Shown here piece after piece: positions 1 to 32,229 of a DNA stretch of 32,229 nucleotides. The DNA is taken from the NCBI GenBank assembly GCA_021777375.1, contig JAJYDV010000007.1, positions 1-32,229 on the forward strand. Reading direction: 5' to 3'. The notes below the pieces were generated by a model. The model made no database searches. It was not told where the DNA came from and was given only the letters and a program-made list of their open reading frames with translations. Within the stretch, counting starts at the first letter, position 1. Every line of letters begins with the position of its first letter. The translations under genes and the position numbers were made by a program. This stretch comes from a bacterium (GTDB taxonomy: Bacteria > Patescibacteriota > Saccharimonadia > Saccharimonadales > UBA4665).

Positions 1-633
1 ATCAAAGATTTTAAGGATGCTCAGGATAAATTTAGCAAGCAAGGTCTGAATGCTAATCAAATGATTGAGTGTAATCCTGCCTTAGCGAACAAACCTGAAG
101 AGTCGATTATCCTAAGAAAGGATGAACTTGCTCATATGGGGCTAAATCCGATTACCGTCTTAAATGGTTACCCTTCACTTTTAAATATTTCATCAAAAAC
201 CCTTAAGTTTAGGTATCGAGTCCTTTTGAGTACCGCGCGCGCCTGGGGAGTAGAGAATTATTCTTTGGTCACAAACGACATTATTGAACAGTATCCAGCC
301 CTGCTTAGCTACACTAGTGATCGAATTAGAATTTTAGCACGCATTTTAAGTCAGAGCCTTAAACGTGGAAGTGAGCTTGAAATTAGCCAAATACAAAACT
401 TGGTCCGCTTTAAACTAGAACCGACAATAGCTAGTTACTTAGAGGCAAAAGAGAGTTTTCCGATACAAGCTGAAGAAATTGTTAAACAGAGTGCGCGGCA
501 TTTAAAAACCGACAAAACCCGGTTATTAAGCATCATACATGACAAGAAATATGCCTCCGACCCGGTGGTAAAAAGGTTTGTTCGGAGTATGGAAGGGCAC
601 AAACTAACTACTGATCACCAGGAACCAAATTAA
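1..633 (+). CDS. mTERF-like helical-repeat protein, 5' end outside window
   Basis: The frame is open to the left edge, so the start is missing; 210 codons are visible and the ATG at 61 is internal. Three tandem units of about 33 residues are seen, starting near residues 14, 46 and 82. Each has a Gly-Leu/Val turn, then a Pro preceded by Asn or Tyr (NPAL, YPSLL, YPALL), then a helix rich in Arg and Leu. This pattern matches the mitochondrial transcription termination factor (mTERF) repeat, a pair or triplet of helices that in eukaryotic organelles binds nucleic acid. Residues 120-210 are helical and basic without clear repeats. No signal peptide can be judged. The end overlaps the convergent WhiB gene by four bases. 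Family membership rests on the repeat pattern only; another alpha-solenoid is the alternative. If it is an mTERF protein, a nucleic-acid-binding role would be expected. Confidence 0.55.
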   Translation: MKDFKDAQDKFSKQGLNANQMIECNPALANKPEESIILRKDELAHMGLNPITVLNGYPSLLNISSKTLKFRYRVLLSTARAWGVENYSLVTNDIIEQYPALLSYTSDRIRILARILSQSLKRGSELEISQIQNLVRFKLEPTIASYLEAKESFPIQAEEIVKQSARHLKTDKTRLLSIIHDKKYASDPVVKRFVRSMEGHKLTTDHQEPN

Positions 634-986
634 ACCCAGGCTTCAACACTAAGGTCAGATGGCGCATCCGGACAGATTGGTTCTATCTTTTTAATCAATC
701 GTAACTCTCGCTCATCTAGACCACCCCAAACTCCGAATTTCTCGTCATTTTCAATAGCATACCTTAAACAATTTAAACCAACTACACAGTGTACACAGAC
801 TTCTTTAGCTTCAGCTACATCACTGCTGGTTGCACCGTAAAAAATCTCATCATCCATGCCGCGGCATTCGCTCCTCTTAGTCCAATCAACATCAGCCTCC
901 GGTCGAGCCGTTAAAGCTAAGTACTTGCGTTTAGCAAGCTGGACTCGACGATAATGCTCAAATTTTGATTCCTGATGATTCAACAT
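630..986 (-). CDS. WhiB-family iron-sulfur transcriptional regulator
   Basis: This 118-residue protein has the WhiB signature: four cysteines in the spacing C-X22-C-X2-C-X5-C (residues 41, 64, 67, 73) followed by the G-[VI]-W-G-G turn at 85-89 and a basic stretch. WhiB proteins hold a 4Fe-4S cluster on these cysteines and act with the primary sigma factor as redox- or nitric-oxide-sensitive regulators in Actinobacteria. I chose the ATG at 986 because AGGAG lies nine bases upstream; a TTG at 992 is also in frame but only three bases from AGGAG. All four cluster cysteines are present. It follows the response regulator on the same strand, with its own extended -10 between them. The family call is firm; the target genes are unknown. 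Confidence 0.93.
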   Translation of the reverse strand: MLNHQESKFEHYRRVQLAKRKYLALTARPEADVDWTKRSECRGMDDEIFYGATSSDVAEAKEVCVHCVVGLNCLRYAIENDEKFGVWGGLDERELRLIKKIEPICPDAPSDLSVEAWV

Positions 987-1026
987 TTGCAAAGTCTCCT
1001 AATTATGTCATAGATGCACTAAAGCA

Positions 1027-1035
1027 GTATAGCAG
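1027..1035 (-). promoter_or_regulatory. Extended -10 promoter of the WhiB gene
   Basis: Read on the minus strand this is TGCTATACT, an extended -10 element (TGN plus TATACT), about 40 bases before the WhiB start. No good -35 is present. The same nonamer precedes the genes starting at 10766 and 20574. Confidence 0.5.
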
Positions 1036-1043
1036 TTAATTTC

Positions 1044-1063
1044 TTGAAGTCTAGTAGCTTCAA
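1044..1063. promoter_or_regulatory. Inverted repeat upstream of the WhiB -10
   Basis: TTGAAG and CTTCAA are separated by eight bases, just upstream of the WhiB -10 element. It could be an operator, or a weak terminator of the response regulator gene; there is no T-run on the minus strand, so an operator is slightly favoured. Confidence 0.35.
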
Positions 1064-1076
1064 ATTCAATGATTCT

Positions 1077-1556
1077 TTATCCTTGAGTAGTGTGGTCGCC
1101 GAGCTGAATCGTTCCTTCGTCTTCCTTAGTTTCAAGGAGTACGTCTTCTTTTTGGTCAGCCGGCTTTAATATGTTATCTACCAGCTGATCCAGCTGGTTA
1201 TTAGATAAGTTTGCCTTTACGGCGTACCCTTCAATCCCCATGTCACGCAGTCCAGCTGGTGCATCAGATTCATTAAGATTAGAGATAATAAATACTGGGA
1301 TTGTCCGGCCCCAGCTGCTTTTGCGCATGGTCTCAAGAATTTGGTCACCGGCAATCTTTGGCACCATTAAGTCAAGAAGGACTAAATTAGGGAGTTCTTT
1401 CTCGATGATGTTAAGCGCCGCTACCCCATCGTAGGCAGTAAAACAAATGTAACCGAGAAGTTCAAGCCGTGTTTTATAAATGTCCGCAAGGCTTACGTTA
1501 TCTTCAACAATAACTATTTTTTGTGATCGACCGAATTGAGTGGTGTTGTTGTCCAT
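1077..1556 (-). CDS. Stand-alone response regulator (CheY-like receiver)
   Basis: The 159-residue protein is one receiver domain (about 13-130) plus an acidic tail of about 28 residues, with no DNA-binding or enzymatic output domain. The phosphorylation site is complete: acidic pair E18/D19, acceptor D62 in LLDLMVPK, S92 and K114. It would be phosphorylated by a histidine kinase, which is not in the window. It lies upstream of WhiB on the same strand. A TATACT hexamer (1564-1569, minus) ends seven bases before the ATG, so the transcript may be leaderless. Output by protein-protein contact is an inference from the lack of an effector domain. Confidence 0.9.
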   Translation of the reverse strand: MDNNTTQFGRSQKIVIVEDNVSLADIYKTRLELLGYICFTAYDGVAALNIIEKELPNLVLLDLMVPKIAGDQILETMRKSSWGRTIPVFIISNLNESDAPAGLRDMGIEGYAVKANLSNNQLDQLVDNILKPADQKEDVLLETKEDEGTIQLGDHTTQG

Positions 1557-1563
1557 AACTAAC

Positions 1564-1569
1564 AGTATA
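1564..1569 (-). promoter_or_regulatory. -10 element of the response regulator
   Basis: Minus-strand TATACT followed by seven bases and the ATG at 1556. Transcription would begin at or next to the start codon, and no ribosome binding site is visible. Confidence 0.4.
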
Positions 1570-1615
1570 TTCTAAGCATTAGCATTAGTGAATGACTATA
1601 CTCATTTTTTAAATA

Positions 1616-2245
1616 TTAGACTTTTCTAATCCGCGCTTTGACTGCCCGGCGATAAATTATCCTCCCGGCAATTAGACAAATCGTAGCAATTGTCAGATAG
1701 AGTTCAACTTTCAGAAATATATTTATGTAGCTGCTGCCATAGTAGGCAATTAAAGCCCAGAAATTTACCCAAACTGCCGCTCCTAGGATGTTAAAAGAAA
1801 GAAATTTAACCCAGCGCATCTCACTAATACCAGCAATAATGCCGTTGAGTTGCCTAAGACCATCTATGAAACGCGCACCGGCAACTATTTTCCCGCCATG
1901 ATTATTAAAGTAAGTCTGAGCCTTATCTAAGCGCTCGTTAGTTAGAAGAATATATCTTCCCCACCGCTCAACAAGCGGTCGCCCGCCCAGCCTGCCTATC
2001 GAATAGCCGACATTATCGCCTAGTACGGCCGCCGCGAAACCAATTAAAATTACTAAAATAATATTCAGCTTGCCAAGACCGGCGTAAAAAGCAGCAGCTA
2101 CTAACACAGTCTCTCCAGGCACCGGCAAGCCGAAGTCTTCTAGAAACATTAAGCCGGCCAAAGCTAAGTATCCGTATTGACTGATCACTGGGGCCAAGGC
2201 CTGGATATAGCTTGGAATGTTTTGCGCAGACTGAATATTATGCAT
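1616..2245 (-). CDS. DedA-family membrane protein
   Basis: The 209-residue protein has the DedA/SNARE-associated (VTT) features: EDFGLPVPGE near residues 37-46, a GDNVGYSIGRLGG block near 75-87, the FxxHGGKIVxGARFxxGLRxL segment near 114-130, and hydrophobic helices to the C-terminus. DedA proteins are inner-membrane proteins linked to lipid-carrier recycling and membrane homeostasis; some members flip undecaprenyl phosphate or phosphatidylethanolamine. Both the conserved acidic and Arg residues are present. It is 97 bases after the methyltransferase on the same strand. A TAGAAT preceded by TGT on the minus strand is a plausible promoter. Substrate is unknown. Confidence 0.9.
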   Translation of the reverse strand: MHNIQSAQNIPSYIQALAPVISQYGYLALAGLMFLEDFGLPVPGETVLVAAAFYAGLGKLNIILVILIGFAAAVLGDNVGYSIGRLGGRPLVERWGRYILLTNERLDKAQTYFNNHGGKIVAGARFIDGLRQLNGIIAGISEMRWVKFLSFNILGAAVWVNFWALIAYYGSSYINIFLKVELYLTIATICLIAGRIIYRRAVKARIRKV

Positions 2246-2342
2246 TGACTACTTCTAAATAACTAACCCTATTCTAACAGCGTCTAGATTAATTAGCGCC
2301 GCCGGTTTTTGGTAATTTAAGTATCAGAGGTACTGGTAAAAT

Positions 2343-3104
2343 CTATCCCTTCTTAACTAGGAAGAAAATGCTTGGTCCAAAATTTGCATAAGCCAGCGGA
2401 CGCTGCGCAACCTTCTCAACACCCAAAAGTGCCGACATCGGTAAATTCTCCTTAAATACTCGGTGGCGCAAATTAGAAACCGATAGCTTTTCTAAAACCC
2501 TAAGGCCCTGCTCCTCTAACTGATGCTCAATGGTCTTTGGGTTGTGGTTCACAAAAGGAGTGTCGTCTTCCGCTCCGTTAGCGTGTACGCCAACAGCAAC
2601 CGGCTCACTTGGCACGGCTTTAAGTTGTTTTAAGTAGCGCATTCGGTTAACGAAGTGCGCCTCACTGGCAATCTCAATTACCGACTCCGCTCCGGGCTTT
2701 AGGGCGCGGGCAATTTCGCTAAACACTGGATTGGGGTTCGGAAGGTGATGGGAAACCCTTATCATGGCTAAAAAATCTAGCGAGGCGTCTTCAGCAGGTA
2801 CATTATCTTTCTCTTGTTGCTGAACAAACTTAACATTTAGTCCAGCTAACTTCTCTTTTGCAATAGCCAGCTGCTTCTTAGAAGGATCTACTAAGATTAC
2901 CTGGTCTGAATATTCAAGTAGTGTCGGGGTTAGCCGGCCATAGCCGCCCCCGTAATCCATGGCCAACTTATAATGCCTTCCCTCAAGCAGCTTTTTAAAG
3001 GCAATTAACTCGGCTTCATGTTCATAGTCACGACCAACCCAAAAGTCCCGGTAATCGTGGTTATTATCATCGTAGAAATCAATCTTATTGTCGTCTTTAA
3101 CCAT
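2343..3104 (-). CDS. SAM-dependent class I methyltransferase
   Basis: The 253-residue protein has a Rossmann methyltransferase core: motif I DYGGGYGRL, then an acidic VDPSKKQL end of strand 2, and a MIRVSHHLPNP block typical of the Methyltransf_11/25 group. The start is set at the ATG at 3104, with AGGA nine bases upstream; a TTG at 3122 gives six more residues but lacks spacing. It lies 45 bases after the RnfD-FNR gene and may share that transcript. The substrate is not evident; quinone, lipid or tRNA modification are all possible, and nothing here decides between them. Confidence 0.8.
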   Translation of the reverse strand: MVKDDNKIDFYDDNNHDYRDFWVGRDYEHEAELIAFKKLLEGRHYKLAMDYGGGYGRLTPTLLEYSDQVILVDPSKKQLAIAKEKLAGLNVKFVQQQEKDNVPAEDASLDFLAMIRVSHHLPNPNPVFSEIARALKPGAESVIEIASEAHFVNRMRYLKQLKAVPSEPVAVGVHANGAEDDTPFVNHNPKTIEHQLEEQGLRVLEKLSVSNLRHRVFKENLPMSALLGVEKVAQRPLAYANFGPSIFFLVKKG

Positions 3105-3149
3105 ATTAATTAGTCCTAACAAAGTTATTTAGCTGACGACTTCACTTTT

Positions 3150-4673
3150 CTATGAGTATCCAGAGAAGAAGTCAACCTTTATGTTAGCACGACTTACACC
3201 ATTATCGATTAGTGATCGTTCTAAGTCCCTAATTAGATTTGGCGGACCGGAAATATATATCTTGCGCGAGTCAATGTCTGAGACTAGATGCTGCAACATT
3301 CTGCTGTTAAGTCTTCCCTTAACTGCCCCCTTAAGACCTTCTTTGGCTGTTCCGTTGGATAAAACATAGTGGATGCGCAGTTTAAAATCTGCTTCAGCTT
3401 GCGCAAATACTTCTTTGTAGGCAATCTGTTCAGCCGATCGTGCCGCATAAACCAAGACTATGTCGCGCCGCTCTTTAGTATCGATTAGGTACTTGATCAT
3501 GCTACGAAATGGAGTAATACCGATACCGCCGGCAATAAATAGCAGCTTCCTTGATGTGTCGTTAGGCAGTACAAAATCACCTTCAAGTCGAGAGGCGACA
3601 ATCATATCTCCTCTTTCAATGTCAGCTAGTGCTATCTTATAGCTACTGCTTTGATCATAGAAACGTACTCCAATGCTCAGGTTGGATTCAGTGGGTGAAG
3701 ACGACAAGGTGAAATAGCGTCGTGCACCGCGGCTGTCCATCTTAGTATGTGGCAATGTAAACTCCATATACTGACCCGGTAAATAACTTAGCGACCTTTC
3801 TGGAGCGAAAACAAACTCAGCTGAGTCCTTAGTAATCCGGTACTTTTGTCTTAAAGTCGGCATTATTGAACCCTTGCTGCTAACTAAAAAGGCATACAAG
3901 TTGCCAATTAACAACGCAGCCTCTGGAGTTGAGTAGTAATGTCCGATATGGAACTTCGGTGCCATGACGGCGCCAACTAAAATGCCATAGAATATCCTTT
4001 TAAGCTTAGTGTCCGGTGAGCTATATGGCTCGGTAAGCATTACAAAACCTAGGAACAACAAACCTGAGCTAAGTAACATATTTTTTAGATCTATACCGAC
4101 GTTAGAACCAGTTTGGAGCGAGAAGAAAGCAGTAGTAAAGGTGCTCGCAAGCAAAAAGCTGACTAGCATCGATTCACGTCGTACTTTACGGATAATCAGC
4201 AGGCCTCCAATCAGCACGAATGGGAACATTGAGGTGGTCGCTACCCACCAGTCCGCGGATTGGTGCGGTCCGATAGCCGTTAAGAACACGGCGACTGCTG
4301 CCGGGTTAAAAATATGCTTCTTATGGTAAGTGATTAAATACTTTGAAGCCATCGCTAGACCGGCGGCAGCAAGGACAAACAATAAGCCATAGCCATTTAG
4401 GCTAGGCGGCATTATTAAAGCTAAAATTAGTCCGGTAATAATTGACGATTCGGGGTTAACCGACGTCTTAAAAAAGTAGGCCAGGATCTTATTGATGACA
4501 TAGCTTGCGCTAACTAGTAAAACGCTGGAGATAACAATGTCAATTGCCGATAGGTGAAGGATTCCGACAGAGCTGAAGCCAGCAGCAACTAATAGCAGGC
4601 CGATCAGGTAATAGATCAGTAGCCGGTACATCGTTACTTTGTTAATTAATGGATCAATCCACTTAAACCACAT
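3150..4673 (-). CDS. RnfD-like membrane domain fused to a ferredoxin-NAD(P)H reductase domain
   Basis: The 507-residue protein has two parts. Residues about 10-265 are eight to ten membrane helices like RnfD/NqrB, with the FNPAAV (122-127) and TEPYSSP (214-220) segments. Residues about 275-507 form a complete FNR module: FAD motif RRYFTLSSSP (318-327), NAD(P) motif GGIGITPF (382-389), SGPPNLI (475-481) and an aromatic C-terminus. I see no SGAT flavinylation motif in the membrane part. The ATG at 4673 overlaps apbE by 11 bases; the frame is open to 4826, but those residues only shadow apbE. With the adjacent FMN-binding protein it would carry electrons from NAD(P)H across the membrane. This is inferred from domains and neighbours; the final acceptor is unknown. 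Confidence 0.85.
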   Translation of the reverse strand: MWFKWIDPLINKVTMYRLLIYYLIGLLLVAAGFSSVGILHLSAIDIVISSVLLVSASYVINKILAYFFKTSVNPESSIITGLILALIMPPSLNGYGLLFVLAAAGLAMASKYLITYHKKHIFNPAAVAVFLTAIGPHQSADWWVATTSMFPFVLIGGLLIIRKVRRESMLVSFLLASTFTTAFFSLQTGSNVGIDLKNMLLSSGLLFLGFVMLTEPYSSPDTKLKRIFYGILVGAVMAPKFHIGHYYSTPEAALLIGNLYAFLVSSKGSIMPTLRQKYRITKDSAEFVFAPERSLSYLPGQYMEFTLPHTKMDSRGARRYFTLSSSPTESNLSIGVRFYDQSSSYKIALADIERGDMIVASRLEGDFVLPNDTSRKLLFIAGGIGITPFRSMIKYLIDTKERRDIVLVYAARSAEQIAYKEVFAQAEADFKLRIHYVLSNGTAKEGLKGAVKGRLNSRMLQHLVSDIDSRKIYISGPPNLIRDLERSLIDNGVSRANIKVDFFSGYS

Positions 4674-5400
4674 AAGCCTTAAATCCTTGGGTAAATGTTG
4701 CGTGACCAATATTATCAATCTGGTATCCTTCAAACCCGGGCAAACTGGCAATAAAACTAATTCCTTTTTTGCCCATTGCAAAGGCCGCAGTCGCAAACCG
4801 GTCGGCTTCAAAAATATTCGGGCCAATGACGGTTAGACTAGAAACGCCGCTAGGACTCCGGTGATCATTAAGCGGATTATAGATATGTTCGCCACGGATA
4901 TATGTACCACTGGTTGCAACACCCTGGCCACTTAACTTGATTACCTTTACTACCTCCTGCAGATTAAAGGGGTTGCGAATACCGATTATCCATGGTTCAT
5001 ATTGATCATTTAACCCCTCCGTTTGGATGTCACCTCCGGCTTCAACATAAAAATTACTCAAGCCTTCACTTTTAAGGATTTTAGCGGCATTATCTATCGC
5101 CCAACCTTTAACTAGTCCTGACGGGTCAAGCGTTCCGTCGCTCCGGGAAATGTCAAAATAGCCGCCGCTGATTTCTTTAGTTTGCTTGCACAAAGCGAGT
5201 ACTTCTTCCATCTCGGAGGACAGTTTTGCTGTTCCTTCCGATCGGTTATATTTCATGAGCTCGCTTTGCTCTTTATATGGGCTAAAGCGTCGATCTACCT
5301 GTCTAAAGTAGCCAAATAGTTTATCAAATGGAGCTTGATCTTTAGTCCCAACTATTTCAACCGTAATCGGCATCCCCATGATAATTTTAGTTTGCTTCAC
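4663..5400 (-). CDS. apbE: FAD:protein FMN transferase
   Basis: ApbE cleaves FAD and attaches the FMN part through a phosphoester bond to Ser or Thr of target proteins. The 245-residue protein keeps the family motifs: DPSGLVKGWAID (92-103), EAGGDI (120-125), ATSGTY (162-167), H172 followed by NP, and the D200/T204 pair that helps hold magnesium. It has no signal peptide or lipobox and is about 80-100 residues shorter than secreted enterobacterial ApbE, so it may work in the cytoplasm, although its likely target domain faces outward. It lies 24 bases after the FMN-binding protein gene and overlaps the RnfD-FNR gene. The family call is secure. Confidence 0.93.
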   Translation of the reverse strand: MKQTKIIMGMPITVEIVGTKDQAPFDKLFGYFRQVDRRFSPYKEQSELMKYNRSEGTAKLSSEMEEVLALCKQTKEISGGYFDISRSDGTLDPSGLVKGWAIDNAAKILKSEGLSNFYVEAGGDIQTEGLNDQYEPWIIGIRNPFNLQEVVKVIKLSGQGVATSGTYIRGEHIYNPLNDHRSPSGVSSLTVIGPNIFEADRFATAAFAMGKKGISFIASLPGFEGYQIDNIGHATFTQGFKAYVV

Positions 5401-5424
5401 GTTTTTAAAAATTTAGGGGGTCTT

Positions 5425-5916
5425 TTAGGCTTTATTTAATGCTGCTTGAAGAGACTGGACGAAGGCCTGCGATGTGAAAGTAGCGCCGGTAATCAGCTGA
5501 ACGTTGGCGTTTTGGGTTTGAATGGTTTCTTGTTGCAGATAAGGCATAACCTGCTGATTAATGTAAACCGAAGTGGAATGCGTGTTCGGGTACTGCAAAA
5601 ACTTAACATTCGTAATCCGGCCGTTACTAATGGATACTGAGACCTGAACGTTGCCGTAATAAGCATCCGCCACGCTACCAATATAAGTCCCATCTTTGTA
5701 TTTAGAGCTGTTTGCCGGGGGTGAAGAAGGTGGTGCGGCAGTTGCAGCCGTAGTATTTGAAGTTGCCGCGGAAGTGGATGTTGATCCACCACTTTTAGTA
5801 TTACTACTGCTGAGCAAATCGGCCGGTTTTGGAATAACCGGCTGCTGGTGCCTGATGCCTAATGAGTAAATAAGGTAGACTCCGAAAATGCCAAAACCAA
5901 TTACTGCTTTCTTCAT
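5425..5916 (-). CDS. Membrane-anchored FMN-binding protein (likely ApbE substrate)
   Basis: The 163-residue protein has an N-terminal membrane anchor (4-21), a Ser/Thr/Ala/Pro-rich linker (33-70) and an FMN_bind domain (72-163) like the NqrC/RnfG and PplA modules. The flavinylation motif is TGAT at 143-146, in LITGATFTSQAF, with T146 the expected FMN acceptor. The linker would let the flavin domain reach away from the membrane or through the wall. AGGG lies upstream of the ATG with good spacing. It is the first gene of a likely operon with apbE and the RnfD-FNR fusion, which supply the modifying enzyme and the electron donor. The first residue of the motif is Thr instead of Ser, a common variant. 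Confidence 0.9.
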   Translation of the reverse strand: MKKAVIGFGIFGVYLIYSLGIRHQQPVIPKPADLLSSSNTKSGGSTSTSAATSNTTAATAAPPSSPPANSSKYKDGTYIGSVADAYYGNVQVSVSISNGRITNVKFLQYPNTHSTSVYINQQVMPYLQQETIQTQNANVQLITGATFTSQAFVQSLQAALNKA

Positions 5917-5979
5917 AATTTACCCTATAATGCCTAAGCTTCCTGTAGATAAGCTGATGTGGGAACTTTGATTCACTTG

Positions 5980-5988
5980 TGCTAGTAT
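5980..5988 (+). promoter_or_regulatory. Extended -10 promoter of galU
   Basis: TGCTAGTAT: an extended -10 (TGC plus TAGTAT) 15 bases before the galU ATG. It would give a leader of about nine bases. Confidence 0.35.
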
Positions 5989-6003
5989 CAACTACGTAAC
6001 GAT

Positions 6004-6906
6004 ATGACTAACAAAGTAACCAAAGCCGTCATTGCGGCGGCCGGTTTCGGTACTAGGTTTTTGCCTCAAACTAAGGCGATGCCTAAAGAGATGCTGCCCC
6101 TAGTAGACAAGCCCATAATTCAATATGTTGTCGAAGAATTAGTCAGTGTCGGAATTGAAGATATTGTTATTGTCACTGGACAGAACAAACGCAGCATTGA
6201 GGATCATTTTGATAAACCAAGTGAAGATTTAGTTTTAAACATTAAGAATGGCGGCGACAGTAAGGCTAAGCTTTTAGGAATGGTGGAAGATATTGCTAAT
6301 TTGGCAAACTTTATCTATGTTCGCCAAAAAGGCCCATATGGTAACGGCACACCGCTATTAAACAGTGAGCACTTAATTGGCGACGAACCGTTTATCTTTA
6401 CTTGGAGCGATGACTTTATCCGGGCTAACCCGGCCCGTTTTCAACAAATGATAGATGTCTATAAGCGCTATAAATGCCCGGTACTGAGCGTCGTCCCGGT
6501 TAGCGCTGACTCGGATTATGAAAAGTACGGCTTCGCCGGTGGCGAACAATTGGAAAACGGAATAATTAACGTTAGCAGCATTATTGAGAAACCGGGACGC
6601 GCCAATACACCGAGTAATCTAGCAACCGTAAGTGGTTTTATCTTAACACCGGATATTTTTAAATACCTCCGCCAAGCTCAAGCTAATTTGGCTCCGGGTG
6701 CTGAGCTCTACAGCAATGACGCCTTAAAATTAATGCTGGCCGACAATAAACAAATTGTAGCTTGCGAAATTCAAAACGGACGTTACTATGATGCCGGCAA
6801 CAAATTAGACTACATTAAAGCGGTAATTGAGTTTGCTCTCATGCAAGACGATCTACGTGAACCGTTAACCGCTTTTATACATTCGCTTACAGAGAAAAAG
6901 CAGTAG
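6004..6906 (+). CDS. galU: UTP--glucose-1-phosphate uridylyltransferase
   Basis: This 300-residue enzyme makes UDP-glucose from UTP and glucose-1-phosphate in the cytoplasm. The nucleotide-binding loop AAAGFGTRFLPQTKAMPKEMLP (residues 11-32) and the following VDKPIIQYVVEE match GalU/HasC enzymes, and the length is normal. Also present are the GNGTPLL segment that contacts the nucleotide and the WSDDF acidic site. It is divergent from the FMN-binding protein gene, with 87 bases between them, and converges on the exporter gene at 6934. UDP-glucose could feed the glycosyltransferases further right, but that link is only positional. Confidence 0.95.
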   Translation: MTNKVTKAVIAAAGFGTRFLPQTKAMPKEMLPLVDKPIIQYVVEELVSVGIEDIVIVTGQNKRSIEDHFDKPSEDLVLNIKNGGDSKAKLLGMVEDIANLANFIYVRQKGPYGNGTPLLNSEHLIGDEPFIFTWSDDFIRANPARFQQMIDVYKRYKCPVLSVVPVSADSDYEKYGFAGGEQLENGIINVSSIIEKPGRANTPSNLATVSGFILTPDIFKYLRQAQANLAPGAELYSNDALKLMLADNKQIVACEIQNGRYYDAGNKLDYIKAVIEFALMQDDLREPLTAFIHSLTEKKQ

Positions 6907-6933
6907 CTTAAAATTAGATTTTACAAATATGAC

Positions 6934-8511
6934 CTAGGCAGCTTCCGGTTCGGTTAAAAACTCGGTTCGACGCAAACGCTTCTGCAAATAGAGCACACCT
7001 GACAGCGCCGCAGTAGAAAGTAAGAGGGAGCCAGAAATAAAAAGAGCAATTCGTAGTCCATTGCCGAAAGCATCGTAAGCCGCGTTTGTTATGTTGTTTA
7101 CTAAAACGGCATGTGACGCCAATTCAGCTATCGAAAGATGCACATTTTGGGGAGTATGTCCGCCGTGCGTAATAGCATAAATGACAAAGGCTTGAAAATT
7201 AGTAGGCAAGTTTAAAGCTCTAAGTTTATTCACCATACCTGAGGTCAACTGAGCGTTAACAATAGCTCCTAAAATCGCCACACCAAACACGCCGCCTAAC
7301 TCGCGAAAGGTATTAACAGTCGAAGCGGCCATGCCGGAACGTTTAGGCGTAACGATATTTAGTACAGAAGAGGTCATGGTAACTAGTAAAATACCGAAGC
7401 CAAACCCAGTTAAAGCCAGAGACCAGGCCAACTCATTAACCGTCACGCTCTGACTGATTATCTGACGTAAAATTAAGGTTCCGCTGCCTGACAAAAGCGC
7501 TCCAATGATTACTAGAGGCAAAGCTCGCGCAAAAGAATATATTCGGCCCGCGAATAATGCTGACAGCACAATAGCTGCAGTCATCGTGATAAATGACAAC
7601 GCAATCTTATAGCCACTAAAACCGGCTATAAACTGCAAGTAAAGAGCCACGAAGAAAAAGACTGCAAAAATCCCGAAATTAGTAGTAAAAGCCACGGCAT
7701 TAGCAATTGAGAAGTGCAGTTTCCTAAATAACGATAGCGGTAAAACCGGATCCTTACGGTGCAACTCAATTAATATAAAGGCTGCCATGAACAGAGCCGC
7801 TAGAACAAAGAGAGTAATAATCTGCGGGCTGCCATAGCCAGCATTTTCACCAACAATTACCGCGACTGAAGCCGTACTGATTGAGGCGCCACCAGCAACG
7901 AGGCCCAAAAGATCCAGTTTACGTCCCTGACGGTCGGAGCTTTCCGGCAAATATATCCACCCAGCAATTAGAGCTACTACGCCAAAAATTGCGCTAAAAG
8001 CGAATACCCCCTGCCAGTTAGAAAATCCAATTATGATACCGCCAATAATTGGACCGAAGGCTAGCGCGATGCCACTGACCGCAGCCCAGACACCAAGAGC
8101 TCGCGACCGGGCATGGCTATCCGGATACAGCTGCCGGATCATGGAAAGAGTTCCGGGCTCACTAGCCGCTGCCCCAAGACCCATAATCGAACGGCCGACA
8201 ATTAAGATGTCCACCGATCCGGCTAACATTGAAATTATTGAGCCGACTACAAACAAACTAACACCAGAGAGCATGACTTTCTTGCGACCTAAAATATCCC
8301 CTAGGGTGCCGCCAAACAGCATAAATACCGCGAAAGCCAACATGTAGGCATCTACAATCCATTGTAAATCCTGAACGCCTGCCGCCAGAGATGACTGGAC
8401 GTTAGCCAAAACTACACTAACAATTGTGTTGTCTAGAAATGTCAGGAAAAGGATGATGCACAGAACTACCAGCGAGTGCCCGGCAGTCCGTTGCTTCAAC
8501 CAGTTAAACAT
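6934..8511 (-). CDS. MFS drug exporter, DHA2 (EmrB/QacA) family
   Basis: The 525-residue protein has about 14 membrane helices. Motif A is GGTLGDILGRKKVM (about 67-80) and the antiporter motif C is GPIIGG (about 153-158). The LDNTIVSVVLANVQ segment of helix 1 is typical of the 14-helix DHA2 proton-coupled exporters. It lies 36 bases after the small anchored protein at 8548 and is probably co-transcribed with it. The substrate cannot be read from sequence. A second DHA2 exporter is at 15565, but the two differ clearly in sequence. Confidence 0.92.
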   Translation of the reverse strand: MFNWLKQRTAGHSLVVLCIILFLTFLDNTIVSVVLANVQSSLAAGVQDLQWIVDAYMLAFAVFMLFGGTLGDILGRKKVMLSGVSLFVVGSIISMLAGSVDILIVGRSIMGLGAAASEPGTLSMIRQLYPDSHARSRALGVWAAVSGIALAFGPIIGGIIIGFSNWQGVFAFSAIFGVVALIAGWIYLPESSDRQGRKLDLLGLVAGGASISTASVAVIVGENAGYGSPQIITLFVLAALFMAAFILIELHRKDPVLPLSLFRKLHFSIANAVAFTTNFGIFAVFFFVALYLQFIAGFSGYKIALSFITMTAAIVLSALFAGRIYSFARALPLVIIGALLSGSGTLILRQIISQSVTVNELAWSLALTGFGFGILLVTMTSSVLNIVTPKRSGMAASTVNTFRELGGVFGVAILGAIVNAQLTSGMVNKLRALNLPTNFQAFVIYAITHGGHTPQNVHLSIAELASHAVLVNNITNAAYDAFGNGLRIALFISGSLLLSTAALSGVLYLQKRLRRTEFLTEPEAA

Positions 8512-8547
8512 GGCGTTTTAGGCTTCTTATAAAACACTGCATGTTAA

Positions 8548-9042
8548 TTATTTGCAAACTGCCGGGACTGATCCGCCTAGACTTAAGAGAGCGCAGAGTG
8601 TTGAATCGCTAACTTGCCAAGTGCCGTTAAGCTTGAGCATCTCGCCGCTCTGGTTTTGGAGTACCGGCTGGCCATTTAGATTGACCGTGTAATCCACTTT
8701 AAGTGTCGAGGCGTCGGTTAAGCTTGAACTATTGACAACCACGCTTGGCGACTCACTACTCAACTGGCTAAATTCGGAATTCATAATCTGAGCAAATTGG
8801 CTGCCGTTTTGCAGCAATGCCTGTCGCTCAGTCATCGGTGTGCTTAAACTAAAGAACTTATTAAAATTTGTAAGAGCGGCTTGAATAGCTGCTGTTTTTT
8901 GGGAGCTGCTAAGGCTAGCATTTGAAGGGGGATTATTTTTGTTTTTAGTGCTATTTGGCACAAAGATAATTACTAGTACTAACGCAATAACTACTACCGC
9001 AAAGACAATCGCGCTCCATAATGACGATTTAGATAACTTCAT
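8548..9042 (-). CDS. Anchored extracytoplasmic protein, MTB12-like
   Basis: The 164-residue protein has one N-terminal helix (10-29), a polar linker, then a domain of about 115 residues. The pattern FFSLSTPMTERQALLQNGSQ, the central Val-rich strands and the ending WQVSDSTLCALLSLGG with a last Cys resemble the low-molecular-weight antigen MTB12 / NTF2-like family of Mycobacterium and relatives. There is no lipobox, so the helix probably stays as an anchor; the two Cys near the end could form a disulfide. AGGAG lies eight bases before the ATG. It precedes the exporter gene by 36 bases. Function is unknown; the family resemblance is from memory and moderate. Confidence 0.6.
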   Translation of the reverse strand: MKLSKSSLWSAIVFAVVVIALVLVIIFVPNSTKNKNNPPSNASLSSSQKTAAIQAALTNFNKFFSLSTPMTERQALLQNGSQFAQIMNSEFSQLSSESPSVVVNSSSLTDASTLKVDYTVNLNGQPVLQNQSGEMLKLNGTWQVSDSTLCALLSLGGSVPAVCK

Positions 9043-9066
9043 AAAGAGTTCTCCTGAAACTTTACT

Positions 9067-9088
9067 TTTAAGGTAAGTACACCTTAAA
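9067..9088. promoter_or_regulatory. Palindrome at the promoter of the MTB12-like/exporter pair
   Basis: TTTAAGGT and ACCTTAAA, eight-base perfect arms around a six-base centre, lie just downstream of a minus-strand extended -10 (TGCTATAGT, 9094-9102). The position suits a repressor site. Confidence 0.45.
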
Positions 9089-9093
9089 TTACA

Positions 9094-9102
9094 CTATAGC
9101 AC
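9094..9102 (-). promoter_or_regulatory. Extended -10 promoter of the MTB12-like gene
   Basis: Minus-strand TGCTATAGT, one base from the nonamer found upstream of WhiB. It is followed by the palindrome at 9067-9088 and then the gene's AGGAG. Confidence 0.4.
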
Positions 9103-9113
9103 CATTTGCAAAC

Positions 9114-9146
9114 GACCCTTTAGGGGTCTACCTCGCAATAAGAGGT
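9114..9146 (+). promoter_or_regulatory. Two tandem small hairpins upstream of the DMT transporter
   Basis: Stem GACCC/GGGTC (9114-9118, 9124-9128) is followed at once by stem ACCTC/GAGGT (9130-9134, 9142-9146), about 58 bases before the transporter ATG. This could be a structured leader. It matches no riboswitch class that I recognise. Confidence 0.3.
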
Positions 9147-9204
9147 GAGAGTTTATTGGGCGCTTGTTAAACAGAGGCTATGAATTACAATTTAATTACC
9201 TAGC

Positions 9205-10077
9205 ATGCTTGTTCTAACATATATAGCTGCAATTCTGGCAGCCATGATGAACGCTTCATCAGCTGTTGCTCAACGGCTGGCTACCAAGAAGCCGGATGCC
9301 AAACGTTTATTTTCGCATCGTTTCGCCTACGAGATATTTAAAAGTCGGCTTTTTTTATTTGGACTTTTACTGCAAACTTTAGCCGCTCTTGCTCAAGCGG
9401 TAGCTCTTAAAAACGGCGGCCTAATAATAGTTGAGCCTTTACTGACCAGTGATCTTATCTTTCTGCTTCTAATCATCCACTTTAAATTGAAAATTCGGAT
9501 TAAACCTCGCGACTGGCTGGCAGCCATAGCTGTCATGATCGGTCTCGCCGGATTGTTTTTAGCCGCTAACCCTCAGCAAGGTCATTTAAGTTATCAAGCA
9601 TTTCCCTGGATAATCCTTGCGGCTATCGTCACGCCTTTAGTTGTCGTTTTGGCCATAATTATCCGCAGACTAAAGTCCGCTAATCTGCGCGCTTTACTGG
9701 CCGGCATTGCGGCCGCCACTTCATTTGCAATGAATGCTGCATTAGTTAAATTATCGTTTAACTTATTTGCTGCGCACGGACTAGCTAGGCTACTGGCAGA
9801 CTGGCCGGTTTACGCTTTTATAATTTCAGGCATTATTTCGCTCTACCTAATGGTCAATGCTTACGGCTCAGGTCCGCTGGCGATCTCTCAGCCGGTAATG
9901 GAGGTCATCGAACCAGCTATTGCCGTAACGATTGGGGTAATGATCTTTGGCGATTCATATGATTCCTCACTTTCCGCCATGGCCGCCGGCTTAGGTTTTG
10001 CACTTATTCTAATTACCGGGATCATACTTTTAGGCAGTTCGCCGCGCATCCAACAAGCCGGTGAGCACGGTATGTAG
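9205..10077 (+). CDS. DMT-superfamily membrane transporter
   Basis: The 290-residue protein has about nine or ten membrane helices in two similar halves, as in EamA/NIPA-like transporters: an N-terminal helix with an N-A-S-S-A-V-A-Q segment, a GLLLQTLAALAQAVAL helix, and a second-half SGPLAISQPVMEVIEPAIAV segment characteristic of actinobacterial DMT proteins. It sits in the cytoplasmic membrane; the substrate is unknown, and metabolite or drug export, or magnesium uptake as in NIPA, are all possible. Its stop is four bases from the stop of the convergent Mrr-like gene. Confidence 0.85.
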   Translation: MLVLTYIAAILAAMMNASSAVAQRLATKKPDAKRLFSHRFAYEIFKSRLFLFGLLLQTLAALAQAVALKNGGLIIVEPLLTSDLIFLLLIIHFKLKIRIKPRDWLAAIAVMIGLAGLFLAANPQQGHLSYQAFPWIILAAIVTPLVVVLAIIIRRLKSANLRALLAGIAAATSFAMNAALVKLSFNLFAAHGLARLLADWPVYAFIISGIISLYLMVNAYGSGPLAISQPVMEVIEPAIAVTIGVMIFGDSYDSSLSAMAAGLGFALILITGIILLGSSPRIQQAGEHGM

Positions 10078-10080
10078 CAA

Positions 10081-10641
10081 CTATCGGTTTTGGCTGCGAA
10101 GCAGTTCACTGCCGTCTATTAAGCGATAGTCATGATTTTCTGCTAAACGTTTGGCTTGAGAAGTAAAGCCAGCATTTGTAACGACCATAATTTGCTCACA
10201 AGCGTATCTTTTTAACCCACTAACCGCCGCTCGGACGGTAGACACGCCAACTGGGCGCACCGAGTGTTTAACCTTAACTCCGTAGCTAGCGCCGTCTTTA
10301 ATTACGATGAGATCGATGCCCAGGTCGTCGTAATCGGTTGAACTGACCGGACGATAACCGCTCTTATCTAACCATATGGCAATTTGGCGCTTAAATTGCA
10401 GTCCGCTCATTTTCGCCCATTTCTTTGGCTGCAAACGCAAAGCTTTAGCTCGCCGCCAATAGATTATCGAAAGCAGCCCGCTTATTACAACACAGACCAC
10501 TAAAAGGACGCTAACCCAAAAGCTTATCTGCTGATACAGCTTTAGTGTGTCATTAGGCAGGTAGCGCCATAAAAAGACGCCGACTAATACGCCGCTTAGT
10601 AATAGTGCACTATCGTCTGTCTCGCGCACCGATATCTTCAT
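10081..10641 (-). CDS. Membrane-anchored Mrr-like (restriction endonuclease fold) protein
   Basis: The 186-residue protein has two N-terminal helices (11-26 and 40-61), a short basic linker, then an Mrr_cat domain (78-184). D110 in GIDLIV and K125 fit the PD-(D/E)XK site, and the later TSQAKRLAENHDYRLIDG block is typical of Mrr. The usual Gln or Glu two residues before the catalytic Lys is Lys123 here (K-V-K), so activity may be changed. Such anchored Mrr-like proteins are common in bacteria and largely uncharacterised; roles in foreign-DNA cleavage or DNA uptake are guesses. Confidence 0.75.
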   Translation of the reverse strand: MKISVRETDDSALLLSGVLVGVFLWRYLPNDTLKLYQQISFWVSVLLVVCVVISGLLSIIYWRRAKALRLQPKKWAKMSGLQFKRQIAIWLDKSGYRPVSSTDYDDLGIDLIVIKDGASYGVKVKHSVRPVGVSTVRAAVSGLKRYACEQIMVVTNAGFTSQAKRLAENHDYRLIDGSELLRSQNR

Positions 10642-10744
10642 AAGACTAACTGCAGTATATGCTTTGGCAGTCTTTGCTTTAAGCCGTATTTAAGAATCGC
10701 TTCAGAACGCCATTTCTGGTTTTAAGCAGACCCTCACAATAATT

Positions 10745-10753
10745 TGCTATACT
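10745..10753 (+). promoter_or_regulatory. Extended -10 promoter of the GT2 gene
   Basis: TGCTATACT ending 12 bases before the ATG at 10766; the same nonamer as upstream of WhiB and the KhpA-like gene. Confidence 0.5.
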
Positions 10754-10765
10754 TCAAAGGTTGTT

Positions 10766-11749
10766 ATGAAATTGGTGATTATGATTCCCTGCCTCAATGA
10801 AGAGGCTACTCTCCCTATAGTGCTAAAGACTATCCCAAAGCGGATTAAGGGTATTGATAAGATTGAGCTACTGTTAATTGATGACGGCTCAACCGATCGC
10901 ACACGAGTCGTAGCTAAAGCCCTTGGCGTAAAAAACTTCTTAATCCATACCACTAACCAAGGCTTGAGCCGTTCCTTTAGACACGGATTAAACCGGGCTC
11001 TCGCGATGGGCGCGGACATTATTGTGTTAACTGAAGGCGACAACCAGTACCCCCAAGAGCGTATCCCGGATTTAATTAAACCCATTTTAGCAGGCCAGGC
11101 TGACGTCGTTATTGCTGATCGTCAGACTCAGACTATTCCCTACTTTTCGCGCCGCAAGAAATTTTTCCAGAAATTAGGAACAGCTGTTTTAAACCTAGCA
11201 GCTGGCACCAATCTGCCTGATGCGATCAGCGGCTTTCGGGCTTACTCGCGCGCCGCGGCAATGCAACTTAATCCAATTGCCGATTACAGTTGGGCAACGG
11301 AAACCACTATTCAAGCCGCTCATAAGGGGCACGCCATTACCATTTTGCCAATTAAGACAAACCCTAAATTACGTGAATCCAGACAGTTTAAAAATTCATG
11401 GCAACACATTAGGCGCAGCAGTGTCACAATTGTAAGGGCTTTTGTTATGTATAAGCCCTATGCTTTGTTTTTTCCAATCAGCGGGCTATTGCTAATCATT
11501 GGTTTAGTACCGCTAATCAACTTTTTAATTATCGATCTTGCAGCTAAGCATCCAGTTGGTCCGCGTCACCTGCAGGGCCTAATTATAGGTTCAATTCTAA
11601 TTGTCGGAGCGTTTATCAGCTTTACTCTTGGTGTAATTGCTGACTTGATTCGGATTAACCGCATGCTCTTAGAGGATCAATTAGAACTCGCTAAAAAGAA
11701 TAGCTACGGTGACAAGCAACAAAAGAACCGCTTAGTTAAAGAACCATAG
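10766..11749 (+). CDS. Family 2 glycosyltransferase, polyprenyl-phosphate sugar synthase type
   Basis: The 327-residue protein has a GT-A domain (1-230) like dolichyl/undecaprenyl-phosphate mannose or glucose synthases: PCLNEE (8-13), DDGSTD (39-44), the EGDNQYP acidic site (90-96) and an ISGFRAYSR acceptor segment. Two membrane helices follow (about 235-257 and 273-297), as in GtrB/ArnC-like proteins. It would load a nucleotide sugar on a lipid phosphate at the inner membrane face. AAGG stands five bases before the ATG. The last 18 bases overlap the convergent GT-C gene, whose product could use such a lipid-linked sugar. Confidence 0.9.
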   Translation: MKLVIMIPCLNEEATLPIVLKTIPKRIKGIDKIELLLIDDGSTDRTRVVAKALGVKNFLIHTTNQGLSRSFRHGLNRALAMGADIIVLTEGDNQYPQERIPDLIKPILAGQADVVIADRQTQTIPYFSRRKKFFQKLGTAVLNLAAGTNLPDAISGFRAYSRAAAMQLNPIADYSWATETTIQAAHKGHAITILPIKTNPKLRESRQFKNSWQHIRRSSVTIVRAFVMYKPYALFFPISGLLLIIGLVPLINFLIIDLAAKHPVGPRHLQGLIIGSILIVGAFISFTLGVIADLIRINRMLLEDQLELAKKNSYGDKQQKNRLVKEP

Positions 11750-13270
11750 ATTACTATCGTACTTTTTGCGCCCGGTAATAACTAACTTTTTGACTACCTT
11801 GCGTGCTGCGTCATTAACTTTAACTACCGTTTTATTCTCGACATCCCAAGAGGCGTTACTGCGGGCTATAAAGGTAATTACCCCTCCTCCTTCTAAGAAA
11901 AAGAGCAGAATAATTGCTGCAAATAAGGCCTTTCGGGTATTTGCTTTGGCTAGCATGTGGCTTAGGGCCTGCCCAAAGATAGCGGCTAATAAAAGTAGGA
12001 TCGGCACCAGATAGCGGCCGTTCATGTTCTCCAGCACCTTAGTGTAAGAGTAAGTATAAAAACCCTGCCCAATAAGCGCTACAGTATATGCCCCAGAGAT
12101 AAATAACAGGAGCAGTAGTCTCAGATTATTCCTAAATAATTTGCGCCACCACTTTAGCACAGCAATAGCGCCGCCAATCAGCAAAATTAGAGTTGCCGCA
12201 CTCGGTAGAGGCAGGGGCGGATAGTTTGTAAAGTTGCCGTTCGGGCCATTCACTGCAAAAAAGAGCCTGAACCACATCCAGTAAAGCCATTGGAAAGGAT
12301 AGACGAGAAAGGTACTGAGCGATATTGAGCTACCGGAAGAAACAAGTCTAGAATGCCGGCGGTAGTTAGCTGCCCATGGCGAGTAGGCCAAACACTGCTT
12401 TACAGATAAGACATTGGCGCAGTTCGGCTCAATCGCATGATAATCAACGAGGTTGACAACGTCCCGCTGAACAAACATCGCTAGGGGCGCAACCATCAGA
12501 ATGATTAAAGCCACCTTTACAATTGGCCGGCTAAGTTTGCTCCAGCTATCTTTAAGCTGACTAAAGAACTGCTTAAGCATCTGGCGGTGGTTAGCGCGGT
12601 AGGCTACTACCAGTAAGAAAAGGGCCATGGCGGCATATATGGGCAAAAAGGCGTATTTCACAAGGCTGGTAAGTAAGCCCAGACCAATAAAATAACTGAC
12701 ATCAATAACTGAAACTGCGTGAGAACGGATTTGGTCAGTCAGCCTAAAGCTAATCAGGATCATAACGGCGGTTAACGGAATCATTAGATTGTCATAATTA
12801 ATCTGAGCCGCCAGTTGAGGAACAATTGGTATTAAAATAAACAGCATTAAGCTTAAATTAGTTAGGGCTTTTGAGGTCCCGGCCCTCCGTAGTACCCGGC
12901 GGAATAATGTTAGACCCCAAGCAAATAGTCCGACATTAATAAACCTCAGTAGAATTACTTGGGTCATCTGACGACTGGTAAACAGCTCGATTACTCGGTA
13001 AGGGAAGCTCATCAAGTAGTGATAAAGATAGGATGGATCGCGGGCTACTGCCCCAAAGGCATCAGCATTGGGCGGCTGATGCGTGAAGAACGGTAGCCAG
13101 CTATGCGAGTAAATTTTAATTAAACCGAAGTGATAATTTTCATCAAAGGCTTGCGGGTAGGCTGCGGAAATGGCAATCCAGGACGCCTCAAGTATAAAGA
13201 CAACTAGCACCAGACGGTAAAAATTGTCCGAGCGCAGATAGTTTAAGAATCTCTGCAGAGACTTAGCCAT
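11732..13270 (-). CDS. Polytopic GT-C-type glycosyltransferase
   Basis: The 512-residue protein has about 11-13 membrane helices. Its first outer loop carries an acidic motif (D43/E44, with H47), in AYPQAFDENYHFG, as in GT-C enzymes of the GT39/GT83 type that use lipid-phosphate sugars as donor. The Q-I-N-Y-D-N segment near residues 155-160 is also typical. A long external segment (about 285-345) has two Cys. TATAAT (13283-13288, minus) ends 12 bases before the ATG. It converges on the GT2 gene with an 18-base overlap. Acceptor (protein or wall polymer) is unknown; family assignment is by topology and motif only. Confidence 0.72.
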   Translation of the reverse strand: MAKSLQRFLNYLRSDNFYRLVLVVFILEASWIAISAAYPQAFDENYHFGLIKIYSHSWLPFFTHQPPNADAFGAVARDPSYLYHYLMSFPYRVIELFTSRQMTQVILLRFINVGLFAWGLTLFRRVLRRAGTSKALTNLSLMLFILIPIVPQLAAQINYDNLMIPLTAVMILISFRLTDQIRSHAVSVIDVSYFIGLGLLTSLVKYAFLPIYAAMALFLLVVAYRANHRQMLKQFFSQLKDSWSKLSRPIVKVALIILMVAPLAMFVQRDVVNLVDYHAIEPNCANVLSVKQCLAYSPWAANYRRHSRLVSSGSSISLSTFLVYPFQWLYWMWFRLFFAVNGPNGNFTNYPPLPLPSAATLILLIGGAIAVLKWWRKLFRNNLRLLLLLFISGAYTVALIGQGFYTYSYTKVLENMNGRYLVPILLLLAAIFGQALSHMLAKANTRKALFAAIILLFFLEGGGVITFIARSNASWDVENKTVVKVNDAARKVVKKLVITGRKKYDSNLWFFN

Positions 13271-13282
13271 AACTTTAAACCT

Positions 13283-13288
13283 ATTATA
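13283..13288 (-). promoter_or_regulatory. -10 element of the GT-C gene
   Basis: Minus-strand TATAAT, 12 bases before the ATG at 13270. A small palindrome (CAGAC/GTCTG, around 13289-13300) abuts it. Confidence 0.4.
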
Positions 13289-13461
13289 CAGACCTGTCTG
13301 ATGACAACCTTAACTTAAGTCAATACCAATCTAAGGATGCCTCGATAGACATGAGTTATTTAATAAGCTATGCGACCAAAAAGTAACTTGCTAATTAATT
13401 TGTTGCTATTTAAAAGAGTTCGATTCACTAAATTAATTGCCAAACTCAGAACTAAAAGTGC

Positions 13462-14535
13462 TTAGTTATTAATCGGAGAAAGGTAGTACTCCAGCTGACC
13501 TAAACTGCCATCACTGGCAATCTGGTTTTCGGCCATATCGCCATTACCGCTAATTGGATCAAGAACCCCAGAATCGCCGTAGATAAACACCGGGTTGTTG
13601 CCACCTTTAACGACAACCTCTACGTGACCACCCAAGTAGTTAAAGTATGCGATGTCTCCGGGTTGCGGAAGATAACCACTACCCGCGGCATGGTAAGTAA
13701 AGCCCTGGTTAATAATATTATTGGCGTTATATTCGTCCCAACCGTTTAGGCCGCGTTCGCCATTAGTAAACGCCGCACCGGCCTGCTTATAGATATAGCT
13801 TACGAAATCAGCACACCACTCCTCGCTCGGATTACCAGCGGTATAGTCATAAAGTAGGGCGTTATGAAGCTTTGGCTGCGTCTGCCAGGCTAGCCATTGG
13901 CGCTCGGCTTGGCAGGCTACCCTTTGGCCCAGGTTAGATTGATTACAGCTGGGGTCGGAGGTGTTATATATTGATTGGCCGCTCCAAATACTTGGCACCC
14001 AGGTTTCATTTAGAGTATCTAACTGGTTGCAGCTGGCGGTAATCACCTGTTGAGTCTTGGACTTGGCAATACTTAGACAACGGTTAGTAGACAGGTTCTG
14101 ATAACCTACTCCGTCGGCTTTCCAATCTTGATTCTGGTTACTTTGGCTGCAAGGTTCAAGCATGACCGTTGAGCCTGGAACAGTTAGACAATAATTACCG
14201 GCAACCGTAAAATGCCCGCCGCTAAAATTAAAGTTCTGCCCAGCCGTACCGTTACAGCTCGCGGCAATCAACAAAGAACCAGCCTGTATTTTGCTAGACG
14301 CAACACTTAAGCAGTTTCCGGGCTGACCGGAGCGTAGCTCAGGAATCGGTGAATCGGCGCTAGCCGGTCTTAAGCTAGCCACAGCCACTGAAGCCCAGAT
14401 TAAAAAGGCTGAGACAATAAGCATGATAACCAGATGGGTAAAACCTTTCTGGTTGCGTTTAACAGGCTGGGTAGACCTTAAGGAAGCCCGCTGTTGGATA
14501 GTTGGTGAGTGGTAATACGAAAAGTGTGAGGCCAT
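13462..14535 (-). CDS. Secreted ricin-B-type lectin / CHAP peptidoglycan hydrolase
   Basis: The 357-residue protein has a basic N-terminus with KGFTHLVIMLI and a helix (33-53), a ricin-B beta-trefoil of about 110 residues (67-180) with degenerate QxW repeats (QNFNF, QDW, ETW), and a CHAP domain (about 205-355). The CHAP catalytic pair is C241 in EEWCADFVSYIYK and H304 in GGHVEVV. CHAP enzymes are cysteine amidases or endopeptidases of peptidoglycan, and the lectin would bind sugars of the wall. Use against a host wall or on its own wall are both possible. The KGFT segment resembles a prepilin peptidase site but lacks Glu5. TATAAT lies at 14562-14567 on the minus strand; there is no clear ribosome binding site. 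Confidence 0.88.
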   Translation of the reverse strand: MASHFSYYHSPTIQQRASLRSTQPVKRNQKGFTHLVIMLIVSAFLIWASVAVASLRPASADSPIPELRSGQPGNCLSVASSKIQAGSLLIAASCNGTAGQNFNFSGGHFTVAGNYCLTVPGSTVMLEPCSQSNQNQDWKADGVGYQNLSTNRCLSIAKSKTQQVITASCNQLDTLNETWVPSIWSGQSIYNTSDPSCNQSNLGQRVACQAERQWLAWQTQPKLHNALLYDYTAGNPSEEWCADFVSYIYKQAGAAFTNGERGLNGWDEYNANNIINQGFTYHAAGSGYLPQPGDIAYFNYLGGHVEVVVKGGNNPVFIYGDSGVLDPISGNGDMAENQIASDGSLGQLEYYLSPINN

Positions 14536-14561
14536 TTTTTGTTTGAGCGTTACCGGCCACT

Positions 14562-14567
14562 ATTATA
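14562..14567 (-). promoter_or_regulatory. -10 element of the lectin/CHAP gene
   Basis: Minus-strand TATAAT about 27 bases before the ATG; no matching -35 was found. Confidence 0.35.
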
Positions 14568-14581
14568 TACCAATCCGGCAA

Positions 14582-14610
14582 TGGACGACTAGTACAACTT
14601 CAGCTACACT
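14582..14610 (+). promoter_or_regulatory. Promoter of the small anchored protein at 14641
   Basis: TGGACG (14582-14587), 17 bases, then TACACT (14605-14610): each matches four of six consensus bases at ideal spacing, 30 bases before the ATG. Confidence 0.35.
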
Positions 14611-14640
14611 ATGGATGTAGTTTGAAGGAAATAACTTAAG

Positions 14641-15057
14641 ATGATTAAAACTGAGCTCGAACCAAAAGATGGTCAAAACTCGATGAGCGAAGGTGAAACC
14701 GATCAGACGTCCTTGAACGGCTTGAACCGGACTGCTGCTTGGTCGTTTAGTGTTGTCTTGGTAATTGTACTTTTAGCCATTGGCGCCATTGTCTATCAAT
14801 TACACTTTAGCTCCGGACCGGCACCGAAACTCGGTGCGACTAGTAAAATCGGTGATGTATCGGCCTTGCCAATCATAACTAGTACCAGTAGCACCCAGGC
14901 AGCACCTGGGGTTAACGGCCTTAACAATAACACCATTAACCTGCAGGACAATTTGCCGGCCTCAGGGCAGGGTAGTGCGAAAATAAATTTTCTTCAGTCT
15001 TCGAGTAATGCGGCCCTCAACAGCGGCCAGACAATTAATCCAAATCAGCCTTATTAG
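14641..15057 (+). CDS. Hypothetical single-helix anchored protein
   Basis: The 138-residue protein has a polar cytoplasmic start (1-31), one membrane helix (about 33-53), and a low-complexity tail rich in Ser, Asn, Thr, Gly and Gln with no cysteines. GAAGGA lies 11 bases upstream. I do not recognise a family. The tail is probably outside the cell and unstructured. It lies 40 bases before marR on the same strand, but the marR promoter starts right after its stop, so it is probably not part of that operon. It is divergent from the lectin/CHAP gene. Confidence 0.6.
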   Translation: MIKTELEPKDGQNSMSEGETDQTSLNGLNRTAAWSFSVVLVIVLLAIGAIVYQLHFSSGPAPKLGATSKIGDVSALPIITSTSSTQAAPGVNGLNNNTINLQDNLPASGQGSAKINFLQSSSNAALNSGQTINPNQPY

Positions 15058-15059
15058 TA

Positions 15060-15089
15060 TTTACTTATCCTAAGTAACTAATATATAAT
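15060..15089 (+). promoter_or_regulatory. marR-exporter operon promoter with overlapping palindromic operator
   Basis: TTTACT (15060-15065), an 18-base spacer and TATAAT (15084-15089) form the promoter, eight bases before the marR ATG. A perfect palindrome, TTACTTA-TCC-TAAGTAA (15061-15077), covers the -35 and spacer. This is the expected position and size for a MarR-family autoregulatory operator. Confidence 0.7.
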
Positions 15090-15097
15090 AGGGGACT

Positions 15098-15568
15098 ATG
15101 GATAATAATTCCAAGCTAGCGGTTATTGATGCGGCTCTATTCGACGCTATGAAAGTAGCTAAGCGACCCCGTTATTGGGATGAATTTCAGCGCCGGGTCG
15201 GTAGCCAAATTGACCGCCCTACTGCCGCCATTTTAAGGCTACTTTCCGCTCAGTCACTGCAATTCCGCGATTTAGTAACTAAGCTGGGTATTGAAGCCCC
15301 TTCAATTAGCCGTAAAGTCCACGAACTGGAGCAGGAAGGTCTAATCGAGCGTTCGCCAACTGAAGACCGCCGAGTGCACATTTTAAGTCTCAGCAACGAG
15401 GGAAAAAGTTTGGCCCGGAAGATTATTGACGCCCGCTTCTCGATACTGAACGATACCCTGATTAGTTGGTCGGAAAATGACAAAGCTAAGTTAAGCGAAT
15501 TACTGTCCCGCTTAGCTAAAGATTTATCAAATCAATATGGTTCTAAAGATACGGCTTGTCATAAATGA
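15098..15568 (+). CDS. MarR-family transcriptional repressor
   Basis: The 156-residue protein has a winged helix-turn-helix in the centre (about 43-105). The recognition helix lies in APSISRKVHELEQEGLIERSP, and the wing carries the D-R-R core (residues 88-90) that is near-universal in MarR proteins. Flanking helices form the dimer interface. MarR dimers bind palindromes of 16-20 bases and let go on binding small phenolics or drugs. The 17-base palindrome in its own promoter is the likely target. Its TGA overlaps the exporter ATG by four bases, so it probably controls the three transport genes behind it. The -10 ends eight bases before the ATG, so the mRNA may be leaderless. Confidence 0.92.
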   Translation: MDNNSKLAVIDAALFDAMKVAKRPRYWDEFQRRVGSQIDRPTAAILRLLSAQSLQFRDLVTKLGIEAPSISRKVHELEQEGLIERSPTEDRRVHILSLSNEGKSLARKIIDARFSILNDTLISWSENDKAKLSELLSRLAKDLSNQYGSKDTACHK

Positions 15569-17178
15569 GTCTCCGCAAAAGCACTAATCAAGTTGCGGCT
15601 CAGGACCGCGCAAACTACGTGCATCAGGAACGTTCGCACGCTGAAATTATGGTAGTTATCTCAGCGCTGATGCTAGCTATGCTGCTGGCCGCCCTGGACC
15701 AAACAATCGTTGCTACCGCCCTGCCCCGAATTGCCAGCGATCTGCATGGGCTCAACAAACTATCCTGGGTCGCTACCGCCTATCTGCTAACTAGCGCTAT
15801 CTCAACGCCGCTATATGGGAAAATTGGCGATCTTTACGGTCGCAAAAAGATATTTCAAATTTCAATTATCATCTTCTTAGCCGGTTCAGCATTAAGCGGA
15901 CTGTCACAAAACATGGATCAGCTGGTGTTTTTCAGAGCTCTGCAAGGTTTAGGTGCCGGCGGTTTAATCTCTCTGGTTTTAGCAATTATTGGAGATGTTG
16001 TGCCACCCCGTCAGCGAGGCCGTTACCAGGGTTATTTTGGAGCAGTGTTTGGTGTCGCAAGTATTGCCGGTCCACTACTGGGCGGGTTCTTGGCTAACGC
16101 AAATACCTTGCTTGGGGTCTCCGGCTGGCGTTGGATTTTCTACATTAACGTACCCTTAGGAGTTTTGGCCTTAATTGCCATTGCGACACGCTTACATCTG
16201 CCAAAATTTGTAACAGAACATCAGATTGATTACCGCGGTGCTACGCTTTTATCTTTATCTGCTGGCGCCTTAATCTTCGTTTCCGTCTGGGCCGGAATTA
16301 CTTATGCTTGGGGTTCCTGGCAGATTCTCAGCCTGCTGATTGGCGGGTTGCTCGTAGGCATACTATTTGTTCTAAACGAGCGCCGGGCAAAAGAGCCGAT
16401 TATGCCGATTAGTCTTTTTAAAAGCAGCATTTTCAGCGTCTCGGTAATCTTGTCCCTGCTTACCGGAGTGGTAATGTTTGCCACCATCCTCTACATTCCG
16501 GAGTATCAGCAAATCGTACGCGGCTACAGCCCGATAAAGTCAGGCTTGATGCTCTTCCCGATGGTCTTTGGTATCTTTACCGCTTCGATTGGCTCCGGAA
16601 GGTTAATCACTCGCTGGGGGCATTACCGGCCTTTCCCGATAATTGGCGGCGTTTTTATTATTCTAGGTTTGTGGTTATTCTCGGGACTTAGCCTTTCTAC
16701 TACCCAGCTAACATTAAGTATCTGGATGGTAGTGCTCGGACTGGGCATTGGCATGTTTATGCAGGTTCCGGTTTTGGCAGTTCAGAATTCGGTTCCCTTT
16801 AAGCAAATGGGGGCCGGAACTTCGTCAGTATCATTTGCGCGAAGTATCGGCAGCAGTTTTGGCGGGGCAGTATTTGGCACCATTCTTATCTCCCGGCTTA
16901 ACAGCCATTTGCGCATTTTACTGCCTCAGTACGGGGGCAAAATAAGCGCCGCTTCAATTGCTGGCGGGACTAAGGGAATTGCTCACGTGCCATTGGCAAT
17001 TCAAGAAAAGATATACGGAGCTTTTGTTTTAGCTTTTCATGATCTATTTATCTATGCCATACCCGTTGCCGCGATTACATTAATCTTTGCTTTTCTGCTT
17101 AAAGAAATGCCTCTTAGAGAAAGCGGGAAGGCCTACGCTGAGGGCGAAGGTTTTGATCTTAAAGGAGACTTGGCTTGA
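15565..17178 (+). CDS. MFS drug exporter, DHA2 (EmrB/QacA) family, MarR-controlled
   Basis: The 537-residue protein has about 14 helices. Helix 1 has LAALDQTIVATALPRIASDL, motif A is YGKIGDLYGRKKIF, and motif C is GPLLGG near residue 170. These are the markers of DHA2 proton-coupled multidrug exporters. The ATG overlaps the marR stop (ATGA), and its own TGA overlaps the next start, so translation is coupled along the operon. Sharing an operon with an ABC exporter suggests response to a toxic small molecule. The substrate is not known. Confidence 0.93.
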   Translation: MSLRKSTNQVAAQDRANYVHQERSHAEIMVVISALMLAMLLAALDQTIVATALPRIASDLHGLNKLSWVATAYLLTSAISTPLYGKIGDLYGRKKIFQISIIIFLAGSALSGLSQNMDQLVFFRALQGLGAGGLISLVLAIIGDVVPPRQRGRYQGYFGAVFGVASIAGPLLGGFLANANTLLGVSGWRWIFYINVPLGVLALIAIATRLHLPKFVTEHQIDYRGATLLSLSAGALIFVSVWAGITYAWGSWQILSLLIGGLLVGILFVLNERRAKEPIMPISLFKSSIFSVSVILSLLTGVVMFATILYIPEYQQIVRGYSPIKSGLMLFPMVFGIFTASIGSGRLITRWGHYRPFPIIGGVFIILGLWLFSGLSLSTTQLTLSIWMVVLGLGIGMFMQVPVLAVQNSVPFKQMGAGTSSVSFARSIGSSFGGAVFGTILISRLNSHLRILLPQYGGKISAASIAGGTKGIAHVPLAIQEKIYGAFVLAFHDLFIYAIPVAAITLIFAFLLKEMPLRESGKAYAEGEGFDLKGDLA

Positions 17179-17963
17179 TCGAAGTCAGACATTTAACCAA
17201 GCGCTACGGAAGAGTGACTGCTGTAGACGATATTAGTTTTTCGGTAGCTAAAGGCGAGCTGTTTGCGCTGCTTGGTCCAAACGGCGCCGGGAAGTCTACA
17301 ACCATTAAGATGTTAACTACCTTACTTAAGCCTACCTCTGGACAGCTTACCTTAAACGGGCATGATGTGACTAAAGATCCAGACTCGGTGCGCAGCAGTT
17401 TCGGTATTGTTTTTCAGGATCCATCATTAGATACCGATTTAACAGCCGTCGAAAACATGAAGCTGCACGCCGTAATGTATAACGTACCATCCGGCGATGT
17501 TAATCCTCGGATTGAAGAATTACTACGACTGGTAGGCTTATGGGATCGCCGCAGCAGTCTGGTTAAGACTTTTTCCGGGGGTATGAAACGCCGGCTGGAA
17601 ATTGCGCGTGGCTTGCTGCATCATCCTAAAGTACTGTTTTTAGACGAGCCGACGCTTGGTTTAGACACTCAAACGCGTAACCTGCTTTGGCAATACATCG
17701 ACAGTCTGTCTAAAGAAAAACAAATGACTATTCTTTTTACCACTCATTACTTAGAGGAAGCCGAGACCAATGCCAACAGGATTGCAATCATTGATCACGG
17801 CAAACTGCTACGTATTGGGTCTGCGGCCGAACTAAAAGCCTTTACTAAAACAACCAGTTTAGAGGATGCCTACTTAGCTCTTACAGGAAGCAATATCCGC
17901 GATGAAGAAGTTGATCCTCATGAATCTTGGCGCGCCATCCGCCGGGCAAGGAGTATGCGATGA
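17175..17963 (+). CDS. ABC exporter ATP-binding protein, DrrA-like
   Basis: The 262-residue ATPase has Walker A GPNGAGKST (about 34-42), signature FSGGMKRR, Walker B VLFLDEPT and the switch His in LFTTHYLEE. The DAYLALTG segment near the C-terminus is typical of the DrrA/daunorubicin-resistance (DRI) group. The start is a TTG at 17175 inside the exporter's stop (TTGA), with AAAGGAG seven bases upstream, which fixes this rare start. It powers the permease encoded next. Close relatives export antibiotics or polyketide-like compounds, mainly in Actinobacteria. Confidence 0.94.
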   Translation: MIEVRHLTKRYGRVTAVDDISFSVAKGELFALLGPNGAGKSTTIKMLTTLLKPTSGQLTLNGHDVTKDPDSVRSSFGIVFQDPSLDTDLTAVENMKLHAVMYNVPSGDVNPRIEELLRLVGLWDRRSSLVKTFSGGMKRRLEIARGLLHHPKVLFLDEPTLGLDTQTRNLLWQYIDSLSKEKQMTILFTTHYLEEAETNANRIAIIDHGKLLRIGSAAELKAFTKTTSLEDAYLALTGSNIRDEEVDPHESWRAIRRARSMR

Positions 17964-18706
17964 GAGTAATCTACATCCTCTGGTTAAGGCAGCTGAAGCG
18001 CTACTTTCGTAGCCGCTCGCGAATCGTGGGAGCTGTAGGTCAGCCGCTGCTGTTTTTGTTGGCCCTAGGATACGGATTGGGTTCGGTATACAAAGCTGCC
18101 GGACAAGGCGATTATTTGCGCTTTCTGGTACCTGGCATTATGGTTCAGACGGTGCTTTTTTCGGCTATGTTCTTTGGGGCAATGATCATTTTTGACCGCC
18201 AGTTCGGCTTTCTGAAGGAAACAATGGTCGCTCCGGTCAGTCGTTTTAAAATTATGATTGGCGGTGCCTTAGGTGGAGCCACGACTGCTGTTTTACAGGG
18301 TGCCTTGGTTTTCTTTATTTCATTGCTTTTGGGTTTCCGGCCGCTGCATTGGGCGATGACGCTCTTTGCCATACTCTTTATGAGTCTGCTGGCCCTAGCG
18401 ATTGCCGCCTTTTCCTCGGCCATTGGTTCTTTTGTCCAGGATATGCAGGGTTTTCAGGCCATTAACCAGTTTCTGGTCTTTCCACTTTACTTTTTGAGTG
18501 GCGCTCTCTATCCCTTAACTCGAGTTCCAACCTGGTTGCGAATTGTTGCTGAAGTTAACCCTATTTCTTACAGCGTTGACGCACTGCGTTGGGCAATGAT
18601 TGGCACCTCGCGTTTTACAATTTCGCACGACTTAATCGCTTTGGCAATTACTCTTGTTGTGACACTAGTCTTTGCTACCATCCGCTTCCGTTACATTGAG
18701 GCTTAG
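17960..18706 (+). CDS. ABC-2 type exporter permease, DrrB-like
   Basis: The 248-residue protein has six membrane helices in the ABC-2 arrangement, with the LFLSGALYPL-like segment (here YFLSGALYPLTRVPTWL) between helices 5 and 6. This segment and the following NPISYSVDALRWAMIG are typical of DrrB/NodJ permeases. The start is the ATG at 17960, overlapping the ATPase stop (ATGA), with AAGGAG six bases upstream; an ATG at 17927 in the same frame is inside the ATPase gene and has no ribosome site. It forms the channel of the exporter with the preceding ATPase. The gene ends four bases into the convergent sodX gene. Confidence 0.92.
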   Translation: MRVIYILWLRQLKRYFRSRSRIVGAVGQPLLFLLALGYGLGSVYKAAGQGDYLRFLVPGIMVQTVLFSAMFFGAMIIFDRQFGFLKETMVAPVSRFKIMIGGALGGATTAVLQGALVFFISLLLGFRPLHWAMTLFAILFMSLLALAIAAFSSAIGSFVQDMQGFQAINQFLVFPLYFLSGALYPLTRVPTWLRIVAEVNPISYSVDALRWAMIGTSRFTISHDLIALAITLVVTLVFATIRFRYIEA

Positions 18707-19035
18707 TTGTTGTGCACCTTCGGCCAAATTACTTTTGCGGCAATTGACTCTTTGTTAATCCAACCGAAATGACGACTATCGCTGCTAAATTCCAGGTTGT
18801 CGCCAATAAAGAAAACCTTGTTTTTAGTAACCCGCTCGGCACGTTTTACTTTCTCCAGCCCGTTCTGGTAAAAAATACAGACCTCTCCCGGGCTGATAGT
18901 TTTAAACCAGCCACTCGCCACTAACAGTTGCCCCGGAGTTAATTTCGGGCTCATACTGCTGCCAACTACCCGTCGTAGCAGAAGTGGCCACCTTCTAAAC
19001 AGTTTTGGTTTGGCGGAAGATGTCGGCGATCGCAT
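18703..19035 (-). CDS. sodX: Nickel superoxide dismutase maturation protease (S26 family)
   Basis: SodX removes the short leader of nickel superoxide dismutase so that the new N-terminal His can bind nickel. The 110-residue product has the signal peptidase I core: GSSMSP with nucleophile S27, general base K64 in EKVKRAERV, GDN (78-80) and SSDSRHFG (84-91). It has no membrane anchor, as expected for SodX rather than LepB. Placement directly after sodN supports the call. The only standard ATG that leaves a full domain is at 19035, which overlaps sodN by 41 bases; a CTG after AGAAGG further in would remove the overlap but is rare. The start is therefore uncertain. Confidence 0.85.
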   Translation of the reverse strand: MRSPTSSAKPKLFRRWPLLLRRVVGSSMSPKLTPGQLLVASGWFKTISPGEVCIFYQNGLEKVKRAERVTKNKVFFIGDNLEFSSDSRHFGWINKESIAAKVIWPKVHNN

Positions 19036-19381
19036 CAATTTGATCAACCAGTTTCTGCGCTTCGTTAACGTCCAGTGAATGCTTGCAAGTAGAAGCTTGT
19101 TTAATAGCCATCCAGAACTGTTCATGCAGTTTCGGGAAGCGTTCTAAATGTTCGGGCTTAAAGTAATCCGCCCAAAGCACCATTAAATGGTGTTTAACTA
19201 GTTCGGCGCGTTCCTCTTTTATAATGATCGCTCGGGTCTGATCGGTTGAGCTGAAGTTTGGATAGCGCTTCATAATCTCAACGATTGACTCGGCCTCAAT
19301 TCTAGCCTGCGCTGGGTCGTAAACCCCGCAGGGTAAATCGCAGTGCGCATAGACTGGCTTAATTCTAAGATGACTTAGCAT
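18995..19381 (-). CDS. sodN: Nickel-containing superoxide dismutase
   Basis: This enzyme converts superoxide to oxygen and hydrogen peroxide using nickel bound by the first residues of the mature protein. The 128-residue precursor has a 12-residue leader ending VYA, then the nickel hook HCDLPCGVYDPAQARIEAES; the ligands are H13, C14 and C18 (His1, Cys2, Cys6 of the mature 116-residue form). The ERAELVKHHLMVLWADYFKPEHL block is likewise conserved. GGAGG lies upstream of the ATG, and a TATAAT is at 19423-19428 on the minus strand. The cleaving enzyme is encoded next. The leader is not a secretion signal, so the enzyme should be cytoplasmic. Nickel uptake genes are not in the window. Confidence 0.95.
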   Translation of the reverse strand: MLSHLRIKPVYAHCDLPCGVYDPAQARIEAESIVEIMKRYPNFSSTDQTRAIIIKEERAELVKHHLMVLWADYFKPEHLERFPKLHEQFWMAIKQASTCKHSLDVNEAQKLVDQIDAIADIFRQTKTV

Positions 19382-19422
19382 AATAGTTTAATCCTCCCCT
19401 CTAATAATTAGTCGGTTTTTAA

Positions 19423-19428
19423 ATTATA
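19423..19428 (-). promoter_or_regulatory. -10 element of sodN
   Basis: Minus-strand TATAAT, 41 bases before the sodN ATG, just downstream of the trmD stop. It could let sodNX be expressed apart from the trmD operon. No clear -35. Confidence 0.4.
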
Positions 19429-19442
19429 ACCTAGTTTGGGGC

Positions 19443-20084
19443 TTACTTCTTCTGACTCTGACGCCAAGCGGCAATTTCAGCATGATGACCGCTCAACAGG
19501 ACTTTCGGTATACCGTGGCTGCGATACTCCTCTGGACGCGTGTACTGCGGGAATTCAACAGCTTCACTGCCCTGGAAAGACTCGTCCTTGGCTGAATTGG
19601 CGCCGCCCAAAACGCCCGGGAGTAACCTGACTACCGAGTCAATAATAATCATTGCCGGCAGCTCACCCCCGGTGAGCACATACTGACCAATACAGTACTG
19701 AAGGTCAACCCAATTAGTAACCCGCTCGTCATAGCCTTCATACCTTGGACAAAGAATAATTAGCCCGCGATTCTTAGCAGCCAGCTGATTAGCATCGTCT
19801 TGTTTAAACATTTTACCGCGCGGAGTGGGTAAAATAACAAAGGCTGAAGGGTCAAGTTTTTTGGCATGCTCAATGGCCCGGACTAAGGGATCGACCATTA
19901 AAAGCATCCCGTCGCCGCCACCGTAAGGCGTGTCGTCCACCCGCTTGCGTAGTCCTTTGCCAAAATCCCGTAGATTAATCAGTCGGTAATCGACAATTCC
20001 TTTGTCCGCTGCTTTAAACAGCATTGAAGAGTTTAAAACACCCTTAAACATCTCTGGAAAGAGGGTAATAACCTGGATTAACAT
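19443..20084 (-). CDS. trmD: tRNA (guanine-37-N1)-methyltransferase
   Basis: TrmD methylates G37 next to the anticodon of some tRNAs and prevents frameshifts. The 213-residue protein begins IQVITLFPEMF, has the PYGGGDGMLLMVDP loop, the trefoil-knot SAM site (CIGQYVLTGGELPAMIIIDSVVRLLPGVLG) and ends with a short C-terminal helix region. It is shorter than the E. coli enzyme (255) because the C-terminal domain is trimmed. It follows the KhpA-like gene by 28 bases, part of the rpsP-khpA-trmD order seen in many bacteria. Confidence 0.97.
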   Translation of the reverse strand: MLIQVITLFPEMFKGVLNSSMLFKAADKGIVDYRLINLRDFGKGLRKRVDDTPYGGGDGMLLMVDPLVRAIEHAKKLDPSAFVILPTPRGKMFKQDDANQLAAKNRGLIILCPRYEGYDERVTNWVDLQYCIGQYVLTGGELPAMIIIDSVVRLLPGVLGGANSAKDESFQGSEAVEFPQYTRPEEYRSHGIPKVLLSGHHAEIAAWRQSQKK

Positions 20085-20112
20085 GATGCGTAGTACCTAG
20101 GCAGCCAACAGC

Positions 20113-20574
20113 TTAGAGATCGAGATCGTCCATCTCTTCAAGTTCACGCCTGGTTTTGCTATAGCGATCTTTGGTTTCGGGTTCATCTTTAGGCGATTCA
20201 TCATTATCCGGCAAACTGGTTTCCAATTCTGGCTGATCAGCGGCTAGAGGTTCCGGAGTTTCAACTTCAGCTGCAGCTTCGCTGCTCTCGCTAACCCTCG
20301 GCTCACGGCGCTCACTCGGGAAACCGTTATCGACAATTTTTAGATTGTACCGGGCATCATTCTTGGTACCTAGGGCCCGCAATAGAGTCCTTAAACTCTG
20401 GGCGGTAGCACCACGCTTACCAATCACCCGACCCAGGTCTTCCGGATCGACGGTCAACTCTAGCAATACTCCTTTTTCATCTATTCGCCGCTCAATCGAT
20501 ACCGCGTCAGGCTTACTGACAAGTGACTTAACTACGTATTCGACAAATTGCTGGTCAATGCTGCTGTTACTCAT
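20113..20574 (-). CDS. khpA: KhpA-like KH-domain RNA-binding protein with long acidic tail
   Basis: Residues 1-90 form a KH domain with the GxxG loop in GRVIGKRGATAQSLRTLL (about 48-65), as in KhpA (YlqC), which binds RNA and is encoded between rpsP and trmD in many Gram-positive bacteria; that order is kept here. The usual length is 75-85 residues. Here about 65 extra residues, rich in Glu, Asp, Ser and Pro, follow (90-153). That tail is probably disordered. An extended -10 (20614-20622) stands between rpsP and this gene, so it may be transcribed separately. Confidence 0.92.
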   Translation of the reverse strand: MSNSSIDQQFVEYVVKSLVSKPDAVSIERRIDEKGVLLELTVDPEDLGRVIGKRGATAQSLRTLLRALGTKNDARYNLKIVDNGFPSERREPRVSESSEAAAEVETPEPLAADQPELETSLPDNDESPKDEPETKDRYSKTRRELEEMDDLDL

Positions 20575-20613
20575 TGGTAGTATCTTCTCCCTACTGTTAG
20601 ACGTGTTAAATCT

Positions 20614-20622
20614 AGTATAGCA
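20614..20622 (-). promoter_or_regulatory. Extended -10 promoter of the KhpA-like gene
   Basis: Minus-strand TGCTATACT about 40 bases before the ATG; same nonamer as for WhiB and GT2. Confidence 0.5.
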
Positions 20623-20649
20623 TTATTACTATAGTGCTTGGCGGTTGTT

Positions 20650-21090
20650 TTAAGCGGTGGCTTCGCTGGGGGCTTCGTCCGGCTGGCTGCTGTCGGTGGA
20701 CTGGTCTTCTGGCTGAGCAGCTGCTGTGTCTTCTAAAGCCGGAACGGTGGCTTTTTCTTCCTTAATAACTACTGCCGCCGGCGCTGTGGAGCGGCGTTTC
20801 TCGGGATTACGAACAGCCCGAGCTTTAACTTTCGGCGCTGCCACCCAACTGGGTAATTTAACTTTTTCGGCTTTTAGGATTGAGGCCACTCGAGGCGAAG
20901 GCTGGGCTCCGTGCTCTAAATAAAAACTGGCTTTATCGTGATCCAGGCTAACTTGCTTGGCATGGGGGTCATAAGAACCAAGGTAAGCGACAATCTTGCC
21001 ACTGGTAGGTGTACGACGGGCATCTTGAACCACTACTCTAAACATGGCATGTCCTTTGCGACCGGTACGCTGCATCCGAATAACTAGCAT
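20650..21090 (-). CDS. rpsP: 30S ribosomal protein bS16 with extended tail
   Basis: Residues 1-80 are a normal bS16 (IRMQRTGRKGHAMFRVVVQDARR, then LGSYDP and the RVASILK segment). bS16 helps assemble the 5' domain of the 30S subunit. The protein is 146 residues, about 60 more than the E. coli form; the extra part has a basic segment (about 85-105) and then an Ala/Glu/Ser/Pro-rich acidic end. The ATG at 21090 fits the family start. A strong promoter with a palindromic spacer lies upstream (21131-21159), separating it from rnc. Confidence 0.96.
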   Translation of the reverse strand: MLVIRMQRTGRKGHAMFRVVVQDARRTPTSGKIVAYLGSYDPHAKQVSLDHDKASFYLEHGAQPSPRVASILKAEKVKLPSWVAAPKVKARAVRNPEKRRSTAPAAVVIKEEKATVPALEDTAAAQPEDQSTDSSQPDEAPSEATA

Positions 21091-21130
21091 CTAATTCCTT
21101 CTCTTAAACAAACGTTGGCAATGGTTAACT

Positions 21131-21159
21131 ATTTTACAGATTAGCTAACCTGTAGTCAA
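21131..21159 (-). promoter_or_regulatory. rpsP promoter with palindromic operator
   Basis: Minus strand: TTGACT (21154-21159), a 17-base spacer, TAAAAT (21131-21136), five of six matches each. The spacer plus the last base of the -10 form the 18-base near-palindrome ACAGGTTAGCTAATCTGT (21136-21153), with one mismatched pair between the arms. This looks like a protein-binding site that would block the promoter. It is the best sigma-70-type promoter that I found in the window. Confidence 0.7.
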
Positions 21160-21173
21160 CAAAACTTTGCTTT

Positions 21174-21878
21174 TTAATCCTGATTCAGGTAGCTTTGCAA
21201 TGCTTCACTGGCTGCTTGTTGCTGCCCGGCTTGCTTGCTTGGGCCGCTACCTTGACCAATTAATTTACCGCCTATATAGACGCCAACGGTAAAAGATTTG
21301 TCGTGGTCCGGTCCTTCCTCGACGATTACCTTATATATCGGTGTCAACCCCTCACGGCTTTGGATAACTTCCTGAAGCTGGGATTTCGGATCAATCCAGG
21401 TACCGTTATTTAAGATGTCCTTAAATGTGGACACTATCGTCCGATCGATATATTCCTTAGCCACAAGGTATCCCTGATCGAGATAAATTGCACCGACTAC
21501 TGCTTCGAAACTGTTGGCCAGGATCTGCTCCCGGGCTCTTCTGGTGCCCCGGCGTTCGCCGCGGCTCAAGCGCAGCATTGCTTCAAATTGGCCTCTTTGA
21601 GCAGCCGCACTGATACTTTCGGTGCGCACTAAAGCGCTACGCCAGTTAGTTAGTACCCCTTCTTGCTCCCGGTAATTAATAAACAAATACTCGGTAACTA
21701 CCAGTTCCAAAACGGCATCCCCTAAGAATTCCAGTCTCTCATTGTGCTCAAAGACCGTTTTCTTGTGTTCGTTTAAGTACGAACGGTGCGTGAAGGCCGT
21801 AATTAACAGGTTAATATTTTTAAATTCGATACCCAGGGTCTCCCGGGCGAACTTTTGGTAAGCGGTAGCGTCATTCAT
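21174..21878 (-). CDS. rnc: Ribonuclease III
   Basis: RNase III cuts double-stranded RNA in rRNA and mRNA maturation. The 234-residue protein has the catalytic domain with the signature ERLEFLGDAVLELV (48-61; E50 and D54) and E125, and a C-terminal double-stranded-RNA-binding domain (about 160-232). The acidic residue equivalent to E. coli D114 is Asn122 here (ILANSFEA), a variant seen in other active enzymes. The gene follows the Nudix gene by 15 bases in a nusB-Nudix-rnc group. Confidence 0.96.
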   Translation of the reverse strand: MNDATAYQKFARETLGIEFKNINLLITAFTHRSYLNEHKKTVFEHNERLEFLGDAVLELVVTEYLFINYREQEGVLTNWRSALVRTESISAAAQRGQFEAMLRLSRGERRGTRRAREQILANSFEAVVGAIYLDQGYLVAKEYIDRTIVSTFKDILNNGTWIDPKSQLQEVIQSREGLTPIYKVIVEEGPDHDKSFTVGVYIGGKLIGQGSGPSKQAGQQQAASEALQSYLNQD

Positions 21879-21893
21879 TGATCTTAAAAAATC

Positions 21894-22391
21894 CTAGTGT
21901 GCGGTTTTGCGGATCTGCTTTAAACCCAGCAGAATCAGCTTGCCAATATCCTCATAGGCGATCTTATCTATTGCTTCGTTAGCTGAAAGCCATTTTAAGT
22001 CTTTAAGCCAATCCTCGCCTTTCAAATCATCAGTATCGCCTAATCCTTGCACTAAGTAAATATGCATCGTCATTAATACTAGCGTATGGCTGCGCCGGTA
22101 ACGGAAGTTTACTTTTCCGAGCCAGCTCATTACACGCATGCTTTTTAATCCTGTCTCCTCGCGAATTTCGCGCTCGGCAGTTGCTTTCGGGTCTTCCTTG
22201 GGCTCGACATGGCCTTTTGGGATTGTCCAGCGCTGCTTGGAGTCTTGAATTAACAGTAGCTCGGTGTCATTAGTTTTAGGATTGCGACGCCAAACTATGC
22301 CCCCGGCGGTTGTCTCATGAACCGCTTCGGCAATTTCCGGTCGCCTTGTAACTAAGCGCCGAAAACTTCTGATCGGTTTTGGACGGTGCAT
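21894..22391 (-). CDS. Nudix hydrolase
   Basis: The 165-residue protein has a complete Nudix box G-X5-E-X7-REIREETGL at 60-82, which binds the metal and cuts a nucleoside diphosphate linked to another group. The tryptophan-containing RWTIPKGHVE lead-in and the REAG-free core recall diadenosine-polyphosphate or 8-oxo-dGTP-type members. The first 27 residues are basic and outside the domain. It starts one base after the nusB stop and precedes rnc, so it is very likely co-transcribed with them. The exact substrate is open. Confidence 0.92.
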   Translation of the reverse strand: MHRPKPIRSFRRLVTRRPEIAEAVHETTAGGIVWRRNPKTNDTELLLIQDSKQRWTIPKGHVEPKEDPKATAEREIREETGLKSMRVMSWLGKVNFRYRRSHTLVLMTMHIYLVQGLGDTDDLKGEDWLKDLKWLSANEAIDKIAYEDIGKLILLGLKQIRKTAH

Positions 22392-22392
22392 G

Positions 22393-22890
22393 CTAAGCCT
22401 TTTTTCCCGTCTTCTTCTTAGAGGCGGTCTTAGTTTTCGTGGGGTCGGCAGTCCTTACTTGGGTCGTAATCGATTGTTTAAGCAGTGTTCCGAGTACGCC
22501 GTTAATAAAACGTGAGGAATTTTCGCCCCCAAAAGCCTTGGCTAACTCTACGGCCTCATTAATCGCAACTTTAGGCGGCACGTCGGTTTCGTTCTTTAGC
22601 TCCCATAACCCAATCCTCAGCACGATCCGGTCCATGCGGGCAATCTGGTCAATCGGCCACTCCGGAGCAACTGGTTGCAACTCACTGTCCAGTAAAGAGG
22701 CGTTTTTAACTACTCCCTCCACCAGATGTCGGATAAAGTCAGTATCCTCCACAGTTTCGGCATATCTATTGATATTACGTTTTAAGACCTCGTTTAGATC
22801 AAAATTCTGATCACCGGCTTCGGTTCGGAAGTCGTATTCGTAAAGAGTTTGCAAAGCTACGATGCGCCCTAAGTGTCGATTTGATGCCAT
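22393..22890 (-). CDS. nusB: Transcription antitermination factor NusB
   Basis: NusB with S10 binds boxA of rRNA leaders and supports antitermination. The 165-residue protein begins [20 protein letters not shown] and has the [23 protein letters not shown] and [28 protein letters not shown] blocks that define the family. A Lys/Thr-rich tail of about 20 residues ([14 protein letters not shown]) follows the normal end. It is first in a nusB-Nudix-rnc group and follows rpmF by 106 bases, which hold only weak inverted repeats. Confidence 0.96.
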
Positions 22891-22996
22891 TTTATGCTAT
22901 ACCTCTAGAGTTTAGTTTAATGCTGAACTTGGGCTTTAGCTTAAGTTAAGTGGCTAGAATGACTTTACTTTAGTAAATCTGGCTGCACAACTAAAT

Positions 22997-23143
22997 TTAA
23001 GCGGCTGTCTTGCCGCTTTCACGCTTGGTTGTTCTAACCTTGACTGGCGAAGTTTTGTTAACTTGTCTGGCCAACTTAAGCACCAAATGACTGCGTCTGG
23101 CTCCGGTAGCTCGAGGACTGGTCCGTTTTTTGGGTTTACCCAT
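22997..23143 (-). CDS. rpmF: 50S ribosomal protein bL32
   Basis: This short gene encodes 48 residues beginning MGKPKKRTSPRATGARRSH. The P-K-[KR]-R-T-S start, the following basic stretch and RRSH match bL32, a small protein of the large ribosomal subunit. The Cys pairs of zinc-binding bL32 proteins are absent, so this is a Cys-free form. An AGGAGGAG sequence lies upstream, though 12 bases from the ATG, longer than ideal. It sits between leuS and nusB on the same strand. Confidence 0.85.
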   Translation of the reverse strand: MGKPKKRTSPRATGARRSHLVLKLARQVNKTSPVKVRTTKRESGKTAA

Positions 23144-23182
23144 ATCTTAGCTAAACTCCTCCTTACTAGTGAGGATTAATAT

Positions 23183-23233
23183 TATCTGCTACCTATACTT
23201 TAGCAGATAGGCACTAAGCTTTTCAACGCTTAG
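23183..23233 (-). promoter_or_regulatory. Two tandem hairpins between leuS and rpmF
   Basis: In minus-strand order, CTAAGC/GCTTAG around eight bases (23214-23233) is followed by the perfect nine-base stem TATCTGCTA/TAGCAGATA around nine bases (23183-23209). No U-run follows, so a leader structure of rpmF or a factor-dependent end for leuS are both possible. Confidence 0.45.
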
Positions 23234-23241
23234 GGATTTAA

Positions 23242-25689
23242 CTAGACTACCAAGCTGAGTAGCTTATTTGGAATATATATGATGCGCTTTAATTCTCTAC
23301 CCATTAAATAGGCCTGAATTTTGGGATCAGAAAGAGCAGCCTCAACTACTTCATCTTGGTTTTTATTGATCGCTAAGCTTAGCTCGCCTCTTAGTTTGCC
23401 GTTAATCTGGACGGCAATCGTAGCTGTGTCTTGTTTTAGCCAGCGCTCCTCATATCCTGGCCACTTCTCAAGCAATACCGTGTGTTGGTTGCCAAGTCGT
23501 TGCCAGATTTCTTCACTAATATGCGGTGCAAACGGTGACAAAAGCTTGGTGAAGGTCTCTAGCGCCCACTGCCAGTCTTTGGCTTTAAAGTGGTCCTCAG
23601 CCTTCAGCTTGTATAGAGCGTTTAAGCCCTCCATCATGGCGGCGATTGCTGTGTTAAAGCTCATCTGTTCCAGATCTTGACTTACCTGCTTGGCTACCCG
23701 GTTAATAATCTTCTTAAGCTCGGGGTTACCGTTAGTGCCCGGCGCACTGGCAAGATACTGGTCCACCAAGGTCCAGAAACGTTGCAAGAAGCGGTAGGTG
23801 CCACCTAGAGTTTCCGGACTCCAAGGAGTAGTTTGGTCATATGGCGCCAAGAAGGTGATCGCTAGCCTTAGCGCGTCGGCTCCGTAGCCGCTGTCAATGA
23901 CCTCTTTCGGATCAACAACATTGCCTTTGCTCTTGCTCATTTTGGTGCCATCGGCAGCCAGTACTATTCCCTGGCCGCGGCGCGCCAAATAAGGCTCCGG
24001 GGTTGGTACTAGTCCCTGGTCAAAAAAGAATTGGTGCCAGAAGCGGGAGTAAAGCAAGTGCAGAGTGGTATGTTCCATGCCGCCTAAGTAAAGATCGACA
24101 CTGCCCCAGTATTTTAGCTTTTCAGGATCCGCAAAAGCACTTGAGTTATGAGGATCAAAATAGCGCAAGTAATACCAGCTACTACCGGCCCAGTTAGGCA
24201 TCGTGTCAGTCTCCCGCCGTGCAGGCAGACCACAGGTCGGGCAAGTGGTATTTACCCAATCGCTGATTTCGGCCAACGGGCTTTGACCGTCAGCAGTCGG
24301 TTGATAGTTTTTAACCTCCGGAAGCAGCACCGGAAGATCGCTGTCATTAACTGCCACGGCTCCGTGTTTCGGACAATGGATAATTGGGATTGGTTCGCCC
24401 CAGTAACGCTGGCGGCTGAAAATCCAATCGTGCAGGCGGTAATTAACCCGCTCATTAGCTTGTTTAGATTTGATTAGATCGGCGGTAATTTTCTCGCGCG
24501 CGTCAGAGCTAGACAAGCCGTTATATTGAGAGCCACTGTTGATTATTGTTCCTTCGCCAATAAAGGGGATGCTGGTATCCAATTCACCCTTTGCAGGCTG
24601 GATTACGTACTTAACTGGCAAGTTATGCTCTTGTGCGAATTCAAAGTCGCGCTCGTCATGCCCCGGCACGGCCATAATGGCTCCGGTGCCATAGCCCATT
24701 AAGATGTATTCCCCAATCCAAATCGGAATCTTTTCCTTGGTTGCCGGATTAAGTGCATAGGCGCCGCTAAATACTCCGCTCTTATTTTTATCCGCACTTT
24801 GGCGTTCCAGCTCGCTTTTAGTGGCGGTCGTTTCGAGATAGTTCTTGACCGCGGCTTTCATCTCCTCAGTGGTTATTTGCTCTACCAAGGGATGCTCCGG
24901 CGCTAGGACCATGAAAGTGGCTCCATAAATCGTATCCGGCCGGGTCGTAAACACTTTCAGGCTCAGATCTTTCTGATCCTCCAACTCAAAGCTAACCTCA
25001 GCCCCTTGGCTTTTGCCGATCCAGCTTATTTGCTGGTCGGCAATCCGTGAGGGATAATCAACCATCTCTAAACCTTTAATTAAGCGGTCCGCATAATCTG
25101 TTATCCTGAGCATCCACTGCTTAATTAGCTTTTTGGTTACCACCGTGTCGCAGCGTTCGTGTCGCCCGTTAATAACCTCTTCATTAGACAGTCCGGTCTT
25201 GCAGAAGGGGCACCAGTTAACGGCAATTTCTGCCTGGTAAGCTAAACCGGCCTTAAAGAAACGCAAAAACAGCCACTGGGTCCATTTGTAGTAATCCGGA
25301 TCAGTGGTTTTAAAGCTGCGGCTCCAATCATAGCTAAAGCCCATCGATTCCAGCTGACTCTGGAAATTAGCAACCGCCTCTTCGGTGGCCTGCTGCGGTG
25401 AGATGTGGTTTTTAATAGCGTAATTTTCGGTTGGCAGACCGAAGGCGTCATAGGCCATCGGGAAAAGCACGTTATATCCGAGCATCCGCTTCTGTCTGGC
25501 CATAATATCTCCAAGCGTGTACTCGCGCATGTGACCGATGTGCATTCCTGAGCCCGAGGGATAGGGAAATTCAGTCAGCATCACGTACTTCTCGCGTTTG
25601 GCATCAAAATCCACGGCCTTGCTTATACCGCTTTTAGCCCAGGCGGCCTGCCATTTAGGCTCAATCTCTTTGGGGTTGTATCTGCTCAT
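23242..25689 (-). CDS. leuS: Leucyl-tRNA synthetase
   Basis: LeuRS attaches leucine to its tRNA. The 815-residue enzyme has the HIGH motif as HIGH at 50-53 (in SGSGMHIGHMREY), a Cys zinc-knuckle (NWCPFCKTGLSNEEV), the CP1 editing domain with TTRPDTIYGATF and GYGTGAIMAVPGHDERD, and KMSKS at 583-587. The C-terminal anticodon-binding and short C-terminal domains are present. The strong resemblance to CPR-type bacterial LeuRS is one basis for the lineage guess. A minus-strand TGATATACT (25721-25729) is a likely extended -10 promoter. Confidence 0.98.
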   Translation of the reverse strand: MSRYNPKEIEPKWQAAWAKSGISKAVDFDAKREKYVMLTEFPYPSGSGMHIGHMREYTLGDIMARQKRMLGYNVLFPMAYDAFGLPTENYAIKNHISPQQATEEAVANFQSQLESMGFSYDWSRSFKTTDPDYYKWTQWLFLRFFKAGLAYQAEIAVNWCPFCKTGLSNEEVINGRHERCDTVVTKKLIKQWMLRITDYADRLIKGLEMVDYPSRIADQQISWIGKSQGAEVSFELEDQKDLSLKVFTTRPDTIYGATFMVLAPEHPLVEQITTEEMKAAVKNYLETTATKSELERQSADKNKSGVFSGAYALNPATKEKIPIWIGEYILMGYGTGAIMAVPGHDERDFEFAQEHNLPVKYVIQPAKGELDTSIPFIGEGTIINSGSQYNGLSSSDAREKITADLIKSKQANERVNYRLHDWIFSRQRYWGEPIPIIHCPKHGAVAVNDSDLPVLLPEVKNYQPTADGQSPLAEISDWVNTTCPTCGLPARRETDTMPNWAGSSWYYLRYFDPHNSSAFADPEKLKYWGSVDLYLGGMEHTTLHLLYSRFWHQFFFDQGLVPTPEPYLARRGQGIVLAADGTKMSKSKGNVVDPKEVIDSGYGADALRLAITFLAPYDQTTPWSPETLGGTYRFLQRFWTLVDQYLASAPGTNGNPELKKIINRVAKQVSQDLEQMSFNTAIAAMMEGLNALYKLKAEDHFKAKDWQWALETFTKLLSPFAPHISEEIWQRLGNQHTVLLEKWPGYEERWLKQDTATIAVQINGKLRGELSLAINKNQDEVVEAALSDPKIQAYLMGRELKRIIYIPNKLLSLVV

Positions 25690-25720
25690 AGGAAATATTA
25701 ACTAACGTCCCTTAGGATAA

Positions 25721-25729
25721 AGTATATCA
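25721..25729 (-). promoter_or_regulatory. Extended -10 promoter of leuS
   Basis: Minus-strand TGATATACT, 31 bases before the leuS ATG; same type as the TGCTATACT elements elsewhere in the window. Confidence 0.4.
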
Positions 25730-25753
25730 GGGGGAAGTAAAAGACCGAGTGCT

Positions 25754-25885
25754 TTAAATCTTGGACACTTTAGTGGGAGCTATGGGCTCAAATGTCCAAT
25801 GCAATGCCTCATTAAAGGTGATTCGAGTATTGAAGCATGTCGGCCTGGAATCTTTTCGGCCCTTGTCCGTTGTCTTTTGATGCAT
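25754..25885 (-). other. Small orphan reading frame downstream of fic (43 codons)
   Basis: The 43-residue frame starts MHQKTTDKGRKDSRP and ends TKVSKI. The frame is open upstream of the ATG without a stop back to within the fic stop region, giving about 57 residues. Composition looks protein-like, but I recognise no family and no ribosome binding site. It could be a remnant or chance. Confidence 0.25.
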
Positions 25886-25922
25886 TAGTAATTGTATTTC
25901 TTCGGGCTTATTTCGATAGTAT

Positions 25923-26915
25923 TTAATTGATCAGCTCAACCTCAAGGATCCTATTCAAAGCGTAAATGCTATTAAACTCATAGAAGGCTAGATAGGCTAA
26001 AGCAAGTTTTCTAGCATCTGTTTTTCTCAAACTAAAACCTCTGTTGGTAAGGGTTATTAAAATAGCATTGGCCAGCATGCGACCCGTTCTCTTGTTGCCA
26101 TCCTCAAATATTTGTAAGTACGGTATTAGGGCAAGTGCTAGAGTCGCCTTTATATAAGGATTCGGCACTTTATTAATTATCTCTAGCACCCTATCTGCAT
26201 TTTCTTTTAATTGATGCGGACTTGAGAGAGGCTCATAATTACTTGCGGTAATCCTGATTAATTGCTTTCTAATACCGCTAGTTAGCCCTAGGTTATTGCC
26301 GATTATTCTATGCAGCTCTTCAATTGTTCTAAACTTGATATTATTGCCAAATAACTCTTTGTTCTTAATTATGAAAGCTATTGTGTCTTTGTGGTTGAGA
26401 ATCATTTGAGTTTCGAATGCTGTTCTGTTTCTAGCCTTAATGCCTTCTAATAGCAGCAGTTGGGTATCTAGCAGGGTGTAAGTGTTGCCTTCTAACGCAG
26501 AAGACTTCCACGAAAGTTCAACTGTTAGGTACTCTAGTTCTTTGGCAGACATTTGTTTGGAATGTTTTAAAACCGCTTCGTCTTTTAGCTTACTTTTAAG
26601 TATTAACTCAAACTGGTCTGCAGACATTTTAAGTAGCCAGTCAATTAAAGCATGATTAAAAATGCTTTTTGGCCTATTCTCATCCTCTAATAGCTTGTCG
26701 GGGATATTGTAATTAAGTAGCTTGAAATAATTAATCATATAGCTAGGGTGGTTGGTTCCAATACGCGTCAGTAACCCTAGTTCGGTAAGTCTTGCGAGGG
26801 CGCGTTGAATAGACCTAACGTCAATGCTTGGCATTTGTTCGCTAATTTTCTTAGCAGTATCATTGCCATTTAGGATATGTATTAATACGTAACTAGTATT
26901 CTTGTTTAAGTTCAT
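25923..26915 (-). CDS. Fic-domain protein with winged helix and substituted catalytic His
   Basis: Fic enzymes usually transfer AMP to a hydroxyl of a target protein. The 330-residue protein has an N-terminal winged-helix region (about 7-62), an alpha-helical section with the inhibitory motif S-x-x-x-E-G at 138-143 (SSALEGN), and a Fic core. The core motif, normally H-x-F-x-D-G-N-[GK]-R, reads Q-I-F-E-D-G-N-K-R (268-276), followed by TGR. The Gln codon is CAA, one base from a His codon, and it removes the general base. The rest of the core is intact. A TATACT (26927-26932, minus) ends 11 bases before the ATG. It may be inactive, a regulator, or use altered chemistry; family assignment is secure. 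Confidence 0.9.
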   Translation of the reverse strand: MNLNKNTSYVLIHILNGNDTAKKISEQMPSIDVRSIQRALARLTELGLLTRIGTNHPSYMINYFKLLNYNIPDKLLEDENRPKSIFNHALIDWLLKMSADQFELILKSKLKDEAVLKHSKQMSAKELEYLTVELSWKSSALEGNTYTLLDTQLLLLEGIKARNRTAFETQMILNHKDTIAFIIKNKELFGNNIKFRTIEELHRIIGNNLGLTSGIRKQLIRITASNYEPLSSPHQLKENADRVLEIINKVPNPYIKATLALALIPYLQIFEDGNKRTGRMLANAILITLTNRGFSLRKTDARKLALAYLAFYEFNSIYALNRILEVELIN

Positions 26916-26926
26916 GCGACAATTTT

Positions 26927-26932
26927 AGTATA
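26927..26932 (-). promoter_or_regulatory. -10 element of fic
   Basis: Minus-strand TATACT, 11 bases before the ATG at 26915. Confidence 0.4.
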
Positions 26933-26950
26933 ATTTTTAATAATATCCTA

Positions 26951-27058
26951 TTATTTGTCGTATGAAATAGATGCCCGATGCTTGATCTGCAATATATGCC
27001 CATAGAGTCCGACGCAATTTAAATCTGCTTGAGTCTTCCTCTCAAGGTTTTCGACCAT
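26951..27058 (-). other. Small orphan reading frame upstream of fic (35 codons)
   Basis: The frame encodes 35 residues (MVENLERKTQADLN... ending ISYDK) and remains open about 17 codons further upstream (LCEVQKNKGLRLSDDFKEISK), to a TAG. The amphipathic, charged composition suggests a real or once-real coiled C-terminal piece. I do not recognise it. The rest of the gap 26916-27340 shows nothing further. Confidence 0.3.
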
Positions 27059-27340
27059 CTTAGATATTTCTTTAAAGTCGTCGCTAAGCCTTAGCCCCTT
27101 ATTTTTTTGTACTTCGCACAGCTACAGATAGTTTAGTCGCTACAATTTCAGGAATTGCCTAAGGCCGGCAGCGGTTCAGCTCATCTCTGAATTTTAGCAC
27201 TCCTTATCTGTTCATTGACTGACCTTTAGCTACCTGCAACATAAGATACGGCCAAAGAATACGGCTTATTACTTAGCCTATCTAAGAGTAATTAATAACC
27301 TAGTTGCGTCCCTAAATTTAAGATTACTTAAAAAATTTAT

Positions 27341-28489
27341 CTAGTACTGCTTTAGATAGTTGCTAGAAAACGCAGTGGTCAGCTTCTTGCTCTCCTGCTC
27401 GCGCTCTAGCGCCAAATCTACCAGCTCTTCTACTAGCCCGACGTTTGAAACACCGGCCTGGCGCCAGTTATGGGCGTAAAGACTTCCCGGGAGCGGATTA
27501 ACTTCATTGAAGTAGACCTGGTTTGTCTGGCTGTCGATTAACAGATCGACTCTCGCGGTGCCGGCGCAGCCTAAAGTTTTGTATACCTTAAGTGCTGTTT
27601 CTTCAGCTTGCTTATATAGTTTGGGCGGCAAATCGGCCGGCAGCTTGCTGTAACCTTGGGCACCACTCTTACCTCCCTTGCCCTTCTTGCCGCCGCTCAG
27701 GTACTTAGTTTCAAAGTCAAAGAGATTGCTGTTTTTAAGTAGTGGTTGTTCAACCAAAGCTGCCCGCGGATGATGATTGCCGATTATTGGCACGGTGACT
27801 TCAATTAAATTATTAACCGCCTCTTCCACTAATACTTTATCGTCGTAATGGGCCGCCACCTCAATGGCTTGAACCAGGGCTTTGCTATTTTCGACTCTTG
27901 AGATTGCAATGCTTGAGCCTAAATGCACCGGCTTAACAAACAGCGGATACTTTAGATCCGCAAGCTTACTAAGAACCGCCTCTTGATCGGCAGCAAAGTC
28001 TCTAGCGTAAAACCACTCGAATTTAGAGGTCGGGATTCCCTCAGCAGCGGCTAAAGTTTTAGCCAGCGCTTTATCCATTGCTAGAGCCGCCGCCGGCATC
28101 GGACAGCCAACGTAAGCCACTCCGGCCATCTCGAGCAGTCCCATAAGTTCGCCGTCTTCGCCGTGCGTACCATGCGTTGCCGGGAAGGCCACATCGATAG
28201 TTATGACTTTCTTGCGCTTCAAAACCAGCTCCAGCTTTCCGTCCATGCGGATTGCTAAGGGCTTTAGCTTGGATAAAAATGCCTCGATGTTGCCGCTTGA
28301 GTAAAGATTGATGTCGCTTAGCAAGGGATCGGAATACCACTTGCCTTGCTTGTCGATATATACCGGCACCACGTTATATTTGCCGGACAGTTCTAGCGGC
28401 TTAATGACGCTAGCAATAGCCGTAACGATTGAAATGTCGTGCTCGGTGGAACGTGAACCAAAAATTACTGCGACTGTAAGTTTACTCAT
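27341..28489 (-). CDS. ddl: D-alanine--D-alanine ligase
   Basis: Ddl joins two D-Ala for the peptidoglycan stem. The 382-residue ATP-grasp enzyme begins MSKLTVAVIFGSRSTEHDIS, with PATHGTHGEDGELMGLLEMAGVAYVGC, a VKPVHLGSSIAI nucleotide segment and a metal-binding end GTARVDLLIDS...FNEVNPLPGSLYAH. The loop near GKKGKGGKSGAQGYS is unusually Gly/Lys-rich. The start follows family precedent at 28489; an ATG at 28522 overlaps the MurF-like stop by eight bases and would add 11 residues. It is last in the hydrolase-murF-ddl operon, so the D-Ala-D-Ala made here is used by the gene just before. Confidence 0.94.
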   Translation of the reverse strand: MSKLTVAVIFGSRSTEHDISIVTAIASVIKPLELSGKYNVVPVYIDKQGKWYSDPLLSDINLYSSGNIEAFLSKLKPLAIRMDGKLELVLKRKKVITIDVAFPATHGTHGEDGELMGLLEMAGVAYVGCPMPAAALAMDKALAKTLAAAEGIPTSKFEWFYARDFAADQEAVLSKLADLKYPLFVKPVHLGSSIAISRVENSKALVQAIEVAAHYDDKVLVEEAVNNLIEVTVPIIGNHHPRAALVEQPLLKNSNLFDFETKYLSGGKKGKGGKSGAQGYSKLPADLPPKLYKQAEETALKVYKTLGCAGTARVDLLIDSQTNQVYFNEVNPLPGSLYAHNWRQAGVSNVGLVEELVDLALEREQESKKLTTAFSSNYLKQY

Positions 28490-28514
28490 GTTAAATCTAA
28501 GTATACCTAACTTT

Positions 28515-29960
28515 CTAGGCATAATTATCCGTCCAGTCGTTTTGCATCAAAACCAGATCGCCTTTAGCAACTAAGCGGTCCAGGTGGTTATAGAAGTCTA
28601 AGGGATCGTCAATTAGTTTAAGCTCCCCCTTAAAACCACCCTCCTTTAAGCCTTCACTAATTGAGCCGGTTGCTGAGTTTTTCATCAACACCACGATATC
28701 CGGTTTGGCTGCTGCAATCAGTTTGCCGGCCTGCAAATGCACAGCCTTAGTTTCTTTGCCCTGGTCAACTAATCCGGGAGTCACATAAATCTTGCGCTTA
28801 GCCGGAAGTTCGCCAAGCAGTTCAGTTCCAGCGCGAATACCGTCAATATTACCGTTATATGTATCATCAATAATCCAAGCGCCGTCCAGCTCGTAGGGCT
28901 GCATGCGGTGCTCATAGGGTTCGGTGTTTGCAATTGCCGATTCGATATCCGGCACTTTTAGGCCGAACTTGACTCCCAGGATAGCGCTTAAAGATAACGG
29001 CCCGATTTGATGCCTGCCCAGCAGCTTGCTGCTTAAGTTTAGCTCTTGTTTGTCATTGCTTAGCTTAAAACTAGTGCCCTGAAGGCTAACCTTAACCTGG
29101 CTGACTTTCCACTCGCCTACCCCGCTATGACCATACAGCGTATGAGCGGGCTTAATGTAAGGTTTTAAAGCTTCAGAGTCACCGTTAACAAACACCCCCT
29201 TATCATGCAGATATCCTGAAAGCGACATAATATCCCGAGCAGCAGCCTCTAAGGATGGGTACTTATTTAAATGGGCCGGTGCAAGTCCGGTAATTACCGC
29301 CATATCCGGGTGGGTGTTCTGCGCAAAGGCCGCGACGTCTCCGGGTGCACCTTCGCCGTACTCAATAATTAAAATGTCTTCTTTGCCGGAAAGCCTACCT
29401 GCCAACTTAGCGTGCTCAATAGCCACGTTATGATTGGCCGAAGTGGCAGCAACCACTTTCCTAGATCCTAAGACCGTTTTCAGTAGCTCCTTCATTGAAG
29501 TCTTGCCGTAACTTCCGGCAACCGCAATGATAGTTCCGGAGTGTTTTGCAAAAATATCTTCGGCAACACTTACCGCCCGAGCCTGATTCGGCTCAACAAA
29601 GAGCAACCGGCCTAGTTCCAGGGGAATTACTACCAGATAGGCCCAGACGAACGGATAAGCAATTGCTACTGCCGCCCCGATCTCAATGCTCCAGCTTGCC
29701 CCCGGCGTGATGATTCCATATATGATTAAAGCAATACCGATTAATAACTCCAGGCCCATGCCAAGGTAGAGGAAGGCTTCAATAAGCCGGGCTTTAGAGG
29801 TACGCTCCAGATGTCGCCGATGTTGAACCCGCGAAAAATCCCGGGTACGAGCCAGCCACCTAAGATAATCTTTTGCCTGATACTCACTAGATTGCAACAT
29901 GTAAGTTAGAGCTACCGGCAAACGGAAGGAGTAGAGACTGGAAAGTGGGCGAAAATTCAT
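28515..29960 (-). CDS. Membrane-anchored Mur ligase, MurF-type
   Basis: The 481-residue protein has two membrane helices (about 58-82 and 91-113), the Mur ligase central domain with P-loop GSYGKTSMKE (149-158), substrate/metal region SANHNVAIEH and HLNKYPSLE, and a C-terminal domain with EHRMQ (350-354) and DTYNGN (366-371), the MurF/MurD-type loop. MurF adds D-Ala-D-Ala to UDP-MurNAc-tripeptide. The usual N-terminal MurF domain that binds the UDP-sugar is missing; membrane helices take its place. The operon partner ddl supplies D-Ala-D-Ala, which supports MurF activity. Its ATG overlaps the hydrolase stop (ATGA). Confidence 0.88.
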   Translation of the reverse strand: MNFRPLSSLYSFRLPVALTYMLQSSEYQAKDYLRWLARTRDFSRVQHRRHLERTSKARLIEAFLYLGMGLELLIGIALIIYGIITPGASWSIEIGAAVAIAYPFVWAYLVVIPLELGRLLFVEPNQARAVSVAEDIFAKHSGTIIAVAGSYGKTSMKELLKTVLGSRKVVAATSANHNVAIEHAKLAGRLSGKEDILIIEYGEGAPGDVAAFAQNTHPDMAVITGLAPAHLNKYPSLEAAARDIMSLSGYLHDKGVFVNGDSEALKPYIKPAHTLYGHSGVGEWKVSQVKVSLQGTSFKLSNDKQELNLSSKLLGRHQIGPLSLSAILGVKFGLKVPDIESAIANTEPYEHRMQPYELDGAWIIDDTYNGNIDGIRAGTELLGELPAKRKIYVTPGLVDQGKETKAVHLQAGKLIAAAKPDIVVLMKNSATGSISEGLKEGGFKGELKLIDDPLDFYNHLDRLVAKGDLVLMQNDWTDNYA

Positions 29961-30703
29961 AGAAATCCTAAGATTAGTGTAGCAACTTTAGGCGTTTCTT
30001 CCTGATGAATAAAATGGGTAGTAGAACTAAGTACCTCCAGTTTAGAGCCAGGTATAAGTTCGTGAAAGCGCTTCCCGTCACTTAATGGGATCGCCGGATC
30101 GTGATCGGCGTTAATAATTAGCGTTGGCAAGGTTAGCTTTTCGGCATCGGCTTGCACGTCTTGCCTGACGGTCAGTTTAAAGGTCTGCTCAAGCATTGGC
30201 GCAACTAGTAAGTCCGAGCCAATCGTACCATAAAGTTTGCGCCTCAAAGCCTGACGGGTGTCTCTTGGCAGCCAGAAAGTAGTAGCCTTGCCGGCTTTTG
30301 CTACCGTCTTCGTCGTTAAGCGCTTCAGCGGTTGGCTGTTTCGGACTCCCGCAGAAGCCAGCAGAACCAATTTGTCCGCATCAAGAACGCCCTGAGACAA
30401 GCCCCGGATTGCTAGGGCCCCGCCGTTACTGTGGCCAATAAAAGCGTAAGGCGTAATGTTCAGTTTCTTGAGCAACGAGGCGACGAAGTGAGCGTAATTA
30501 TCTAGGTTCCATGGCTCGAGCGGAGGCTGGCTGCCGCCAAAGCCGGGTAGATCTAGAGATAACAACCTGAAGCGGGCTTGAAGACGCTCTATTAACCGAT
30601 TAAAGGTAGCGTGGTTATCCCCCCAACCGTGCAGCAAGACTATAGTCTTACCGCTGCCGGTAAGCTCATAATTAACTGCCAGATTATCTACAATGACCTG
30701 CAT
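29957..30703 (-). CDS. Alpha/beta hydrolase
   Basis: The 248-residue protein has the alpha/beta-hydrolase fold with oxyanion segment LLHGWGDN (23-30), nucleophile S92 in GHSNGG, acid D202 in NADHDPAIP and H230 in STTHFIHQEE. The start at 30703 is chosen because the frame to 30739 would run into a TATAAT at 30716-30721 and the family starts near MQVIVDNLAVNYEL. The stop overlaps the MurF-like start, so it belongs to the cell-wall operon. An esterase or lipase role is likely; the substrate is unknown, and a role in wall or lipid-carrier metabolism is only suggested by position. Confidence 0.88.
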   Translation of the reverse strand: MQVIVDNLAVNYELTGSGKTIVLLHGWGDNHATFNRLIERLQARFRLLSLDLPGFGGSQPPLEPWNLDNYAHFVASLLKKLNITPYAFIGHSNGGALAIRGLSQGVLDADKLVLLASAGVRNSQPLKRLTTKTVAKAGKATTFWLPRDTRQALRRKLYGTIGSDLLVAPMLEQTFKLTVRQDVQADAEKLTLPTLIINADHDPAIPLSDGKRFHELIPGSKLEVLSSTTHFIHQEETPKVATLILGFL

Positions 30704-30715
30704 TATCTTGTTGTA

Positions 30716-30721
30716 ATTATA
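30716..30721 (-). promoter_or_regulatory. -10 element of the hydrolase-murF-ddl operon
   Basis: Minus-strand TATAAT ending 12 bases before the ATG at 30703. No clear -35 upstream. Confidence 0.4.
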
Positions 30722-30896
30722 CGTCAAAGCTAAGATCATTAACCTTAGATTACGACTTGGAAGTTATTCCCTGCATACCATCGCTCAATATGCCCATGTT
30801 AGAGCTAGCAATGCTTAGCCATCTATAACAAATTGGGCGTTACATTAGACTTAATAGAGGATAGTTCGCTCATCCGTAATAAGGCATTTTAAAGTT

Positions 30897-30921
30897 CGGC
30901 TTAAAAGTAAGTACTTAGCCG
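30897..30921 (-). terminator. Possible weak terminator after the Kelch-like gene
   Basis: CGGCT/AGCCG arms enclose a 15-base loop just after the stop at 30930. The T-run that would follow is poor, so this is tentative. The rest of the 30704-30929 gap shows nothing else. Confidence 0.25.
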
Positions 30922-30929
30922 CTATTTTA

Positions 30930-32229
30930 TTACTGTTTTGTATACGGCGGGGCATCTAGTGATTGCAGCGAGCCGCCTAGAAAAGTGGCGCCGCCGCGCA
31001 GTCGCATACTTGATGCTGGATGATAATAAATCCGGATTCCGGTAATTGTAGTGTGGTTGCCATAAATATCCGGAAAAGTTGCAGTTTGTGAGTCGTCAAG
31101 CGTCACATCTACCCATATGTACTCTGCCAGGTTATCCGTATTACCGCAACCATCACTGGTAAGACCCATATTAAAGGGGGTGCTTATTTCCGGAGGAGCC
31201 AGATTTACCGTTCCGGTAGGGCTAAATGTCGGGCAGCTTACCGTAGCACCCCTATAAGAAACATCTATGCCTCCTATCCCGGCGTAGCCGCCTAGACCGG
31301 GATTACCAATGTTGCTGCCATAAAGCATTACGGAAATAGGGGTGACATCGGCGCCGTTAGTGTAGGCAGTACCTTTCCAAAAACCCGGAGCTCCCACTCC
31401 AACAATTTGTGCATACTCTACGGTTGTAATGATAGAACCGCTGCTGTTCGCCCCCCCAATGGCATACAGATACCCGTTATATGCCACGGCGCTGAGAGAG
31501 TATGTAGCTATTAGCAAGGCGCCGGTACCACTGGATATTTGGGTCCAGGCGCCGGGGACGCCATTAGCTCCAATAGGAGCGTACTCTACGGTTGCAAGAA
31601 CGCTAGTACCGGTATACCCCCCAATGGCATACAGATACCCGTTATATGCCACGGCGCCGAGAGAGTAAGTAGCCGTTAGCAGGGCGCCGGTACCACTGGA
31701 TATTTGGGTCCAAGCGCCGGGGACGCCATTAGCTCCAATAGGAGCGTACTCTACGGTTGCAAGGGCGCTGCCGCTATACCCTCCAATTGCGTACAGATAC
31801 CCGTTATATGCCACGGCGCCGAGAGATTGCGTAGCTGTTAGCAGAGCGCCGTTGCCGCTAGATATTTGGGTCCAGGTGCCGGGGACACCATTAGCTCCAA
31901 TTGGTGCATACTCTACGGTTGCAAGAGCGCTACCGTTATTCCCTCCAATAGCGTACAGATACCCGTTATATGCCACGGCGCCGAAAGCATATGTAGCTGT
32001 TAGCAGAGCGCTGGTCGCTCCTCCCTGATTCCCTATATTCACTAGCCTCGAATAGTGACCGATTCGGGGGATTGTTTGTAGTCCAGCGTACTCTACGGTT
32101 GCGATATAGCCTGCGCTATACCCCCCAATAGCGTACATATACCCGTTATATGCCACGGCGCCGAAAGCCGCTGTAGCTGTCAGCAGGGCGCCGCTACCGC
32201 TAGATATCTCAGTCCAGGCGCCGGGGGCG
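30930..32229 (-). CDS. Secreted Kelch-like repeat protein, N-terminus outside window
   Basis: The frame continues past the right edge; 433 codons are visible. Six units of 54-60 residues share GALLTAT-x-GAVAYNGYLYAIGG-x-ATVEYAPIGANGVPGAWTQISSG, a Kelch-type blade with the GG doublet and the following Tyr and Trp. Kelch repeats form beta-propellers. After about residue 280 comes a C-terminal domain of about 150 residues with two Cys and the ending RLRGGATFLGGSLQSLDAPP. The sequence is Gly/Ala/Ser/Thr-rich and nearly free of Lys, consistent with a surface or secreted protein. Similar RLRGG-TF-LD endings occur, as I recall, in CPR surface proteins. Its binding partner is unknown. Confidence 0.8.
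   Translation of the reverse strand, partial: APGAWTEISSGSGALLTATAAFGAVAYNGYMYAIGGYSAGYIATVEYAGLQTIPRIGHYSRLVNIGNQGGATSALLTATYAFGAVAYNGYLYAIGGNNGSALATVEYAPIGANGVPGTWTQISSGNGALLTATQSLGAVAYNGYLYAIGGYSGSALATVEYAPIGANGVPGAWTQISSGTGALLTATYSLGAVAYNGYLYAIGGYTGTSVLATVEYAPIGANGVPGAWTQISSGTGALLIATYSLSAVAYNGYLYAIGGANSSGSIITTVEYAQIVGVGAPGFWKGTAYTNGADVTPISVMLYGSNIGNPGLGGYAGIGGIDVSYRGATVSCPTFSPTGTVNLAPPEISTPFNMGLTSDGCGNTDNLAEYIWVDVTLDDSQTATFPDIYGNHTTITGIRIYYHPASSMRLRGGATFLGGSLQSLDAPPYTKQ
31471..32229 (-). repeat. Tandem coding repeats, period 162-180 bp
   Basis: The block TACCCGTTATATGCCACGGC on the plus strand begins at 31471, 31636, 31798, 31960 and 32140, giving spacings of 165, 162, 162 and 180, with further similarity to the right edge. 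Nucleotide identity between units is high, including synonymous sites. Confidence 0.9.

Follow-up and report, generated by a model that had tools for sequence, protein, structure and literature searches.

Gene content of the locus

The window analysed here, a 32,229-nt stretch of DNA, is one contig (C3) of a Saccharibacterial genome (G000) of 724 kb with 97.9% completeness. Three genes on its minus strand, transcribed in the order of FMN_bind, ApbE and membrane-FNR fusion, encode a membrane-anchored, NqrC/RnfG-like FMN_bind protein of 163 aa (5425..5916), a short-form ApbE FAD:protein FMN transferase of 245 aa with a GTG start (4663..5400), and an NqrB/RnfD-like membrane domain fused to an FNR-type reductase, of 507 aa (3150..4673). 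The first-pass annotation had named an anchored FMN-binding protein with a TGAT site, an ApbE and an RnfD-like/FNR fusion, and the Pfam search bore out these identities: PF04205 FMN_bind for the first protein (E 4e-11), PF02424 for the second (E 2e-42) and, within the one ORF of the third, PF03116 NQR2_RnfD_RnfE in the N-terminal part (E 2e-13) and PF00175 NAD_binding_1 in the C-terminal part (E 3e-16), both passing the curated cut-off. A further match of the fusion to PF00970 FAD_binding_6 was weak.

The same annotation described the genes as adjacent and overlapping. The adjacency was confirmed and the ApbE and fusion genes do overlap by 11 nt, but FMN_bind and ApbE are separated by a gap of 24 nt. 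The ORF originally listed for the fusion has 558 aa and begins with a TTG inside ApbE, 51 of its residues being read, in a different frame, from the end of ApbE; the start conserved in relatives, as judged from the alignment, is the ATG at 4673, and this gives the 507 aa and the 11-nt overlap. The fusion directly adjoins ApbE, i.e., it lies within five genes of ApbE/FMN_bind, which is the distance used for recognizing the NQR/RNF-like class. Within the genus, the trio is followed on the same strand by genes for a SAM methyltransferase, a DedA/VTT membrane protein and a receiver-only regulator (1077-3122 in the window, where the methyltransferase is 27 nt downstream of the fusion), and in several relatives a phosphoesterase is placed between the trio and these genes. 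A nucleotidyltransferase is also among the trio's neighbours in the window. Scans for promoters and terminators gave matches no more numerous than those in shuffled sequences.

FMN-binding protein and its flavinylation motif

The FMN protein is composed of an N-terminal helix (residues 5-19) that is hydrophobic (mean KD 2.0 over 15 residues), a conserved YSxGIRHQxPVxxKP segment, a Ser/Thr/Pro linker, and the FMN_bind domain (residues 77-163), and it matches the FMN-binding domain of PDB 8p2a with an E of 1e-11. The TGAT site corresponds to residues 143-146, with Thr146 as the putative acceptor, and alignment places it in the flavinylation motif Q-L-I-T-G-A-T (residues 140-146; 5479..5499, minus strand). 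The canonical motif is D-x-x-[ST]-G-A-[ST], whose Asp is strictly conserved according to a 2025 review (PMC12052999). In the Saccharibacterial clade to which the window belongs, this Asp is replaced by Gln and rarely by Asn or Ser, whereas it is retained in Chloroflexota and in most of the other CPR members; TGAT or SGAT is kept throughout the clade. Covalent attachment of FMN to Thr146 remains likely, because a change of the Asp to Ala had only a minor effect in one Klebsiella target (PMC12052999). Actinobacterial FMN partners (L105, L107 and L108), among them those of Aeromicrobium and Nocardioides, carry a lipobox-like signal.

ApbE and the site of flavin attachment

The T-fold and the Ser/His/Asp triad of ApbE FAD:protein FMN transferases are present in the ApbE of the window. 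Its AlphaFold model has a pLDDT of 93, and Foldseek found FmnB (E 5e-22) and Treponema Ftp with a TM of 0.9 by query length. The residues of the putative triad, S164 (4909-4911), H172 (4885-4887) and D200 (4801-4803), which match Ser241, His257 and Asp285 of the Vibrio enzyme (PMC12052999), are invariant in 18 sequences including the second ApbE of the same genome. Its short length of 245 aa reflects the absence of profile positions ~76-124, some 50 residues of the helical insert; ApbE proteins of Ktedonobacteria and Mesorhizobium are shortened in the same way.

A secreted or lipoprotein form is typical of ApbE but not universal, and its absence is no bar to membership of the family. In the window and in more than 30 other loci there is no room for a signal peptide, since an in-frame stop lies no more than ~22 residues from the first beta-strand; the second and only other ApbE of the genome is also without one. 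This raises the question of how flavin is supplied outside without an exported transferase or exported FAD. TatC was not found in the 97.9% complete assembly (by loss or an assembly gap), and Tat export of a folded flavoprotein was rejected as a candidate route on this basis. Because ApbE has no signal peptide, TatC was not found and the FMN partner is predicted to be anchored outside, the attachment of FMN most likely takes place in the cytosol and precedes export of the protein by Sec. A signal-less cytosolic ApbE is known from Klebsiella, but with a cytosolic target. As a tentative extension, signal-less ApbE proteins of NQR/RNF-like systems in general may flavinylate their partners prior to export, so that a flavinylated chain crosses SecYEG, and the Saccharibacterial ApbE may have co-evolved with the Gln motif; if true, this would be a different route to extracytosolic flavoproteins, with no need for FAD export.

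Membrane-FNR fusion

The membrane part of the fusion (residues 1-265; 3879..4673, minus strand) was assigned as RnfD/NqrB-like by PF03116, by alignment, and by a match to RnfD (7zc6_D) that is weak but in register (E 5e-4), and it contains conserved KHxFNPAA, WW and MLTEP segments. In this alignment TTATP of RnfD corresponds to TSMFP of the window, so that the column of the flavinylated Thr is occupied by Phe; it varies among F, L, M, T and W, most relatives having one of Leu, Met and Trp. AlphaFold modelled the membrane half moderately (blocks of 60-93 pLDDT; pTM 0.69), and Foldseek with the whole chain returned reductase-type matches only and no RnfD; the membrane half was placed by sequence.

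The FNR part (residues 266-507; 3150..3878, minus strand), which is predicted to be cytosolic and to bind FAD and NAD(P), is most similar, in sequence or fold, to the solved structures of NqrF, flavohemoglobins and flavodoxin reductases. Its FAD-binding motif RRYFTLSSS (residues 318-326; 3696..3722, minus strand) and NAD(P)-binding motif GGIGITP (residues 382-388; 3510..3530, minus strand) were located by alignment, and R318, R319, F321 and S325 of the former, as well as G383, I384, G385, T387 and P388 of the latter, are invariant in 20 sequences. The C-terminal FxGY and the GGIGITP loop are likewise kept in the 20 sequences, apart from minor substitutions in some of them. The fusion of the window has no cysteine at all, and thus no Fe-S centre or Fe-S step.

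Conservation and distribution

We examined 93 genomes of the family. The fusion was found in 57 and FMN_bind in 50, both being present in 48, while the searches used gave the fusion alone in nine and FMN_bind alone in two; some of the nine fusion-only genomes have truncated contigs or a divergent FMN_bind detectable by alignment. As a conserved operon, the trio is thus found in roughly half the genomes of this Saccharibacteria family. Nineteen family loci were read together with their flanks, and the order and strand of the trio are kept in all of them, including three (L051-L053) in which the FMN gene belongs to a divergent cluster. In a sample of the whole phylum, PF03116 matched in 65 of 380 genomes, i.e., about a sixth. 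A search for the same trio in other CPR genomes, which the first-pass annotation had proposed, found it in Amesbacteria, Nomurabacteria, Uhrbacteria and Adlerbacteria; outside CPR it was found in Dictyobacter, Ktedonospora, an Anaerolineaceae MAG, Schumannella, Aeromicrobium and Mesorhizobium, also on a Mesorhizobium plasmid. The dN/dS values against a relative (G059) were 0.074, 0.065 and 0.044 for the three genes, and the trio is under strong purifying selection. The same order and strand at 19 of 19 loci, the occurrence in several phyla and the low dN/dS indicate that the arrangement is not due to chance, and the trio is real, well conserved and probably functional.

In a tree of 43 sequences, the Saccharibacterial clade of the window is recovered as monophyletic (100/98) and groups with sequences of Ktedonobacteria, Anaerolineae, Mesorhizobium and other CPR; because its deeper forks are not firm, the tree assigns neither a donor nor a direction of transfer. 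L051-L053, although belonging to the same family, fall outside this clade and near the actinobacterial type with weak support, which suggests that two types of the trio coexist in the family. Orphan versions of the NqrB/RnfD-FNR fusion were also observed in Daviesbacteria and two MAGs (L094, L096 and L098), where neither FMN_bind nor ApbE was detected in flanks of up to ~4 kb on each side.

Proposed electron path

We consider it very likely, judging from cofactor motifs and gene content, that the trio belongs to the NQR/RNF-like class and forms a minimal NAD(P)H dehydrogenase that spans the membrane and is directed outward, to an anchored covalent FMN. The cytosolic FNR part of the fusion would oxidise NAD(P)H via FAD and hand the electrons to a flavin bound non-covalently by the RnfD-like membrane domain, from which they would reach, outside the membrane, the FMN that ApbE has put on Thr146 of the anchored partner. 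The reduced outer flavin would then reduce an extracytosolic acceptor; our best guess is a diffusible compound or a metal, e.g., Fe(III), with NAD(P)+ regeneration or metal reduction as the outcome. No dedicated acceptor gene is fixed beside the trio.

The trio would correspond to the NAD-side half of RNF (the NAD site, RnfD and RnfG) without the electron-returning RnfA/E half, and because this half is missing, one-way outward flow with no ion pumping is expected. That the system could work without the other Rnf/Nqr subunits had been part of the first-pass annotation, and it agrees with our finding that PF02508 (RnfA/E, NqrD/E type) has no match in any of the 93 family genomes, although it was detected in the controls; such subunits, sought with the same profile elsewhere in the genome of the window, were not found. 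The annotated chain from NAD(P)H through FAD and the RnfD-like part to the anchored FMN is likewise favoured by the invariant cofactor residues and by a published proposal for the class. The idea is therefore not new: the NQR/RNF-like class was defined in 2021 from 127 clusters, most of them actinobacterial or CPR, and its members were proposed to carry electrons in one direction only, from NAD(P)H to an FMN domain outside the cytosol (Meheust; PMC8238504), and an AlphaFold model of the two-subunit complex of Ktedonobacter racemifer followed in 2024, together with a report that the covalent-FMN Thr of the membrane subunit is lost in the class (PMC10979944). In the papers searchable, we found no biochemical test of any class member, and a literature search on Saccharibacteria with flavin and ApbE gave no match. 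CPR bacteria have been described as strikingly poor in electron export based on flavinylation, and here a candidate system is conserved in Saccharibacteria. As it consists of only two redox proteins and one transferase, full reconstitution is feasible.

Comparison with known systems

With the NQR/RNF-like class the trio shares the three genes, the PF03116 + PF00175 fusion, the missing membrane Thr and the proposed one-way mechanism, and the clade of the window differs from it in having Gln for the motif Asp. The signal-less ApbE was seen in class members examined across phyla; both this and the Gln look unusual and, like the short form of ApbE, are undiscussed, as far as we searched, in the NQR/RNF-like literature, including PMC8238504 and PMC10979944. 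The RNF complex has RnfD-like and RnfG-like parts and ApbE dependence in common with the trio, which differs in having neither PF02508 (RnfA/E) nor the covalent-FMN Thr of RnfD, no Fe-S in the fusion, and an NAD site provided by the FNR domain fused to RnfD. NqrB-like, NqrC-like and NqrF-like FAD/NAD domains are shared with Na+-NQR, but NqrD/E and the [2Fe-2S] domain of NqrF are lacking, and electrons would cross the NqrB-like part in the opposite sense. Gram-positive extracellular electron transfer (FmnB/PplA of Listeria) resembles the trio in its ApbE-type transferase (FmnB being the best Foldseek match), its flavinylated anchored protein and its outward flow; FmnB, however, acts outside the membrane and needs exported FAD, and electrons enter through a type II NADH dehydrogenase and quinone. 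In the same phylum, an NqrB/NqrF-type fusion of T. rhizospherense was noted in 2018 with an Fe-S domain and suggested Na+ transport (PMC6031116); it is very probably the same protein as the fusion of the window, which in contrast to the reported Fe-S domain contains no cysteine.

Alternative explanations

As a special case of the path proposed above, the trio may be a reductase for iron or metal assimilation, in which the outer FMN would reduce Fe(III) for a VIT-type or other transporter. VIT-family genes occur near the trio on the Mesorhizobium plasmid (L164) and in one family genome (G010, L043), and ~2.4 kb away in another (G012), and the eLife survey lists six NQR/RNF-like clusters with VIT1 (PMC8238504). 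Such proximity is, however, weak, being seen in two of ~57 loci, and the neighbours in the window are the methyltransferase, DedA/VTT, receiver and nucleotidyltransferase genes described above, so that we regard this special case as somewhat unlikely. A VIT/iron link within the genome of the window was rejected, as its VIT1 sits on another contig (C6).

It is improbable that the fusion is instead an energy-conserving NADH dehydrogenase, whose NqrB-like part moves Na+ while electrons enter a respiratory chain. Such a role was put forward for the comparable T. rhizospherense fusion (PMC6031116) and would suit the NqrB/RnfD homology and the heme-copper oxidase of most family genomes, but NqrD/E and RnfA/E are absent from all 93 genomes, the fusion of the window has no Fe-S cysteine, its membrane domain has no covalent-FMN Thr, and COX1 is missing from the assembly.

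The replacement of the motif Asp by Gln and the short, signal-less ApbE might mean that the FMN protein binds flavin only loosely, or that ApbE acts as an FAD pyrophosphatase; given that TGAT or SGAT is kept across the clade, the triad is invariant, the genes are strictly linked and the Klebsiella Asp-to-Ala change had a minor effect (PMC12052999), we find this highly improbable. A cytosolic FMN domain, with no electron transfer across the membrane, would fit the cytosolic ApbE and the weakness of the charge bias flanking the anchor helix, but the lipobox-like signal of the actinobacterial partners, the long uncharged Ser/Thr/Pro linker and the known topology of NqrC and RnfG make it very unlikely.

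Genomic and metabolic setting

The electron chain of the first-pass annotation is thus favoured, whereas its description of the organism as fermentative is doubtful: COX1 (heme-copper oxidase) is carried by 83 of the 93 family genomes, among them those of 16 of the 18 further genus members, but was not found in the 97.9% complete assembly of the window, where it is lost or in an assembly gap. With the terminal oxidase reported before in soil Saccharibacteria (PMC6031116), it is unsafe to call the lineage purely fermentative. The possibility that the trio replaces a terminal oxidase was rejected, since COX1 is missing in five fusion-positive and five fusion-negative genomes, with no clear association.

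Genes for an OmpR-type response regulator and a histidine kinase are located directly upstream of the trio on the same strand at six related Saccharibacterial loci (L045, L046, L048, L049, L084 and L090), and a two-component pair also adjoins the trio on the Mesorhizobium plasmid (L164), which suggests that the trio is regulated by an envelope signal.

The second ApbE of the genome belongs to a separate cluster on the minus strand of contig C13 (L034:8059-11474), in which the ApbE is accompanied by an FAD/NAD reductase whose C-terminus carries a membrane helix and a Pro/Thr-rich tail, by a heme membrane protein resembling ferric reductases and by an Ig-like protein; the cluster has no FMN_bind and no evident ApbE target. 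Near it, L034:5649-7399 encodes a protein built of long Ser/Ala/Asn-rich repeats that are almost identical, with an N run in the assembly, possibly a variable surface protein. Copies of the reductase-ApbE-ferric-reductase-like cluster lie on either side of the trio at L046 (G038:C28:12001-32000), and three flavin systems are found there within ~13 kb.
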